Of a stretch of 64,000 bases of DNA, positions 1 through 64,000 are shown in pieces. The number at the start of each line of letters is the position of its first letter. Within the stretch, counting starts at the first letter, position 1. The notes beneath the pieces were generated by a model that was not told where the DNA came from, ran no database searches, and saw nothing but the letters and a program-made list of their open reading frames with translations. The translations under genes were made by a program, and so were the position numbers. The DNA comes from an uncultured Spirochaetaceae bacterium (GTDB lineage: Bacteria; Spirochaetota; Spirochaetia; Treponematales; Treponemataceae). The stretch spans positions 1 to 64,000 of the forward strand of contig CADCLG010000012.1 of NCBI GenBank assembly GCA_902802305.1, given 5' to 3'.

Positions 1-386
1 TTTGGATTTGTCATGCCGCTTTCAACACCGTTGTATGTGATTGTGTATGCATGTAGAGTCCATTTTGCCTTCAGAGTGATTTTCTCTGTGACTGGCTTTG
101 TAAAATCAAATGCAGAAGTTCCATTATACCAGCCTCCAAAATCATAGCCGGCCTTGGTCGGGTCTGTAGGCTTATCAGCTGTCTTTCCACTTTCAACATT
201 TTGTGCCTCAACCGAGCTTCCACCATCAGAATCAAATGTAACTGTGTAATAAACAGGCTTTTCCGGCTCATCTACATTGTTCTTGCACGAAACAATTCCA
301 AACATCAGTGCAAATACCGCCACCAGAGCGACAATTTTACCTGTCATTGCTGTGCTCGATACGGCAATCTTTTCAAACTTTCTCAT
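1..386 (-). CDS. InlB-repeat lipoprotein, copy 1 (3' part outside window)
   Basis: Partial gene; the frame is open from the ATG at 384-386 to the window edge, giving about 128 residues. A GGAGG lies upstream of the ATG. The N-terminus (MRKFEKIAVSSTAMTGK) leads into a hydrophobic segment ending FGIVSCKNN, a lipoprotein signal with Cys at about residue 34. It is followed by one complete Listeria-Bacteroides (InlB B) repeat with the typical VTFDSDGGS start and LKAKWTL end, and the beginning of a second (YTITYNG). It is nearly identical to residues 1-115 of the protein at 2447-3466 and diverges in the second repeat. Probably an outer-surface lipoprotein; such repeats are common spacers in adhesins. 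Its binding partner cannot be predicted. Confidence 0.85.
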   Translation of the reverse strand, partial: MRKFEKIAVSSTAMTGKIVALVAVFALMFGIVSCKNNVDEPEKPVYYTVTFDSDGGSSVEAQNVESGKTADKPTDPTKAGYDFGGWYNGTSAFDFTKPVTEKITLKAKWTLHAYTITYNGVESGMTNP

Positions 387-525
387 TCAACACACCTCCG
401 TCCGAATGATTTAAAATATTTAAAGCCCGTACTGAAATGAAATGTACTTCATAACAATGCAGGCTTGTTTGCGAGAAAAATCATCATTTTTTGGTGGCAG
501 AAAAATCGCCATATAAAAATTATAA
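30..525 (-). repeat. Direct repeat, copy 1: 5' gene end plus leader
   Basis: This stretch is nearly identical to 3110-3605 in the same orientation (offset 3080), covering the signal peptide, first InlB repeat, ribosome site, leader hairpin and a TATAAT -10 box at 519-524. Similarity ends just upstream of the -10, so the two copies have different -35 regions. Point differences in the leader keep a stem paired, suggesting the duplication has been kept under selection or is recent. Confidence 0.85.
423..466 (-). promoter_or_regulatory. Leader hairpin of InlB-repeat gene copy 1
   Basis: On the minus strand the 5' leader contains AAGCCTG paired with CGGGCTT (one G-U) around an inner GAAGTAC-like stem. 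The second copy at 3503-3546 has AAGCCCGTG paired with CACGGGCTT. The arm differences keep pairing, which supports an RNA structure in the long (about 130 nt) leader. No U-run follows, so it is not a simple terminator. Confidence 0.5.
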
Positions 526-553
526 CATGGGAATCTGCATTTTTGTAAAAAAA

Positions 554-702
554 TTATTTACCGAGAATCGTAATAAAATCCATTGGTTCAATTGCTTTTA
601 CTGGAGAAATGCTAGCTGAACAGAATCAAAGGACCCATTAAAAAAAGGCTGTCGGTTTTGCAGTATATCGATAATAATATTTGTATCAATAAGAACTCTC
701 AT
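554..702 (-). pseudogene. PIN-domain (VapC-like) toxin remnant
   Basis: From the ATG at 700-702 the minus strand reads MRVLIDTNIIIDILQNRQPF, the first strand of a PIN nuclease with its conserved first Asp. It then runs into a short unrelated stretch and a TAA at 598-600. In a second frame the DNA continues as SISPVKAIEPMDFITILGK and a stop at 554-556, which resembles the C-terminal strand of PIN toxins. Intact members have about 130 residues, so the core with the other acidic residues has been deleted and the ends are out of frame. The start overlaps the stop of the upstream antitoxin in an ATGA arrangement, typical of toxin-antitoxin pairs. Confidence 0.65.
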
Positions 703-911
703 TTAGACAGCCTTCGTTCATCTAATAATTTATCAGTATCAACATCAGAAGGAATTATGCCCACCACAGCATTAAGAGCATCAAGTTTTTTCTGTGCCCT
801 ATGTGAAAACTTTTTTTCTTTCTTTTTGGGCAGAATTTTTATGCCAAAAAGTTCTGCTTTTTTTTGTATGGAATCGCAATCATTTTCTGCCTCCTGCTTA
901 TAATATACCAC
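699..911 (-). CDS. Putative antitoxin of decayed VapBC-like pair
   Basis: Up to 70 residues if it starts at the GTG at 909-911; no ATG is available in frame. The C-terminal half (KKLDALNAVVGIIPSDVDTD, then an ERRLSK end) resembles small antitoxins that precede PIN toxins, where a VGIIPS segment contacts the toxin. The N-terminal half is Lys-rich and lies over an inverted repeat (CTTTTTGGCA...TGCCCAAAAAG), so the true start is uncertain. Its stop overlaps the start of the PIN remnant. The antitoxin frame is intact although the toxin is broken, as expected when loss of the toxin comes first. Confidence 0.5.
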   Translation of the reverse strand: MVYYKQEAENDCDSIQKKAELFGIKILPKKKEKKFSHRAQKKLDALNAVVGIIPSDVDTDKLLDERRLSK

Positions 912-929
912 ACTTTAATAAAAATGTGT

Positions 930-968
930 AAAAAAAGCAGTCCACTTTGACATTTAGGGACTGCTTTT
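930..968 (-). terminator. Rho-independent terminator after BspA-like gene
   Basis: A perfect 10 bp stem, AAAGCAGTCC (934-943) and GGACTGCTTT (958-967), with a 14-base loop. On the minus strand it is followed by a run of Ts, placing it about 30 bases after the stop of the 1000-2409 reading frame. Confidence 0.85.
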
Positions 969-999
969 CGGGCGAATAAAGCTTCGATACAGTTTGTGC

Positions 1000-2409
1000 T
1001 TATTCTTTCACCGTGAAGTACCCCGGAGAATCAGTACCACCGTCTACACGGGCGTAAGTTTTGTCGGTATTGTTGCTGTCGAATTTTGTGCCTGCACCGC
1101 CGGTGAGACTAGCACAGTATAACATATATCCGCTGTCTGTAAGAGTTTCGGAAGCTGACCAATCCGTGCCAGGTGCGACATAGATTGTGGTAAGATTATA
1201 GCAAAAGAAGAACATGTTTAACATAGTAGTAACATTGTTTATGTTAAAACTGCTTAAATCGAGCGATGTGAGAGCATAGCAATAATTAAACATGTAGGAC
1301 ATATTCGTAACCTTGCCTGTATCGAAATTACTCAAATCAAGCGAAGCGAGAGCATTACATTCGTTGAACATTTTGGACATGTTAGTAACACTATTTGTGT
1401 CAAAGTTGTTCAAATCAAGTGAAGTAAGTGCATTGCAATAGTTGAACATTCCAGTCATATCAGTAACACTGCTTGTGTCAAAGTTGCTCAAATCAAGTGA
1501 AGAAAGGGCCTTACATCCAGATACCAGCCGACTCATATCCTTTACATTACTTGTGTTAAAGTTACTCAAATCGAGAGATGTGAGGGCATTGCTTCCTGCG
1601 AACATACCAGACATATTCGTTACCTTACTTGTATTAAAACTGCTCAAATCAAGAGATGTGAGAGAGCTACAGCTGCTAAACATTTCAGACATATTCGTAA
1701 CTTTGCTTGTGTCAAAGTTACTCAAATCAAGAGAAGTGAGAGCGGTACAACAGTCGAACATTCTATTCATATTCGTGACATTGCTTGTGTCAAAATCAGA
1801 AAGCTCTATATATTCCAATTCTCTCATATAGCCGAACATTTCATTCGAATTTGCATTCAGACAAAGTTTTCCTCCTTCCTGAACATAATAATAGATAGTA
1901 TAGCTTTCTGCATCGTACCATACGGGAACAAGTTTTGTTTCGTCAAGATAAAAGCTTGCACTTTCAGGTTCGGTGTCGTTTTTTCTGAATGATGTCGCAT
2001 TTTGTGCATTCAGGTCGTTTCTGAGTATGGAATTTATATCATATCCTCTTTGTAAAGAAATCTTGCTGATAACAATTTCATGTGCGGTTGCAGTTATGTT
2101 TTGACAAATTTGTATATTGTCTTTACCTGCATACAGGGTAGAGTCATAATAGGTATAATTGAGTTCCCACCAGTAGACTTTATCATCGCTCGTCGGGCGC
2201 ACAAGGCGTATCGGCAGGTCATCGACGGTGAATGTGGTTACGGTGTTAGGGTTCTCCACTCCGTTTGGAAGCCCCTCGTAGGTGATGGTATATGTGTTCA
2301 GATTCCATCGTACCCAGAATATCTTGTCGCCGGTATCGTGCTCGATTTTATATGTATACTGGTTATTGGAAGAAATCAGATTGTTTCCGTTTGTTTCCGC
2401 GTCGTACAT
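1000..2409 (-). CDS. BspA-like DUF285 repeat C-terminal half (frame-split)
   Basis: 469 residues from the ATG at 2407-2409, but there is no signal peptide and no ribosome site, and the frame is open upstream to about 2454. It begins with InlB-like repeat remnants (IFWVRWNLNTYTITYEG), then carries about eight copies of a 24-residue unit of the type MFxxCxxLTSLDLSNFDTSxVTNM, the DUF285/BspA leucine-rich family found in surface lipoproteins of mycoplasmas and gut bacteria. It is the natural continuation of the gene at 2447-3466. Removing one T from a T6 run (plus-strand A6, 2449-2454) joins them in one frame of roughly 820 residues. Either phase-off, a real mutation or a sequencing error. Confidence 0.85.
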   Translation of the reverse strand: MYDAETNGNNLISSNNQYTYKIEHDTGDKIFWVRWNLNTYTITYEGLPNGVENPNTVTTFTVDDLPIRLVRPTSDDKVYWWELNYTYYDSTLYAGKDNIQICQNITATAHEIVISKISLQRGYDINSILRNDLNAQNATSFRKNDTEPESASFYLDETKLVPVWYDAESYTIYYYVQEGGKLCLNANSNEMFGYMRELEYIELSDFDTSNVTNMNRMFDCCTALTSLDLSNFDTSKVTNMSEMFSSCSSLTSLDLSSFNTSKVTNMSGMFAGSNALTSLDLSNFNTSNVKDMSRLVSGCKALSSLDLSNFDTSSVTDMTGMFNYCNALTSLDLNNFDTNSVTNMSKMFNECNALASLDLSNFDTGKVTNMSYMFNYCYALTSLDLSSFNINNVTTMLNMFFFCYNLTTIYVAPGTDWSASETLTDSGYMLYCASLTGGAGTKFDSNNTDKTYARVDGGTDSPGYFTVKE

Positions 2410-2446
2410 TCCATTTAATTCTGCGCCATCTTTATTGAAGCTACTT

Positions 2447-3466
2447 TTAAAAAATTATTGTGTACTCTATCGCCGTCCATCTTGCCCAAAGTGTTTTTAC
2501 GCCAGTAGAGCCTTTTGTAATCTTTGTGATAACATTTCCGCCTTCCGCAGCATCATACCAGGCAAAGTCATAACCTTCTTTTTCGATTTCCACAAGCGTG
2601 ATTTCGTCCTCTACCGTGTAGTTTGCAGGATTTGGGTTTGTCAGGCCGCTTCCAATATTGTTGTAGGTGATAGTATAAGAGATTAGACTCCACTTGGCGT
2701 AGAAAACCTTGTTTCCAGTGTCTGTTGCGGTAATTTCGGTTACAGCATCACCTGTGAGCGTTGTTCCGTTATCGTTCGAAGTAAACCATCCTTCAAACTT
2801 ATAACCAGTTCTCGTAATGTCGTCTGCAGTTGGGAGAGTTGCTGCTGTGCCATAAGTGTAGGTCGTAACATTTTTACCTTCTGTAATCGTTCCGCCATTT
2901 ACGTTGAGCGTTACATCGTATGTTGCCAAATCCCACTTTGCAGTAAGCGTTAAGTCACCTGTTGTTCCTTTAGCAATCTTAGTGACTTTTGTATTCTCGT
3001 TGAACCATCCGCTGAACATTCTGCCTGTTTTTTCTCCATTCTTTAGTGTAATTTCATCTTCAATCGTGTAGGTTGCGGGGTTTTCACTGTTGTTTGTTCC
3101 ACCGTCAAGATTGTATGTGATTGTGAATGTATGTAGAGTCCATTTTGCCTTCAGAGTGATTTTCTCTGTGACTGGCTTTGTAAAATCAAATACAGAAGCT
3201 CCATTATACCAGCCTCCAAAATCATAGCCGGCCTTGGTCGGGTCTGTAGGCTTATCAGCTGTCTTTCCACTTTCAATATTTTGTGCCTCAACCGAGCTTC
3301 CACCATCAGAATCAAATGTAACTGTGTAATAAACAGGCTTTTCTGGCTCATCTACATTGTTCTTGCACGAAACAATTCCAAACATCAGTGCAAATACTGC
3401 CAACAGAGCGACAAGTTTACCTGTCATTGCTGTGCTCGATATGGCAATCTTCTCAAACTTTCTCAT
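2447..3466 (-). CDS. InlB-repeat lipoprotein, N-terminal half (frame-split)
   Basis: 339 residues. A lipoprotein signal (hydrophobic stretch, then FGIVSC) leads to four InlB B-type repeats of about 65-70 residues, each with a YxITYNxxGG-like start, a GYxFxGWF core and an LTAKW end. The frame stops at IEYTIIF-stop inside a further repeat, directly at the T6 tract that separates it from the DUF285 half. The ATG at 3464-3466 has GGAGG upstream. Exported and lipid-anchored; the repeats probably extend a distal leucine-rich domain from the cell surface. As it stands the product would lack that domain. Confidence 0.85.
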   Translation of the reverse strand: MRKFEKIAISSTAMTGKLVALLAVFALMFGIVSCKNNVDEPEKPVYYTVTFDSDGGSSVEAQNIESGKTADKPTDPTKAGYDFGGWYNGASVFDFTKPVTEKITLKAKWTLHTFTITYNLDGGTNNSENPATYTIEDEITLKNGEKTGRMFSGWFNENTKVTKIAKGTTGDLTLTAKWDLATYDVTLNVNGGTITEGKNVTTYTYGTAATLPTADDITRTGYKFEGWFTSNDNGTTLTGDAVTEITATDTGNKVFYAKWSLISYTITYNNIGSGLTNPNPANYTVEDEITLVEIEKEGYDFAWYDAAEGGNVITKITKGSTGVKTLWARWTAIEYTIIF

Positions 3467-3605
3467 TCAACATACCTCCGTCCGAATGATTTAAAATATT
3501 TAAAGCCCGTGCAGTAATGAAGTGTACTTCATAATAACACGGGCTTGCTTGCGAGAAAAATCATAATTTTTTGGTGGCAGAAAAATCGCCATATAAAAAT
3601 TATAA
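3110..3605 (-). repeat. Direct repeat, copy 2: 5' gene end plus leader
   Basis: Counterpart of 30-525. Contains the leader and first repeat of the complete gene copy. Homology stops immediately upstream of the -10 hexamer at 3599-3604. Confidence 0.85.
3503..3546 (-). promoter_or_regulatory. Leader hairpin of InlB-repeat gene copy 2
   Basis: Perfect 9 bp arms AAGCCCGTG and CACGGGCTT flank an inner GAAGTACACTTC palindrome on the minus strand, about 40 bases upstream of the ATG. It corresponds to 423-466 with compensating changes in the arms. Confidence 0.55.
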
Positions 3606-3626
3606 CACTGAAAATGCAGAATTCAA
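3599..3626 (-). promoter_or_regulatory. Promoter of InlB-repeat lipoprotein copy 2
   Basis: Minus strand: TTGAAT (3621-3626), 16 bp spacer, TATAAT (3599-3604). It implies a 5' leader of about 125 nt holding the hairpin at 3503-3546. Confidence 0.55.
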
Positions 3627-3669
3627 TATAAAACGCCAAAGGAAGCAAAGAAGTATTTCTATGTATAAT

Positions 3670-4875
3670 TTAAAAATTCAAAATAAATTTTTCTTCATCA
3701 TTTTTGAAGAATTCAGCCGTATTTCTATAATGTATATACGAACATCCACAGAATGAAGGTACATTTTCGCCCGAATAAATGACAGTACCTGTCTTTTCAG
3801 TATTTTCATTAAACTCAGGGAAATGCTGCCAGAAATTTTTCATGTTGTTACCGTACTTCTTGTCCATGCTTTTTCCGCTTTTTATCTCAAACAAATCCAA
3901 GAAATTCCTTCGTTTACGGATAAGATCTACTTCAAGACCGTTGCTGTTCCTGAAAAAGTATAAGTCGGCTTTCCGTCCTTCATTATAACACTGCTTAACC
4001 GCTTCCATCACAACCATATTCTCAAACAGATTGCCGAGCAAAGGATCCCGCGTCATTTGCGCTGGAGTTTCTATTCCCAAAAGATTAGCGGCAATACCGG
4101 TGTCACAAAAATAAATCTTTGGAGTTTTCACAATCTGACTTGTTCTTGAAGTGTACCAAGGTTGAAGCTTATAAATAATATGAGATGCTTCCAGAATCGA
4201 AAGCCAGGAATTTATTGTCGTGCTGCTTACTCCCACATCAACGGAAAGAGCAGAATTGTTCACCAACTGCCCGATTCGCCCTGCAAGCAATTTCAGGAAA
4301 CTGATAAACTTGCTCATATCCTGAACCGCCTGTATTCCCGCAACATCACGCTCAAGATAGGTGTCTATATAGCTCCTGTAAAAAGTTTCCGGCGAATGAC
4401 CTTTTTCCTTGAACAGAAACGGCATGAAGCCTGCAACAAGCTGAACATCACGTTCCAAATCTATCCCAGCAGAATGAAGCTCTGGCAGTGAAAGAGGCAA
4501 CATTTGAATAATTGCAGTTCTCCCTGCCAGAGACTGTGCAACGGCTTTTTTTAATGGAACTTGCTGGCTTCCTGTAATAAGAAACTGCCCTGCCTTGTGA
4601 TTTTTGTCTATATGCACCTGAACGGTACTCAGCAAATCGGGAACACGCTGAATTTCGTCAATTATTACCGGCTCTGGGAATTTTACGAAAAACTCTTCAG
4701 GGTCAGTTTGTGCCAAAAGGCGGGTCTGTGTTTCTTCAAGGTTTGCATAGGAATATGAAGGAAATAAATTCTGCACCAGTGTAGTTTTTCCACACTGGCG
4801 TGGTCCATAAAGCGTTACAGCCGGATATTCTGACATGGCCTTCTTTATTTCAGAAGCAATTTCTCTTTGAATCAT
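3670..4875 (-). CDS. AAA ATPase with DUF4143 domain
   Basis: 401 residues. Residues 1-130 form an AAA_14 domain: Walker A GPRQCGKTT at about 24-32, Walker B VIIDEIQRVP near 70-80, and sensor segment LITGSQQ. Residues about 170-330 form the DUF4143 domain with a TGIAANLLGI segment and a nuclease-fold-like end (EVDLIRKR, FEIKSGKS). Members of this family are widespread single-gene ATPases of unknown role, often near mobile or TA loci; archaeal ATPase and defence-related roles have been proposed but not settled. The ATG lacks a Shine-Dalgarno but sits 6 bases after a promoter, so the mRNA may be leaderless. The gene ends about 65 bases from the upstream duplicated region. Confidence 0.9.
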   Translation of the reverse strand: MIQREIASEIKKAMSEYPAVTLYGPRQCGKTTLVQNLFPSYSYANLEETQTRLLAQTDPEEFFVKFPEPVIIDEIQRVPDLLSTVQVHIDKNHKAGQFLITGSQQVPLKKAVAQSLAGRTAIIQMLPLSLPELHSAGIDLERDVQLVAGFMPFLFKEKGHSPETFYRSYIDTYLERDVAGIQAVQDMSKFISFLKLLAGRIGQLVNNSALSVDVGVSSTTINSWLSILEASHIIYKLQPWYTSRTSQIVKTPKIYFCDTGIAANLLGIETPAQMTRDPLLGNLFENMVVMEAVKQCYNEGRKADLYFFRNSNGLEVDLIRKRRNFLDLFEIKSGKSMDKKYGNNMKNFWQHFPEFNENTEKTGTVIYSGENVPSFCGCSYIHYRNTAEFFKNDEEKFILNF

Positions 4876-4881
4876 GCTGTA

Positions 4882-4910
4882 ATAATATTACAAAAGTACG
4901 GAGATTTCAA
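4882..4910 (-). promoter_or_regulatory. Promoter of DUF4143 ATPase (leaderless)
   Basis: Minus strand TTGAAA (4905-4910), 17 bp spacer, TATTAT (4882-4887), then TACAGC and the ATG. The expected start of transcription falls on or next to the start codon. Confidence 0.6.
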
Positions 4911-4951
4911 GTCTAATCTTTAATCTCCGTGCTTTTATTTAAAGTAAAAAA

Positions 4952-6592
4952 TTAATCCTCACGCATGGAAGCAAACGGGTCAACTGTTCTGTACTTTTCA
5001 CGTAATTTTGGCTTCTCAATCTTGCCGGTTGGATTACGTGGAACTGGAGCAAAAATCAGCTTTCGTGGTCGTTTGTAACGTGGTAATTCAAGGCAGAAAT
5101 CGTTTACTTCTTCTTCTGTAAGAGTAAAGCCTTCTTTTACTTCAATTACGGCAGCAGCAATTTCACCAAGACGTTTATCTGCAAGGCCAATAACGGCAAC
5201 ATCCTTAATCTGATTCATCTTGCGCAGATAGTCTTCAATCTGAACTGGATAAATATTTTCTCCACCAGAAATGATAACATCCTTTTTGCGGTCAACCAGC
5301 CAGATAAAGCCGTCTTCGTCCTGCATTGCAACGTCACCAGTATAGAGCCAGCCTTCATCATCAAGTACTTCTGCTGTAGCTTCCGGATTCTTGTAGTATT
5401 TGCACATAACGCCAGGACCAAATACAGCAAGCTCACCAACTTCGCCCTGCTTAACATCCTTGCGGTTTTCATCAACAATACGGGTTTTCCAGCCATAACC
5501 AGGAATACCGATTGCACCAACCTTGTTAATATTTCCAACACCAAGGTGTACACAGCCTGGTCCGATTGATTCAGAAAGACCATAGTTTGTATCATAATCA
5601 TGATTAGGGAAGTATTTGAGCCAGTCTTCAACAAGCTTTTTAGGAATTGGCTGGGCTCCCATGTGAGTAAGACGCCACTGATCCAACTTGTAATCTGCAA
5701 TTTTAACTTCACCGCGGTCAAGGGCATTCAAAATATCCTGAGCCCAAGGTACAAGCAGCCAGACGATTGTACAACCTTCATCACTTACAGCTTTAAGAAC
5801 GTGTTCAGGTTTTGTACCACGCAAAAGAACAGCCTTACCGCCACTAATCAGAGAGCCGAACCAGTGCATTTTTGCACCTGTATGATAGAGCGGTGGAATA
5901 CAAAGGAAACAGTCATCCTTTTTCTGTCCGTGATGATTCTGTTCGCAGGCAGCTGAATGCATGAGGGCACGGTGCTTGTGAAGAATTGCCTTTGGGAATC
6001 CAGTTGTACCTGAACTAAAATAAATAGCCGCATAATCATCATCAGTAATATCAAAATCAGGATTTTCGGAAGAATAGTTCATTGCAGACATAAAATAGTC
6101 TTCTGCAAAAGATGGACATTCACCTTCGCCAACATAAATTAAAAGGCGGTGGGCAATAATCTTTTCGTAAATTGCTTCAATTCGGCCAATAAACTTTGGA
6201 CCAAACATCAAAACAGAAACATCAGCAAGATTTACACAATATTCAATTTCATCACTTGCATAACGGAAATTAAGAGGAACAGCCAGAGCGCCAATCTTAA
6301 GAATACCAAAATAAATTGGCAGCCATTCAAGACAATTCATAAGAAGGATTCCAACCTTATCACCTTTTCGTACACCACGCTCCAAAAGATAGTGAGCACA
6401 GCGGTTTGCTTTTTCATTAAAGATTTTCCAGGTAATTTCTCTTCGGTATGGAAGATGTGGTTCCGACTGGGTTAAATCGTATTCCTTCCAGATTTTGCGG
6501 AATGAATCTTTTTCTTCCGGGTTTAATTCTACAAGTGCACAGTCTTTTCCATAAAGTTCTGCGTTTCTTTCAAGATATTTGGTAATCGGCAT
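4952..6592 (-). CDS. AMP-dependent acyl-CoA synthetase/ligase
   Basis: 546 residues, normal length for the ANL superfamily. The phosphate-binding loop YFSSGTTGFPKAILHKH lies near residues 190-207. The A5 motif (NYGLSESIG), A7 (GWLYTGDVA) and A8 (DRKKDVIISGGENIYP) are present, as is the C-terminal catalytic Lys in NPTGKIEKPKL. It activates a carboxylic acid to acyl-AMP and then to acyl-CoA. The overall pattern resembles long- or medium-chain fatty acyl-CoA ligases; the substrate is not fixed by sequence. An AAGGA site about 10 bases upstream supports the ATG. Single-gene unit, divergent from the acyltransferase gene. Confidence 0.92.
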   Translation of the reverse strand: MPITKYLERNAELYGKDCALVELNPEEKDSFRKIWKEYDLTQSEPHLPYRREITWKIFNEKANRCAHYLLERGVRKGDKVGILLMNCLEWLPIYFGILKIGALAVPLNFRYASDEIEYCVNLADVSVLMFGPKFIGRIEAIYEKIIAHRLLIYVGEGECPSFAEDYFMSAMNYSSENPDFDITDDDYAAIYFSSGTTGFPKAILHKHRALMHSAACEQNHHGQKKDDCFLCIPPLYHTGAKMHWFGSLISGGKAVLLRGTKPEHVLKAVSDEGCTIVWLLVPWAQDILNALDRGEVKIADYKLDQWRLTHMGAQPIPKKLVEDWLKYFPNHDYDTNYGLSESIGPGCVHLGVGNINKVGAIGIPGYGWKTRIVDENRKDVKQGEVGELAVFGPGVMCKYYKNPEATAEVLDDEGWLYTGDVAMQDEDGFIWLVDRKKDVIISGGENIYPVQIEDYLRKMNQIKDVAVIGLADKRLGEIAAAVIEVKEGFTLTEEEVNDFCLELPRYKRPRKLIFAPVPRNPTGKIEKPKLREKYRTVDPFASMRED

Positions 6593-6703
6593 TTTTTATT
6601 TATCCTTAAAAAGTTAATTATTTATAAAGTCATATTATAAAGCAAAAGGTTTAATTTTTAAAGATAATATTTTATAATCAATAATAAAAGAGAGGTTTCA
6701 AGT

Positions 6704-6772
6704 ATGAATAAAAAAGAAGGCGTGAAAAAAAAAAGAAGGCGTGAAAAAAAAAGAAGGCGTGAATAAAAAAAC
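6704..6772 (+). repeat. Poly-A tract within tandem repeat at gene start (phase-variation candidate)
   Basis: After the ATG at 6704-6706, which has AGAGG upstream, the DNA repeats the unit GTG-A9-GAAGGC. Copies carry A10 (6725-6734) and A9 (6744-6752), preceded and followed by partial copies with A6-A7. With A10 the ATG frame stops at a TAA after about 20 codons. With A9 it would run into the acyltransferase frame. Changes in tract length or loss/gain of a repeat unit would switch translation. Confidence 0.75.
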
Positions 6773-8756
6773 TTTTAATGAAAATTATATGGGGCTGTCT
6801 CAGACAAAAAACATTCTTGGACTTTTTTCTCTTTTGATTATCCTGCATCATATAGCCCTAAAAATGCCTGCGCACCCTGCAAATATTCTTTTACCTTTTA
6901 AAAGCATTGGTTATCTTTTTGTTTCCTACTTTTTCTTCTGTTCTGGTTATGGTTTATACAAAAGCTTTATTTCTAAAACCAATTACCTTGAGGGCTTTTT
7001 AAGCAAGCACATAATTCCAATTGCAATCAGTTTTTTTATAACAGATTTGCTTTTTCAGTTTGCACGACTTTCAAGGGGAGAACCAGGCTTTCCTGCAAGC
7101 ACCTACAGCTGGTTTATTTTTGTAATAGTTGCATTATATTGCGCCTTTTATTTTTGCTTTAAACATATAAAAAAATCCCCTGAAATTGTCCTGCTTTGCC
7201 TCACTCTTTTATACTGTCTTCTATGCCGCCTTCTTTATGCAGAAACCTATCTTTATAACAGCATAATCGCTTTCCCAATAGGAATCTTTTTTGCTAAATA
7301 TGATGAAAAGATTTGCAGCCTTACTAAAAAGCACTGGCTGCCGGTATTTTTAATCACTACAATCATTCTGGCACTTCTGCTTATTATTTGCCTTGATGAA
7401 AAAAGACACTACACAGACTTTCATACAATCACGCAGATTATAAGCACTATATTTTTCTGCCTGACCATTACTTTTTTAAGCATGAAAGTAAAGTTTGAAA
7501 ATAAAGTTTTCTCTTTTCTTGGGGGAATGACGCTTGAAATCTATTTGGTTCATGTGCTTTTTGTAGAAATATTTGCAGCAAAGTTTATAGGATATCTTGA
7601 ACCAATATTCTATATTAAAAATCCAATTTTATACTCGGCTGCAATTTTTATTCTCACAATTCCGCTTGCTTATGGAATAAAGCTTTTAAGAGCAAAGCTT
7701 CCGCAATTTATTATTGGAAAATCATATACACAATACATTGGAAAGTTTCTTAAACGCCTTTTGAAAATCATAATAATTCTTTTTGTCCTGGCAGCAGGAT
7801 ATTTTTCTATTACAAGCCATATCAAAACAAAGAAAAGTGCAGAAAGCATAAAAAAATACAGCGATGATTTTATCAGCTACACAAATATTGACGGCAAAAA
7901 TATGGCTTCCTATATCACGGGAGAAGGAGAAGATACAATTCTGATTCTTGGAGATTTGGAAGATCCTTCTCCTACACTTTCTTTAAGACCACTTGCAGAT
8001 CATCTGGCAGAAAATTATAAAGTGATTGTAATAGATTATTTTGGACAGGGCTTTAGTGACAATACAAAAGAGGAACGTACAGTTGAAAATATTATTTCGG
8101 AGCTTCATTCTTTTGTTACTCAGAATAAACTTGCAGATAAAGAGAATAAAGGCGATAAAGGTGTCTCTGAATCAGATTCTTCCTTTATTTTAATGAGCAT
8201 TGCTGCCTCTGGACTTTACGCCGCTTCATATTTAAATAATTACCCGGAAGAAGTAAAGGCACTTATAGGCTTTGATATGATTACCCCAGCTCTGATAAGC
8301 GAATATTATGACAATGCAGATTTTACCGAAAAGCAGAGTTATCTTGTTGCAAAAATGTATGAAAATCAAAAAAGACTTTTACATAAGTTTATGTCGATTA
8401 GCGGTTTTATACGGATGGAGCTTGTAATGTATGAGCAGCTTTTTGCAACAGATGTGATGAGTAATTATTTTGATGTAGTTGAAGAAAAACTCATTGCAAG
8501 AAGATATGGAAAAGAAGAAATTGAATCAGAGGCAAACTTATGCAGGGGTGCAAGAAATATGGATTTTGCAAGACTTCCGTCAAAGCTGCCTGTTCTTTTA
8601 ATGACCAGACAAAAGGAAATGCTGGATTCATATACAAAAATGATTACAGCTTCTTCAATTCAATCTTGCGTAAAAATGACAAACGAAAATTATCAGTTGA
8701 TTTACAGGCCGCTTTCAATTGTCACACAGATAAATGACTTTTTTGCTAATAATTGA
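6741..8756 (+). CDS. Membrane acyltransferase fused to degenerate alpha/beta hydrolase
   Basis: 671 residues from the in-frame GTG at 6741; the better start (ATG 6704 with AGAGG and a TATAAT at 6673-6678) is one base out of frame because of an A10 tract. Residues about 20-330 form an acyltransferase-3 (OafA/NodX-like) multi-helix domain: ILHHIAL carries the usual His, followed by about ten membrane helices. A last helix (IIIILFVLAAGYFSI) leads to an extracytoplasmic alpha/beta-hydrolase-like domain, residues about 380-670. There the expected GHSxGG elbow reads SIAASG, so the nucleophile Ser is Ala, and the C-terminal GH is replaced by NENY. Likely role: acylation of a surface glycan, with a binding-only hydrolase fold. 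Confidence 0.8.
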   Translation: MKKKEGVNKKTFNENYMGLSQTKNILGLFSLLIILHHIALKMPAHPANILLPFKSIGYLFVSYFFFCSGYGLYKSFISKTNYLEGFLSKHIIPIAISFFITDLLFQFARLSRGEPGFPASTYSWFIFVIVALYCAFYFCFKHIKKSPEIVLLCLTLLYCLLCRLLYAETYLYNSIIAFPIGIFFAKYDEKICSLTKKHWLPVFLITTIILALLLIICLDEKRHYTDFHTITQIISTIFFCLTITFLSMKVKFENKVFSFLGGMTLEIYLVHVLFVEIFAAKFIGYLEPIFYIKNPILYSAAIFILTIPLAYGIKLLRAKLPQFIIGKSYTQYIGKFLKRLLKIIIILFVLAAGYFSITSHIKTKKSAESIKKYSDDFISYTNIDGKNMASYITGEGEDTILILGDLEDPSPTLSLRPLADHLAENYKVIVIDYFGQGFSDNTKEERTVENIISELHSFVTQNKLADKENKGDKGVSESDSSFILMSIAASGLYAASYLNNYPEEVKALIGFDMITPALISEYYDNADFTEKQSYLVAKMYENQKRLLHKFMSISGFIRMELVMYEQLFATDVMSNYFDVVEEKLIARRYGKEEIESEANLCRGARNMDFARLPSKLPVLLMTRQKEMLDSYTKMITASSIQSCVKMTNENYQLIYRPLSIVTQINDFFANN

Positions 8757-8854
8757 TTTAGTGTCAAAATTATTCTATTATACAATGTAGATAAACATTG
8801 TTTTTTTTTAATAAATTGCTAGCAGTTGCATAAGTGTATATACAGGAGAATAAA

Positions 8855-9727
8855 ATGGATAAATTAAAAATATTATTGGCAAAAGGAAGAATCTACGAAT
8901 CTGTTTATGAATTGTTGAATGACGTAGGGATTTCTATCTATCTTCCTGACAGACAGTATTTTCCAACAACAAACCAGAAAGATTTAGCTTTTCAGGTTGT
9001 AAAACCACAGATTACAAGCCTTCTTTTGGCAAACAATAAAGCTGATGTAGGTTTCAGCGGTAAAGACTGGGTTTACGAAAACGGTGTTCAGGACCAGGTT
9101 GTAGAAATTATGGATTTGGGCTTTGACCCGGTAAGAATTGTTGCCGCTATTCCAGAAGCTCGTGATTTTGAAAAAATCCTCAAAGGCAAGGTTACAATCG
9201 CAACTGAATATCAGAACCTCAGCAAGCAGTGGGTAGAAAATAAGAAGATTGACGGAACAATTTTCAGAACCTGGGGAACTTCGGAAGGATTTGTTCAGGA
9301 CACAGACGACGCAATCGCTCAGGTTTTGATTGATAATACTTCTACAGGCTCATCTTTGAAAGCAAATAGACTTAAAATCGTTGATACTTTGATGGAATCT
9401 TCTACAAGAATGTATGCCAGCAAAGAAGCAATGGCTGACCCGGAAAAAAAGCAGAAAATCATGGAATTGAAAATGCTTTTTGAAACAGTTTTGAACGCAC
9501 GCAGTCGGGTTATGCTTGAAATGAACGTAAGCGAAAAAGATTTTGAAGGTCTTATCAAAGGTATTCCAAGTATGAAGAGCCCGACTGTTTCTCCTCTTTT
9601 TGGCGGAAACGGTTATGCAGTAAAAATCGCAGTAAAAAAATCAGAAGTACCTACTCTGCTTCCTCAGTTGCAGAAGCTGGGTGCCTCTGACATCGTTGAA
9701 TATGAATTACGAAAGGTTATGCTTTAA
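8855..9727 (+). CDS. hisG: ATP phosphoribosyltransferase (HisG, long form)
   Basis: 290 residues from the ATG at 8855, chosen because CAGGAG lies 6 bases upstream; an in-frame GTG at 8834 precedes the ribosome site. First step of histidine synthesis: ATP plus PRPP gives phosphoribosyl-ATP. The N-terminus ILLAKGRIYE and the substrate-binding segment IDNTSTGSSLKANRLKI (GxTLxxNxL-like) fit the family. The length and the C-terminal VSPLFGGNGYAVKIAVKKSEV domain mark the long form, which carries an ACT-like histidine-feedback domain and needs no HisZ. The next gene, hisB, starts 14 bases downstream. Confidence 0.95.
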   Translation: MDKLKILLAKGRIYESVYELLNDVGISIYLPDRQYFPTTNQKDLAFQVVKPQITSLLLANNKADVGFSGKDWVYENGVQDQVVEIMDLGFDPVRIVAAIPEARDFEKILKGKVTIATEYQNLSKQWVENKKIDGTIFRTWGTSEGFVQDTDDAIAQVLIDNTSTGSSLKANRLKIVDTLMESSTRMYASKEAMADPEKKQKIMELKMLFETVLNARSRVMLEMNVSEKDFEGLIKGIPSMKSPTVSPLFGGNGYAVKIAVKKSEVPTLLPQLQKLGASDIVEYELRKVML

Positions 9728-9741
9728 TTCTGGAGGCTTTT

Positions 9742-10356
9742 ATGAGAACGGCTACTGTAAAACGAATTACTGGTGAAACTCAGATTGAACTTACTCTGAA
9801 TCTTGATGGAAGCGGAAAATGCACTGTTGAAAATCCAATCGGATTTTTTGATCACATGTTAAAATCCTTCTGCAAGCACGGCCTTTTTGATTTGTCAGGT
9901 TCAATTAAAGGCGATTTGAACGTTGACCAGCACCACACTATAGAAGATACAGGAATTGTTTTGGGACAGTGCTTTAAGGAAGCCTTGGGAGACTGTGCCG
10001 GCATCTACCGCAGTGGATTTTTTATTTATCCTATGGATGAAGCTTTGGTTCAGGCTGCCGTTGATTTTGGTGGACGACCTTATCTGGTTTGCAATTCTAA
10101 TTTGAGCGGCATGCCTCTGGTTTCTGTCAGCGGTGGAAAAGAAGCTTCCTTCCAGACAGACTGCTTTGAAGATTTCTGGCAGAGCTTTACAAATGCTGCT
10201 TTATGCAACCTGCACATTGATGTTATTCGTGGACGCAGTGACCACCACAAAATCGAAGCAGCATTTAAGGCAGTTTCAAGGGCAATCAGAGGGGCTGTAG
10301 AAATTGACCAGCGAAGAAATGGCAGCATTCCAAGCACAAAGGGTGTGATTGTATAA
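9742..10356 (+). CDS. hisB: Imidazoleglycerol-phosphate dehydratase
   Basis: 204 residues, monofunctional (no phosphatase domain). Converts imidazole glycerol phosphate to imidazole acetol phosphate. The two metal-binding repeats are visible: FFDHML and DQHHTIED in the first half, and DHHKIEAAFK in the second. GGAGG 5-6 bases before the ATG supports the start. Lies 14 bases after hisG; rnhA begins on the base after its stop. Only two his genes are together here, so the remaining pathway genes must be elsewhere or absent. Confidence 0.96.
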   Translation: MRTATVKRITGETQIELTLNLDGSGKCTVENPIGFFDHMLKSFCKHGLFDLSGSIKGDLNVDQHHTIEDTGIVLGQCFKEALGDCAGIYRSGFFIYPMDEALVQAAVDFGGRPYLVCNSNLSGMPLVSVSGGKEASFQTDCFEDFWQSFTNAALCNLHIDVIRGRSDHHKIEAAFKAVSRAIRGAVEIDQRRNGSIPSTKGVIV

Positions 10357-10866
10357 ATGAATACATCGAATGACGGAATTGCAAGAAGTAGAATGGCAAC
10401 AGACGAAATTGCAACAAGTGATGAAATTATAGTTTATACAGACGGCGGTTGCAGTGGAAATCCTGGGGCTGGCGGCTGGGGCATTGTAATCATCGCTGAC
10501 GGAATCGCAAAACAGCTCAGCGGTGGGGAAGCGATGACCACAAACAATAAGATGGAGCTTTCTGCCGCAATTGCTGCCCTATCTGTAATAAAAAACACAC
10601 CTTCTTTTGCAGGCAGACACGTTACAGTGAACATCGACAGTCAGTATGTAAAAAATGGAATCACAGTCTGGATTCACAGCTGGAAAAAGAAAGGCTGGGT
10701 TACCGCTGACAAAAAGCCTGTAAAAAACAAGGAGCTCTGGCTTCAGCTGGATGAACTTAATTCTGCGCTGGATGTTACCTGGAACTGGGTAAAAGGTCAC
10801 GTAGGAATTGAATACAACGAAGTTTGTGACCAGCTTTGTCAGGCAGAAATCAAAAAATATAAATAA
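10357..10866 (+). CDS. rnhA: Ribonuclease HI
   Basis: 169 residues. Cleaves RNA in RNA-DNA hybrids. The motif VYTDGGCSGNPGAGGWG contains the first catalytic Asp. The following residues are present: Glu in NKMELSAA, Asp in NIDSQYV, the basic protrusion WKKKGWVTADKKPVKNKELW, and the final His/Asp in WVKGHVGIEYNEVCD. About 24 extra residues precede the domain; an internal ATG (MATDEIATSDE) could be the actual start. It abuts the hisB stop and is presumably translated with it. Confidence 0.95.
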   Translation: MNTSNDGIARSRMATDEIATSDEIIVYTDGGCSGNPGAGGWGIVIIADGIAKQLSGGEAMTTNNKMELSAAIAALSVIKNTPSFAGRHVTVNIDSQYVKNGITVWIHSWKKKGWVTADKKPVKNKELWLQLDELNSALDVTWNWVKGHVGIEYNEVCDQLCQAEIKKYK

Positions 10867-10880
10867 TATTTGTTAAAATC

Positions 10881-10990
10881 ATAGGGTTGTCTAATCAGTA
10901 CGAATTATGTCATTTAGAGATTGTCGCATCAAGTGCGACAATGACATTTTGGACTTATCAGGCAGCCCTATGTTTTTTTTTATTTTTTTT
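10881..10990 (+). repeat. Large imperfect cruciform with T-run (MITE-like or terminator)
   Basis: The 18-base ends ATAGGGTTGTCTAATCAG and CTTATCAGGCAGCCCTAT pair with mostly G-U substitutions. Inside are TGTCA (10908) / TGACA (10942) and a perfect 8 bp stem TTGTCGCA/TGCGACAA (10921-10941). A long T-run follows at 10973-10990. It can terminate the hisGB-rnhA transcript. The nested stems and near-identical ends also look like a small mobile repeat. Confidence 0.6.
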
Positions 10991-11034
10991 CAAGAAAATG
11001 GTCTTTTTTCTTCATTTTTTTACTAATAATAGGT

Positions 11035-12132
11035 ATGAAGAAAAATATCTTTTATTTGACTTTTTTACTTGCTATTGCGGTATTGTCAGCAGGCTGTCTG
11101 ATTATTTTAGGCAGTTCGATTATTCTGGGCTGTTCGATTGACAATAAATTAGATAGTTATGAAAAAATCAGCATAAAGATTCCTGTCTGGCCGCCTTTTG
11201 AAGATGCCTTTCAAAGCCAGGCAGAAACAGGGCCCTGTCAATCCACTTATCCCGAGCTTGCAAAATGGATTGTCAGAATCCGCGGTGAGGATGTTGATGA
11301 AAAAATGGAAGTTTTTGTTGACGGATTAGACGGCAGTGAAACTAACACGTTTGGATTAAATGAAAATAGCTGCAATATCAGCGGAAAAGAGATTTCAATC
11401 AATCTGGAAGTTGCAAAAAACAAACCGCTTTCTATAACCGCTACTCCAATCACTCTGAATAAAAATAATCAGCCTGTAGAGTTTTTTAAGTGTGCAGGAG
11501 CAATATATCCGCAAAACTTTGAAGTCCTGAAGAATAAAGGAAAGTTCTGGCAGGGCAATAAGGGGAATGTACAGATGACCTGGGAAAACGGGTTTTCAGC
11601 ACAGCTTATGCAGACCTTGTATGATTCGGCGGCACAGAGCAGTTACGACGAGCAGATAATTCAGGATTTTATTGCAGGCTTTAACTGGAAAAAATTGCAG
11701 CAATATATTCAGGGGCAGATTGATTCTTTTGAAGAAAATATGCAGGCAGAAATGAATATACAGACAAACGAGAATACACAGGCGACTTCGCTCCCCATGT
11801 TCTACAATCCCTGGCTTTTGGACATGCAGACGGTTTTGGAAAAAATTGCAATGCAGGGGTTTACAGCAACGGCTTTGAATCTAAAAAGCTCATTTCAAAT
11901 CAGCCTGAAAGACAAATTGCACAGAGATAACAGCGAGTTGATTGCAGTGATGTCATCTTTTGTGCCAGAAAATCAGATTATTCAAAAATACGGGACAATC
12001 AGTCTGGCAAAAGATAAGGCAAGTCTTTTTTCTCTGGATAATTTATACGGTGTAATTTTTACGGGAACTTCTGCAAAGAATGTATCAATTGAATATGTTT
12101 TTTTGCCGATATTTATAAATGATGAAAAGTAG
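11035..12132 (+). CDS. Hypothetical lipoprotein
   Basis: 365 residues, no recognised family. The N-terminus MKKNIFYLTFLLAIAVLSAGC is a lipoprotein signal (LSAGC lipobox at about residue 21). The hydrophobic stretch continues to a second Cys (IILGCS), so the processed Cys is ambiguous. The rest is hydrophilic with a charged/Gln-rich segment (residues about 235-265) and no repeats. Its last 14 bases overlap the start of the next lipoprotein gene, so the two are translationally coupled and probably act together. Located just after the 10881-10990 hairpin, hence a separate transcript from rnhA. Role unknown. Confidence 0.75.
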   Translation: MKKNIFYLTFLLAIAVLSAGCLIILGSSIILGCSIDNKLDSYEKISIKIPVWPPFEDAFQSQAETGPCQSTYPELAKWIVRIRGEDVDEKMEVFVDGLDGSETNTFGLNENSCNISGKEISINLEVAKNKPLSITATPITLNKNNQPVEFFKCAGAIYPQNFEVLKNKGKFWQGNKGNVQMTWENGFSAQLMQTLYDSAAQSSYDEQIIQDFIAGFNWKKLQQYIQGQIDSFEENMQAEMNIQTNENTQATSLPMFYNPWLLDMQTVLEKIAMQGFTATALNLKSSFQISLKDKLHRDNSELIAVMSSFVPENQIIQKYGTISLAKDKASLFSLDNLYGVIFTGTSAKNVSIEYVFLPIFINDEK

Positions 12133-13387
12133 TAGAAAATCAGTTTTTAATATAAATCCTTTATCTTTCACACTTATTGCACGACTCCTTATGGGACTTG
12201 CCCTTTTTAGCTTGAGTATGACTTGTATTTCCTGCAAAAAGAAGGGACCGGAACAAAAGCTTGCTGAAGAAATTAAGCCCATAAAAAGCGATCATAAATG
12301 GTATTATTTTGATGATTCGAATATTCTTCCTGTAGATAAACCGCAGAATGTTCCTATAAAACAGTTTCTTCCCTGGACAGAGGCAGTGCGTATTTCATCA
12401 GCAAATAATTCAAGTTCTGCTTCCTATGCGATTGTGAACAGACTTGGGATTTTGTGCTTTAACGGAGATAGATTTTCACTGGAAAAAGATATATCGCTTT
12501 TCAGCGAAAGAACTGCGCAGAATCTTGTCTTTTTTAATGATACACCAATTTTTTCTGTTTATAAGAGCGCCTTTTTTAACAATACCATTTTGCAGCCTTC
12601 ATATTCAGAGGATGATTCCCTGCATTATTTTTTAGTGCAGTTCGATGAAAAAACAAAGATTTCTTATCCGCTGATTAACAGTACAAATTTAACTGATTTA
12701 CGGAACACAGAAGTTGTAGATTATATCTGGGATGGAAAAACCTTCACCTGCTGCTTAAAGTCGCTGGGCAAAGAAAAAACTGATTTTTCTTATGTGCGCT
12801 GGAGTCCGGTTGTGCCAATTCTTTCTTTAAGCCCGGTAAATGCTTCAGAAAATATTATAAAGACAGCCGCGGACGTAAAATCTTTCCGCGATGCAAAGGC
12901 ACAGATTGATTATGCTGCTGCACCAGAAAGAATAAAAAAGATGCTTGCAGGTTTTTCTGATACGATTCCTTTTTCGCTGGAAGTAAAAACTGCTGGCGGA
13001 TACTCTACCAGAAAATATTTGAATCAGATTAATACAAAAAGCACGGTTGGTACACAAGGCGTTGGTTCATCAACATCAAACGTTGGTACACAGGGCGTGC
13101 AGGAATTGAAAGCCTCTGCGATTCTGGCAGAAAGCTGGAGTGCTGTTCTTTTTGAGGATGGAACCTTCTTTATAGAAGGAGCCCTGCCCGGCAAACATAT
13201 TTTGAGGGGCGGTAAGACGGTTGCCATTCGTTTGCCAAAGTTGCCACCCCAGTTCGTATATTCAGATTTTGTTATTTCCGGCACAAGCTTATATGCCGCA
13301 TGGGAAGAAAGCGCCTTTTTCAAAACCAGCCGCAGCGGTTTTTTAAGCGTAGACTTGGATTCGACACTGTATAAGGTGCTGAGGTAG
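12119..13387 (+). CDS. Hypothetical lipoprotein, coupled to previous gene
   Basis: 422 residues, no recognised family. The signal segment LLMGLALFSLSMTCISCKKK gives a lipobox ending at Cys about 40; two ATGs in a row at 12119 and 12122 are possible starts. Beta-rich, with alternating short strands such as SWSAVLFEDGTFFIEGALPG, which suggests a WD- or propeller-like fold. A short duplicated segment, VGTQGVGSSTSNVGTQGV, occurs at about residues 308-325. The last 15 codons are copied at 14282-14328. It overlaps the upstream lipoprotein gene by 14 bases. Confidence 0.75.
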   Translation: MMKSSRKSVFNINPLSFTLIARLLMGLALFSLSMTCISCKKKGPEQKLAEEIKPIKSDHKWYYFDDSNILPVDKPQNVPIKQFLPWTEAVRISSANNSSSASYAIVNRLGILCFNGDRFSLEKDISLFSERTAQNLVFFNDTPIFSVYKSAFFNNTILQPSYSEDDSLHYFLVQFDEKTKISYPLINSTNLTDLRNTEVVDYIWDGKTFTCCLKSLGKEKTDFSYVRWSPVVPILSLSPVNASENIIKTAADVKSFRDAKAQIDYAAAPERIKKMLAGFSDTIPFSLEVKTAGGYSTRKYLNQINTKSTVGTQGVGSSTSNVGTQGVQELKASAILAESWSAVLFEDGTFFIEGALPGKHILRGGKTVAIRLPKLPPQFVYSDFVISGTSLYAAWEESAFFKTSRSGFLSVDLDSTLYKVLR

Positions 13388-13475
13388 AAAGGAAGAATCA
13401 GAATCAAAAACATGCGTCAACCTTACTTAATCTATAAAAAAAATACAGATTAAGTAAAGTTGAAGTGCATTTTTG
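13341..13475 (+). repeat. Direct repeat A, copy 1 (gene 3' end plus terminator)
   Basis: The last codons of the 12119-13387 gene (…SVDLDSTLYKVLR-stop) and the terminator downstream recur at 14282-14403 in the same orientation. The HigBA-like genes lie between the copies. Confidence 0.8.
13411..13475 (+). terminator. Rho-independent terminator of lipoprotein pair
   Basis: 17-base arms 13417-13433 and 13447-13463 (TCAACCTTACTTAATCT and its complement) with a single mismatch, an A-rich loop and TTTTT at 13470-13474. Because the arms are long and symmetric it may act on both strands, also ending the minus-strand higBA transcript. Confidence 0.75.
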
Positions 13476-13499
13476 CTTCTTTCTTATAATGTAATCATC

Positions 13500-13805
13500 T
13501 TATACATTTAATAAAATCTTTTCTTGTTTTTTGGAAACATTAAGTTTTGGATATGTAATAATTTTTAATCCCATTCCAAGACTATCAAGGTAATCGATTA
13601 AAGTAGAAATCTTCATATCCTTTCGTTTTTCAATTTTTGAAACAGAAGATTGTGTAAAATTAGCCATTTCGGATTGTTTTACATTCTGTTCTTCTCTAAG
13701 CTCTGCAAGACGAATTGCCATAATATCCTGTTCAGCTTTTATATGTGCACGTCTAACAGCTTCTTCAGACATGTTATTTTCCATCATTTTTATTGCATCC
13801 TTCAT
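13500..13805 (-). CDS. HigA-type XRE antitoxin
   Basis: 101 residues from the ATG at 13803-13805, which has AAGGAG 7 bases upstream. The longer TTG-initiated frame at 13832 is less likely. Residues about 35-85 form a Cro/C1 helix-turn-helix: RLAELREEQNVKQSEMANFTQSSVSKIEKRKDMKISTLIDYLDSLG. As in HigBA modules it follows the toxin gene, overlapping its 3' end by 32 bases. It would bind and neutralise the toxin and repress the promoter at 14161-14190. Confidence 0.85.
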   Translation of the reverse strand: MKDAIKMMENNMSEEAVRRAHIKAEQDIMAIRLAELREEQNVKQSEMANFTQSSVSKIEKRKDMKISTLIDYLDSLGMGLKIITYPKLNVSKKQEKILLNV

Positions 13806-14154
13806 TTTCCAACTCCTTTTCATGCTTTTCAATGATTACTTCAGATTCAGAAATCAAATCCTTGTAAAACTTATCCTGATCTTTTCCTTTCTTATCTCCT
13901 CCAGTAAGAAGGAATGCTTTTCTATCAATATCAAAATAATAGGAAACTCTTAAAATATGCTGCTGAGTTTGATTTCTAAGTTCCTTAAGATTTTTATATT
14001 TTTTCGAGCCATGAAGAACATCAGCATAAGGGCGCGGAAGATTTGGACCATATTGTTTAAGTAAAAGAACTCGTTGCAATACAGCTTCCTTACATTCTTC
14101 CTCCAAAGTCAAGAACCAAGAATCATACTCTTCTGATGAATCAACATTCCACAT
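13774..14154 (-). CDS. HigB/RelE-type toxin (Gp49-like)
   Basis: 126 residues from the ATG at 14152-14154. The extended frame up to 14190 begins with a TTG that is actually part of the -35 box. It matches the phage-derived Gp49/HigB family: an N-terminal SEEYDSWFLTLEEE helix, LPRPYADVLHG, a KNLKELRNQ strand and RVSYYFDIDRKAFLLTGGDKKGKDQDKFYK. The last segment holds the basic residues that usually act in ribosome-dependent mRNA cleavage. The charged tail (EKHEKELENEG) overlaps the antitoxin start. Probably functional. Confidence 0.85.
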   Translation of the reverse strand: MWNVDSSEEYDSWFLTLEEECKEAVLQRVLLLKQYGPNLPRPYADVLHGSKKYKNLKELRNQTQQHILRVSYYFDIDRKAFLLTGGDKKGKDQDKFYKDLISESEVIIEKHEKELENEGCNKNDGK

Positions 14155-14160
14155 AAGAAT

Positions 14161-14190
14161 AGTATATGAACTAAAGTGAATATTTGTCAA
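14161..14190 (-). promoter_or_regulatory. higBA promoter (leaderless)
   Basis: Minus strand TTGACA (14185-14190), 18 bp spacer, TATACT (14161-14166), then ATTCTT and the toxin ATG. Consensus -35, no Shine-Dalgarno. Confidence 0.75.
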
Positions 14191-14208
14191 GCGAATAATA
14201 AGACAAAC

Positions 14209-14230
14209 TTATCTTACATACGGTTTGGCA
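14209..14230 (+). repeat. Direct repeat B, copy 1
   Basis: TTATCTTACATACGGTTTGG plus CA recurs with one change at 14546-14567, followed in both places by a T-rich stretch. The copies flank direct repeat A copy 2 and the 32 bp tandem array. The roughly 380-base gap between higB and the P-loop gene therefore consists almost entirely of repeats. Confidence 0.7.
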
Positions 14231-14281
14231 TCTTTTAGAATATTATAAATGTGCTTTATGTACTTATTTATGCTTTTAGGA

Positions 14282-14403
14282 TTCTTAAGCGTAGATTTAG
14301 ATTCGACAGTGTATAAGATGTTGAGGTAAGGATACAAAACACGCTTCAACTCTACTTAATCTATAAAAAAAATGCAGATTAAGTAGAGTTGAAATGCATT
14401 TTT
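14282..14403 (+). repeat. Direct repeat A, copy 2 (orphan gene end plus terminator)
   Basis: Residual coding end (SVDLDSTVYKMLR-stop in the plus strand, no gene attached) and a hairpin with 18 bp perfectly paired arms at 14345-14362 and 14376-14393, then TTTTT. Base changes relative to 13417-13463 preserve or improve pairing. Confidence 0.8.
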
Positions 14404-14406
14404 GTG

Positions 14407-14479
14407 TTTTTGACAAAAATGAGCGATTTTGACTTGTTTTTTTGACAAAACTTGCTATTTTTCGCTTGTATTTTTGACA
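14407..14479 (+). repeat. 32 bp tandem repeat (2.3 copies)
   Basis: TTTTTGACA occurs at 14407, 14439 and 14471, exactly 32 bases apart. The intervening DNA (…GCGATTTTGACTTGT, …TGCTATTTTTCGCTTGT) is similar but not identical. Confidence 0.7.
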
Positions 14480-14496
14480 GAATCAAGATTTATAAG

Positions 14497-14533
14497 AAAA
14501 CAACGAAAAATATGATGATTAATCGTTGTTTTC
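14497..14533 (-). terminator. Hairpin after P-loop gene
   Basis: GAAAACAACGA and TCGTTGTTTTC form an 11 bp stem with a 16-base loop, 40 bases after the stop of the 14573-15124 gene. The Ts lie inside the stem end, so termination is plausible but not typical. Confidence 0.4.
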
Positions 14534-14545
14534 TTCACATACCGT

Positions 14546-14567
14546 TTATCTTACATACGATTTGGCA
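14546..14567 (+). repeat. Direct repeat B, copy 2
   Basis: Second copy of the 14209-14230 sequence; it ends six bases before the stop codon of the P-loop gene. Confidence 0.7.
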
Positions 14568-14572
14568 TTTTT

Positions 14573-15124
14573 TTAAAATATAGATGAAATTGGATTTCCA
14601 ATTATTCCTAATATTTCTCTGCATTTTATATGCCTTTCCTGCAATGGCTTATAGTCACCTGGAGTTATATATTCCAAATTGATTGATTCATACTTATCTG
14701 TTGATAATTTCTGTTTAAGAATATTTTTATACTCATCTTTTGTTTTTTGTTTAAGTTTTTCCTTTTTTGCATCGTCTGTTATTTTATCGTAATTATTATA
14801 GGGAATTGGAAAAGAAAGTGCATTAATCAGAAAATCTGCATTATAATTTATTGCAAAGTCTATTCCGTCTTTGATATATTTCCATGCAGCTTTCTCTTTT
14901 TCATCTGCCTCATCTCCAATACTATAAATAGCAATAATTTTGCAGTTCCATACGAGAACAGATTTGAAATCTTCAAAATATGCACCTATCTGCTCATAAA
15001 ACAGAATATTTGCTCCTGCTTGTTTCAATGAATCATAAACAAATTTTATTAATGTAGTCTTTCCTGTATTGTTTTCTCCAGTGACTGTTATAATTTTGGG
15101 TAGTTTCTTTTTATTATCTTTCAA
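14573..15124 (-). CDS. P-loop NTPase of unknown role
   Basis: 183 residues from a TTG with GGAGA about 10 bases upstream; no ATG is available. Walker A GENNTGKTT lies at about residues 16-24, typical of small kinases and AAA-type P-loop proteins that bind ATP. A likely Walker B (ADFLINALSF, hydrophobic strand but no clear DE) follows near residue 100, then a Lys-rich helical region (KKEKLKQKTKDEYKNILKQK). The family is not recognised; accessory cargo is likely from its isolation, repeats on one side and the surface-protein operon on the other. Confidence 0.65.
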   Translation of the reverse strand: MKDNKKKLPKIITVTGENNTGKTTLIKFVYDSLKQAGANILFYEQIGAYFEDFKSVLVWNCKIIAIYSIGDEADEKEKAAWKYIKDGIDFAINYNADFLINALSFPIPYNNYDKITDDAKKEKLKQKTKDEYKNILKQKLSTDKYESINLEYITPGDYKPLQERHIKCREILGIIGNPISSIF

Positions 15125-15215
15125 AATATTTTATCTCCATAAATTATAGTTTTCTATGAAAGTGCTGATTTACGTCTTATTACACAACACTTTCTTAACA
15201 TTTTATATAATTATC

Positions 15216-18200
15216 CTAATTGCTTTGTTTAATGAAATATGAACTAGAATAACCCCGTAATAAAGCTGCATTGGCTTGTGTGTCTGTAGCTGACATTGGA
15301 CCAATAGTAGCACCAGATCTACTCCAATTACTAGTTGTATCCTCAAAAACAACACTAGTAAGTTCAGTACAACCATCGAAAGCTTTAGAATAAATATTCC
15401 TCACATCATTCCCAATAATTACGCTAGTAAGCATTGAACATTTATAGAAAGCACCCTCTGAAATGTTTCCTCTTGTGATTTTAACTTTTTTAAGAGATGA
15501 AGGAATATAATAATAATAATAATTTTTATACAAAGCTGTCATCCCCGGCTCTGTTATCGGTTCTGTCGGATTTGAATAAAAATCAGTCCTATCCGAACTA
15601 TATGCTTGTGATTGTGAATAGCTGTTATATCCAAAAATTACTCCAAATACGCTCTCATAACTGCGAGAATTCTGAGTAAGACCTATAAATGGTATTGAAA
15701 GTTCCTCAAGAGAAGTACAATGAAGGAAACAACCAACGCCTATACTAGTTACACTATCAGGAATTATTACTTTTGTAAGACTTGAACAGTTTCCAAATGC
15801 ATACCCACCAATGCTTTCGATACTTCCATCAATACTTATATCAGCAAGTGATGTACAACCATAGAATGCATACTTTCCAATACTCGTAACTTCATTAGGA
15901 ATCTCAATTTCTTCCAAAGCAGTACATTCTGCAAAAGCATAATCTCCAATACTTGTAGCATCCGAAGGAATCTGAATAGATTCAAGTGATGAACAACCAT
16001 AGAAAGTATAATCGTTTATAACTTCAATAGTATTTGGCAAGGTAATCTCTTCAGCAGAAGAACAACCACAAAATGCATATTCTCCAATTGTTGCAACAGA
16101 ACCAGGTACAGAAATGCCTTCAAGCGATTTACAATTATAAAATGCATATTTTCCAATAGAAAGAACTGTTTCTGGAATTGAAATTGACTTTAATGATGAA
16201 CAATAAGCAAATGTGTAAGCACTGATAGCTGAGGATGCGGAAGAAATAATAATTGAATAATTGGAACAATCTTTGAATAACGGGTTTGTAAACGAGGATG
16301 ATATTGATGTAGGTGCAAAACTAGTCAAAAGTCCATTCTTTATTGTGATTTCAATATTGCTGGTTTCTTTGAATGCATATTCTCCAATTGTAGTAACAGA
16401 ATCTGGAATTACGATTCTAGAAAGTTTGACACATTTTTCGAATGCATAAGTACCGATTGTTTGTAATGTATTAGACAAAGTTAAGTTAGCTAAATTAGAA
16501 CATGCAGAGAAAACGTGACTACCAATACTAGTAACTGTATTAGGTAAAGAAAGAACTGTAAATCCATCACACTTTGCAAAAGCATAATCACCTATTGATG
16601 TCAATCCATTCGGCAAAGACAAAGCAGATAATCCTGTACAATTATAGAAACAATAAGCTCCAATCTCTCTTAAATTAGAAGGGAATGTTATTGACTTTAA
16701 TTCCGTACAATCATAAAAGCAGTATGCAGCCAAAGTTGTTGTTCCACCAATAACTGTAATTGTGTAGTTTTTGCATTCTGCAAGAAGAGTGTTTTCTTTG
16801 CTTGTAGAGTCTGCAGCAGGAGTTATAGAATTGAGAAGAGTATTGTTAATTGTTATGGCAATATCTTTACATCCCTTGAAAACATAGCTACCAATTGTTG
16901 TTACATTATCTGGAATAACAAGGCTTGTAAGTTTTCCGCAGTTTTCAAAAGCGTTATTGTCTATTGAAACTACAGTTTCTGGAATTGTAAGTTCAGAAAG
17001 TTCAGTACAACCTTCAAATGCATTTTTACCAATATTTTCCAATGCAGCAGAGAGAGTTACTGTAGTAAGTTTCTTACAATCTGCGAATGCATTACTTGAA
17101 ATAACCACAACATTATCGCTCATTGTTATAGAAGTAAGTTTTGAACAACCAGAAAAACAATATGAATTAATTGTAGTAACATTTTCGCCAATTTCTATAC
17201 TTTCCAATTCTGAACAACCAGTGAATACACGTTCACCCAAAGATGTTACACTATCAGGTACCTCAATTGAAGTAAGAGAAGAACAATTTTCAAATGCACC
17301 ATAACCAATTGACCTTACACCTGTTCCAAGATTCAATGTTGTTATAGCACTACAACCAGAGAAAGCCTGTTTTCCAATGCTCAGAACTGCATTTGGAATT
17401 ACAATCGAAGTTATAATCCTATTATTCATAAAAGCAGAATCTGCAATTGAAGTTAATGAAGAAGGAAGAGTAATTCCAGCAAGGTTTGCACAATTAGCAA
17501 ATGTTCGTTCTGGGATTGCAGTCAGACTTGTACATTCAGACAAATCCAGGTCTACCTTTACACCAGTTGAATCAAGAGCTGTTCTTATATAACTCATTGA
17601 CGGATTTGTATCTGTGATTTTTACAGTAACAGTACCATTATTATATCCTTCGAAGGCTGAATAAAACTCCGCAGCAGAACATGTTAATTCAGTAATCCAT
17701 TTTGCATAATAAGTTTTATTTCCATCGGTTCCTAACGGTATTTTAGTTACTCTCTGACCTGTAAGTTCTGCATTATCAAACCAACCGGCAAAAACAGCAC
17801 CATTCTTAGACAAAGTAACAGGTAATGTAATTGTCGTGTAATTTGTATAAGAAAGTGGTATATAAATATCATCATCCCAAGTTCCTTCATTTAATTCATA
17901 AGTGATGGAATAAACTGTATTTAATTTTTCAATTTCTTCTGCACCTGTGGTAGTGCAACCAGGAGCTACGCGAACTATTACGCTGTAAGTATTTATATAT
18001 GTTGAATCTGAAGCATTTTGATATAAATAAAAACGAAGAATATATGAACCTTTTGCAACAGAAGTTTTATTGTATGTTACAGTTGACACTCCATTAGTTG
18101 TAGTAGCTGTAAGATTTTGAGCAGCGTAACCAGTTACTGCGGTTCCTGCTAAATCAAAAAGACCTGCCGTAACCTTTGCAATACCATTTTCAGGATAACT

Positions 18201-18641
18201 TAAACTAACATTCAAACTACCGTTTCCTGTGGAAGTTTCATTAAGTGTAAATGATAAGCTGTTATTACCATAGCTTATTGATTTTGAAATAGTAGAAGTA
18301 AGAACTACATTATCATCTTTTGATGCTTCTAAGGTAAAATACCAATCACCAGTAGTCAATTCAATTTTTGTCATACTTTGTAAAGCTGCATAATTTGCCC
18401 ACGAACCAAGCTGTGTCATAGCACTTTCAGAAGCTTTTCTTCCTTTCAAAACATAAGAAAGTTCATCGCGAGTAAGTGCTGTTGGAAGAACCGTTCTTGC
18501 AGATTCATCTGATATACCGACCGTAATAAAGGCGCGGTTTTCATAATCAAAAGCAACATTTTCATTGTTATTACTACATCCATTAAAAAGAGCAAATAAC
18601 AATAACGTTCCAACAACAATAATTAAGTTTTTAATTTTCAT
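15216..18641 (-). CDS. BspA-type LRR_5 surface lipoprotein
   Basis: 1141 residues. Lipoprotein signal MKIKNLIIVVGTLLLFALF followed by NGC at about residue 22. Residues about 38-240 are a module shared with the next protein (SARTVLP, GDWYFTLEAS, LSFTLNETSTGNGSL, ILRFYLYQN, EEIEKLN). One InlB-type repeat follows (YSITYELNEGTW to YYAKW). The rest is about 25 BspA/LRR_5 repeats of 23 residues, consensus SIGxYAFxGCSxLxxIxIPxSVT. BspA-like proteins of oral spirochetes and Bacteroidetes bind host matrix or other bacteria; the ligand here is unknown. AAGGAG precedes the ATG. Last gene of a three-gene operon, 26 bases from the gene upstream. Confidence 0.92.
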   Translation of the reverse strand: MKIKNLIIVVGTLLLFALFNGCSNNNENVAFDYENRAFITVGISDESARTVLPTALTRDELSYVLKGRKASESAMTQLGSWANYAALQSMTKIELTTGDWYFTLEASKDDNVVLTSTISKSISYGNNSLSFTLNETSTGNGSLNVSLSYPENGIAKVTAGLFDLAGTAVTGYAAQNLTATTTNGVSTVTYNKTSVAKGSYILRFYLYQNASDSTYINTYSVIVRVAPGCTTTGAEEIEKLNTVYSITYELNEGTWDDDIYIPLSYTNYTTITLPVTLSKNGAVFAGWFDNAELTGQRVTKIPLGTDGNKTYYAKWITELTCSAAEFYSAFEGYNNGTVTVKITDTNPSMSYIRTALDSTGVKVDLDLSECTSLTAIPERTFANCANLAGITLPSSLTSIADSAFMNNRIITSIVIPNAVLSIGKQAFSGCSAITTLNLGTGVRSIGYGAFENCSSLTSIEVPDSVTSLGERVFTGCSELESIEIGENVTTINSYCFSGCSKLTSITMSDNVVVISSNAFADCKKLTTVTLSAALENIGKNAFEGCTELSELTIPETVVSIDNNAFENCGKLTSLVIPDNVTTIGSYVFKGCKDIAITINNTLLNSITPAADSTSKENTLLAECKNYTITVIGGTTTLAAYCFYDCTELKSITFPSNLREIGAYCFYNCTGLSALSLPNGLTSIGDYAFAKCDGFTVLSLPNTVTSIGSHVFSACSNLANLTLSNTLQTIGTYAFEKCVKLSRIVIPDSVTTIGEYAFKETSNIEITIKNGLLTSFAPTSISSSFTNPLFKDCSNYSIIISSASSAISAYTFAYCSSLKSISIPETVLSIGKYAFYNCKSLEGISVPGSVATIGEYAFCGCSSAEEITLPNTIEVINDYTFYGCSSLESIQIPSDATSIGDYAFAECTALEEIEIPNEVTSIGKYAFYGCTSLADISIDGSIESIGGYAFGNCSSLTKVIIPDSVTSIGVGCFLHCTSLEELSIPFIGLTQNSRSYESVFGVIFGYNSYSQSQAYSSDRTDFYSNPTEPITEPGMTALYKNYYYYYIPSSLKKVKITRGNISEGAFYKCSMLTSVIIGNDVRNIYSKAFDGCTELTSVVFEDTTSNWSRSGATIGPMSATDTQANAALLRGYSSSYFIKQSN

Positions 18642-18666
18642 ATAATTCTCCTTCTTCTATGAATTA

Positions 18667-21048
18667 CTAATAAATTGCTACTTCAGCAGTAGAGGAATAC
18701 ACATCACCATCAACAGATTGAACAACAAGCATAAGGGTGTGATTTCCTTTACTAAGATTACCAATACTAAATCTCTTTCCTTCCTGTGATGTTTTTACAT
18801 CATCAAGCCACCAGGTATAAGTTGAAAAACCATTTTTTGCATGGAAAAGAGAATCTTCATAAATCAACAAATCTTCAATTTCTTGATATTTTGGAAGAAT
18901 CACATAAATAACAGAGTTTGTGCAATTTGTGTCTGTATAAGCCCCAGAAATTGTTAAGATTTTTGATGCAGAATATGTATTTCCTGATGAATCCGTTACA
19001 ACAAGCATTACAGTATGATTACCTATTGAATAATCAGCTTCTTTTAATATGAATGATTTATTTGTTTCGTTTATTTTGTTACCATCAATCCACCAAGAAT
19101 ATGTTACATATCCATTCTTAGCAGTAAACTTTTGATTTTCACTATCATATATCATCAAATCAGTGGTATCAGCAAAATCAGGAAAACTTATATAAATCTT
19201 TGTTGTATAACTGCTATTACCCAACTGCAAGTTTTCTGCCGAAACATAAAAACTTCTTGTCGATGAAAAATAATTACCATCTGAATCTTGAACTACAATT
19301 ACAATTGTATGATTGCCTGCATTGATTTTATCAGTGATTTCATAATAATTCTTTATTTCAGTCTGTTTTGTGCCATCAATCCACCAGACATAATTTGAAT
19401 ATCCTTTTTTTGCTATAAAACGCTGCGAAATATCATCAAACGATAACAAATCATCGATATCTTGATAATCAATCAATTTGACTATAACTTTTGTATTGAT
19501 TTCATCATCTAATTGAAGATTGTCTTTTGTAATTGAAATTGTTTTTGTTTCTGAAAAATAATTATTATCATCATCTTTCACAATTACTGTCACGGTATGA
19601 TGGCCAGGAGTAAGATTATCTGGTAAAACAAACTTTTCTCCACTTGCAGACTGTTTTATATCATCAAGCCACCAAACATACATAGTATATCCAGACTTTG
19701 TGGTAAAAGAAGTTTCATCAAACGATAATAGGTCTGAAACTTCCTTTATGTTTTCTATTGAAACCTTGAATAATAACCAAGAGTTTTCATAAATTACAAA
19801 CTCGGAAGCAGCAGAATATCGTTTTCCAGTATTATCTTCAACTACAAGCATAAGATTATGATTACCTGGCGATAATATTGATGAATCAATTTCAAAATAG
19901 CGTGTTTTATTATCCAGTTTTTCTCCATCAAGCCACCATTCATAAGTAGAAAAACCATATCCAGCTGTAAAAATATCTTTGCTATTTGAATCTTTTCTTA
20001 AATAAAGTAGTCCTTCTATATCCTGCTCAACAGACGGGACAGTCACATAAAGGCCACCAAGAGTATTTGGCATTACTGTTATTTCAAAAGAAGTTGTAAA
20101 CTCTCCATAGACAACAGTGACAACTGTATCTGCTTGAGCAAGTTCGGTTCCTTCTTCTATTGAAGTTGTATAGTTCGTTATTCTTTCTTTTCTTCCATCT
20201 TTATAACAGGCATTTACTAGCAGACCAGCAAGAGAAAGTTTCTGCTCAGCATAATAAACTGTAGTGTTTGGTTTCTTTGCAACTTCTATATGGTCAAGCG
20301 ATATGGAAAACTCATGCAAGTTTTGTGCTGAATCAATTTCTTCAATTCCATAACTCGTAAAGCATGGTTCAATGCGAGCAAAAGTATTATAAACGGCAGA
20401 ATAATTAACATCAGTTTCATTTTTATAAAGGTAAAAACGGACTAAATAATAGCCTTTGGGAATATTAGTTAATTGATAGATTGCCTTACTTTTATCTTTT
20501 GACGAATCATATTCAATGGGCAGAACTGTACTTTTATATCCTATTGAAAAACCAGTTTCATCAAGAAGGACTGCCTCAATTTTTTGTGCTATAGTTTCTG
20601 AAAAATATAACTCAATAAATAAGTTTCCATTACCGTATGATGATTCTGTTAACGTGAATGAAACTTTATTTTCCCCTAATTGAATATTTACAGAGGCGAT
20701 TCCTAACAATGCAATTTCAGAGTTTTTTATGGCATGAAGTTCGAAAATCCAATCTCCAGGTTTTATTTTAACTTTTGAGGAAATCATACTGTTATAATTT
20801 GTCCAATTCTGCAACAAACTTTGTTTACCATTTGAATCCGTGCCATATAGTTTGTATTGAAAATCTGAATAATTATATTTTTCAGGCAGAATAGTTCTTG
20901 ATGACAAATCCTGTAATGTAACACTTAAAAAAGAATCTGAACTATCCAATTCAACATTTTCTTCCATCATATTCGAAGCTGTTTGCTTACAAGAAAGAAT
21001 CAGAAAACTTAGTAATATAATAGAAAAAAAGTACTTTTTACTCTTCAT
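18667..21048 (-). CDS. Repeat-rich surface lipoprotein (shared module plus WWLDG repeats)
   Basis: 793 residues. Signal ending LLSFLILSCKQ (lipobox Cys about 20). Residues about 45-250 match the N-terminal module of the protein at 15216-18641 (SSRTILP, GDWIFELHAI, VSFTLTESSYGNGNL, LVRFYLYKN, GIEEID). A bacterial Ig-like group 3 domain follows (NTTVYYAEQKLSLAGLLVNA to FEITVMP). Five copies of a roughly 85-residue unit then carry a YxWWLDG core and a GNHTxMLVVxDxxGxxYS end. Membrane-anchored, probably cell-surface. GAGAGGAGAG upstream of the ATG supports the start. Lies 2 bases after the stop of the upstream gene. Confidence 0.88.
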   Translation of the reverse strand: MKSKKYFFSIILLSFLILSCKQTASNMMEENVELDSSDSFLSVTLQDLSSRTILPEKYNYSDFQYKLYGTDSNGKQSLLQNWTNYNSMISSKVKIKPGDWIFELHAIKNSEIALLGIASVNIQLGENKVSFTLTESSYGNGNLFIELYFSETIAQKIEAVLLDETGFSIGYKSTVLPIEYDSSKDKSKAIYQLTNIPKGYYLVRFYLYKNETDVNYSAVYNTFARIEPCFTSYGIEEIDSAQNLHEFSISLDHIEVAKKPNTTVYYAEQKLSLAGLLVNACYKDGRKERITNYTTSIEEGTELAQADTVVTVVYGEFTTSFEITVMPNTLGGLYVTVPSVEQDIEGLLYLRKDSNSKDIFTAGYGFSTYEWWLDGEKLDNKTRYFEIDSSILSPGNHNLMLVVEDNTGKRYSAASEFVIYENSWLLFKVSIENIKEVSDLLSFDETSFTTKSGYTMYVWWLDDIKQSASGEKFVLPDNLTPGHHTVTVIVKDDDNNYFSETKTISITKDNLQLDDEINTKVIVKLIDYQDIDDLLSFDDISQRFIAKKGYSNYVWWIDGTKQTEIKNYYEITDKINAGNHTIVIVVQDSDGNYFSSTRSFYVSAENLQLGNSSYTTKIYISFPDFADTTDLMIYDSENQKFTAKNGYVTYSWWIDGNKINETNKSFILKEADYSIGNHTVMLVVTDSSGNTYSASKILTISGAYTDTNCTNSVIYVILPKYQEIEDLLIYEDSLFHAKNGFSTYTWWLDDVKTSQEGKRFSIGNLSKGNHTLMLVVQSVDGDVYSSTAEVAIY

Positions 21049-21050
21049 TT

Positions 21051-21917
21051 TTATCTCTCCTCTCTCATAATATTTATGGTAGCTGTTGCAGAATACCTTT
21101 CATAATCAGAAGTTTTTACAACAATCATTATTGAATGATAACCTGAGGAAAGATTTGCTATATTTAAAGTATATGATGAAGTTTGATTTGAAAGCTTTTC
21201 TGAATCAAGCCACCATGTATATGATGCAAAACCATTTTTTGCGGTAAATGTTTTTTTAGTTTCATCATACGACAATAATCCTTCTATATCAGAGTGTTCT
21301 GGTAATGTAACTTGAACAACACTAACCTGATTAGGACGTATTTCTATATCAAATGCTGTAGAAAATCCATTAAATTGAATATTTACGGTAAATGTCTGTT
21401 CTTTAGCAAGAACAGTTCCTTCTTCCAAAGAAAGTGTGTAATCCGTAATTTCTTCTTCATGCCCATCGGAATATACTGAAATTACCTGTAGTCCAGTATA
21501 ATCTATAGATTCACTTACATAATAAACAGTTTTTTCAGGTAATGATGAGATTTTTATTTCTGTTATAACAGGTAAGACTTCAATACTAAAAGTTTGTGAA
21601 AAACCATTATACTTAATTTCTACAGTGTGTTTTCCTTCCTTTGTAAGTGTAGTTCCAGCTTCTAAAGAAATCGTATAATCCATAATTTCCTTTTCACTTC
21701 CATCCGAATATGCTGCAGTTACATTCAAACCAGTATAATCAATTCTTTCCCCAACATAATAAACTGTTTTTTCAGGAAGTGATGTTATTTTTATACCTGT
21801 AATAACTGGCGGTGAAGAGGTTTCTATTTTACAAGAACACACTAAAATAAAGGATAATAAACATAAAACAAACAAATTCGTAATATGTCTTATGTTTTTT
21901 TGTAATCTATTTATCAA
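21051..21917 (-). CDS. Big_3/WWLDG-repeat surface lipoprotein, operon leader
   Basis: 288 residues from the TTG at 21915-21917, chosen because GGAGG sits 6 bases upstream; the longer frame starting at 21956 begins upstream of that site within the palindrome. Signal LFVLCLLSFILVCSCKIETS with Cys about 30. Two bacterial Ig-like group 3 domains follow (SLPEKTVYYVGERIDYTGLNV and SLPEKTVYYVSESIDYTGLQV), then one copy of the WWLDG unit found five times in the next gene. Likely a small member of the same surface complex. Expressed from the promoter at 21964-21992. Confidence 0.85.
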   Translation of the reverse strand: MINRLQKNIRHITNLFVLCLLSFILVCSCKIETSSPPVITGIKITSLPEKTVYYVGERIDYTGLNVTAAYSDGSEKEIMDYTISLEAGTTLTKEGKHTVEIKYNGFSQTFSIEVLPVITEIKISSLPEKTVYYVSESIDYTGLQVISVYSDGHEEEITDYTLSLEEGTVLAKEQTFTVNIQFNGFSTAFDIEIRPNQVSVVQVTLPEHSDIEGLLSYDETKKTFTAKNGFASYTWWLDSEKLSNQTSSYTLNIANLSSGYHSIMIVVKTSDYERYSATATINIMREER

Positions 21918-21941
21918 GTATTTCCTCCAAAAAGCGTAGTA

Positions 21942-21963
21942 ATATACCGTTATCAAGGTATAT
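21942..21963. promoter_or_regulatory. Operator-like palindrome at lipoprotein operon start
   Basis: ATATACC (21942-21948) and GGTATAT (21957-21963) form a perfect 7 bp inverted repeat directly downstream of the operon's -10 box, where a repressor would block initiation. The divergent XRE gene at 22033 is the obvious candidate regulator; that pairing is inferred. Confidence 0.5.
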
Positions 21964-21992
21964 ATTTTATCACATTACTCTTTATAAGGCAA
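21964..21992 (-). promoter_or_regulatory. Promoter of three-lipoprotein operon
   Basis: Minus strand TTGCCT (21987-21992), 17 bp spacer, TAAAAT (21964-21969). Confidence 0.6.
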
Positions 21993-22032
21993 ATTTATAA
22001 AATTATTACCCTAAAAAGAGTATTATTTAAAA

Positions 22033-22350
22033 ATGGGATTCAGAGAAAACTTAAAGGAAGAGATGGAATATCAAGGTCTCACAACGAAAGAACTTGCGGA
22101 AAAATCAGGAGTTGGGAAACGAACTTTGGATCATTATCTCATGGTAAATCCCCAAGAACCCGGCGTCTACAACGCACAGAAAATCGCAAAGGCTCTTAAG
22201 GTTTCTGTTGAATATCTTGTAACGGGAAAGGAATATAAAAGCACCGTTACTATCACCGGTGAAAAGCTTGATTTTCTCAACTCCTTCCAAAAGTTACCGG
22301 TAGACGAACGACTGCTGATTCTGAATCTTATAAAAAAACTGGAGAAATAA
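22033..22350 (+). CDS. XRE-family transcriptional regulator
   Basis: 105 residues. A Cro/C1 helix-turn-helix spans about residues 6-65: EMEYQGLTTKELAEKSGVGKRTLDHYL, then YNAQKIAKALKVSVEYLVTG. A short C-terminal helix (EKLDFLNSFQKLPVDERLLILNLIKKL) probably dimerises. Similar proteins are phage-type repressors. It is divergent from the lipoprotein operon and 116 bases from that operon's start codon. A TATTAT lies 6 bases before the ATG, and no Shine-Dalgarno is evident. Confidence 0.88.
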   Translation: MGFRENLKEEMEYQGLTTKELAEKSGVGKRTLDHYLMVNPQEPGVYNAQKIAKALKVSVEYLVTGKEYKSTVTITGEKLDFLNSFQKLPVDERLLILNLIKKLEK

Positions 22351-22353
22351 CCT

Positions 22354-22800
22354 TTAAATCTTCACCAATCGTACATCAAACGAAAACTCGTGAACTTCGG
22401 CCACAAATATTTTTTTGTAATCTTCATGCAAGGGGTTTAGAATCAGATTAAACTCGTGGTCGTATTCATAAGGAAGAATTACAGAGGGAACTTTGAGCAT
22501 CAAGGCGGATTTTTCTTTGAGCCATTTTGTTCCGTAAACAACAGGTTCTTCATCATTTTCCAGCCGCAAGATTTTTAGAGAAAACATTTCATCGGGAACA
22601 TAGATTTTGGCATAAGCCATATTTACAGGTGGCAAGGATTTGTCTGTGTGTACAAGGATTTCCAGGGCAGCAAGCGATAAAGAAGATGAAGTGTAAAGTG
22701 CGGGAGTGCCTTTTTCGTTCCAGCGACCACCGAATAATTCTGCACCGCGACCAGACAAATCCTCTATGTGTTCTTTTCGGGCAATTCTAAAAACGACCAT
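22354..22800 (-). CDS. RES-domain toxin
   Basis: 148 residues, the full RES fold. The signature residues are visible: Arg in GGRWNEKGTPALYTSSS, Glu in AALEILVH, and the Ser/Tyr elements around YTSSSLSLA. RES toxins (MbcT, ParT, Res) degrade or transfer ADP-ribose from NAD+. The family's ADP-ribosyltransferase-like NAD pocket and normal length suggest an active enzyme. The gene lies 12 bases after its antitoxin. Its stop is convergent with the XRE gene, separated by 3 bases. Confidence 0.9.
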   Translation of the reverse strand: MVVFRIARKEHIEDLSGRGAELFGGRWNEKGTPALYTSSSLSLAALEILVHTDKSLPPVNMAYAKIYVPDEMFSLKILRLENDEEPVVYGTKWLKEKSALMLKVPSVILPYEYDHEFNLILNPLHEDYKKIFVAEVHEFSFDVRLVKI

Positions 22801-22812
22801 CTTTGCAGACCA

Positions 22813-23205
22813 TTAGGAGTAAACACCGTATTCAATGCGACCAAGCATATCCATAACTTCTTCAGCGCCAAAACGAGAGCTCAGAGCCTGAACTGGAGTT
22901 ATATTCCCCAAAACAGAATTAGGAGTTTTCAGCCATTTTACGGCATTTTCCTGTGAACCAAAAATCTCACTTGCCTTACTGTAAGCCCTCATAAGGGAAA
23001 TTGTAACTTCGGCAGCCTGAGGAGGAATATTCTGATTGGATTTAAGTCGTGAAAGTGTACGCGCGCTTGTTCCTGCAATTACAGCAAACTCTTTGTCAGT
23101 AAAATTGAATATTTCGTGTACAAAACTATTGTATTCGTTTTTTGGAACACCTTTCAAAGCCAATGTTCTGCATTTTATAGGTGTATAAGTTCTTTCTGCA
23201 TACAT
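22813..23205 (-). CDS. Xre/MbcA/ParS-type antitoxin
   Basis: 130 residues from the ATG at 23203-23205, which has GGAGG 5 bases upstream; the longer frame to 23289 has no ribosome site. The N-terminal half holds a helix-turn-helix-like DUF2384-associated domain (FNFTDKEFAVIAGTSARTLSRLKSNQ). The C-terminal MbcA/ParS domain (AVKWLKTPNSVLGNITPVQALSSRFGAEEVMDMLGRIEYGVYS) ends in the segment that inserts into the RES active site. It neutralises the toxin downstream and probably represses the pair. Confidence 0.9.
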   Translation of the reverse strand: MYAERTYTPIKCRTLALKGVPKNEYNSFVHEIFNFTDKEFAVIAGTSARTLSRLKSNQNIPPQAAEVTISLMRAYSKASEIFGSQENAVKWLKTPNSVLGNITPVQALSSRFGAEEVMDMLGRIEYGVYS

Positions 23206-23307
23206 ACGCACCTCCTTGGCAGGCAACAATAAATGTTTTCTATTCCGCCATCTGTCTATTATTATATCGCCATTTGGCGTTCTATACAACCATTATTTTC
23301 TCATTTA

Positions 23308-23337
23308 TTGAACTTTTCCTCTATATTATGTTAGAAT
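23308..23337 (+). promoter_or_regulatory. prfA promoter (leaderless)
   Basis: TTGAAC (23308-23313), 18 bp spacer, TAGAAT (23332-23337), then AGCGCATT and the prfA ATG. No Shine-Dalgarno. Confidence 0.65.
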
Positions 23338-23345
23338 AGCGCATT

Positions 23346-24428
23346 ATGGATTTGATAAAGAAACTTGACGAATGTGAAAAACGCTTTGCTCTTGTAAGCG
23401 AAATGGTAATGGACCCAAACCTGGTCAAAGATGCAAAAAAATACAAGGACACAATGCGTGAACACGGTTATTTGAGTGAAGTTTGCGCGCTTTATGATGA
23501 ATACAAAAAGGTTCTTACAGGCATTCAAGATGCAAAAGAAATGATTACCAACGAAGATGATGCCGAAATGCGCGAAATGGCCCGCGAAGAATTAAAGGAA
23601 CTTGAAGAAAGACAGCCAAAGCTTGAAGAAGATATTAAATTAAAATTAGTTCCGCCTGATCCACTTGATGAAAAGAACATCATTCTTGAAATCCGTTCTG
23701 CTGCCGGTGGTGATGAAGCTTCACTTTTTGTACGTGACCTTTGGGAAATGTACTGTCATCTTGCTGACCGCAAAGGCTGGAAAACAGAAACGATGGAAGC
23801 CCAGGAAACTGAGGTTGGCGGTTTTAACAAGATTGTTACTTCAATCAGTGGAAAGTTTGTTTATGGAACCTTGCGTTGGGAATCTGGTGTTCATCGTGTT
23901 CAGCGAGTACCGGAGACAGAAAGCCAGGGAAGATTGCAGACTTCTACAGCGACAGTTGCCGTTCTTCCAGAAGCCGAAGAAACTGAAATTGAAATTAAAG
24001 ACAGTGATGTTCGTGTTGATGTTATGCGCGCCGGTGGTCCAGGTGGACAGTGTGTTAATACTACCGACTCAGCAGTTCGCTTGACTCATATTCCAACTGG
24101 AATTGTAGTTATTCAGCAGGATGAAAAATCTCAGATTAAGAATAAGGCAAAGGCTTTCCGAGTTTTGCGTGCCCGTCTTTTTGATTTGGAAGAAAGCAAA
24201 AAACAGGCAGAAAGAGCCGCAGCCCGTTCAAGTATGGTTGGTTCCGGTGCCCGTTCTGAAAAAATCCGTACTTACAACTTCCCTCAGGACCGCGTAACAG
24301 ATCACCGAATCAATCTTTCGCTCCACAATCTTCCTGGCTTTATGATGGGAAATATGGACGAGATGCTCGATGCTTTAAACGTTTACGCTAAGGAAGAACA
24401 GCTCAAGGCTGATATTTCTGAATTATAA
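23346..24428 (+). CDS. prfA: Peptide chain release factor 1
   Basis: 360 residues, normal length. Terminates translation at UAA and UAG. The stop-reading motif PxT appears as [14 protein letters not shown], distinguishing it from RF2 (SPF). The peptidyl-tRNA hydrolysis motif GGQ is in [19 protein letters not shown], and the Gln is the residue methylated by PrmC, encoded by the next gene 24 bases downstream. The pairing prfA-prmC is common. The upstream promoter suggests a leaderless mRNA. Confidence 0.97.
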
Positions 24429-24452
24429 TTGAACATCAGTTAGTATAATTCT

Positions 24453-25391
24453 ATGACGATTTTTCAGGCAAAGTCACAGTTTGCTAAAGACTTATCCCAC
24501 TTCTCGCCTAGTCCTCAGCTTGATGTTGAAGTGATTTTTTCTCATTTTTTGCAGATGGATAAAACTGCACTTTTGCTAAACCGTGACAAAGCCCTGACAG
24601 ACGACCAGTTTTCTGAACTGCAAGCTGCAATTGAAAAAAGAAAGACCGGCCTCCCTGTTGCCTACATTACAGGTCACCGTGAGTTTTTTGGTTACGATTT
24701 TTTGGTGAACCCGTCCGTTTTAATTCCTAAGCCTGATACTGAGATTCTTGTAGAAAAGGCAATCAAAATCATAAAAGAAAAATACCAGGCCGAAAAATCA
24801 GATATTGAAGGGGTGAATGACCGAATCCTTACTGTCTGCGATATGTGTACCGGAAGTGGCTGCATTGGCATTTCCGTGCTTAAGTCGCTTTCAGAGGACG
24901 GTGTTATTCCTCCTGACAGGCTTCCAAAGTTTACCCTTGCTGATATAAGTGCAAAGGCTCTGGAAACCGCCCGGCTAAATGCAGAACACATTTTATCAAA
25001 AGCCGAACGCGAAAGAATCCGTTTTATTCAATCAAATCTTTTTGAACAACTTCCAATGCAGTTTGACATCATCCTTACAAATCCGCCTTATATTCCTCAC
25101 AAAATGGTTGATGAACTTTTGCAGGACGGACGGAATGAACCAAGGCTTGCATTGGATGGTGATATTTCGCCGGATTCAGGAAACAGCAGCCAGACTGATG
25201 ACGGACTTGAAATCATCAGAAATCTTATTCCTCAAATGCAGGAACATCTTTCTCCTAACGGCTATTTTTTAATGGAAGCCGGCGAATACAATGCAAAAGC
25301 CGCCGAGCGCCTTGCCCAACGCTTTGCTTTTAAAACAAGTATAATCAAGGATTTGGAAGGGCAAGACCGAGTCGTTTCTGGACATAACTAA
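24453..25391 (+). CDS. prmC: Release factor glutamine methyltransferase
   Basis: 312 residues. Transfers a methyl group from SAM to the Gln of GGQ in RF1/RF2. An N-terminal helical domain is followed by a Rossmann methyltransferase: CDMCTGSGCIGISV (SAM site) and the catalytic ILTNPPYIP motif. The segment EPRLALDGDISPDSGNSSQTDDGLEIIR contains an extra Ser/Gln-rich insertion of about ten residues relative to the usual ALDGGxDGL. The 3' end runs into the remnant of a sugar isomerase gene on the other strand. Confidence 0.95.
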   Translation: MTIFQAKSQFAKDLSHFSPSPQLDVEVIFSHFLQMDKTALLLNRDKALTDDQFSELQAAIEKRKTGLPVAYITGHREFFGYDFLVNPSVLIPKPDTEILVEKAIKIIKEKYQAEKSDIEGVNDRILTVCDMCTGSGCIGISVLKSLSEDGVIPPDRLPKFTLADISAKALETARLNAEHILSKAERERIRFIQSNLFEQLPMQFDIILTNPPYIPHKMVDELLQDGRNEPRLALDGDISPDSGNSSQTDDGLEIIRNLIPQMQEHLSPNGYFLMEAGEYNAKAAERLAQRFAFKTSIIKDLEGQDRVVSGHN

Positions 25392-25821
25392 GGCTTTCCA
25401 GATATTCCTCATCGCTGAAAAAGTACCTGTTCGGAGAAGTAATCATATCCACTGCCATATCCCAGGTTTCTTTGCTGAAGTTCTATCTGTAGCCTCCATC
25501 CCAGCGAGGTCCATGAGGAGTACCTACAACATTTACGCAGCATTTTGCTCCGATTTTGTCTGCCATTTTAAGCTGATTTACCGCGTAATCAATCCATTTA
25601 GTACGCTCATTCAAATCTGAGGCAAGCGTATTTCGCCAAACGCCAACTTCTGCAATCACAAGCTTATATTTATCTGCCGCCGCCTTATAAGAAGCGACAA
25701 CTTCTTCGCCAGCTGTATAATCAACAGGAAAAACTACTGCCCTTGCTCCTAACTTTGCCATGCGGGCTGCCCACTCTTCTGCTGATGAATGTTTTAATGA
25801 AGATGAAAGTCCTAAAATCAT
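25392..25821 (-). pseudogene. Sugar phosphate isomerase/epimerase remnant
   Basis: The first 112 residues (25483-25821) are the N-terminal third of an AP-endonuclease-2-like TIM barrel: MILGLSSSLKHSSAEEWAAR, IAEVGVWRN, ADKIGAKCCVNVVGTPHGPR. An in-frame TAG at 25483-25485 (probably from GAG) follows WDGGYR. Reading through it, the frame continues NFSKETWDMAVDMI and then, after an apparent internal deletion, TSPNRYFFSDEEYLESL, which resembles a more distal part of the family. It ends at the prmC stop. Intact members have about 280 residues. Dead gene. Confidence 0.8.
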
Positions 25822-25876
25822 TTTTATTCTCCTAAAGTCTCACGCCCTTGCTGAGCTGCGCATCTGTATCAATCAG

Positions 25877-26764
25877 TTAAAAATCTCTTTTATGAATAAC
25901 AGACGAATCCATATCACGCAAGGTAGCTACACCCGTCCTAGACATAATTCCCGCAAGTTCAGCGTTCATCTCGTTAATTCGCTCACTCACCTTATCGCTT
26001 CCTTCTTTTAAGAGCGGCATAAGATGACGACCAACACTCACCGCAGTCGCCCCAAGAGCCAGAGCCTTATACACATCCATTCCGCTCGCAAAACCGCAGT
26101 CTACAAAAACCGGAATCTCATTACTTACGGCTGATAAAATGTCCGGGAGTACTAAAAGCGGAGGAAGCGAATAATCCACCATACCGTGATGATGAGAAAT
26201 TTGAATACCGGCAACTCCCGCTTTAAGGCATTTTACTGCATCCTTTACACTCGTTACCCCCTTAACAATAAAAGGCAGGGTCGTAGCCTGAACAAATTCT
26301 GCAATTTCTTCCGTAGATTTTGCCTTCATCGGAAGTCCGAGAACTTCATCATAACCACCCCGCCCGTTAAAAGCATGGTCAATATCCATTCCCACGGCAA
26401 AACATCCGCATTTTTCTGCATGTTCAATTTTATGGAAAATCACCTCATTATTCTCATGAGGCTTGATGATTTTTACAGTTCTCGCCCCAGTTGCAACAAT
26501 CTCTTCCAGTTCTGAATCTTCCCCCATTCCAACCCAATGAACAGCCCCAGACTTTTTTGCTGCCTCAGCATAAATTGTCATTCCCTTTGGAGCAGTATTT
26601 CCAAGATGTGAAAGAGCAGCTGTCATAATCGGCGTATCAAAAGTTTCTCCGTAAAGCTCCATTTTTGTTGATGGAATTACGGAATCAATATAACGGGTTT
26701 CAATCAAAAGCGAATCAAAATAATCACGCGTAATTTTATCTGAATTATTAGTATAATCGGACAT
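25877..26764 (-). CDS. FMN-dependent alpha-hydroxy-acid oxidising protein
   Basis: 295 residues. Resembles the LldD/glycolate oxidase family: the N-terminal PIMTAALSHLGNTAPKG (usual PxxxAPxxxxxL-like FMN loop), FIVKGVTSVKDAVKCLKAGVAGIQISHHHG (catalytic Lys region and the SxHGG-like loop, here SHHHG), and VDCGFASGMDVYKALALGATAVSVGR (phosphate-binding FMN site). It is about 60 residues shorter than typical lactate oxidases, mostly at the N-terminus. Substrate unknown; a 2-hydroxy acid is expected. GGAGGAG precedes the ATG. Lies 55 bases upstream of the decayed isomerase gene. Confidence 0.85.
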   Translation of the reverse strand: MSDYTNNSDKITRDYFDSLLIETRYIDSVIPSTKMELYGETFDTPIMTAALSHLGNTAPKGMTIYAEAAKKSGAVHWVGMGEDSELEEIVATGARTVKIIKPHENNEVIFHKIEHAEKCGCFAVGMDIDHAFNGRGGYDEVLGLPMKAKSTEEIAEFVQATTLPFIVKGVTSVKDAVKCLKAGVAGIQISHHHGMVDYSLPPLLVLPDILSAVSNEIPVFVDCGFASGMDVYKALALGATAVSVGRHLMPLLKEGSDKVSERINEMNAELAGIMSRTGVATLRDMDSSVIHKRDF

Positions 26765-26938
26765 TTTTCTCCTCCTGCCAAACTATCAGCTAATTTTAAT
26801 TGTAACTCCAATTTCCAGAAATATATGAAAAAATACAATCATTAATTGTACGTAACCATTTTTTATTTAATCTTTTTTATTTAAAACTTTCTTTTACACA
26901 ACTTTCATATTATACTGAGAGGACAGGGCTTTTTTTAT

Positions 26939-28804
26939 ATGTTATTCGGGCATAAAATATTAGTTTTTTGTACCACCAAAATTTATGAAGACCGCTTTTG
27001 TGATTTTATTTCTACTCTTAATGAGGAGTTAATCAATTATAACTGGCGGATTATGGTTTTCTGTACAGAATCTGATCTGGCCAAGGATAACAAAAACAAC
27101 AAGGGCGAAAAAAATATTTTTGAACTGATTAATTTCAAAATTGCCGATGCCCTGTTGATAGAAGAAGATAAAATTCATGCTGCTGATGTAAAAGAAAAGC
27201 TCATAGAAAAAGCCCAGAAGAATAATATTCCTGTAATTTCGATTGAAGGTCAGAATAAAAACTGTTTTAACATAAGTTTTGATCAAACAAAGGGATTTGA
27301 ACGGGTATGCCGGCACATAATTGAACAGCACCACATAAGGGATTTGCATTTCATTGCTGGACCAAAGGATTCCGAAGTTTCAAATGAGCGTCTAAACGTC
27401 TTTAAGAGCGTCCTGGCAGAAAATAACATTGCTTTTAATCAGTCCATGCTCAGTTACGGTGATTTTTGGGACATGCCGACACAAAATGCCATAAAAAAGC
27501 TTGTTGATGAAAACCGTGTTCCCCGGGCAATTATCTGCGCAAATGACACCATGGCCATTGCAGCTACAGCAGCCTTAAAGCAATACGGATATTACTGTCC
27601 CGAAGATGTCTTTGTCACCGGTTTTGACGGAATCAATTCTATTTTCTTTGCAACCCCAAAAATCACCTCAGTAATTTGTGATTTAAAAAGCATGGGAAGA
27701 CAAACCGCAGCCTTAATACGCAAAATAACAGAAGAAAAATATTCACCTTATAATATAAAAATTCAGCCGACTCTGTATGTTTCAGAATCCTGTGGCTGCA
27801 CTGCAAAACGTCCGTCAAATACAATCGACTTTTTTACAAAAATCACCCAGAATTTCGCCCAATTCCGAGCAGAAAATACCTCACTGAATAATCTTGCTGT
27901 TGTAATTCATGATTGTAAATGTATAAATGAAGTAATTGCCCGACTCAAACACAAGCTTTTATATAACATGACTTTTATGGTAAAGGCAGAATGTATCGAC
28001 TCAAGTCTTGAACCAAGTAGATCTCATACCCGTTCTGCATACGGTAACCGAATGTTTATTCTTGCTGATTCCGATTCTCCTTATGAACCGACAGAAAGAT
28101 TTATCCACACAAAAGAACTTATACCTCGAATGAAGGAAATTCTTGACGAGCATACCCACCCACTTATATTTGCTCCTGTCAATAATACAGATTTACCCTT
28201 GGGATATGTCTGTTTTGCCTTCAATAATTATGACCAGCTGAATTACACAAAGGTTTCTCAGATTGCATCCTGGCTTGGAAATGCAATTTCGGGTTATCGC
28301 AACGCTCAGTACCTGCTTTACTTACAATCAAAACTCGAAGAAAGCTACCGTTATGATTTGCTCACAGGACTTTACAACCGCAACGGCTTTATCCGCATTT
28401 ACAATCAGTATTATGAAGATGACAGAATTCAGATGCTTACAATGGCCATGTGTGATTTGGATAATTTAAAATACATCAATGATAATTTCAGCCATTTTGA
28501 AGGTGACAATGCAATCTATATTGTAGGAAAAGCTCTTTCTGCCGCAGTAGAAGACGGAACCTACTGCCGTTATGGTGGAGATGAAATTCTGGGACTTTAT
28601 AAGGGCGAAATTCCTGCAGAAGTGATTAAAAGTAAATTTCAGAATTACCTTGATGACTACAATAATAAATCCCAAAAGCCTTATAAAGTGAGCGCAAGCA
28701 TTGGAGTTTATTCCGCTTCCAAAATTTCATTTGAAAACCTCTTTGCAAAAGCCGACAGCCTCATGTACCAAGAAAAACTTGCAAAAAAGGGCTCTTTCAG
28801 ATGA
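26939..28804 (+). CDS. LacI-type sensor domain fused to GGDEF
   Basis: 621 residues, no signal peptide or membrane helix. Residues about 1-290 match the periplasmic-binding-like effector domain of LacI regulators (IPVISIEGQ, ICANDTMAIAATAALKQYG, VFVTGFDGI, PKITSVICDLKSMGRQTAALI), but the LacI helix-turn-helix is absent. A linker of about 160 residues with a GAF-like end follows (QLNYTKVSQIASWLGNAISGYRNAQYLLYLQ). The C-terminal GGDEF domain (about 455-620) has YDLLTGLYNRNGF and RYGGDEILGLY. The catalytic loop is GGDEI rather than GGDEF and no RxxD I-site is visible. Predicted cytosolic sugar- or metabolite-responsive diguanylate cyclase. Confidence 0.88.
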   Translation: MLFGHKILVFCTTKIYEDRFCDFISTLNEELINYNWRIMVFCTESDLAKDNKNNKGEKNIFELINFKIADALLIEEDKIHAADVKEKLIEKAQKNNIPVISIEGQNKNCFNISFDQTKGFERVCRHIIEQHHIRDLHFIAGPKDSEVSNERLNVFKSVLAENNIAFNQSMLSYGDFWDMPTQNAIKKLVDENRVPRAIICANDTMAIAATAALKQYGYYCPEDVFVTGFDGINSIFFATPKITSVICDLKSMGRQTAALIRKITEEKYSPYNIKIQPTLYVSESCGCTAKRPSNTIDFFTKITQNFAQFRAENTSLNNLAVVIHDCKCINEVIARLKHKLLYNMTFMVKAECIDSSLEPSRSHTRSAYGNRMFILADSDSPYEPTERFIHTKELIPRMKEILDEHTHPLIFAPVNNTDLPLGYVCFAFNNYDQLNYTKVSQIASWLGNAISGYRNAQYLLYLQSKLEESYRYDLLTGLYNRNGFIRIYNQYYEDDRIQMLTMAMCDLDNLKYINDNFSHFEGDNAIYIVGKALSAAVEDGTYCRYGGDEILGLYKGEIPAEVIKSKFQNYLDDYNNKSQKPYKVSASIGVYSASKISFENLFAKADSLMYQEKLAKKGSFR

Positions 28805-28838
28805 TAAAAAATAGGAATTGTGTTAAAATAATTTAAGT

Positions 28839-29294
28839 ATGAGAAAAATATTTATCGCTTCATTATTAGCTATATCTGCGCTTTTAATTATTTCCTGTGC
28901 AAGTACCGACAATACAAAAGAAAAACAAACACCCCAGACACAGGAACCTGTTGAAAGCAAAGAGGAAAAGCCTGTAATTCCACGTTTTGATGATTGGGAA
29001 TACAGAGGATTTGGAAAAGATCTCCCAGATTGGGCAGAAGCAGCCGTTGATTTAGATTATCAAACCTTGCAAAAAGCTTTCCCTGGTAAAGACCTTCTTA
29101 TAATCCAGGGATTTGGTTCAAACCCGGATATGTGCGAAAGTGATTCCTATCAAAAAGCACCCTACCCAGAAGAAGCAGAGTTTTTAGACGCCCTTTGGGT
29201 CCGCATAAATGCTGAATACGAGCAAATGGATAAACCATACATTTCTATCAGATTATTCAGTAAATTAACAGAGCAAACAAACTTAGGAGAATAA
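28839..29294 (+). CDS. Small hypothetical lipoprotein
   Basis: 151 residues. Signal MRKIFIASLLAISALLIISC with Cys at residue 20, then a charged linker (TDNTKEKQTPQTQEPVESK) and a compact domain with DWEYRGFGKDLPDWAEAAVD. This kind of domain occurs in treponemal lipoproteins of unknown role. The ATG lacks a clear ribosome site; a TAAAAT lies 9 bases upstream. The galE start codon follows 1 base after its stop, so the two are probably co-transcribed. Confidence 0.75.
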   Translation: MRKIFIASLLAISALLIISCASTDNTKEKQTPQTQEPVESKEEKPVIPRFDDWEYRGFGKDLPDWAEAAVDLDYQTLQKAFPGKDLLIIQGFGSNPDMCESDSYQKAPYPEEAEFLDALWVRINAEYEQMDKPYISIRLFSKLTEQTNLGE

Positions 29295-29295
29295 A

Positions 29296-30255
29296 ATGAA
29301 AGTATTAGTTATTGGTGGCGCCGGATATATCGGAAGCCACGTTGTAAAAGAAATGATGAAGGCCGGACATGAAGTTACGGTTTTTGATAATTTAAGCAGC
29401 GGATTAAGATGTAATCTTTTCCCTCAGAATGATTTTATTTATGGAAACATCCTCATCCCAGCAGATTTGGAGGAGGCTTTTTCCCGCGGTTTTGATGCTT
29501 TTGTTCATCTTGCAGCTTTCAAGGCAGCAGGAGAATCCATGGTAAAACCAGAAAAATATTCTGTAAACAACATCACCGGAACATTAAATATCATGAATGC
29601 CGCAGTTAAATACAACTGCCTTAAAATGATTTTCAGTTCTTCTGCCGCAACCTTTGGAGAACCACAATATCTTCCAATGGACGAAAATCATCCTCAAAAA
29701 CCAATTAATTATTACGGCTTTACAAAACTTAAGATTGAAGAGTTCATGGACTGGTATGATCAGCTTAAAAACATGAAGTTTGCCGCATTACGCTATTTCA
29801 ATGCAGCAGGTTATGATCCTGACGGCGAAATCCGTGGACTTGAACAAAAGCCAGAAAATCTTCTTCCACGAATTATGGAAGCCGCCCTTGGACAGCGTGA
29901 ATTAAAAGTTTTTGGAACAGATTATGATACCCGCGACGGAACCTGTATCCGCGATTATGTTCACGTAACGGATTTGGCACGCGCTCACGTAATGGCCCTA
30001 GATTATATTTCAAAAAATAATAAGAGCATTAAATTAAATCTTGGAACAGAAAAGGGAACCACCGTAAAAGAACTTATAGATGCAGCCCGCAAAATTACAG
30101 GAAAAGCAATTCCTGCAGAAGACGCACCACGTCGACCGGGAGATCCTGCAAGCTTATACACAACCTCTAAACTTGCAAAAGAGCTTTTAGGCTGGGAACC
30201 AAAATATTCTGACGTAGACACCCTTGTAAAAACAACCTGGGAAGTTTACAAATAA
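29296..30255 (+). CDS. galE: UDP-glucose 4-epimerase
   Basis: 319 residues, extended short-chain dehydrogenase. Interconverts UDP-glucose and UDP-galactose in the cytosol, feeding galactose use and surface glycan synthesis. The NAD site GGAGYIGSH opens the protein. The catalytic residues appear as FSSSAATFG and YYGFTK (YxxxK), and ALRYFNAAGYDPDGEIRG and RDYVHVTDLARAH are typical of GalE. TTAGGAGAATAAA before the ATG gives a good ribosome site. A short GCCGGA/TCCGGC hairpin (30263-30286) follows the stop. Confidence 0.95.
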   Translation: MKVLVIGGAGYIGSHVVKEMMKAGHEVTVFDNLSSGLRCNLFPQNDFIYGNILIPADLEEAFSRGFDAFVHLAAFKAAGESMVKPEKYSVNNITGTLNIMNAAVKYNCLKMIFSSSAATFGEPQYLPMDENHPQKPINYYGFTKLKIEEFMDWYDQLKNMKFAALRYFNAAGYDPDGEIRGLEQKPENLLPRIMEAALGQRELKVFGTDYDTRDGTCIRDYVHVTDLARAHVMALDYISKNNKSIKLNLGTEKGTTVKELIDAARKITGKAIPAEDAPRRPGDPASLYTTSKLAKELLGWEPKYSDVDTLVKTTWEVYK

Positions 30256-30315
30256 ACAATTCTGCCGGATTAATTAACTGGTCCGGCAAAGCTCAAAACA
30301 TTAAGGAATTATAAA

Positions 30316-31539
30316 ATGAACAATTCAAATCCTCATAACTTTTTAGTCGAAAATGAACGAAATATGGTTGCATTGGAAAAGCTTTTGACTTCTATTCCTG
30401 CAATTGCCCCTGAAGGTGGTGGAGACGGCGAATACAAAAAATGTGCCGCTTTAGAAAACTGGCTTCGTCAAAATGGATTTACAAATATTGAACGCTACGA
30501 AACCCCAGATTCCAGAGTAAGTGATGGAGTACGCCCTAGCCTTGTAGTTACAATTCCCGGACAAAATGATGATTATAATATCTGGGTTATGGCCCATATT
30601 GATGTCGTTCCAACAGGTGATTTATCTCTCTGGAAATCGGATCCATGGACTGTAGTTGAAAAGGACGGCAAGCTTATTGGCCGCGGAGTTGAAGATAATC
30701 AGCAGGGATTAGTTTCTGCTGCCTTTGCAGGTTTATACTTTATTAAAAATAATATTAAGCCTGCCCATACTGTAAAGCTGCTTTTTGTTGCTGATGAAGA
30801 AAATGGAAGTGAATACGGCATAATCTATCTGATGAAAAACCACAAGCTTTTCAAAAAATCTGATTTGATTCTTATACCGGATGGAGGGGATTCCAAGGGT
30901 GAGACTATAGAAATTGCAGAAAAAAACATTCTCTGGCTGAAAGTACATGTAATTGGAAAACAAACCCATGGTTCCCGCCCAGACAGTGGTGCAAACGCCT
31001 GTCTTGCTGCCTGTGATTTAAGTCTTCGCCTGCACAATCTGGAAAAAACATTCAATAAAACTGATGATTTATTTGAACCAAATTATTCGACTTTCCAGCC
31101 GACCAAACGAGCTAAAAATGTTGACAGCATAAATATTATTCCTGGTGAAGATACTTTTTATATGGACTGCCGCATTCTTCCTTGCTATACACTGGCAGAA
31201 GTTCTTAAAGAAGTTGACTCTCTCTGCAGACAGGTAGAAAAAGAGCATAATGTAAAAATTGAATATGAATGTCCACAGAAATCAGAATCACCGGCAACTC
31301 CAGTTTCTGCCCCTGTAGCACAAAAACTCGCCGCTGCCTTAAAAAAGGTACACGGTATTGAAGCAAAGTTTATTGGAATTGGTGGCGGAACTGTAGGTGC
31401 AGAATTAAGACGTGAAGGTATAGATGCCGTTGTCTGGAGTACCCTTGATGATCAGGCACACCAGCCCAACGAATATTGCCTTGTCGAAAATATAATCAAA
31501 GATGCAGAAACTCTGGCCGGATTCTTTTTAGAATCTTAA
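30316..31539 (+). CDS. M20-family metallopeptidase (dipeptidase/deacylase)
   Basis: 407 residues. Zinc ligands of the ArgE/DapE/CPG2 group are visible: MAHIDVVP (His, Asp), GRGVEDNQQG (bridging Asp), ADEENGSEYG (catalytic Glu and ligand Glu), PDGG, and a late His in DDQAHQPNE. The dimerisation insert carries GKQTHGSRPDSG. It cleaves a peptide or N-acyl bond; DapE-like annotation is common for these proteins but the substrate is not determined by sequence. AAGGAA precedes the ATG. Ends at a strong hairpin shared with the convergent mraY end. Confidence 0.9.
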   Translation: MNNSNPHNFLVENERNMVALEKLLTSIPAIAPEGGGDGEYKKCAALENWLRQNGFTNIERYETPDSRVSDGVRPSLVVTIPGQNDDYNIWVMAHIDVVPTGDLSLWKSDPWTVVEKDGKLIGRGVEDNQQGLVSAAFAGLYFIKNNIKPAHTVKLLFVADEENGSEYGIIYLMKNHKLFKKSDLILIPDGGDSKGETIEIAEKNILWLKVHVIGKQTHGSRPDSGANACLAACDLSLRLHNLEKTFNKTDDLFEPNYSTFQPTKRAKNVDSINIIPGEDTFYMDCRILPCYTLAEVLKEVDSLCRQVEKEHNVKIEYECPQKSESPATPVSAPVAQKLAAALKKVHGIEAKFIGIGGGTVGAELRREGIDAVVWSTLDDQAHQPNEYCLVENIIKDAETLAGFFLES

Positions 31540-31579
31540 GAGAATCTAAAAAGTCGTCGTTTTTGAGTTTTTTTTATTT
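31524..31579 (+). terminator. Terminator of M20 peptidase gene
   Basis: CTTTTTAGA (31524-31532) and TCTAAAAAG (31545-31553) form a 9 bp stem overlapping the stop codon region, followed by a T-rich run. mraY ends just beyond on the other strand. Confidence 0.65.
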
Positions 31580-31580
31580 T

Positions 31581-32657
31581 TTATCGAACCTTAAGGAAGA
31601 TTCCCAGAATTGCACAGGTAATCAAAAGCTGAATAATCATAAACTTCAGCAGTACCTGTGTAGGGGACCATCCGTGATTTTTGCGCATGTGGTCGTGCAA
31701 AGGAAAACGGATATTTTCAAAAATCTTAATCTTGAAAAATCTAAGCAGGAAAACCTTTAACAAGCCCATTCCACCATTTACAAAAATAATAGAAGAAGTT
31801 GCAATAAAAATAAAAGGGTTTCCTGTTGCCATTACGCAAACACCAATAAAATATCCAAGAGCACGGCTTCCTGCATCTCCCATAAGACATTTACTTGGAT
31901 AAGCATTATGCCATAAGTAGCCCATTACAACCCCAGACATTGCAAACAAAAGAATAGCCCAGTTAGCACCACTGCTCAAATGAGGAAGAAGAAGATAAGC
32001 CGCAATATCCTTATGTCCAAGAATAAAATAAAAGAGAATACCAAGGGTAAGAAGGGCAATCAGTACTAAAGAAGAAGACAAGCCGTCTACACCATCAGTA
32101 CAGTTTGTTGTATTTATGGAAGCCCACAAAAGAATTGTACAAATAGCAATATATACAGCCGGATGAACTGCGATTTCATTTGAAATAAAAGGAAGCCAGA
32201 AGCTTACAATTCCCTCTGGAGAATTGGCTTTAAATCCATAGTACAGAATAGTTGCCGTAACCACACTGATTATTAAATCCAGAGCACCTTTTAAATATTC
32301 TCCCCAGCTTGTAACACTGCGGTCATCTAAAAATCCAGTAAGCATTGTACACCAGGTAAGCAGTACAATCAGAGCTCTAGTTATAGACATAGGTGCAATC
32401 AAAAAGGAGATTACAACAAAAATTGTAATAAAAACTATTCCTGCTCCAGTAGGTTTGCCTTTTGCTGCTTCTGCATTTTCTTTTAAGGTAAACTCGCGTC
32501 CACGGTCATGTGGCAAACGGTTATAGAATAAAGGAATTAGTTTATAAGCCAGAAAAAAGCCCAGGTAAAGTGCCAGGGTAATCAATACAGCATAAGAAGA
32601 TAAAAGACGAGCAGGTCCCCAAAACTGCTGCAGATACTGTCCTAAATAATAAAGCAT
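31581..32657 (-). CDS. mraY: Phospho-N-acetylmuramoyl-pentapeptide-transferase
   Basis: 358 residues from the ATG at 32655-32657; a TTG four codons earlier overlaps the GGAG ribosome site and is not the start. Integral inner-membrane enzyme of about ten helices that makes lipid I from UDP-MurNAc-pentapeptide and undecaprenyl phosphate. Signature segments: AKGKPTGAGIVF (usually PTMGG), GFLDDRSV (Asp pair), NTTNCTDGVDGLSSSL (catalytic NxxxxDGxDGL), LMGDAGSRALG and the loop-E-like HDHMRKNHGWSPTQV with its His cluster. The Met-to-Gly-Ala change at PTGAG is slightly unusual. It lies downstream of the PurH-like gene, away from a dcw cluster. Confidence 0.95.
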   Translation of the reverse strand: MLYYLGQYLQQFWGPARLLSSYAVLITLALYLGFFLAYKLIPLFYNRLPHDRGREFTLKENAEAAKGKPTGAGIVFITIFVVISFLIAPMSITRALIVLLTWCTMLTGFLDDRSVTSWGEYLKGALDLIISVVTATILYYGFKANSPEGIVSFWLPFISNEIAVHPAVYIAICTILLWASINTTNCTDGVDGLSSSLVLIALLTLGILFYFILGHKDIAAYLLLPHLSSGANWAILLFAMSGVVMGYLWHNAYPSKCLMGDAGSRALGYFIGVCVMATGNPFIFIATSSIIFVNGGMGLLKVFLLRFFKIKIFENIRFPLHDHMRKNHGWSPTQVLLKFMIIQLLITCAILGIFLKVR

Positions 32658-32681
32658 ATTTTTCTCCAAATAAAATTATAT

Positions 32682-34301
32682 TTAATATGTAATGTGTGTC
32701 ATACCGGTAAAGACCATGACGACATTTCTTTCATCACAATACTGAATAAACTCTTCATCATTTTCGCTTCCACCAGTCTGAATGATTGTAGTAACACCTC
32801 TTGAAATAAGCTCCTTTACAGCTGGACAAAGTTTTATTTCTGTATCACAAACCAGAAGCTCTCCTAAAGGTTCATCAAGAGGTAAACCATTTCTTGTCTG
32901 ATAATCAATTGCTTCTGTAAGCACAGAGGTAACTGCTTTTTCTGCTGATTTACAGGCCTGCGAAATCCCCACAATCGAATTGCCTTTTAATACAACAGCA
33001 GAATAAGTTCTTGAAGCCATAGCAAGCATCATTCCAAAAATCATCTGGTCGGCCATATACTGATTAGGGCGATTTTTTGTTTTTACATACCATTTGTCAA
33101 AAATCAGGGCATCCTTATCCTGAACAAGCAGACCGCCACTAAAAAGTTCCATATCATAATGAGAAGTAATAATAAGAGAAACAGGAATCAATTTTATTTT
33201 TTTATTGGCAGAAAGAGTTTCCTTGGCTTTTGGAGTAAAACCAGGCGCAATGATGGCACTTAAATTGCTCTTTACAATTTCTTTTGCGGCGGCTTCATCA
33301 ACAACAGAACTGCAACCGACAGTAACATCTGAAATATTGGAAATATCATAGGTATAAGTATTCTTAAATGATTTAACAACATTTGAAGCAAGAGAAGCAC
33401 CTATGATTGATTTATATTTGATTGCAATTGTAAAAACTGTTCCTTTAAGTGGCGTAAATTGAGTAATAAATGAATAACCGTCCCTAGTCTTGCTTTTTAC
33501 AGTAAACTGATTTTTAAGGTAGGTAAAAAGCATACAAATCTCTTCCCAAGCCAGAGAAGCATCGGTAATTATGTTATAGTTTAAATCATGAGTCGGTAAT
33601 TTCTGAAGTGCAGACATTGGCCCTGATTGAACAGGAATTGTATATAAACAAGCTGACTGATGGGGATTTGCACCATTTTTTAGATTCTGATACCGCTTAA
33701 AAGGAAAAGTCATATAATTTACAAAGGAATCTTTGTTTTTAGAAGAAAACAAAAGGGTATCAGCAATTCCACTATCATAAGCAGAAATCATATTCAAAGC
33801 TTTTGCCGCCAGATAAAGACGGAAATCTTCACTTATATTATCTGTTTTAAGCTGAATTATTGCTTCTTTATAATCAGCTGGATCAGTAAGAATAAGAAGG
33901 TTTCTAAAGTTTGCAGCAGAGTTTCGTAATAAAGTTGAAATATAATAATTTGGAGGAACTACAGGTTCTTTATAGATTTGTTCAGAAGCCCCTAATGACA
34001 CAGAAGGAATCAAGTTTATGCAGAGAATGTAAATATCAGTATCACTACTCTGATTTAGTCCAGAGCTTTCGTCCTCAGGATAACGCGAACTCATTATGTA
34101 CTGAATTAATTTTGAAGTATCCGCAATAAAAATATTTCTTTCAACTAATGCAGGTTCGCGAACAAAAGGAATTTTTTCACGTCTAAGCAATTCTTCTGTT
34201 TTGTTTGCAGTTAGAATTGTCCAGCCTGCTCCCACCAGATATCTGGTAAAATCCAAAACACCTTCAGTATTTTCAACATGTATTATTGCTCTCTTTGTCA
34301 T
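32682..34301 (-). CDS. PurH-like protein with altered active sites
   Basis: 539 residues, full-length homologue of the AICAR transformylase/IMP cyclohydrolase. The cyclohydrolase part begins AIIHVENTEGVLDFTRYL, where true PurH has SVSDKTG. NGANPHQ (residues 209-215) and LNYN (240-243) mark the junction. The transformylase KHxNPCG motif is KYKSIIG (295-301), so the catalytic His is replaced by Tyr. KSNA is also gone, and the usual GGSxRDxE becomes GGSENDEE; GMRHFRH becomes GMTHITY. Catalysis of the last purine steps is doubtful; a paralogue with a new role, or a substrate-binding protein, is possible. The mraY start lies 25 bases downstream. TAGAAT sits 6 bases before the ATG, and no ribosome site is seen. 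Confidence 0.75.
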   Translation of the reverse strand: MTKRAIIHVENTEGVLDFTRYLVGAGWTILTANKTEELLRREKIPFVREPALVERNIFIADTSKLIQYIMSSRYPEDESSGLNQSSDTDIYILCINLIPSVSLGASEQIYKEPVVPPNYYISTLLRNSAANFRNLLILTDPADYKEAIIQLKTDNISEDFRLYLAAKALNMISAYDSGIADTLLFSSKNKDSFVNYMTFPFKRYQNLKNGANPHQSACLYTIPVQSGPMSALQKLPTHDLNYNIITDASLAWEEICMLFTYLKNQFTVKSKTRDGYSFITQFTPLKGTVFTIAIKYKSIIGASLASNVVKSFKNTYTYDISNISDVTVGCSSVVDEAAAKEIVKSNLSAIIAPGFTPKAKETLSANKKIKLIPVSLIITSHYDMELFSGGLLVQDKDALIFDKWYVKTKNRPNQYMADQMIFGMMLAMASRTYSAVVLKGNSIVGISQACKSAEKAVTSVLTEAIDYQTRNGLPLDEPLGELLVCDTEIKLCPAVKELISRGVTTIIQTGGSENDEEFIQYCDERNVVMVFTGMTHITY

Positions 34302-34360
34302 TTTATTATTCTACCACATAAATTAATAAGTTTACAGACAAAAAACATGATTTTACCGTT

Positions 34361-34415
34361 CGTAACCATGGTTACGATTTGTAACCATGGTTATTTTTTT
34401 AGTAACCTTGGTTAT
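34361..34415. promoter_or_regulatory. Three palindromic operator-like sites
   Basis: CGTAACCATGGTTACG (34361-34376, perfect 16 bp palindrome), GTAACCATGGTTAT (34381-34394) and GTAACCTTGGTTAT (34402-34415). Their centres are 19 and 21 bases apart, about two helical turns, so dimers would line up on one DNA face. They lie about 60-115 bases upstream of the PurH-like gene and upstream of the candidate plus-strand RNA. Confidence 0.65.
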
Positions 34416-34461
34416 TTCGTATTGCAAATAATTGACTTATGAGCATTTTATAAAATAAAAT

Positions 34462-34661
34462 TGTGACATAAACAAAGTTTAAGTACCTGAAAGTCAATGA
34501 AAAAAGTTTTTTGAATAAAAGACTTTTACAACATATTCTTTACGGATATGCCTGAAAGCATTGGAGATGTGTCAGGGGAGAATCCTTCTTTATTGGACTG
34601 TCTTGAGTAGAGATGACTAAGAAGATTTTGGTTGTCTTTTGCTTTTGACAGTCTTTTTTTT
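34462..34661 (+). ncRNA. Candidate structured small RNA
   Basis: Fills the 358-base gap between two minus-strand genes but is oriented plus. A TTGACT at 34432-34437 lies upstream, although the -10 spacing is poor. Within it GGAT...ATCC encloses CCTGA...TCAGG and GCAT/ATGT (about 34548-34583). The end is GACTGTC (34596-34602) paired with GACAGTC (34647-34653) followed by eight Ts, a good terminator on the plus strand only. No coding frame of note and no known RNA family recognised. Confidence 0.4.
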
Positions 34662-35415
34662 ATTTTTCTACCAGATATTGCAGAAGAAGCATGTGAAGCT
34701 CTTCTATTTTGCTTACCTCAAAAACCTTGAAAATGTATGCAAACTCTTTTTTTACCAGTGAAATACTCATATAATATTTGTCACTCAATTCTTTATATGA
34801 AAGGTTATTGTGAAGATTATCAAGAATCAACTGCATCTGTCTCTCTGACAGGTTATAATCTGACAGATGAATTAATGAACCGACTTTTTTATTCTTCAGA
34901 CATTTATTTTCACTTATAGTTGTAGGAATAATGCAGGAAAACTTTGCTTTAAGCAGAGAAAAAAGCCAGAGATATAATGTACACATAAAGGCCGAGGTGC
35001 CTAAAGTAATTATTGTTCTTGACCAGCCATGAGTGTACATCAACAAAATGTTAATTACATGAAGAATAAATATAATTGTCATATTAACTGGACGTTTATT
35101 CTTCATAAAATCCATAATTTTGATTTCTGCAAGGGCACTATAAAAAAACATTACCCCCAGCATCTCATAATTTGTTAAGATGAGAAGAATACTTTCGATA
35201 AAGAAAACAATTACATGTAATTTTGTAGAAGGCTTGAAAATTGTAAAAATTGTTAAAAGTGTACAAATTGTATGAACTGTAACAATGACCTGCTTGCTGT
35301 ATGGAATAATAGAGTCAGGATCACCATTAAGAATGATTGCACTCCACAAAGCAGTACCAATAAACAATAAACCTACGATAGATACAACTCTCTCAAGACT
35401 AATCTTGAGTTTCAT
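34660..35415 (-). CDS. Membrane protein with LuxR-type HTH
   Basis: 251 residues. Five or six membrane helices fill residues about 8-175 (VSIVGLLFIGTALWSAIIL, TVHTICTLLTIFTIF, VIVFFIESILLILT, MTIIFILHVINILLMY, LGTSAFMCTLYLWLFSLL). The C-terminal 60 residues resemble a LuxR/GerE DNA-binding domain: LSERQMQLILDNLHNNLSYK, then ELSDKYYMSISLVKKEFAYIF. Membrane-integral transcription factors of this layout are found in Treponema and Firmicutes; the signal is unknown. A TTTACA-16-TATAAT promoter ends 7 bases before the ATG and no ribosome site is seen. It lies next to the three palindromes, which might be its targets (inference). Confidence 0.75.
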   Translation of the reverse strand: MKLKISLERVVSIVGLLFIGTALWSAIILNGDPDSIIPYSKQVIVTVHTICTLLTIFTIFKPSTKLHVIVFFIESILLILTNYEMLGVMFFYSALAEIKIMDFMKNKRPVNMTIIFILHVINILLMYTHGWSRTIITLGTSAFMCTLYLWLFSLLKAKFSCIIPTTISENKCLKNKKVGSLIHLSDYNLSERQMQLILDNLHNNLSYKELSDKYYMSISLVKKEFAYIFKVFEVSKIEELHMLLLQYLVEK

Positions 35416-35422
35416 TCTTAAA

Positions 35423-35450
35423 ATTATAACATAGATACCATAAATGTAAA
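35423..35450 (-). promoter_or_regulatory. Promoter of LuxR membrane protein (leaderless)
   Basis: Minus strand TTTACA (35445-35450), 16 bp spacer, TATAAT (35423-35428), then TTTAAGA and the ATG. Confidence 0.6.
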
Positions 35451-35517
35451 CTTATGAAATATGCATTTAATTATAATTTTTTGTTATCCATTTGTAATTA
35501 CAAGTCATAAATTGCAA

Positions 35518-37143
35518 TTACAAATTGAAAAGCCTCTGTTTTATCATTTCTGCAGCTTTTATACCGTCCATTGCACTTGAGACAATTCCTCCAGCATAAC
35601 CACTACCTTCGCCAGCAGGATAAAGATTTTTTAAGTTAAGACATTCTAAAGTTTCTTTATCACGCAAAATACGGACAGGTGTACTGGTTCTGGTTTCTGG
35701 TGCAATCAAGACAGCCTGCGGACAAATAAATCCTTTCATGTTCTTGTTTATTTCTTTAAATCCCTTGTGTAGTTTTGACGAAATAATTTCGGGCAACCAT
35801 TCGTTAAGATTTGAAGAAACAATACCAGGCGTATAACTGCTTTTAGGCAACTCTTCAGATTTTTTATCATTAAGAAAATCTTCCATCATTTGGGCTGGAG
35901 CCGCCTGTCCCTTTCCTTCTTCTTTTGCTTTCTGTTCTATTTCTGTACGGAAATAAAGTCCAGCAAGTGCCTGACAACCATTTTTTCTTGCCTTTTCTAC
36001 AAAGCTTTGCGGAATATCTTCTGTTCTGACTTCTACAACAATTGCCGCATTAGACCATTTGGAGTTTCTGGCGGCTGTGGACATTCCGTTTACAACAATT
36101 CCATCATCTTCAGAAGCAGAAGGAACTACAAATCCACCTGGGCACATACAGAAAGAATAAACTCCACGACCGTCAATTTGAGTTACAACTCTGTATTCAG
36201 CAGCCGGCATATTTTCTGTATTTCCGTGATATTGAATTGAATCTATCATTTCGCGAGGATGCTCTACACGTACACCAACTGCAAAAGATTTTGCTTCAAG
36301 ACTTTGGGGAGAGATTTTGCTTATAAGATTGTAAATACCAGAAGAAGAATGCCCTGTTGCAAGAATAACTGCGTCTCCTGTAAAGGTTTCTTCTTGGCCT
36401 GTTTGTGTATTTTTTGTAACAACGCCTTTTACTATTTTGGAACCCTTGTTTTCACGGCTTTCTTCAATTACAAAATCAACAAGTCTTGTGTCAAAATGAA
36501 CTTCCCCACCCTTTTCAATGATTTTATTGCGGATATTGTTTATTACCTGGGGCAATCTGTCTGTTCCAATATGAGGATGAGCATCTGTAAGAATCTTTTT
36601 GTCAGCACCAAAATAGACAAAGGTATTCAATACACCGCCTATATTACCGCGCTTATTGCTCCTAGTATAAAGCTTTCCGTCAGAAAAAGTTCCAGCGCCA
36701 CCCTCACCATAACAATAATTACTGTCATCGTTTACAATGCCTTTTGTGCTTATCTGAGCAATATCAACTCTGCGTTCAGGTGTTTTTCTCCCGCGTTCAA
36801 TTACGACCGGCTTTATACCGTCTTCAAGTAATTTTAGCGCAGCCAAAAGCCCGGCTGGTCCTGAACCTACAACAATAACTCTTTTATTTGGATCAGCAGT
36901 TTTCCATTCAGGAATAGTATTTTCGGACTCCTGCGGTTTTTCGCCGATATAGACTTTATATTTTAAATGTAATTTTATATGCCCGTGCCTTGCATCTATA
37001 GATTTTTTCTGAAAGACACTAATAAGCTCCTGCTTGCGAAACTGAATACCAGCCTTTTTTATTTCCTGACAAATCAGGTGATTTATGAGACTGGTATTCT
37101 TTTCATCCTCAGGTTTTATCGTAATTGAAAGGTCTTTTACCAT
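35518..37143 (-). CDS. FAD-dependent dehydrogenase (COG2509-like)
   Basis: 541 residues from the ATG at 37141-37143; an in-frame GTG three codons earlier overlaps the GGAG site. After an N-terminal ferredoxin-fold-like segment of about 85 residues comes the FAD site VIVVGSGPAGLLAALKLLEDG, ending in VVIERG. RSNKRGNIGG, GRGVYSFCMCPGGFVVPSA and a C-terminal YPAGEGSGYAGGI segment are typical of this conserved NAD(P)/FAD oxidoreductase family. Biochemical function is unknown. The gene lies directly downstream of glgP (24 bases) on the same strand. Confidence 0.9.
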   Translation of the reverse strand: MVKDLSITIKPEDEKNTSLINHLICQEIKKAGIQFRKQELISVFQKKSIDARHGHIKLHLKYKVYIGEKPQESENTIPEWKTADPNKRVIVVGSGPAGLLAALKLLEDGIKPVVIERGRKTPERRVDIAQISTKGIVNDDSNYCYGEGGAGTFSDGKLYTRSNKRGNIGGVLNTFVYFGADKKILTDAHPHIGTDRLPQVINNIRNKIIEKGGEVHFDTRLVDFVIEESRENKGSKIVKGVVTKNTQTGQEETFTGDAVILATGHSSSGIYNLISKISPQSLEAKSFAVGVRVEHPREMIDSIQYHGNTENMPAAEYRVVTQIDGRGVYSFCMCPGGFVVPSASEDDGIVVNGMSTAARNSKWSNAAIVVEVRTEDIPQSFVEKARKNGCQALAGLYFRTEIEQKAKEEGKGQAAPAQMMEDFLNDKKSEELPKSSYTPGIVSSNLNEWLPEIISSKLHKGFKEINKNMKGFICPQAVLIAPETRTSTPVRILRDKETLECLNLKNLYPAGEGSGYAGGIVSSAMDGIKAAEMIKQRLFNL

Positions 37144-37167
37144 ATTCTCCACAAAAGGTTTTGCTTG

Positions 37168-39615
37168 TTATTTTATTACGACCTTTTTGAGGTGCCAGAT
37201 GTCGCGAACATAATCTTCTATTGTTCGGTCAGAAGAGAACTTTCCGCAATTTGCAATGTTTTTAAGAGCCATCTTTGCCCACTGCTTTTTGTTTCCGTAT
37301 ACTTCTGCAATTTTTTCTCGGGTCTGTGTGTAGGACTCAAAATCAGCAAGAACATAATAAACATCCGGGCGCTGACCTTCTACACCATAAATCAAAGAAT
37401 CATGAAGTTCCTTGAATAGCTGATGAGATGGGTCATAAGTACCATCAACAAGCTGCTCAACAACCTTTGCAAGGGCTGGATTACAGTCAAGATACTGCTG
37501 TGGATTGTATGAATGATTTGCTTCCATTTCTTTTATTTCTGCTGTAGACAAACCAAATACAAATCCATTTTCTTTTCCTGCTTCTTCAAAAATCTCAATA
37601 TTTGCACCGTCCATTGTTCCCAAGGTAAGCGCACCGTTGAGCATGAACTTCATGTTTGATGTACCTGATGCCTCAAGACCTGCTGTTGAAATCTGTTCTG
37701 AAACATCGGCTGCAGGGAAAATCTTTTCTGCTACACTTACGCGGTAATTTTCAATAAATACAACGCGAAGTTTACCACGTACGCGGCGGTCATTGTTTAC
37801 ACGGTCTGCAACAGTATTTATAAGCTTGATAATCTGCTTTGCGCGGCGATAACCAGAAGCAGCCTTTGCTCCAAAAATAAAGGTTCTTGCAGGAGGATTA
37901 TATGAAGGATCTTCAATAATTCGGTTGTAAAGATACATTACGTTCAAAATATTGAGGAACTGGCGTTTATACTCATGAAGGCGTTTTACCTGAACATCAA
38001 AAATGGATTCGGAATCAAGGAATTCATTCTGTGTATGCTTGAGGTAATCTGCAAGGGCCTGCTTGTTTTCCATTTTGATTTTAATCAGTTCATCAAGGGA
38101 AGCGTCATCATCAAGATATTTTTCAAGTCCCTTGAGAAGAGTCAAATCCTTTTCCCAACCATGACCAATTCGGTCTGTAATGAATTTTGATAATTTTGGA
38201 TTTGCATTGAGACACCAGCGGCGCTGGGTAATTCCGTTTGTCTTATTATTGAACTTTTCAGGGTAGATTGCGTACCAATCTTTTAATTCAGCAGTTTTAA
38301 GAAGCTCTGTATGAAGGGCAGCTACACCATTTACACTAAAACAAGCGTGAATTGCCATCCAGGCCATGTAAACCATATTGTTATGGATGATTGCCATGTG
38401 TTCATGCTTATAATAATCATTAGGGAATTTCTGACGAAGTTCAATTACAAGACGGCGGTTGATTTCTTCTACAATCTGATAAATACGAGGAAGCAGTCCC
38501 TGGAAAATTGAAATAGGCCATTTTTCAAGAGCTTCTGCAAGGATTGTATGGTTTGTATAAGCAAAAGTATGTGTAACTACATCCCAGGCTTCATCCCAAC
38601 CAACATTGTAATCATCAATCAAAATACGCATAAGCTCAGGGATTGCAACTACAGGGTGAGTGTCGTTCAACTGAATTACATGCAAATCTGCAAACTTTGA
38701 AAAATCTGTTCCATAATCAGCAACATAATGACGAACCAAATCCTGTAAAGAAGCAGAACTAAAGAAATACTGCTGCTTTAATCTCAATGCCTTTCCGCTT
38801 GGACCATTATCATTAGGATAAAGAACGCGGCTGATGTTTTCTGCATTATTCTGGCGTTCAACAGCGCGATTGTATTCCATATTATTGAAAAGCTGCAAAT
38901 CAAAACCATTAGGACTTGAAGCCTGCCACAAACGCAAGGTATTTACAGTTTTTGTATCGTAACCAATAATCGGCATATCATAAGGAGTTGCAGTAACTTC
39001 TTCGGCATTTTCAATATAAAAACGCGGTTGCCCGTCTGGAGTTCTTCCATAAGCGATATTTCCACCGAACTTAACTGTAACAGAAAGGTCACTTCGCTTT
39101 ACTTCCCAAGGGTCACGGTGAGCAAGCCAGTTGTCAGGATATTCTACCTGATAACCATCTTCAATTTTCTGCTCGAACATTCCGTATTCATAGCGGATTC
39201 CGTAGCCGTGTCCAGGATAATCCAGAGTTGCAAGGGAATCCAGGAAGCAGGCAGCAAGTCGTCCTAAACCACCGTTTCCCAAACCTGCATCAGGCTCTTC
39301 ATCTTCTATCATGTTGAAGTCGATATTCATATCTTTTAATACAGCTTCAACTGCATCTTTAATTCCGGCATTTATAAGGTTGTTGCTTAAGGCACGCCCC
39401 ATCAAAAACTCAGCTGACAAATAATAAAGCTGCTTTGTTGGCTTTTTTTCGTATTCGGCACGTGTTGCCATCCAATTTGGCATAATTATTTCAAATGCAG
39501 AAGCTGAAACTGCATCAAACAAATCGTGTTTATTTGCCTGAGAAATGTCTTTTCCATACTGGCGACGTAATCTTGCAGACAGATTTTCCTTAAACTCTTC
39601 TACGTTAAATTCCAT
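37168..39615 (-). CDS. glgP: Glycogen/maltodextrin phosphorylase
   Basis: 815 residues, normal length for GT35. Releases glucose 1-phosphate from alpha-1,4-glucans in the cytosol using PLP. Signatures: EEPDAGLGNGGLGRLAACFLDSLATL, the LNDTHPVVAIPELMRIL segment, and EASGTSNMKFMLNGALTLG followed by TMDGANIEI, where the Lys holds PLP. AGGAACTT precedes the ATG. With galE in the window it points to storage glucan use. Confidence 0.97.
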   Translation of the reverse strand: MEFNVEEFKENLSARLRRQYGKDISQANKHDLFDAVSASAFEIIMPNWMATRAEYEKKPTKQLYYLSAEFLMGRALSNNLINAGIKDAVEAVLKDMNIDFNMIEDEEPDAGLGNGGLGRLAACFLDSLATLDYPGHGYGIRYEYGMFEQKIEDGYQVEYPDNWLAHRDPWEVKRSDLSVTVKFGGNIAYGRTPDGQPRFYIENAEEVTATPYDMPIIGYDTKTVNTLRLWQASSPNGFDLQLFNNMEYNRAVERQNNAENISRVLYPNDNGPSGKALRLKQQYFFSSASLQDLVRHYVADYGTDFSKFADLHVIQLNDTHPVVAIPELMRILIDDYNVGWDEAWDVVTHTFAYTNHTILAEALEKWPISIFQGLLPRIYQIVEEINRRLVIELRQKFPNDYYKHEHMAIIHNNMVYMAWMAIHACFSVNGVAALHTELLKTAELKDWYAIYPEKFNNKTNGITQRRWCLNANPKLSKFITDRIGHGWEKDLTLLKGLEKYLDDDASLDELIKIKMENKQALADYLKHTQNEFLDSESIFDVQVKRLHEYKRQFLNILNVMYLYNRIIEDPSYNPPARTFIFGAKAASGYRRAKQIIKLINTVADRVNNDRRVRGKLRVVFIENYRVSVAEKIFPAADVSEQISTAGLEASGTSNMKFMLNGALTLGTMDGANIEIFEEAGKENGFVFGLSTAEIKEMEANHSYNPQQYLDCNPALAKVVEQLVDGTYDPSHQLFKELHDSLIYGVEGQRPDVYYVLADFESYTQTREKIAEVYGNKKQWAKMALKNIANCGKFSSDRTIEDYVRDIWHLKKVVIK

Positions 39616-39750
39616 AAGTTCCTGAATAAAAACCAGCTTATTCTACCGGCTCTTATTTTTCCTCCAAAAAATGTATTACAAACTTTAAGAAATAATTGCT
39701 ATTATTCTAATGATTTTTGAACTTGTTTTCAATGATGGGATAGATGGAAG

Positions 39751-40008
39751 TTACCAGTGTCCATTTATACAGGCGGCGGAAATATGCCTTGCCCTGAATT
39801 GTACAAAACAGCCGCAATCCGCACACGTCATGCCAGCTATAAGCTTAGGACAGGACCCGCAGATTTTTAAGCGGCGGCTGTAAACCTCATCTCCAGCATA
39901 ATCAGGACAAGGCTCATTTTCTACCATTTCGGCAATCAATTCCGGGCTCATGTCCATTGCTGCGAGAGAAGTCTTATTTTCGCAAACCGGGCAAGGTATT
40001 TTTTCCAT
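39751..40008 (-). CDS. Small Cys-rich protein (DUF6171-like)
   Basis: 85 residues with nine cysteines in CPVC, CPDY, CGSCPK, CADCGC and an AACINGHW end, a pattern of zinc- or iron-binding knuckles. It resembles short proteins annotated DUF6171 in Clostridia and treponemes; role unknown. It starts 6 bases after the stop of the arabinofuranosidase gene and is presumably in that operon. No good ribosome site, so translation may be coupled. Confidence 0.7.
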   Translation of the reverse strand: MEKIPCPVCENKTSLAAMDMSPELIAEMVENEPCPDYAGDEVYSRRLKICGSCPKLIAGMTCADCGCFVQFRARHISAACINGHW

Positions 40009-40014
40009 AAAAAA

Positions 40015-41493
40015 TTATTTTACAGTAATTGTTACTAGAGAACGGGCCGGCATTTCTACAAGAACCGTATTCCCCTCAGTTTTTACAGACAAATCCTTTT
40101 CTACAACCTGATTTGGGTTGTCAAAAGTATTCATACTGTTCATATTTTCTCCGGCAATAACTACTGCACTTGCTGATTTTATGCTTCCCTTGAAATTATC
40201 AAGCACAAGATTTACACTGCGGGCCTTGTTCAAATCAGCATTTGTAAGAGTAATTGTGTATACATCGTCCTTACGGCTGGCAGAAGCAGTAATTGCATCA
40301 AGTTTTGCGTCATCAGCAACACCAACTGTTCCTGTAGCAACTTTAGATTTAAGCAAAGTAGCATCCATGTGGGCCTTGTATGAATGGAATACATACCAGG
40401 TTGGAGTTTTAATCATTTTGGAACCTTCTGTAAGAACTGGTGACTGCAAAACATTTACAGCCTGAGCAATATTAGCAATTTTTACACGGTCAGAGTGATT
40501 ATTAAAAATATTAAGCGTAATTCCTGCAACAAGAGCATCGCGAACTGTATTCTGCTGATAAAGGAAGCCCGGATTTGTATCTTTTTCAACTTCATGCCAG
40601 GTACCCCATTCATCAACTACGAGGGCAATGCGTTTTTCAGGGTCATATTTTGTCATAATTTCGTCATGTCGGCTTACAAGAGTTTCCATAAAGCTTGCAT
40701 TACGTAAAAGCTCATACCAGGTCTTTTCACTGAACTCAGCAGCTCTTTCTTTTTCAGTCCAGCTTGGTGCAATTGAATAATGATGAAGGGAAAGTCCATC
40801 CATAAAAGAAGCAGCATTTTTCATAAGAACTTCTGTCCAGTTCCAGTCGCTTGAGTTTGGTCCACAGGCAATTTTAAAGATTTTATTAGGCCCATACTGA
40901 CGAACATAAGTCTGATAACGTCTATACAAATCAGCATAATATTCAGGACGCATATTACCGCCGCAACCCCAGCTTTCGTTACCGACACCAAAAAAGTCAA
41001 GCTTCCATGGTTCTTTATGTCCGTTTGCCTCTCGAAGCTTGGACATTGGAGATTCACCGCCAAAGGTTATATATTCAACCCATTCAGACATTTCCTGAAC
41101 AGTACCACTTCCAACATTTCCATTTACATAAGGCTTACAACCCAGGGTTTCACAAAGTCCAAAAAACTCATGAGTTCCAAAAGAATTATCTTCTACAACG
41201 CCACCCCAGTGAGTATTAATCATGCGCTTTCGGCTTTCGTAAGGGCCAATTCCATCCCGCCAGTGATATTCATCGGCAAAACATCCGCCTGGCCAGCGCA
41301 GATTTGGTATATCGATTTCTTTAAATGCTTCAACTACATCCTTTCGATAACCATTGATATTGGGAATATCTGAATCTTTACCTACCCAGAATCCGCCGTA
41401 AATACAGCGTCCCAAATGTTCGCTAAAATGGCCGTAAATATCACGGCTGATTTTACTTCCTTCCTTGTCACAGGAAACAACAACTGAATCCAT
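40015..41493 (-). CDS. abfA: Alpha-L-arabinofuranosidase, GH51
   Basis: 492 residues from the ATG at 41491-41493, which has AGGAG 5 bases upstream; a GTG two codons earlier is in frame. Retaining hydrolase that removes arabinofuranosyl units from arabinan or arabinoxylan fragments. Acid/base Glu is in [13 protein letters not shown] (about residue 176) and the nucleophile Glu in VVDEWGTWH (about 295). [19 protein letters not shown] is typical of the family. There is no signal peptide, so it acts in the cytosol on imported oligosaccharides. Confidence 0.95.
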
Positions 41494-41523
41494 AAACACT
41501 CCTATTGTTTATTATTTTATAAC

Positions 41524-41817
41524 TTATTCATGACTAGTAGTAAAAAAAAGCGAAATACCTTCTTTTGGGAATCTGGCTTTTACTTCTTTTATAATTTCAG
41601 TGATTTTTTCAGCTCCCTGAGAATCAGTATAGACAAAAAGAATAAAATTTAACTCAGGCCAGACAGTATTACCAAGCTTTTTAGAATGACTGCCTTTTCC
41701 CATAACACCTGGTATTACTGTATATTCAATATTTTCAACATTTTCTTCGAGCAAATCGATGATATCGTCCTGTACAGACTGATTTGCTATTATTTCTGCT
41801 CTGTGTGTATATTCCAT
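41524..41817 (-). CDS. PII-like protein linked to RND transporter
   Basis: 97 residues from the ATG at 41815-41817, with AGGTGA upstream. Ferredoxin-like PII fold pattern: a short strand with RAEIIANQSVQDDIIDLLEE, a loop ending in GKGSHSKKLGN, and FVYTDSQGAEKITEIIKEVKARFP. Similar proteins (PG0541 type) are encoded after RND pumps in Bacteroidetes and spirochetes and are thought to modulate transport. The stop codon of the RND gene lies within its ribosome region, so translation is coupled. Confidence 0.75.
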   Translation of the reverse strand: MEYTHRAEIIANQSVQDDIIDLLEENVENIEYTVIPGVMGKGSHSKKLGNTVWPELNFILFVYTDSQGAEKITEIIKEVKARFPKEGISLFFTTSHE

Positions 41818-41822
41818 AAAAC

Positions 41823-44800
41823 TCACCTATTTTTCTTAGTTCTCTTATGCATTACAAGACTGTAAATTACAGGAATAATGAAGAGAGTTACAAAAGTTGA
41901 AGAAGTCAAACCGCCTACAACCGCCATACCAATTGGCTGAACCATCATTGCCTGTCCTTCTGTAGCAAAACACATAGGAAGCATACCAAGGATTGTAGTC
42001 AGTGTAGTCATAAGTACAGGTCTAAGTCGGCTTTTTCCTGCTTCATAACAGGCCTGCTTTACAGGAACCCCTCTTCCAACAAGAAGATTAGTATAGTCAA
42101 CCAGAATAATACCGTTGTTTACAACAATACCTACAAGCATAATCAGACCGACCATTGAAAGAATTGAAAGTGCCTGTCCAACAGCTTTATAAAGGAAGAT
42201 TACACCAATTATCATAAAAGGAATCGTAACAATATTGATTAATGGAGCCTTAAAGGATTCGTAAGTTGCTGCCATAACACCAAAAACAAGTATGATTGCC
42301 ATAGCAAGAATCTTCATGTAAAGCTGCATTTGAGTTGTTGTATCTTTCCAGGAGCCTTCGTAGCTTACAGTAACACTGTCTGGAATGATAAAAGAATTGC
42401 TTATTCCCTCTTTAATTGCTTCTTCAATTACATTTGCATTTGTGTTTGTAAGAATACTTGCAGTTACATGAATAATTCGTGACTGATTTTCGCGGGCAAT
42501 GGAAACCGGACCGACGCCTTTCTTTAAGGAAGCAAAGTTTGAAACGGGAACCATACCGCTTGTTCCACGTACATAAATACTTTCCAAATCGTTGATTGTC
42601 TTTCTGTCTTCAGGACGATAACTTACAACAATACTGTAATCCTTGCCGCCGTTACGGTAAACGCTGGCCGTTGAACCATTGATAGCAGAATTGATTGCAG
42701 TTGCAACAGTAGTAACATCAACACCAAACTGATAAGCACGCTCTCGGTCAATTACAAGTTCAACCTGTGGAAGTCCCCGGCTCATACTGATTGAAGGCTC
42801 ACTACATTCACCAACAGCAGATATTACTTCAGAAATCTTGTCAGCAACATCCAGAGCTGCGGTTAAATCTTCTGAACGCAAAACTACATCAATATCAGCA
42901 CCCATCATCTGACCACGCCAGCCAGCCCTAAAGCTTAAGTTTACACCGGCAAAATCAGAGAAGTGAGCGCGAAGTTTATTCTGGATTTCAGCGGCTGAAT
43001 CTATCTGTTTTTCGGTTTCCGGCAGGGTGATTTGAATTGAACCTGTATTTGTTGAACGGTTTCTTCCGCCACCGATGGTCGTAGTAACATTTTTAAAGCC
43101 CTTAACTTCATCATAAACAATATCTTCAAAAGCCAGAACGACTTTTTTTGTTTCTTCCATAGTCGTACCGACTGGCATTGAAATATTCAATTGAACTGAA
43201 TCATCATTTCCGGCAGGCATCATATTTATCTGCATTGTCGGAATAAAGGCAAAAGCGATTATAAGAATTGCCAGCGAAATCTCGATTGTAATAATGCGGT
43301 TATTCAAAGCCTTGTTCAAAAGCCAGGCATATCCGCGGGTTATTATATTAATAATCTTTTCAAAAAATCCGTAAATTACTTTTAAGATAGGATTACGGAG
43401 AGGCTTTTCACTTCTGTTTGTAAGTGGCAGAAACTTTCCGGCAAGAACAGGAACAAGAAAAACTGCAACTGCAAGAGAAGAAACAAGGGCAATTACGATT
43501 GTAAAAATAATTCCCTTGAACATTTGTCCCATCATTCCAAGCTCAGCAATATAAAATAGAAAAGGAACGAATACACAGATTGTAGTAAGGTTTCCAGACA
43601 AAACAGAGGAGAACATTTCCTGAGTTCCAAGAATTGCCGCTACTTTAGGCCGGGCTCCTCTTTGCCGGTATGCATAAATATTATCAATCATAACGATTGA
43701 GGCATCTACAATCATACCGAGACCGAGAATCAAACCTGTCAAAGTCATCATGTTTAAAGTAATTCCGAACATGCTCATTGCAAAAAGTGTAATAATCATG
43801 GAAAGCGGAATTGAAATTGCAATGATAATTGTAGATTTAAAACTCTGAAGGAATATCCACAAAATTACGACAGAAAGCAAAAGACCTTCAAACAAGGATT
43901 TTACAAGGGTATTTATAGTTTCGCGGATTTGATTTGTATCATCAGAAATAATTTCCATTGTTATATCCGATGGCAGCATTCCATTCAGCTGGTCGAGCTT
44001 TTTGTAAACATTGTTAGCAACAAGAACTGAATTGGAACCGGAAACTTTTGTAATTGAAACATAGACGCCTTTTTCTCCGTTGATATAAGATTCAGAAGAG
44101 CTTTCTGCATAACCTAAATAGGCTTTTCCTACATCACTGAGTTTTACATCATAACCGTTGACTGTAGAAATAACTGTATTATTTATTTCCTCTATGCTGT
44201 TATATTCACCAGTTGTGCGGACAATATAATTTTTTGTACCTTCCTGAACTTTACCACCACCAAGCTCCAGATTTTGCTTGGAAAGTGCGCTGGTAACAGA
44301 AGAAAGTGTATATCCGTAAGCAGCAAGTCTGTTCTGGTCAAGTTCAACGCTTACCTGCAGGGATTGGGCTCCGTTTACACTGGCTTCTGCTACTCCATCG
44401 GCCTGCTCAAGAATATTTGTAATTGTATTTTCTGCTATTGAAGAAATGTCTTCAATAGAGCGGTTTCCACGAACAAGAATACGCATGATTGGCATTGAAT
44501 CACCGGAAAAGCGCATTATACTTGGAGTTCCGGCATTATCAGGAAGGGTACGAACGACTCTGTCCAGCTTGTCACGTATATCATTTACGACTGCTTCCAA
44601 ATCTGTTCCATAATCAAACTCAAGGCTGACTGTAGAAGAACCTTCGTTGGAAGTGGAAGTCATATTCTTTAATCCATTTACACTTACTACTGCACTTTCT
44701 ATAACTTTTGTAACAGTCTGTTCAACTGATTCAGGACCGGCATTTCTATAAGTGGTCATAATCATGACATAAGGATTTTCTGTTTCCGGCATAAGGGCAA

Positions 44801-44900
44801 TTGCAATCTTACTGAATGTAAAAATACCAAGCATTCCTAAAAGGAAGAAAACAATCAATATAAGGACCGGATGATCCATTGTTTTTCTGCTTAAACTCAA
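41823..44900 (-). CDS. RND-family efflux permease
   Basis: 1025 residues from a TTG with GGAGG 7-8 bases upstream; the SLSRKTMDHPVLIL start matches the family. Inner-membrane proton-driven pump of the AcrB/HAE1 class, twelve helices and two large periplasmic loops. TM4 reads GLILGLGMIVDASIVMIDNIYAYRQ with the charge-relay Asp. A second repeat with GTTMEETKKVV and PAGNDDSVQLNISMPVG opens the C-terminal half, and VVNNGIILVDYTNLL marks TM10. Substrates are not predictable. Works with the adaptor and TolC genes upstream. Confidence 0.95.
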   Translation of the reverse strand: MSLSRKTMDHPVLILIVFFLLGMLGIFTFSKIAIALMPETENPYVMIMTTYRNAGPESVEQTVTKVIESAVVSVNGLKNMTSTSNEGSSTVSLEFDYGTDLEAVVNDIRDKLDRVVRTLPDNAGTPSIMRFSGDSMPIMRILVRGNRSIEDISSIAENTITNILEQADGVAEASVNGAQSLQVSVELDQNRLAAYGYTLSSVTSALSKQNLELGGGKVQEGTKNYIVRTTGEYNSIEEINNTVISTVNGYDVKLSDVGKAYLGYAESSSESYINGEKGVYVSITKVSGSNSVLVANNVYKKLDQLNGMLPSDITMEIISDDTNQIRETINTLVKSLFEGLLLSVVILWIFLQSFKSTIIIAISIPLSMIITLFAMSMFGITLNMMTLTGLILGLGMIVDASIVMIDNIYAYRQRGARPKVAAILGTQEMFSSVLSGNLTTICVFVPFLFYIAELGMMGQMFKGIIFTIVIALVSSLAVAVFLVPVLAGKFLPLTNRSEKPLRNPILKVIYGFFEKIINIITRGYAWLLNKALNNRIITIEISLAILIIAFAFIPTMQINMMPAGNDDSVQLNISMPVGTTMEETKKVVLAFEDIVYDEVKGFKNVTTTIGGGRNRSTNTGSIQITLPETEKQIDSAAEIQNKLRAHFSDFAGVNLSFRAGWRGQMMGADIDVVLRSEDLTAALDVADKISEVISAVGECSEPSISMSRGLPQVELVIDRERAYQFGVDVTTVATAINSAINGSTASVYRNGGKDYSIVVSYRPEDRKTINDLESIYVRGTSGMVPVSNFASLKKGVGPVSIARENQSRIIHVTASILTNTNANVIEEAIKEGISNSFIIPDSVTVSYEGSWKDTTTQMQLYMKILAMAIILVFGVMAATYESFKAPLINIVTIPFMIIGVIFLYKAVGQALSILSMVGLIMLVGIVVNNGIILVDYTNLLVGRGVPVKQACYEAGKSRLRPVLMTTLTTILGMLPMCFATEGQAMMVQPIGMAVVGGLTSSTFVTLFIIPVIYSLVMHKRTKKNR

Positions 44901-44928
44901 AATCGTGCCTCCACTTTAATCGTTCAGT

Positions 44929-45900
44929 TTAGTTTGCGCCTTCGGTAATATCTTTTACCTTTGCACCGTCGGTCAAAGTAAGCATACCAGCGACAACGAC
45001 TTTTTCATTTGCTTCAATTCCACTTGTAATCTGATAATATCCGTTTACATTTTTTCCTGTTGTAATTCGGCGTTTTTCAACAGTTGAATCATCCTTGACG
45101 ACATAAAGATAAGAATCTTCATTTGTTGTAACAATTGCATCCTGGGCAATGGAAATCACATCAACATAATCAACAGTGTAAAGCTTAACCTTTGCAAACA
45201 TTCCGGCATTTACTCTTGAATCTTTTTTGTCAAAATTAAGAATTACCTGCTTTGTTCTGCTTGAGGCATCCAAAACTGGAGAAACACGTACAACACTTGC
45301 CATAAAAACCTGTCCCGGATAGGCTTCCAGTGTGATTTCGGCTTTTAGTCCTGGTTTTAAGTCGCCTACATAGCGTTCTGGAATACTGGCTGTTACCTGA
45401 AGATTTTCTATATCACCAATTTTTGTTACGACGGTTCCTGTAGAAATCTGCTGTCCTGTTTTTACCGGTGTCTGCAAAATACTTCCGCTGATTGGAGATA
45501 CTACCGGACTCCATTTGTAATTTGCACCTGCTGTAGAAGGGTCAATATAAGCAATTACATCACCTTTATTAACATGACTGCCCAGGCTGACGTTTACGCG
45601 TACAACTTTACCGGCGATTGAAGGATAAACTTCTATGGAAGTCTGAGTTTCTATATTTCCGTTTGTGTTTACAAAATCATGCATGGTCTGAGGAACAGCA
45701 AGAACTGTACGGACGGATGTTACCATTGTGTTTCCTCCGCCGCCCCAGCTTGTTTTTCCAGGTCCACCGAATGCACCACCGGCAGCACCTTTTTGTTTTG
45801 TTGCATTTATTTTTATTACTGCCAATGTTGTTAATCCGGCAATGGCGCAGAAAATTACTGCTGAAATTATTCCCTTCACTATTTTTTTATTTACCGCCAT
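44929..45900 (-). CDS. RND efflux periplasmic adaptor
   Basis: 323 residues from the ATG at 45898-45900, GGAG upstream. One N-terminal membrane anchor (IVKGIISAVIFCAIAGLTTLAVI), a Gly-rich linker, then the lipoyl halves (VYPSIAGKVVRVNVSLGSHVNKGDVIAYID and VVSPISGSILQTPVKTGQQISTG) with only a minimal hairpin between them. A beta-barrel and a membrane-proximal domain follow (ITTGKNVNGYYQITSGIEANEKVVVAG). Connects the inner-membrane pump to the TolC-like channel. It lacks the long coiled-coil hairpin of MexA. Confidence 0.93.
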   Translation of the reverse strand: MAVNKKIVKGIISAVIFCAIAGLTTLAVIKINATKQKGAAGGAFGGPGKTSWGGGGNTMVTSVRTVLAVPQTMHDFVNTNGNIETQTSIEVYPSIAGKVVRVNVSLGSHVNKGDVIAYIDPSTAGANYKWSPVVSPISGSILQTPVKTGQQISTGTVVTKIGDIENLQVTASIPERYVGDLKPGLKAEITLEAYPGQVFMASVVRVSPVLDASSRTKQVILNFDKKDSRVNAGMFAKVKLYTVDYVDVISIAQDAIVTTNEDSYLYVVKDDSTVEKRRITTGKNVNGYYQITSGIEANEKVVVAGMLTLTDGAKVKDITEGAN

Positions 45901-45938
45901 ATATTTCTCCAAAAATATTTTATATTTTATAAGCTACT

Positions 45939-47228
45939 TTATTCTTTCATAAAAGAACCAAAAGGAACTCCAAGTACATCTTCAAGATTCAAAACGGAAT
46001 TAATGATTATATATTTCTGTCTCTGGATATTTCTGCGGGCAGAGGCAAGATTATCTTCTGCTGTCTGTAAAACACTTAAATCTTTTGAACCGCTGTTGTA
46101 GGCAAGCAAGGTTAAGTCATAAGTTTTTTGCATTAATTCAAGGTTTTCTTCACAGAGCTTTAATTGAGTCTGAGCTTCCAGAATGCTGTTATAAGTATTT
46201 CTGATTTTCATTTTTACAGAAGTTCGTGTGTTTTCTAAAGTTAGCTTTGCTGCTTCCAAACCGGATTCCGCCTGTTCAATTGATATTGCAGAATTAGACC
46301 AAGGCAAATAAGAATCTAAAGGAATGCGAACTCCTAAAGTAATATTGTGATTTTCGTTGGAAAGGCCATTTTCACGGTTTCCTGTAAGAGCAGAGGAACT
46401 AAAGCCCTGAGAATAAGACAAGCTGACTGTGGGACCATAAGCAGAAAGCTTTGAACCTTTGATGCTGATTTCATAATTTTTTATGGTCTGTAAGGCTTTC
46501 TTAACATCAGGCAGTTCATCTACATTTTTATTAAGGATTTCGGGATCAAGTTCAAAATGAAGGATATCATCCAGATTTCCATTTATTTCAATCTGCTGGC
46601 TTAAGTCGATTCCTAAAACCTGTTTTAAGGAATCAAGGCTTGTTTGATAAGCGGTTTCATCGGCAGCTACAGTCGGAATTTTGCTTTCGTAATTATATTG
46701 AGAAGTTAAAAGTGTAAGCTGATCAAGTTGTCCACGGTTATATTTTATAAGATTTGAATCGTAAGTTCTTTTTGCAGCATCGAGAGTTTTTTTATCTGAA
46801 TTAATGGTTTCTAAATCGTTTAATAAGGAATAAAAAGCAGAACGTACATTCTTTTCTACAGAACGTACAGTCGCTTCATAAGAAAGAAGCCCGTTTTCGT
46901 AAGCAAGCTTTGCAGAAGCAATGCTGGTTGCAAGAGAAGGTGTTATAGACAAAGAAAGAGTTCCTGTTGCAGTAAGGCTCCATTGGTCAAATTTAGCTAA
47001 AGGTTCAGTGAAATTTACATTAGCAGAAAGACTGGGACTTACACTGTTCCAGGAATATTTATCTTTAAGTGCAAGCATGTCTAAATCCATCTTGCTCTGC
47101 TTTATTGAAATGTTGTTGTCCAGCGACAGGGAAACAGCCTCATCAATTGAAAGGGTTCTTATATTCTGAGCAGAAAGCAGAACAAAAGAAGTTGCAGCCA
47201 TCAGAAGAGTAACGATTATTTTCTTCAT
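45939..47228 (-). CDS. TolC-family outer-membrane efflux protein
   Basis: 429 residues. Cleavable signal MKKIIVTLLMAATSFVLLSAQ, then two OEP repeats with long alpha-helical hairpins (TLSIDEAVSLSLDNNISIKQ and a second starting NRENGLSNENHNITLGVRIPL). Beta strands YENGLLSYEATV and SVSYSQGF-like segments would form the barrel. First gene of the operon tolC-adaptor-RND-PII-like, so an exporter to the exterior. Divergent from the RSH gene across a 145-base AT-rich gap with no clear site. Confidence 0.92.
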   Translation of the reverse strand: MKKIIVTLLMAATSFVLLSAQNIRTLSIDEAVSLSLDNNISIKQSKMDLDMLALKDKYSWNSVSPSLSANVNFTEPLAKFDQWSLTATGTLSLSITPSLATSIASAKLAYENGLLSYEATVRSVEKNVRSAFYSLLNDLETINSDKKTLDAAKRTYDSNLIKYNRGQLDQLTLLTSQYNYESKIPTVAADETAYQTSLDSLKQVLGIDLSQQIEINGNLDDILHFELDPEILNKNVDELPDVKKALQTIKNYEISIKGSKLSAYGPTVSLSYSQGFSSSALTGNRENGLSNENHNITLGVRIPLDSYLPWSNSAISIEQAESGLEAAKLTLENTRTSVKMKIRNTYNSILEAQTQLKLCEENLELMQKTYDLTLLAYNSGSKDLSVLQTAEDNLASARRNIQRQKYIIINSVLNLEDVLGVPFGSFMKE

Positions 47229-47379
47229 ATTTTTTCCGTAATATTTAAATCAGTTAAATCTGATAAATTAAATTTTCAAATATATCTATTATATTATAAA
47301 AAAAATTGCTATAAATAAATAGAATATTTATTAGAATTTTCTAAATAATCAAACAAAAAAAATCAGGCTGGATGTGAAT

Positions 47380-49146
47380 ATGGCAGAATATTTATTCAAG
47401 TCTCCTCTGGAAGAACCGGAGCAATTAATAAACGAATTCTTTTTTGTCAATGATAATTATTCTGAAGAAGACAAAAATAAAATCCATAAGGCATGGAATC
47501 TCCTTGTAGAAAAAACAGGCAATATTTTAAGAGATTGCGGAAAGCCTTATTATGTTCACCCTCTGCGAGTTGCCAATATTCTTGCACAGAATAAACTTGA
47601 CTGTGACACTCTTGTAGCAGCTATTCTTCATCCTATCCACAAATTTGACGTTTCTTCCGAGCAGATAAAAGAAGAATTCGGAGAAAATGTTGCAAAAATT
47701 CTTATTACAACAAACAAAATTATTTCCCTTCCGATGAATTCAAAAAATTTGCATGAGTCGGATGCAATAAGAAAAATGCTTTTTGCTATGTGTGATGATG
47801 CCAGAGTAATTCTTCTTACCTTGTCAGACAGACTTGACCGCATAAGAAACATTTCAAACATCACCAAAGGACAGCAGAAAGCTCTGGCTGAAGCAGTAAT
47901 TGAAATTTGGGCTCCACTTGCTGACCGACTTGGAATGCAAAAGGAAAAAAATGAATTTGAAGATTTAAGTCTGCGTTATACAAATCCTGCGGCTTATCTT
48001 CAGATAGAAAAAATTGTTGCCCAATCTCAAGAAGAACGAGCGGCATATCTGGAAAAGGCGGTAAATAGCATTTATAAATCGGCAGAAAAGATGAAGATTC
48101 CGGTAACAATTTCCAGCAGAGCAAAACATTTTTATTCGATTTACCAAAAGATGAGAAAGCGTAACAAAGAAGCTTCGGAACTGTATGATCTGCTTGCTCT
48201 TAGAATCTTATGCAATTCTCCAGCAGAATGTTACACCCTAATCGGACTGGTTCATGGTCTTTGGAAACCTATGGACGGCCGTTTTAAGGATTACATTGCA
48301 ATGCCAAAATCAAATGGTTATCAATCTCTACATACAACAGTAATTTGTGAAGGCAAACCTCTTGAGATCCAAATCAGAACTTATGAAATGCATAATCTCG
48401 CCGAACACGGAATTGCCTCCCACTGGCTTTACAAAAAAGGCACAAATCATGATTTGGTTGAAGCAGACAAGCTTGATATTTTCAACCGCTTGCAGCAGTT
48501 TAAGGAAAATATTCTTACTGACGAACATTCTTTTGCAGACTTAAAAAACGAGCTTTTAGGCGATGAAATCTATGTTTTTACTCCAAAAGGCGATGTAAGA
48601 AAATTGCCGGCCGGGGCTACAGCAATCGATTTTGCCTATTCAATTCACTCTGCAATCGGTGAAAAAATTATTGCCGCCAAGGCTGATGGAAAGATAATTC
48701 CTCTTTCAAAACCGCTGCAAAATACACAGATTATTGAAGTTATAACAAATCCTCAGGCGCATCCAACCGAAAGTCAGTTGAAGCTTGCAAAAACCTCAAA
48801 GGCCCATCAGAAAATACACTCCTGGCTGATGACAAACGACCCGACCTTCAGCGAGAAAATTGCCTTACAAAAAGCTGAACCAGAAGAAAAAGTTCCTCAA
48901 AAACGTCACCATAAGGGAAAGAAAAATCCTGATTTGCTTCCTGCTCAGCCTAATCGTGACGTTCTTGTTCAGGGTGATAAAAATGTACTTCATAATATTG
49001 CACAGTGCTGTCATCCAAAATATCCTGATTTGATTGTAGGTTACGTCACCCGCTCAAAAGGAATTACAGTACACCGTGCCGACTGCCTTATCTACCAGCG
49101 TATTCCCAACAAAGAAAGCAAAACGGTAGAAGTAACCTGGGAGTAA
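47380..49146 (+). CDS. RSH-family (p)ppGpp synthetase with degenerate hydrolase
   Basis: 588 residues from the ATG at 47380; an in-frame GTG at 47374 is equally possible. The N-terminal HD domain keeps YVHPLRVANIL, but the HDxxED motif reads HPIHKF, losing the metal-binding Asp and the Glu-Asp pair; SDR is kept. The synthetase is complete: KHFYSIYQKM, YDLLALRI, GRFKDYIAMPKSNGYQSLHTTV, EIQIRT and HGIASHW. A TGS domain (YVFTPKGDVRKLPAGATAID) and a Cys-zinc finger (IAQCCHPKYPDLIVGYVTRSKG, VHRADC) follow, but the protein stops there, without the C-terminal ACT domain. Predicted mainly ppGpp synthesis. Confidence 0.92.
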   Translation: MAEYLFKSPLEEPEQLINEFFFVNDNYSEEDKNKIHKAWNLLVEKTGNILRDCGKPYYVHPLRVANILAQNKLDCDTLVAAILHPIHKFDVSSEQIKEEFGENVAKILITTNKIISLPMNSKNLHESDAIRKMLFAMCDDARVILLTLSDRLDRIRNISNITKGQQKALAEAVIEIWAPLADRLGMQKEKNEFEDLSLRYTNPAAYLQIEKIVAQSQEERAAYLEKAVNSIYKSAEKMKIPVTISSRAKHFYSIYQKMRKRNKEASELYDLLALRILCNSPAECYTLIGLVHGLWKPMDGRFKDYIAMPKSNGYQSLHTTVICEGKPLEIQIRTYEMHNLAEHGIASHWLYKKGTNHDLVEADKLDIFNRLQQFKENILTDEHSFADLKNELLGDEIYVFTPKGDVRKLPAGATAIDFAYSIHSAIGEKIIAAKADGKIIPLSKPLQNTQIIEVITNPQAHPTESQLKLAKTSKAHQKIHSWLMTNDPTFSEKIALQKAEPEEKVPQKRHHKGKKNPDLLPAQPNRDVLVQGDKNVLHNIAQCCHPKYPDLIVGYVTRSKGITVHRADCLIYQRIPNKESKTVEVTWE

Positions 49147-49147
49147 A

Positions 49148-50155
49148 TCAATTAACAATTGACTTCCACATCCAGGTGAGTTCGTGTTTGTTGTAATTCA
49201 GGTGGATTATGCGGCTGCCGGGAATGGCTTCGAATTGGGCTATAAGAGGCCAGTCTATTTCGCCCTGCATTTTGATTGTGCAAATCATATTTTTGGTAAG
49301 TCCGCTTTCCAGCCAGACTTGAATCCATTTTAACAATCTTTCGGGATAGCAGATTACATCACTAAAAACCCAGTCAACAGGGCCAATTTCCTCAGGAGTT
49401 AGAGTAAAGGCATCATGAGCCTGAAACTTTACAAGAGGATTACTCATAAGGGAAGGAGCAAGTTCGGCACGGTCAACAGCATAAACAGATGCTCCTAATC
49501 CCACTAAAACCCAGGTCCAGCCACCAGGACAGGCACCTGCTTCAAAGCAAGAGGAACCGGAAGAAGGCAAATCTGAAGCAAGAAGAAGCCTTGCCATTGT
49601 AAGACTTTCCTGGATTTTTAAGTAAGCCCGGCTAGGCGGATTTTCGTGGTCTTCTATAAAATGAAGGGTACCAGCAGGCAAAAAGGAAGAGGTTGCAGCA
49701 CTTGCAATTAAAGTGTGTTCATCAATCAGAGAATACAAACCAATCTGCGACTGTGGAATCTCAAGTGGGAACTTTCTTTCCTTTAAGTTTATGTAAGGTA
49801 ATTTCTTCTGAATAAGCTGTGCCCGTCTGAAACAAGTATACTGATAGGGAGCCCAGTTTCTCTGCAAGGATTTTAAATGATTTGCCGCACTTCCAATGGA
49901 ATCAAAATTAAGAAGAAAAGGCTCAAGCATTACAGTACGGGCCCAGTAAGGAAGCTTTCCAGCGGATTTTTCTAAAAAAGCAGCCTTATCTTCAAAATAG
50001 TACAAATCACCATAAACATTTGCAGGTCTTTCATCAAAAGCAAAGCGATTTTTTAATTCAGAAAGAAGTAATTGAGACTGCTCTGGAAAAGCGAGAAAGG
50101 CAATTCCCGGCAACATTTGAGGAAGGATTTTTTTTGAAAGCTCATTATCATTCAT
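49148..50155 (-). CDS. RlmM-like SAM-dependent methyltransferase
   Basis: 335 residues from the ATG at 50153-50155, 11 bases after the PilZ stop; a longer TTG-initiated frame to 50206 would overlap PilZ by 41 bases. C-terminal FtsJ-like domain: SCFEAGACPGGWTWVLVGLGASVYAVD (SAM site), VDWVFSDVICYPERLLKWIQVWL and CTIKMQGEIDWPLI with the catalytic Lys, and a NKHELTWMWKS end. This matches RlmM, which 2'-O-methylates 23S rRNA. An N-terminal THUMP-like part is short or divergent, so the target is inferred. Confidence 0.85.
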   Translation of the reverse strand: MNDNELSKKILPQMLPGIAFLAFPEQSQLLLSELKNRFAFDERPANVYGDLYYFEDKAAFLEKSAGKLPYWARTVMLEPFLLNFDSIGSAANHLKSLQRNWAPYQYTCFRRAQLIQKKLPYINLKERKFPLEIPQSQIGLYSLIDEHTLIASAATSSFLPAGTLHFIEDHENPPSRAYLKIQESLTMARLLLASDLPSSGSSCFEAGACPGGWTWVLVGLGASVYAVDRAELAPSLMSNPLVKFQAHDAFTLTPEEIGPVDWVFSDVICYPERLLKWIQVWLESGLTKNMICTIKMQGEIDWPLIAQFEAIPGSRIIHLNYNKHELTWMWKSIVN

Positions 50156-50165
50156 AATTCTAAAA

Positions 50166-50519
50166 TCAGACAATTTCCGGCTCTTCATCTTCATTGATTT
50201 CTTCAAGGCGCTTAATAAGATAATGAAGACGGTTTTCGTCAGGAGAAAAAAGAATACTAAAACCTACATGAGTAACACCATCAACCTCAGAAACCCACAT
50301 AGGTTTACATCTGAGTTGCAAAGGACTTTCGTTAGGAAAACGAGAAATCATAACCTGAATCATATATTCTTTTTCAAGATTTACAACTACAGAAACAGGA
50401 AAGATAACCTTACAACCAGTAGCACTTATATTCTCAAGTATTTCTGGTAAAGCACAGAGTTCAGGTATGTTGACCCTTCCTATTTCTTTATATCTTGTAC
50501 TTATTCTGTTTTCTTCCAT
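50166..50519 (-). CDS. PilZ domain protein
   Basis: 117 residues, a single PilZ domain. The c-di-GMP motif appears as RISTRYKE (RxxxR) at the N-terminus and ENISATGCKV (xxSxxG) about 25 residues on, followed by a beta barrel ending HVGFSIL. Binds c-di-GMP and probably passes the signal to a partner. Whether it is linked to the GGDEF protein at 26939-28804 cannot be told from position. AAGGA lies upstream. It sits between the S1 gene and the methyltransferase on the same strand. Confidence 0.88.
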   Translation of the reverse strand: MEENRISTRYKEIGRVNIPELCALPEILENISATGCKVIFPVSVVVNLEKEYMIQVMISRFPNESPLQLRCKPMWVSEVDGVTHVGFSILFSPDENRLHYLIKRLEEINEDEEPEIV

Positions 50520-50554
50520 GAAAGAAAATCCTTTTTAATAAAAATGGTGAAAGA

Positions 50555-51649
50555 TTACTTTTTGAAAAAGGCAGCAAAAGGATTATAACTTTCGCCGTCA
50601 TCATCCTGTGAAGAAAGATATTTTTCGGCAGTTTTGTCCTGCTCAACAGAAGAAGCTGTTTTTAAAGAAATACGCTTCTGAGCAGCATCTACCTTATCTA
50701 CAACAACACTCATTTTCTGACCGATTGAATAAACCTTCTTTAAGTTCGTATTTGCAGAGATTCCTTCAAGCTCACTGATATGAACAAGCCCGTCTATTCC
50801 TTTAGCAAGATTTACAAAAACTCCAAAATCCAGAATACGGCTTACAGTTCCGTCAATTTTTGTTCCAACCGGGAACTGTTTTTCAACCGTCGACCATGGA
50901 TCCTTCATCAAGGCTTTAAGACTTACGCTCACACGCTCATCTTCCCAGTCAGTTTTTAAAACTTTTACCTTTAATTTCTGACCTTCTGTTACAATTGCTG
51001 CAGGATCTGTAACCCGGTCAATATCCATCTCAGAAATAGGAAGCAGAACCCGGAAACCATCAACATCAAGAAAAGCACCAAACTTTTCAATTGATTCTAC
51101 AGTTCCTTCAACTATCTCGCCTTCCTTGATTTTTTCTGCATATTTTACAAGCTGGTCAGCATATTCTTTTTCGCCAATCAAACGGTTTGAAACAAGAACA
51201 TTCTTTCCTTCATTTTTGTATTCGGTAACGATAAAGGAAAGATGTCTTCCTACGTAATAAGAAGGTTCTTCCTTTTTCTTGTAGCCCATTTGAGAATAAG
51301 GACAGAAGGCTCTGGTATTTCCGATTTTTACCTCGTATCCGCCTTTTATTTCTGCTTCAACATGACCTTCAACTGGGATTGCATTTTTCCAGGCATTTTC
51401 AATCATTTCCTTATCTGCATTTTCGCCGGCAATTTTTGTAGTAAAGCGCATTTCTCCATGGAAGTCACCAAGGAAATGAACTTTTATTTTATCACCTTCC
51501 TTTACGGAAACATTACCGTTTTCATCGGCAATTTCATCTCTATCAAGTACACCTTCTGATTTAGCATTCAGGTCTAAAAAAACTGTTGTATCAGAAATTG
51601 CAACAATCTCAAGTTCGCAAGCCTGACCAATTTCAAATCTATTCTGCAT
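50555..51649 (-). CDS. Ribosomal protein S1-like RNA-binding protein
   Basis: 364 residues with four S1 (OB-fold) domains, at about 6-75, 90-160, 178-255 and 268-345. Key segments are VEGTVESIEKFGAFLDVDGFRVLLP, IDGTVSRILDFGVFVNLAKGIDGLVH and ISEL. Shorter than the six-domain S1 of proteobacteria, more like the four-domain forms of Gram-positives. It could help recruit mRNA to the ribosome. GAGG upstream of the ATG. Confidence 0.85.
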   Translation of the reverse strand: MQNRFEIGQACELEIVAISDTTVFLDLNAKSEGVLDRDEIADENGNVSVKEGDKIKVHFLGDFHGEMRFTTKIAGENADKEMIENAWKNAIPVEGHVEAEIKGGYEVKIGNTRAFCPYSQMGYKKKEEPSYYVGRHLSFIVTEYKNEGKNVLVSNRLIGEKEYADQLVKYAEKIKEGEIVEGTVESIEKFGAFLDVDGFRVLLPISEMDIDRVTDPAAIVTEGQKLKVKVLKTDWEDERVSVSLKALMKDPWSTVEKQFPVGTKIDGTVSRILDFGVFVNLAKGIDGLVHISELEGISANTNLKKVYSIGQKMSVVVDKVDAAQKRISLKTASSVEQDKTAEKYLSSQDDDGESYNPFAAFFKK

Positions 51650-51841
51650 TTTTTTCCTCGCTGTAATTGTTGTAAATAAAAAATAATATAAATATATAAT
51701 AGCAAGAAATCATAAGATGGACAATTGAAAGATTGATGGAAAGATTTATACATATTATAAGGACATAATCTCCGAAATAATCGCACCTTTCAGAAAAATA
51801 TCAAACTATCTTATTAACATAGAGGGATTTATACTCAATTT

Positions 51842-53314
51842 ATGAAAAGAACAAAATTATTTACAGGAATCGCTGTCACCCTGATAGCGACTAACATTAT
51901 AACAAGCTGTGCCAGCAATAAGACAAGTGCAAAAGCACCAGAAGGCTGGCATCTAGTCTGGAGCGATGAGTTTTCCGGCAGAAATATCGACACAAATAAA
52001 TGGGACTTCCAGCTTGGAACTGGCAGTCAGTATGGGCTTGATGGCTGGGGTAACAATGAGCTGCAATACTACCGCAAGGAAAATGCTTACGTAAAAGGCG
52101 GCAACCTTGTTCTGGAAGCCCGCAAAGAAGATTTTGGAGGCTGTGCTTATACTTCTGCCCGCCTTAGAACTGTAAAAGATGATGGAACAGAGCTTTTTAC
52201 CAAAACCTATGGCCGCATCGAAGCCCGCATTAAAATGCCAAGTGGAAACGGAATATGGCCTGCTTTCTGGCTGCTGCCTGCTACGACAGACTACGGCACC
52301 TGGGCATCTTCGGGCGAAATAGATATTCTTGAAGCAAAAGGACGTTTGCCAAACCGGGTTTACGGAACACTTCATTTTGGTCAGGCCTGGCCGGGCAACA
52401 AAAATAGCGGTGGAATGTACAAGTTCCCTGATGAAGAAACAATTGATGACTATCATGTATATTCCTTAGAATGGGAACCAGGGCTTTTACGCTGGCTGGT
52501 AGATGACAACGTTTACTACGAAACCTCTCAATGGTGGTCACTTGGAGTCAATGAGTCAGAACCTTATCCTTACCCTGCTCCTTACGACAAGCCTTTTTAC
52601 ATTCTTTTAAATCTTGCGCTTGGCGGTAATTTCGACGGTGGAATTGCTCCAGAGGATTATTCTCTTCCTGCACAAATGTTTGTAGATTATGTCCGCGTTT
52701 ACGACAAAGACCAACCTTACGCAACAAATGTAAAACGTCCTATCCCTGAACGTGATGAAAAAAGTTTTAAAACTTTTGAACCTGCTGATGCAGAAAGCAG
52801 AAGCTTTATTTTCGATGCAACTCTTCAGTCTGTTATAGCCGACAATGGAAATGCCTCCCTCCTTTCTAATGAAAACATGGATGTTCACAATAGAGCCTGG
52901 TATTTCCTTGGACTTTCAGATTTTGGTGGAAGTGCTCTTTCTAAATCAGAAAGTTCTGAATCAGGCCTGACTGGTCGTCTTGTAAAAATCACAAATCCTG
53001 GTAATCAGAATTATTCGGTTCAGTTGATTCAGCATCTTCCTGTAGCAAAAGGTTATTCCTATAAAATCCAGTTTGATGCCAAAGCCTCTGCCCCTCGTAA
53101 GATTGCCGTAAAGCTTGGCGGCGATGCAGATAACAGCTGGGCAGTTTATTCCCCGGAGTATTATCCAGAACTGACTACAGAAATTAAGCATTATTCCTAC
53201 TTCTTTACCATGGAAAATGCCACAGATCCAACAGCCCGTCTGGAGTTCAATCTGGGACTTGATACAAATGATGTTTGGCTCAGCAATGTAATTGTTACTC
53301 AGGAAGAATTGTAA
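51842..53314 (+). CDS. GH16 beta-glucanase lipoprotein with C-terminal CBM
   Basis: 490 residues. Signal ending TNIITSCASN (lipobox Cys about 23). The GH16 catalytic domain (about 32-290) carries the active-site GEIDILEAKG, with nucleophile and acid/base Glu, plus WNNELQYY-like substrate segments and LLWSDEFSG-type start. This resembles endo-beta-1,3-glucanases (laminarinases). The C-terminal part (about 315-490) has a beta-sandwich pattern of a CBM4/9-type carbohydrate-binding domain (NRAWYFLGL, YSVQLIQHLPV, SYKIQFDAKAS, LEFNLG). Expected on the cell surface. A TATACT lies 6 bases before the ATG. The UvrD gene follows. Confidence 0.93.
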   Translation: MKRTKLFTGIAVTLIATNIITSCASNKTSAKAPEGWHLVWSDEFSGRNIDTNKWDFQLGTGSQYGLDGWGNNELQYYRKENAYVKGGNLVLEARKEDFGGCAYTSARLRTVKDDGTELFTKTYGRIEARIKMPSGNGIWPAFWLLPATTDYGTWASSGEIDILEAKGRLPNRVYGTLHFGQAWPGNKNSGGMYKFPDEETIDDYHVYSLEWEPGLLRWLVDDNVYYETSQWWSLGVNESEPYPYPAPYDKPFYILLNLALGGNFDGGIAPEDYSLPAQMFVDYVRVYDKDQPYATNVKRPIPERDEKSFKTFEPADAESRSFIFDATLQSVIADNGNASLLSNENMDVHNRAWYFLGLSDFGGSALSKSESSESGLTGRLVKITNPGNQNYSVQLIQHLPVAKGYSYKIQFDAKASAPRKIAVKLGGDADNSWAVYSPEYYPELTTEIKHYSYFFTMENATDPTARLEFNLGLDTNDVWLSNVIVTQEEL

Positions 53315-53320
53315 TATACT
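53292..53320 (+). promoter_or_regulatory. Promoter of UvrD-type helicase (leaderless)
   Basis: TTGTTA (53292-53297), 17 bp spacer, TATACT (53315-53320), then TTTGTAT and the ATG at 53328. The -35 lies inside the end of the GH16 gene. Confidence 0.6.
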
Positions 53321-53327
53321 TTTGTAT

Positions 53328-55514
53328 ATGAGTTCTGATGATGTAACAGATAATTTAAATGAAGAGCAGCTTGCAGCAGTTACCGCAACCGAAGGTTTTA
53401 TTCGGGTAATTGCTGGGGCCGGCTCGGGAAAAACCAGAGCACTTACCCATCGTTTTGCCTATCTTGTAAATGATATCGGCGTTCTCCCTTCAAATATTCT
53501 TTGCGTTACCTTTACAAATAAAGCTGCAAACGAAATGCGCCGCAGAATCCGTCAGCTGACTGGCGATAATGATACAGGCTATATTTCAACCTTTCATGGA
53601 TTTTGTGTTTCTATTCTTCAGGAAGATTCCTATGCCGTTCAGTATCCCAAGAGTTTTTTAGTTTTAGATAATTCCGACATAGATGCCATGCTTTCAATCA
53701 TTTACGAAGAACGCGGACTGACTTTAAGGCAGATGACTTTTTCAAATGCCAGGGACATGATTGAAATCAGAAAATTATTCAAAGAACCTCATTATTATCA
53801 TGATATGATTCGCATGACTCTGGACGAGATTCACCAGAAATATCTTGAAGCTAAAAAGCCCGATGATATTATTTTTTATGGCTATCTATATCAGGAAAAA
53901 AAGTGTTTTGGTCTTGATTACAATGACCTTATTAAGTTTTCCCTTTATATTTTTGAAACTAATGAAGAAATCCGTCATAAATGGCAGGAGCGTCTTGAAT
54001 ATATTATGATTGACGAGTTTCAGGATATTGATTTTATTCAGTATGAATTGATGAAGGTTCTTTGTGATTATCATAAAAATCTTTTTATAGTTGGCGATCC
54101 TGATCAGACAATTTATACCTGGCGTGGTGCCGATGTCCGTTATCTTTTGAACTTTGACCAGGAGTTTGAAAACGTAAAGACAATCATAATGAACAAAAAT
54201 TACCGTTCTACTCCGCAGATTCTAAACACAGCCAATTCTCTGATTAGTAACAATGTAAATCGAATAAAAAAGGATTTGCTTCCCACCCTGCCAGAGGGAG
54301 AAAAAACTGCTTACTATCACGGGAAAACTGCTCAGGAAGAAGCAGACTTTATTGCAGACAAAATAAAAGAGCTTTTGGGACTTGATTGCGATAAAAGTGA
54401 TGATGAAGAAGTTTTTACTCCAAAGGATATTGTTGTACTTTACCGTGCCCATTATCTGTCGCGGACAATTGAAGAAGTCTTTCAGAAAAAAAAGATTCCT
54501 TACACCTTGTCGTCTGGAATGCCATTTTTTGAGCGCGCAGAAATAAAAGATTCACTTTCCTATCTGCGAATGATAGTCTACAAGGATGACTTATCTTTTA
54601 TGCGGATAGTAAATGTACCTAAACGCAACATAGGTGAACGCCGCATTAAGTTCTTAAAAGAATATTGTGAAAATAAAGACCTTTCTTTGTATCAGGCCTT
54701 GCAGGAAACCTGTGATGATGAGATTTTTGCAAACACAAAAGCCCGGGATTTTATCAATCTGATTGAAAAATACTCAAAAATCTATGCAAAAATGCAGATT
54801 TCGGAGCTTTTTAGTTTTATCATGAACGAAAGCGGTTACGAAATTGCCCTTAGAACAGAAGGTAGCCAGGAACGTCTGGACAATCTTGCAGAATTAAAGC
54901 AGTCAATTTATGAATACGAAACTTCTTGTGGTGAAGAAGCTACCTTAGAAAATTACCTTAAACATTCGGCACTTTATACAAACTCGGATCTTGGTACTAC
55001 AAAAAATGCTATCCGTCTTATGACTGTCCATACTGCAAAAGGTCTGGAGTTTCCGGTTGTTTTTATCTGCGGCTTGAACGAAAATATTTTCCCAAGCAAA
55101 AAGGTTTCTTCTCAGGCAGAAATGGAAGAAGAAAGACGGCTTGCTTTTGTTGCTTATACTCGTGCCCAGAAAAAATTAATCCTAACGGAATCAGAAGGAA
55201 ATATTCCTCAGTCTGGCTTTAGATTTCCTTCCCGTTTTATTCTGGAAGTCGATAAAAAGCACATAAATTATTTAAAAGAACTGCCAGAAAACATAATTCA
55301 CGATTCAAAGATTTATATCCAGAGCTCAGAGGAATTATTAAAAAAATATGCCGAATCCAGCAGCCTTCAGGCAGGTGATAAAATTAGCCACAATATTCTT
55401 GGAAAAGGCACAATTCTAGAAGTTGATAATTCCGCTCATTATTACATCGTCAAGTTTGATAATTTGAACACAACGCGAAAAATGAGTTTTAAATCTCCAT
55501 TAAAAAAGCTTTAA
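53328..55514 (+). CDS. UvrD/PcrA-type DNA helicase
   Basis: 728 residues from the ATG at 53328; an upstream in-frame start at 53292 lies inside the GH16 gene and has no ribosome site. Superfamily 1A helicase, 3' to 5'. Motifs: Q motif LNEEQLAAVTA, Walker A VIAGAGSGKTRALTHR (I), TFTNKAANEMRRR (Ia), IDEFQDIDFIQYEL (II), GDPDQTIYTWRGAD (III), LNKNYRST-like IV, TVHTAKGLEFPVVF (V) and VAYTRAQKKLIL (VI). A C-terminal tail (GDKISHNILGKGTILEVDNS) is the small RNA-polymerase/UvrB-interacting Tudor-like domain of PcrA. Confidence 0.94.
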   Translation: MSSDDVTDNLNEEQLAAVTATEGFIRVIAGAGSGKTRALTHRFAYLVNDIGVLPSNILCVTFTNKAANEMRRRIRQLTGDNDTGYISTFHGFCVSILQEDSYAVQYPKSFLVLDNSDIDAMLSIIYEERGLTLRQMTFSNARDMIEIRKLFKEPHYYHDMIRMTLDEIHQKYLEAKKPDDIIFYGYLYQEKKCFGLDYNDLIKFSLYIFETNEEIRHKWQERLEYIMIDEFQDIDFIQYELMKVLCDYHKNLFIVGDPDQTIYTWRGADVRYLLNFDQEFENVKTIIMNKNYRSTPQILNTANSLISNNVNRIKKDLLPTLPEGEKTAYYHGKTAQEEADFIADKIKELLGLDCDKSDDEEVFTPKDIVVLYRAHYLSRTIEEVFQKKKIPYTLSSGMPFFERAEIKDSLSYLRMIVYKDDLSFMRIVNVPKRNIGERRIKFLKEYCENKDLSLYQALQETCDDEIFANTKARDFINLIEKYSKIYAKMQISELFSFIMNESGYEIALRTEGSQERLDNLAELKQSIYEYETSCGEEATLENYLKHSALYTNSDLGTTKNAIRLMTVHTAKGLEFPVVFICGLNENIFPSKKVSSQAEMEEERRLAFVAYTRAQKKLILTESEGNIPQSGFRFPSRFILEVDKKHINYLKELPENIIHDSKIYIQSSEELLKKYAESSSLQAGDKISHNILGKGTILEVDNSAHYYIVKFDNLNTTRKMSFKSPLKKL

Positions 55515-55523
55515 TATCCAGAT

Positions 55524-55580
55524 AAAAAAATGCACCTCCAAAATTGAACTTTATTAGTCCAACTTTAGGGGTGCACTTCT
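55524..55580 (-). terminator. Bidirectional terminator between helicase and gatA
   Basis: TGCACCTCCAAAATTG (from 55531) pairs imperfectly with CAACTTTAGGGGTGCA (ending 55575). Outside the stem there is an A-run at 55523-55530 that becomes a T-run on the minus strand, fitting termination of gatCA. On the plus strand the downstream bases are less T-rich. Confidence 0.65.
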
Positions 55581-55591
55581 TAAAGAAGAGA

Positions 55592-57091
55592 TTATTTTAC
55601 AGGGATTCCGCAGCACTTGTGAGACAATTCATAATTCTGTGCAATTCTAAGTATTTTTGCCTCACTGAACATAGGACCTGCAAACTGAATACCAACCGGC
55701 ATCTTATCTTTAGAAGTTATACCGCATGGAACAGAAATTGACGGAATTCGTGCAAGATTTACAAAGGTGGTGTACAAGTCAGAAAGATACATTTCCAGAG
55801 GGTCATCAACTTTTGAGCCAAGCTTGAAAGCAGCAGTAGGACAGGTTGGACAGATGATTAAATCGTATTTTTCAAAAACTGCCGCAACTTCGCGCTGAAT
55901 GCGTGCACGAACTGTCATTCCCTTTTTATAAGTATCACCTGAGAACTGTTCAGACAAAACGTAATTTCCAATAATAATTCGTCGTTTAACTTCCGGTCCA
56001 AAGCCTTCTGAACGGGTATCAACATAAAGTTCATCATAACCTTTCTGATTGTCTATGCGCAAACCATAGCGGATTCCATCAAAACGGCTGAGGTTAGAGG
56101 CTGCTTCGGAAAGAGCAATTACATAGTAGGCAGCAATTGAAGCATCCAAAATTGGAAGGTCAACAATATCTATTTTTGCGCCATTAGCTTCAAACCAGGC
56201 ACGAGTTTCGTCAAAGATTTTTCCAACTTCTGGGTCAAGACCTTTTGTTTCAAGGAACTGCTTTGGAATTGCAACTTTAAGAGCAGCGAATTCTTCCTTT
56301 GAAAGTTCCTTCAGATTTTTTAACTGCTCAGAATTTGGCAAATCAGCAGAAGTGTCATCATAAAAATCTACACCGCACATTACAGAAAGCGGTTCGGCAA
56401 TATCTTCCGGTGTATGACCTAAAATACCAACCTGATCCAGAGAACTTCCATAAGCAACAACGCCCCAGCGGCTGAGAACACCGTAAGTTGGTTTTAATCC
56501 GTAAAGACCGCAGTAAGAAGCAGGTAAACGTACAGAACCACCAGTTTCAGTTCCAAGACCAAACAAGGCCTGATTTGCAGAAACAGCAGCTGCAGAACCA
56601 CCAGAAGAACCACCAGAAACATATTCACGGTTTATAGGATTTCTAGTTGGTCCATAGCAGGAATATTCTGTAGAAGAACCCATTGCAAATTCATCCTGAT
56701 TACAGCGTCCAAGAGGAATTGCACCAGCTGCTTCCAGACGATTTATAACAGTTGCATTATAAGGAGCAACATAACCTGTCAGGATTTTTGAAGCGCAAGT
56801 GAGACGGTGACCTTTTGAGTTAATATTATCCTTGTTTGCAAAAGGAATACCAAGCAAAGGCTTCTGTTCATAAAGCTTATCTATTGAACCGTCTGCAATT
56901 GCGGCTTTGATTTCATTATCAGCAGCTTCGGCTTTTGAAACCGCATCATCATACATTTCTATAAAAGCATTAAGAGGAATCGGGGCAGATTTATCTTTTT
57001 CAAAAGTATTGATAGAATTTTCTACCAGTTCCTTACTTGTAATTTTGCCAGATTTTAATGCTTCTCTTGTATCTTTTATTGTATAAAACAT
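55592..57091 (-). CDS. gatA: Glutamyl-tRNA(Gln) amidotransferase subunit A
   Basis: 499 residues. Hydrolyses glutamine to supply ammonia for conversion of Glu-tRNA(Gln) (and Asp-tRNA(Asn)) by GatCAB. The amidase signature is complete: catalytic Lys in GIPFANKDNI, and Ser-cisSer in SGGSSGGSAAAVSANQALFGLGTETGGS. TRNPINREYVSGG is typical of GatA. AGGAAA sits before the ATG. It follows gatC by 43 bases; gatB is not in the window, a common split arrangement. Confidence 0.96.
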   Translation of the reverse strand: MFYTIKDTREALKSGKITSKELVENSINTFEKDKSAPIPLNAFIEMYDDAVSKAEAADNEIKAAIADGSIDKLYEQKPLLGIPFANKDNINSKGHRLTCASKILTGYVAPYNATVINRLEAAGAIPLGRCNQDEFAMGSSTEYSCYGPTRNPINREYVSGGSSGGSAAAVSANQALFGLGTETGGSVRLPASYCGLYGLKPTYGVLSRWGVVAYGSSLDQVGILGHTPEDIAEPLSVMCGVDFYDDTSADLPNSEQLKNLKELSKEEFAALKVAIPKQFLETKGLDPEVGKIFDETRAWFEANGAKIDIVDLPILDASIAAYYVIALSEAASNLSRFDGIRYGLRIDNQKGYDELYVDTRSEGFGPEVKRRIIIGNYVLSEQFSGDTYKKGMTVRARIQREVAAVFEKYDLIICPTCPTAAFKLGSKVDDPLEMYLSDLYTTFVNLARIPSISVPCGITSKDKMPVGIQFAGPMFSEAKILRIAQNYELSHKCCGIPVK

Positions 57092-57134
57092 AATTCAATT
57101 TCCTATAATAATTTAACTGAAAACAAGCGCTGAA

Positions 57135-57446
57135 TTAAGCTCCGCCACCAATAACTTTTGGTACCTGGAAATATCCGTCCATAAAATCCTTAGAGATTTT
57201 TTTAACGTCAGGCATAGCAAGCCCTTCTACAACAGTGTCTCCCCTTAATTTGTCTGCTTCTGTACTTGGATAAGCATCATAAGGATTTTCGCTGTCATCG
57301 TATTTAGAGAGAATATCAAAATATCCGACAATATCATCAACCTGCTTTTTTAAGGTTGCCATATCAGTACTTTCTGGAGAAAGTCGTGACAAATAAAGCA
57401 GGTTTTCTAGAGTCTCTTCATCAATTTGTTTATGTTGTGTAGCCAT
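57135..57446 (-). CDS. gatC: Glutamyl-tRNA(Gln) amidotransferase subunit C
   Basis: 103 residues from the ATG at 57444-57446; an upstream start at 57470 would place the promoter inside the gene. The GatC pattern is present: IDEETLENLLYLSRLSPES at the N-terminus and VDDIVGYFDILSKYD, then a proline-rich end (DSENPYDAYP, LRGDTVVEG). It wraps and stabilises GatA-GatB. A TATAAT lies 7 bases before the ATG and no Shine-Dalgarno is visible. Confidence 0.92.
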   Translation of the reverse strand: MATQHKQIDEETLENLLYLSRLSPESTDMATLKKQVDDIVGYFDILSKYDDSENPYDAYPSTEADKLRGDTVVEGLAMPDVKKISKDFMDGYFQVPKVIGGGA

Positions 57447-57503
57447 AGGAAGTATTATATAGAAAAACAATAAATACTTCCACTGCTTTTAAAAACTGTG
57501 TTT

Positions 57504-57902
57504 TTAAAAAGTGATTGTCTTTGGTGCAGCAGAAAAGCTTGAAATTGTTGCTCTAGCATTTTTAAAGTACAAAACTTCTGTATTATCATCATCAGGAGAA
57601 TACATTGCTTTAAGCTCTGGATAGTGTTCAAGCATATCAACCTTTGCTTCACGGCGGTCATCACGTACAAGTTCACCGGCAAGTCTCAACCACTGACCAG
57701 AAGGGCCGTCAAAACAGCAGATTTCTACCTTAGGATTTTTCTGAATCTGTTTTGAAACATCCTTTGATTTTCCAGTCTGGATATAAAGTTTTCCTTCAAA
57801 AAGATTTATAGTTCCAAAAGGTCGGTTTCTTGGCTGACCGTCTTCAACTGTTGCGAGATAATAGGTTCCGCATTTTTTTATAAACTCGTAAACTTCATTC
57901 AT
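57504..57902 (-). CDS. Pyridoxamine 5'-phosphate oxidase-like FMN protein
   Basis: 132 residues, split-barrel flavin-binding fold. It opens MNEVYEFIKKCGTYYLATVEDGQPRNRPFG, a common pattern in NimA/PNPOx-like proteins, with GKSKDVSKQIQKNPKVEICCF in the middle. Such proteins bind FMN or F420 and reduce diverse substrates; the specific reaction is unknown. AAGGAG 7 bases before the ATG. Upstream NYN gene and downstream gatC are on the same strand with short gaps. Confidence 0.88.
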   Translation of the reverse strand: MNEVYEFIKKCGTYYLATVEDGQPRNRPFGTINLFEGKLYIQTGKSKDVSKQIQKNPKVEICCFDGPSGQWLRLAGELVRDDRREAKVDMLEHYPELKAMYSPDDDNTEVLYFKNARATISSFSAAPKTITF

Positions 57903-57932
57903 ATATGGCTCCTTTTAATATAATTATATCAC

Positions 57933-58637
57933 TTAATCTTTAACTTTGTATTCAAAAATAGTTTTACTTCCATTACGGTATTCTTTTACATCATAAAGAT
58001 TGGAATATTTTTTAAGATATTCCGTAAGCTTTTTGGCACCATAAAGTTTGATGTCAAAGTCAGGTTTTACACGCTTGATATAGGAACCAGCAGCCCCAAC
58101 ATTTACATAACCGTCATCATTCTGATAAGTTTCGTAGGCAATTTTTATAAGATTGTCCAGTTCCCAGTAAACAGGCTCAATTTCCTTTTCTTTTTCATTT
58201 TCAGAAAGATTTTCCAGATAAATAAAAATATCACAGGAAGAAACAAAGGCTTCTGAAGTTTTTTTATTTCCGATTCCGATTACATTTTTTCCTGATTCCC
58301 GCAGTTTGATTGCAAGTGGAGTAAAATCGCTATCGCTAGAAACGATTGCAAAGCTGTCATAATCAGAATTATAAAGAAAATCCAGTGCATCTATTGTAAG
58401 CGCCATATCAGTTGCGTTTTTGCCTTTTACATAATCTGGCTGCTGCATCTGTTTTATTGCAAGCTTACGGATAATATCTCCCCAGCTTTTCAGGGTAGAT
58501 TTTGTCCAGTTTCCGTAAGCACGCTTTACAAGGATTTTCCCGTACTTTGAGATTTCGAGTATTGCGGATTCAATTTTACCCACTTGAGTATTATCCGCAT
58601 CTATAAACATTGCAATTCGCTGTATTTCTTCTGTCAT
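57933..58637 (-). CDS. NYN-domain protein (LabA/DUF88) with OST-HTH
   Basis: 234 residues. The N-terminal NYN nuclease-like domain (about 6-145) has the three acidic clusters: FIDADN, GKNATDMALTIDAL and IVSSDSDFTPLA. A C-terminal OST-HTH/LOTUS-like segment follows (LDNLIKIAYETYQNDDGYVNVGAAGSYIKRVKPDF, then KKLTEYLKKYSNLYDVK). Proteins of this layout are thought to be RNA-binding or RNase-like. A TATAAT lies 7 bases before the ATG; the -35 is weak (TGAACT, 16 bp) and lies in the end of uxaC. Potentially leaderless. Confidence 0.9.
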   Translation of the reverse strand: MTEEIQRIAMFIDADNTQVGKIESAILEISKYGKILVKRAYGNWTKSTLKSWGDIIRKLAIKQMQQPDYVKGKNATDMALTIDALDFLYNSDYDSFAIVSSDSDFTPLAIKLRESGKNVIGIGNKKTSEAFVSSCDIFIYLENLSENEKEKEIEPVYWELDNLIKIAYETYQNDDGYVNVGAAGSYIKRVKPDFDIKLYGAKKLTEYLKKYSNLYDVKEYRNGSKTIFEYKVKD

Positions 58638-58655
58638 AAAATGAATTATAACATA

Positions 58656-60092
58656 TTAGAGGAAAAAGTTCATCGAATTATCAAAGCAAATATTTTTTAC
58701 AATTTTACCAAGCTGCTCTTCATTCCACGGGAACTCGCCGTCTTCTACCAGTTTTCCAATAAAATTACAGAGGATTCGGCGGAAATATTCATGACGTGGA
58801 TAAGAAAGGAAGCTGCGGCTGTCAGTGAGCATTCCTACATAGCGGCCAAGCGGTGCAGTACGGGCATATACACGAATCTGCTCTTCAATACCATCTTTAT
58901 GATCATTAAACCACCAGGCAGGACCAAACTGGCAGTTACGGAAATTGGCGGCCATAGTTGCAAGCGCTTCATTATCCTTTGGATTAAGATTATAAAGAAT
59001 TGTACGGGCATTTGGCTCGGCAGAATAAACTGCATTAAGAACAGCACCAAGCTGAGCAGCAAAATTAAAATCCTGAAGACTGTCTTCACCGATATTTTTT
59101 CCACTTTCAGCAAGCATAGCAGTGTGATTGTCCCGTAATGCTCCAATATGAATCTGCATTACAAAACCTTTCTGTGCATACAATTTGCCAAGTTCAATCA
59201 ATACCCAGCCCTTGTATTTTGCAATTTCATCATGAGAAAGTTTTTTTCCAAGCCAGGCTTTTTCAAAAATATAATTAACATCGTCGTAGCTGGCAGGAAG
59301 ATAAAAATCATTTTCGAGAGAATGGTCGCTTACTACCGAGCCATTTTCTTTGAAAAAATCCATACGTCGACTGAGGGCGGCAATCATATCAGAAATAGAT
59401 TTAAACTTGCTTCCATCCAGCTGCTGAAGGCGGGAAATATATTCAGGGAAAGCAGGACTTTCGGCATTTATAACAAAATCTGGACGGAAGGAAGGACGAA
59501 CCTTGCAGTTTTTCCAGTCAGTAGCAATTTTTTTATGCCACTCCAAAGTATCAAGCGGATCATCAGTTGTACAAAGCTGGCGGACATTCATTTTTTCCAA
59601 AAGACCGCGAGGACTATATTCAGTTTTTGAAAGGAGGGCATTGCATTTTTCCCAGATTTCGCGGGCATTCTGCTCTGTCACTGGTTCACAGATTCCAAAA
59701 TATCGCTTTAATTCCAGATGGCTCCAGTGATAAAGAGGATTTCCCACGCAAAGCTGAAGTGTACGCACAAATGCAAGATAACGTTCGTAATCTGCTTTTG
59801 CAACAGCATCACTTCCACCACGTTCTTCATCACTTTTTACAGAACCATCCTTATTCAGATGCCCCGTAATCAGTTTTTCATCAACGCCAGCCGCCCGCAT
59901 TGCCCGCCATTTATAGTGATCATGGTCCAGCCAGGCGTTTGCAAGATTTCCGAGCGTTTTGTTTTCAAAAATCTCCTGAGGGCTTAAATGATTGTGAAAG
60001 TCAAAAATTGCTTCGTTTTCTGCATATTTATGATAAAGGGTACAGGCACTTTCGCTCTGTAACAAAAAGTCTTCGTCTAAAAAAGTTTTCAT
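58656..60092 (-). CDS. uxaC: Glucuronate/galacturonate isomerase
   Basis: 478 residues, normal length for UxaC. Isomerises D-glucuronate to fructuronate and D-galacturonate to tagaturonate in the cytosol. Typical segments: FDFHNHLSPQEIFENK (metal-binding HxH near residue 33), QLCTTDDPLDTLEWH, MQIHIGALRDNH, and SYPRHEYFRRILCNFIG near the end. AGGAG upstream of the ATG. It suggests pectin- or xylan-derived uronate use, consistent with the GH51 and GH16 enzymes in the window. Confidence 0.96.
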   Translation of the reverse strand: MKTFLDEDFLLQSESACTLYHKYAENEAIFDFHNHLSPQEIFENKTLGNLANAWLDHDHYKWRAMRAAGVDEKLITGHLNKDGSVKSDEERGGSDAVAKADYERYLAFVRTLQLCVGNPLYHWSHLELKRYFGICEPVTEQNAREIWEKCNALLSKTEYSPRGLLEKMNVRQLCTTDDPLDTLEWHKKIATDWKNCKVRPSFRPDFVINAESPAFPEYISRLQQLDGSKFKSISDMIAALSRRMDFFKENGSVVSDHSLENDFYLPASYDDVNYIFEKAWLGKKLSHDEIAKYKGWVLIELGKLYAQKGFVMQIHIGALRDNHTAMLAESGKNIGEDSLQDFNFAAQLGAVLNAVYSAEPNARTILYNLNPKDNEALATMAANFRNCQFGPAWWFNDHKDGIEEQIRVYARTAPLGRYVGMLTDSRSFLSYPRHEYFRRILCNFIGKLVEDGEFPWNEEQLGKIVKNICFDNSMNFFL

Positions 60093-60125
60093 AATAACTC
60101 CTTGAATACTAGTATATCACAATAC

Positions 60126-62312
60126 TTATAATCTTCCTAGTCGAAGTTTTTTGTTGGCAAGGGTATTTTTATTGTCAAACTTTACAGTGGGAGTTTCATC
60201 CTCACAGTCTTCATAAAGGCCAAGACAGATGCAGTCGCCATCACAAAGAGGCTTTAAGCAGTCAAAAGATAAATCAGAAAAAACAAAGGTCTTTTCATCT
60301 CCATCTGCAAAACTTCCTTTTTTAATCAGCTTAGTGGAACCTAACTTGTACTTGCGCTTACCGCTAGAATCTGTAATATCTGCAATAAGATTTGCGTCAA
60401 AAAAAGCAGGGGCAAGTCCTGTATTTTTAATGGTCACTGAAAGAAGGAGGTTTAAATCATCATCATACGTGAGTTTTGCAGAGGTGACTTCAAAATTATA
60501 ACCAAGCTTGTTGTTCATCTCCTTAACCGCCTGCAGATTATCTTCAAGAAAAACCCGGCCACAATAACCACCACGATCCAGCTCGTAATAAGAAAGATGC
60601 GCTGTGTTCATAACATTTTTCCAACGTTCCAATGTCCATTTTCTATGCCATCGGTCGCTATCATCAAGCTTTAACATATCTTCATAATCGCTGCAATTTT
60701 CACCAATTGTTGGCAATCCTGCCTGATAGCATTTTGCGAGCACTTCCTCACGGTCCTTAATCTGAACTAATCCGTCATCACGTTTTGCCACACCAATTGA
60801 AAGAGCAAAATCATAAACCTCGCCCTTACAGTCACTTGGAACTACAAGCTGGGTGCTTTTAAAAACGGATGCATAATAGGCAATCATTTCCTTCTGGATT
60901 TCTTCTGATGGCATTTCACTTCCTTCCAGCTGAGAACAATGCCATTCGCCCCAGTTACCAAAGCAGCGGATATCAATAAACTCAACGCGCCTGTCGCCAT
61001 CATAACGCCGCGATATTTCGTCTGCAAAAGATTTACAAGCCTGAAGGTAAATTGGATCAGACCAGTCTGGAACACGCAGCTGATCTGTCGTACCCTTTAT
61101 TGTAGCCATAACATACTTACAGCCTTCATCATAAATAAACTGAGGAACATCATCAGCACGGGCGGTAGAATTAACAGGATAAATACGCCAGCCTAAAGTT
61201 CGGCCAGAGTTTGCACAAAGCTCCAGCATTCTATCAATTGTTGACCAGTCAAACTCATTCCAATCTTTTTGAACACTATTCCAGCCACAGCCCGTATAAA
61301 CTACAGAACAGTAATCCCAGGCAGGATTTTTTCCGGAAGCGAGCGAGATAGTGCCATATATATTTTCCAAGTAATCCGGCGACCAGGCATACATAACAAA
61401 GCCTTTGTGCGGATTTATGATTACATCGCCGGATGGAGCAAGCTCAAAATCTTTACTAAAAGCCGAATGCAAACCGGAAAGCTTGAAGGTTACAATTGAA
61501 TCCAAAACTTCTTTGGGATATGAAAAGTTCAAGCGGAGTTTTTCAAGAGGATTTGAAGTTAAGGTAAAAATACAGTCAATTATAAAATCCTTATCAGCAG
61601 TGATTTCCGAAAGGGCTTCTGTGTTTGAACGGGTTTTAGCCCATTCGGCAGTCTTTGTATTTGCATCAATAAGCTTTAACTGCAAGGCAGAAGCAGGAAG
61701 TGACTCACTGCAAGTTCCACGCCAGGTTACCCTAACCTTTTCATCTTTTTGTGGCAGATGACCGTAGATTTCCATAAAAGCAGGTGTTAAATCAAGGTTA
61801 TAAATATAAGAGTTATAGTTCTCTGTTTTTTCGCCGCTTTTCCAGATGTAATTTATTTCTGATTTCTGCTTTATAAGAAGCTTTGATAAATCTATTAAAT
61901 AATTATAAGAGGCTTCCTCGCCAAGATTTTCAGCATTGTCACCATCCACACCAGATTGACCAGTTTTATCAGAAGGATTTTTTTCTGTAATCAAAATCTC
62001 TGCCCGGGAAATTGAACTATTTTCCAGTCCGCTTTTTACTGCAATTGCAGAAATAGTTACACTTTCTGTAAAAGCTAAAGGACGTTTATATTCAAGGCTT
62101 TTTGTATTTGGGGAGCTACCATCCGTAGTATAAAAGATTACCGCCCCTTCTGTTTGAGTCGCCATAGTAACAGAAACGCTTCCATCATCATTCACAGAAG
62201 ATTCTATTGTTACAGGCGAAGTGTATTTTATTTCTATTCTGCAGGAAGAAAATATAAGAAGTAATATTACAAAAGCCGAAAACTTTGCACATACAAAAGA
62301 TTTCATTTGCAT
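60126..62312 (-). CDS. DUF4832 lipoprotein with chitobiase-like domain
   Basis: 728 residues (or 726 from the second ATG at 62306). Signal ending LLLIFSSCRIEI (lipobox Cys about 24). An N-terminal chitobiase/hexosaminidase-C-like domain follows (VFYTTDGSSPNTKS). A middle beta-rich region precedes a TIM-barrel-like DUF4832/DUF4874 segment with GWNSVQKDWNEFDWSTIDRML, GRTLGWRIYPVN, FIDIRCFGNWGEWHCSQLEG and a C-terminal domain with TIKNTGLAPAFFDANLI. Members are often glycan-active or glycan-binding, sited in polysaccharide clusters; uxaC lies 33 bases downstream on the same strand. Confidence 0.85.
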   Translation of the reverse strand: MQMKSFVCAKFSAFVILLLIFSSCRIEIKYTSPVTIESSVNDDGSVSVTMATQTEGAVIFYTTDGSSPNTKSLEYKRPLAFTESVTISAIAVKSGLENSSISRAEILITEKNPSDKTGQSGVDGDNAENLGEEASYNYLIDLSKLLIKQKSEINYIWKSGEKTENYNSYIYNLDLTPAFMEIYGHLPQKDEKVRVTWRGTCSESLPASALQLKLIDANTKTAEWAKTRSNTEALSEITADKDFIIDCIFTLTSNPLEKLRLNFSYPKEVLDSIVTFKLSGLHSAFSKDFELAPSGDVIINPHKGFVMYAWSPDYLENIYGTISLASGKNPAWDYCSVVYTGCGWNSVQKDWNEFDWSTIDRMLELCANSGRTLGWRIYPVNSTARADDVPQFIYDEGCKYVMATIKGTTDQLRVPDWSDPIYLQACKSFADEISRRYDGDRRVEFIDIRCFGNWGEWHCSQLEGSEMPSEEIQKEMIAYYASVFKSTQLVVPSDCKGEVYDFALSIGVAKRDDGLVQIKDREEVLAKCYQAGLPTIGENCSDYEDMLKLDDSDRWHRKWTLERWKNVMNTAHLSYYELDRGGYCGRVFLEDNLQAVKEMNNKLGYNFEVTSAKLTYDDDLNLLLSVTIKNTGLAPAFFDANLIADITDSSGKRKYKLGSTKLIKKGSFADGDEKTFVFSDLSFDCLKPLCDGDCICLGLYEDCEDETPTVKFDNKNTLANKKLRLGRL

Positions 62313-62351
62313 ACTTATAATTTTACTTCATCTCAGAGATTTTTCAACAAA

Positions 62352-62969
62352 CTATTTCTTCCCAAACTTTTCAAGGAACTCTGCCCGGTTGTGAACATCT
62401 GCCAGAGTATAAATGTAGGTAACATAATTGTGAACGCTGTGTAGTGAAATAAAAAGCTCCTTGCTGATTTCTTCGTTGGATTTTCCCTGCAGCATTTTTT
62501 CAAAAACAATGCTTTCCTGCTTTGAAAGGACAGAAGTAATGGGCTCAAGATTTTTCATGATTGATTCAAAACGCGATTCAAGATAGGTTCCGCCGTTTTT
62601 TACAATGTCCAGACATTTTAGAATCTCATTTTCGCTGGCGACCTTTGAAATATAGCCCTTTGCACCAGAGTTCTTAGCCTGTAAAATATAACCGGCTGTA
62701 TCGTACATTGAATACATTACGCATTTTATTTCTTTATAATTCTTTGTAATTTCCTGAACTAAGGTAAAGCCGCTTTCGTCTGCCAGTTGAATATCTACAA
62801 TGATAATTTCCGGGAGATTTTCTGGAGCGGTTTTTGCAAGGATTTCAAGGCAAGGCTGTACGCTTTCAAAGGCTCCGGTAATTTTCCAGCTGGAGTTCTG
62901 CTCAAACCAGAAACGTAAGCCATTTTGCAGCATCTTATGATCATCAACAATATAAATTGTGTTTTCCAT
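62352..62969 (-). CDS. NarL/LuxR-family response regulator
   Basis: 205 residues from the ATG at 62967-62969, which has GGAGA upstream; an in-frame start at 62999 is less likely. The receiver domain has the acidic pair in YIVDDH, phospho-acceptor Asp59 in IIIVDIQLADESG, the Ser of MYSMYD and Lys in AKGYISKVAS. A LuxR/GerE helix-turn-helix at about 145-200 (SKQESIVFEKMLQGKSNEEI, then SKELFISLHSVHNYVTYIY) is the DNA-binding output. Translated with the upstream histidine kinase. Confidence 0.93.
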   Translation of the reverse strand: MENTIYIVDDHKMLQNGLRFWFEQNSSWKITGAFESVQPCLEILAKTAPENLPEIIIVDIQLADESGFTLVQEITKNYKEIKCVMYSMYDTAGYILQAKNSGAKGYISKVASENEILKCLDIVKNGGTYLESRFESIMKNLEPITSVLSKQESIVFEKMLQGKSNEEISKELFISLHSVHNYVTYIYTLADVHNRAEFLEKFGKK

Positions 62970-63016
62970 AATTTCTCCATAGATTCTCGTGTCAAGCACG
63001 AGAATGACAGTTTCTC

Positions 63017-64000
63017 TTATGCCTCCGCCTTGATTTTGAGTACAACCTTCATTCCTTCGTCCGGCGAACTGAAAAAATCTACGCTTCCACCAATAGAAGT
63101 CATTCTTTCCCGCATGTTCCTTATGCCAAAATGATTTTTAAGATTTTTCGGATTGAGTGATTCAATTTTGCAGCCAACACCATCATCAATAACAAAAATA
63201 GTCAGATAGTTTTCTGCCGGCGGTTTTATAAGCACAATTACTTTTGTGGCATAGGAATGTTTATTTATATTATTCAAAATCTCCTGAAAAACGCGTACAA
63301 CATTCAGACAGGTAGTTTTATCAAAGTCAGGATACTTTATGCTTTTATCAATCTGAATGGAAGAATCAATATTTGTTTTTGTGGTAAACTGCTTGCATAA
63401 GGTTTCGATGATAGATATTAAGTCAATTTCATCATCATCTTTTCTCACAGCATCCGCAAGTTCAGCCGGAGACAAATCATAACAAATGTTGCGCATTTTA
63501 ATAATGCATTTTGTTATATCTTCAACAACCCTGTTCTTCTGGTTCATATCTTCTGTCTGAATTGCCTCAGCTTCTATTCGGATTGCACGTAAATCCTGAA
63601 CTACAGTATCATGTATCTCCCTGCTGATTTTTGACTTTTCTTCTTCCTGAATCTGCAGAATCTGGTTTTGATGTAATTCAAGTTTTTTACCAGTTTTTCT
63701 TATGATAAAAATAATTACAACTACAAAAAGCAGACAGAATAAAACTCCACAAATAATCTCAAGAATAAGGATTTTTGTTTTAAGTTTTGAAACATTCTCC
63801 AAGGCCCCAACATTATCATTTGTAATTTCAATTTCATAACTGTCTGCTTTTACAATAAACTGAAGGCATCCTTTTGTAATAAAAGTATAATCTTCCGGTA
63901 CAATAAAGCCGTTATAGCCGGATAATCCTTGTCCGTCATAAACGACATCAGAATATTCAGCTATAAGCTTTTTTGTAGTCTTGTTTTTAACCTTAATAGC
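63017..64000 (-). CDS. Sensor histidine kinase, NarX/HisKA_3 type (5' end outside window)
   Basis: Open on the minus strand from the window edge to 63017, 328 codons; the true start is outside. An extracytoplasmic beta-rich part (TTKKLIAEYSDVVYDGQGLS, CLQFIVKADSYEIEIT) precedes one membrane helix (ILILEIICGVLFCLLFVVVIIFIIR), then the dimerisation/phospho-acceptor segment KISREIHDTVVQDLRAI with the conserved His. The ATPase domain shows IDDGVGCKIESLNPKNLKNHFGIRNMRERM. It would autophosphorylate and pass phosphate to the response regulator 47 bases downstream. Confidence 0.92.
   Translation of the reverse strand, partial: AIKVKNKTTKKLIAEYSDVVYDGQGLSGYNGFIVPEDYTFITKGCLQFIVKADSYEIEITNDNVGALENVSKLKTKILILEIICGVLFCLLFVVVIIFIIRKTGKKLELHQNQILQIQEEEKSKISREIHDTVVQDLRAIRIEAEAIQTEDMNQKNRVVEDITKCIIKMRNICYDLSPAELADAVRKDDDEIDLISIIETLCKQFTTKTNIDSSIQIDKSIKYPDFDKTTCLNVVRVFQEILNNINKHSYATKVIVLIKPPAENYLTIFVIDDGVGCKIESLNPKNLKNHFGIRNMRERMTSIGGSVDFFSSPDEGMKVVLKIKAEA

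Follow-up and report, generated by a model that had tools for sequence, protein, structure and literature searches.

A candidate poly-A phase-variation switch nested within a tandem repeat at the start of a Treponema acyltransferase gene

The start of an acyltransferase gene in an uncultured treponeme may act as a phase-variation switch that operates by slipped-strand mispairing in two adenine runs, A10 and A9, with the present copy predicted to be OFF; we hold this reading to be evenly poised between right and wrong. The repeat unit with the A10 run leaves the ATG at 6704 and the 671-codon enzyme in different frames, and under this reading the gain or loss of a single A by slipped-strand mispairing in either run would move the ATG frame into or out of the enzyme frame. 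Gaining or losing whole 18-bp units would not disturb the frame and would affect nothing but a Lys-rich tail of the protein. Each added copy of the unit with A9 would bring one more A9 run, so that copy number would set the number of slippery sites. The OFF state in the cell, a change of tract length within the population and the reversibility of the switch are steps that we infer. If the proposal is true, a poly-A tract would turn a Treponema membrane acyltransferase on and off at random, and its nested layout, in which a frame-keeping repeat holds a frame-breaking run, would tie the rate of switching to the number of repeats in a way that can be tested. Poly-A switching itself is already known, and it is the nested layout that we judge to be unusual here.

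All features of the locus lie on the forward strand of the window, by which we mean the whole 64,000-nucleotide stretch of DNA that was analysed. A TATAAT at 6673–6678, read by eye, is a possible −10 box; it is absent from the + strand list produced by a strict promoter scan, in which promoter-like matches numbered 5 against 1.8 (sd 1.6) in shuffles, a weak excess. The AGAGG at 6691–6695 is the ribosome-binding site of ATG 6704, with an anti-SD duplex of −8.1 kcal/mol at a spacing of 7; both motifs that the sequence-only reading had placed upstream of the ATG are where it saw them. The array then begins with the ATG itself. Unit 1 (6704–6721, 18 bp), read directly and by script, has an A6 run and encodes MNKKEG; unit 2 (6722–6740, 19 bp) holds the A10 run at 6725–6734, along with the extra base of the array, and shifts the frame; unit 3 (6741–6758, 18 bp) holds the A9 run at 6744–6752, the last two units being delimited by TRF and by reading the frames. 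Partial unit 4 (6759–6772) has an A7 run and, in the alignment with relatives and in L072, a GTG at the start-codon position of those that lack the array. TRF describes the whole as either 18 bp in 3.6 copies (score 109) or 19 bp in 3.3 copies (score 110), spanning about 66 bp, and direct reading, script and TRF agree on the 18–19 bp tandem unit with runs of 10 and 9 adenines that had first drawn attention to the site. As copies of one unit, the A10 and A9 runs are not independent of each other. The exact 17-base core of the unit, AAAAAAGAAGGCGTGAA, occurs at three places in the whole genome, all of them within this array. A dispersed repeat was considered as well and rejected, since elsewhere the core is found only with two mismatches (7 matches, against 5 for a reversed control pattern).

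The frame that opens at the ATG (6704–6706) translates as MNKKEGVKKKRRREKKRRRE and then meets TAA 6764, giving a short frame at 6704–6766, the predicted OFF product; the stop first estimated to lie some 20 codons in thus comes after exactly 20. The main frame (6741–8756) runs for 671 codons and is one base off the ATG frame, as had been claimed; it contains GTG 6741, GTG 6759 and ATG 6789, and GTG 6759 starts 5 nt ahead of TAA 6764, so that the short and the enzyme frames overlap. Two hallmarks of a contingency locus can be read from this arrangement. The A10 and A9 runs start 21 and 40 nt past the start of ATG 6704, placing a repeat of hypermutable type near the 5′ end of the frame, and the length of the repeat decides between a frame of 20 and one of 671 codons, the latter being what a close homologue, P0001, has in frame.

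The candidate start codons differ sharply in their pairing with the anti-SD sequence. At spacings of 4–13, the energies are −8.1 kcal/mol for ATG 6704, −0.9 for GTG 6722, −1.5 for GTG 6741, −2.0 for GTG 6759 and 0 for ATG 6789. When spacings from 1 nt are allowed, GTG 6722, 6741 and 6759 each reach −4.1 at a spacing of 1, with an AGAAGG directly before each, and ATG 6704 still stands at −8.1. The median for genes is −6.2, and 77% of 339 genes are weaker than or equal to ATG 6704 in a comparison where the strongest of at most three ATGs stands for each gene; among random controls inside ORFs, 30 of 3500 positions were as strong as −8.1. Among these candidates, ATG 6704 alone combines a strong ribosome site with a usable spacing.

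P0001 points to the same codon. This homologue is 96% identical, 671 residues long and belongs to a cluster of 19 members (longest contig, 3079), and its N-terminus, MNKKEGVNKKTFNEN (in a longer stretch, MNKKEGVNKKTFNENYMGL), shows unit 1 passing directly into the enzyme frame, in an array shorter by two units. The Asn before KKEG is found in unit 1 alone, from which it follows that in P0001 unit 1 should be followed at once by unit 4, read in the enzyme frame, although P0001 is a protein record whose start is a gene caller's choice, so that the comparison of arrays rests on protein. Given the strong ribosome site and a homologue that reads unit 1 into the enzyme frame, translation very probably begins at ATG 6704. 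It is most improbable that translation begins by design at GTG 6741 or GTG 6759 and that the upstream ATG is irrelevant. GTG 6759 does align with the start codons of relatives that lack the array (MTEKKFNEN in genome G119 and MSEKRFNEN in P0004), and the AGAAGG lying 1 nt before each GTG reaches −4.1 kcal/mol; against this stand the lack of a ribosome site at spacings of 4–13 and the fact that P0001 keeps Asn2 of unit 1, as it would if read from ATG 6704. Efficient initiation at GTG 6741, named at the outset as part of what would overturn the switch, finds no ribosome site within spacings 4–13, where its energy is −1.5 kcal/mol.

The array very probably differs between close relatives, with the present copy shifted by one A. 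KKEG occurs within the first 40 residues in P0001 only, among 107 homologous proteins fetched, some of which are fragments. Genome G119, the only relative in the genus with the gene start covered, reads ATGACTGAAAAAAAATTC there, with a single A8, no array and the same divergent AMP-binding neighbour. Protein searches for further strain variants with N-terminal pieces gave nothing closer than 63%, and a scan of GTDB contigs returned one locus. With G119 lacking the array, KKEG confined to P0001 and closer variants not found in these searches, the array is probably of recent origin and, in the sequences compared, peculiar to this lineage. The comparison with related strains that had been called for therefore yields one relative, seen as protein, with two units fewer and in frame, and one with no array. 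The proposal of a phase switch as a whole is partly supported: the start at ATG 6704 (by its ribosome site and by P0001), the one-base offset and the long 5′ A runs speak for it. To the sequence-only reading the present analysis adds the in-frame 18-bp copy-number difference from P0001, purifying selection and a possibly leaky OFF state through slippage.

A single extra base could equally well be due to a one-off mutation or to an error of assembly. The first of these holds that a recent, non-adaptive frameshift has struck an accidental repeat, that the gene is heading for loss in this strain and that switching is not selected. The gene is often absent: at E ≤ 1e-40, matches are confined to 3 of the 200 genus genomes (G119, G165 and that of the window), with none in the 85 of better quality (at least 90% complete, at most 5% contamination); the array, moreover, is known from this lineage only. 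Such a loss would need to be recent, however, considering that 671 codons are open and that dN/dS is 0.16 over residues 340–671, and either tract has the length needed for slippage to restore the frame. On balance, we regard it as unlikely. It is still less probable, and in our view distinctly so, that A10 is an artefact of sequencing or assembly in a gene that is really in frame. Errors of this kind are typical of homopolymers and of short tandem arrays, the window's genome is a draft of 108 contigs (89.61% complete, 5.32% contamination), and in both relatives the orthologue runs off a contig end partway through the gene (the start of L019/L070 in the one; the end of contig C104 and the start of C76, L072 and L071, in G119). 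The array, at about 66 bp, is nevertheless below the usual length of a short read. The two contig ends of G119 have 141 identical bases in common, much like an assembly-graph break, and this overlap may point to strain variation.

The G165 locus is identical over 2497 bases to that of Treponema sp. isolate RUI346 (L019), whose contig begins at about residue 340 of the acyltransferase and so lacks the gene start; a search of the RUI346 genome with the N-terminal half gave no match. Over the 332 codons that can be compared (residues 340–671), there are 33 synonymous and 23 non-synonymous differences, which is the source of the dN/dS of 0.16. For hisG next door, the same pair shows 32 synonymous differences and 1 non-synonymous one (dN/dS 0.007), while the acyltransferase of G119 gives 0.19 over 570 codons with synonymous sites saturated. 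By these ratios, the enzyme is under purifying selection, yet it is evolving much faster than hisG. The value of 0.16 for residues 340–671 is therefore an argument against a long-dead gene, and is compatible with a recent loss. The gene sits beside histidine genes and one for an AMP-binding ligase, and the surface glycan named in the sequence-only reading is a conjectural substrate. A T9 run occupies 8801–8809, starting 44 nt beyond the acyltransferase gene and preceding hisG, in what may be a promoter region.

The A10 state need not be silent, as the in-frame GTG 6741, GTG 6759 and ATG 6789 lie downstream, and slippage of transcription or of the ribosome on the A runs could possibly make the OFF state leaky. 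Carried further, this becomes an explanation without any switch, in which the shifted frame is decoded anyway, whether RNA polymerase slips or the ribosome slides on A10/A9 or translation restarts at GTG 6759 or ATG 6789, yielding a steady low output with the tract as an attenuator. There are precedents for its parts: an A11 run rescues tssM1 of Citrobacter rodentium by transcriptional slippage (PMC4256274), and consecutive AAA codons make E. coli ribosomes pause and slide (PMC4363877). Overlap of the two frames, with GTG 6759 ahead of stop 6764, and purifying selection on the enzyme part speak for it. On the other side, none of the downstream starts has a suitably spaced ribosome site, P0001 needs no bypass to be in frame, and the main frame stands at +1, so that one A would have to be lost or two gained in the RNA, or the ribosomal equivalent achieved. 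We think it rather doubtful, to about the same degree as a recent frameshift on the way to gene loss.

The preferred reading, that of a slipping poly-A switch, gains from the rarity of such runs in this genome. Their frequency was surveyed in 457 kb (13% of the genome), made up of the window and a further 393 kb that include the whole of contig 1 up to base 340000 and pieces of contig 4; these last were picked with some A9 positions already known, so the sample is not unbiased. ORFs were called mechanically, as open frames of at least 100 codons from the first ATG, GTG or TTG, and some of their starts are wrong. A9 words in the window number 5, against a mean of 18.8 in dinucleotide shuffles, and are thus rarer than expected. 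A and T runs of at least 9 number 34 in the 457 kb, with 8 inside called ORFs and 26 outside, though ORFs make up 92–95% of the sampled pieces; the A10 here is tallied among the latter because its called ORF begins at GTG 6741. An origin of the A runs by chance was rejected on these two counts.

A screen for runs paired with starts gives a more direct measure. It took runs of at least 7 that are entered by the frame of a start with a ribosome energy of −6 or better, no more than 90 nt upstream, and found 116 such pairs in the 457 kb. In 53 the frame is kept, staying open for at least 100 codons beyond the run, and no run among these exceeds 8. Another 12 of the 116 are broken, with a stop within 40 codons and another frame open for at least 100. 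Two of these are at this locus, nine are A7 or T7, and one is an A9 on contig 4, which comes after the end of the upstream frame and 28 nt ahead of the ATG of a lipoprotein-like gene with a ribosome site of its own (−7.5). For five of the broken A7 pairs, the list gives no separate start that is in frame (contig 1 at 7631, 76196, 316702 and, on the reverse strand, 53086; contig 4 at 29973, in a joined piece). The acyltransferase locus is the outstanding case in the 457-kb sample, and nothing in that 13% of the genome suggests that poly-A switches form a larger set. Codon usage provides a weak test, in which 6 of 39 Lys-Lys-Lys windows are written as A9 against 12.8 expected, four of the six being one A20 run. 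This uninterrupted, in-frame A20 (Lys), at 331194–331213 of contig 1, is the longest run in the sample and lies in a 790-codon frame (330219–332591; L066), which we take from its sequence to be a Lon-like protease. The genome also has a complete mutS (an 893-codon frame, over the cut-off), and for this reason slippage rates should be lower, which counts against a switch.

What would be switched is a member of a known enzyme family. The acyltransferase-3 (AT3) domain, PF01757, scores 60 bits over residues 27–313 against a Pfam gathering cut-off of 31, bearing out the acyltransferase identity first suggested from the sequence, and the frame as a whole was characterised with Pfam, AlphaFold2 and VIA-align. 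The AT3 domain is followed by a long helix (328–377) and a C-terminal domain at about 367–671, which on the predicted structure has an alpha/beta-hydrolase fold by VIA-align. Only the hydrolase domain appears among the best 50 fold matches listed, with no AT3 structure, so that these matches are uninformative for the AT3 part. The AlphaFold2 model has a mean pLDDT of 87.7, with seven modelled N-terminal residues of low confidence. The Lys-rich tail specified by the repeat array precedes the first membrane helix; in view of that low confidence it is probably disordered and should tolerate a change in length.

The motif described for helix 1 of AT3 proteins is R/K-X10-H (PMC9558356, PMC9833829). 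In 34 sequences, K23 is nearly invariant and H36/H37 are invariant, but there are 12 residues between K23 and H36 and the spacing differs accordingly. In the hydrolase domain, the nucleophile of the elbow is missing: by automatic alignment, the window has SIAASG, with Ala at the aligned position, as placed with an elbow pattern that we presume to be the right one. Among 66 aligned proteins, the window's included, the elbow residue is Ser in 1, Asp in 1 and Cys in none; the alignment leaves out the fragments P0022 and P0035 and the AT3-only homologues P0068–P0098. P0001–P0067 thus apparently form a family with nucleophile-less hydrolase domains on acyltransferases. The fusions mentioned in the parts available of two AT3 papers are to SGNH and alanine-racemase domains. 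The AT3-SGNH proteins OafB and OatA likewise combine an AT3 domain, an 11th helix and a C-terminal hydrolase-type domain (PMC9558356, PMC9833829), whereas the extra domain here has the alpha/beta-hydrolase fold (of epoxide hydrolases, dehalogenases and esterases) and an aligned elbow without a nucleophile.

Known systems resemble the locus in parts. Among the closest is vaa of Mycoplasma hominis, where a 5′ poly-A tract one base longer or shorter puts the gene out of frame, A8 being ON and A7 or A9 OFF (PMC524362); it encodes an adhesin, has a single tract of A7–A9 and comes with a switching frequency, whereas here an acyltransferase has two runs nested in an in-frame repeat, read from sequence alone. 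The inlA gene of Listeria monocytogenes also has a 5′ poly-A run, in which a frameshift leaves a very short peptide and variation is about 1000 times the average point-mutation frequency; it differs in having strain and fusion data, and no tandem array is mentioned in the sections available (PMC2831843). From the same sections, poly-A and poly-T runs are biased to 5′ ends over 99 genomes, and coding genes show no general excess of runs longer than 7, the latter counting against a switch (PMC2831843). A phase-variable AT3-type O-acetyltransferase gene exists in Haemophilus influenzae oafA; its tract is a GCAA tetranucleotide and its LOS substrate is known, and a hydrolase-fold domain is not mentioned in the material at hand, which describes phase variation of Salmonella oafB-type acetylation as epigenetic (PMC6479036, PMC9558356). 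In C. rodentium tssM1 (A11), the frame is likewise broken beside a run of about ten A's, but the run lies just before a late stop, both products are needed and bypass was shown, while bypass here is hypothetical (PMC4256274, in part). Judged by titles, 12 of 14 Treponema papers on homopolymeric and phase variation concern syphilis treponemes, and a search on rumen, Treponema and phase variation gave one match, on a Mycoplasma.

More tentatively, and with doubt prevailing, the locus could be a self-multiplying switch. In-frame duplication of 18 bp would copy the A9 site each time, repeat number would tune the rate and single-A slips would set ON or OFF, all in a Treponema AT3 enzyme with a nucleophile-less hydrolase domain. 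Elsewhere in the window, the genes at 1000–3466 and 15216–18641 encode proteins with many repeated segments, presumably of leucine-rich or BspA-like and of bacterial-repeat type, and a 78-bp tandem array lies at 1298–1794.
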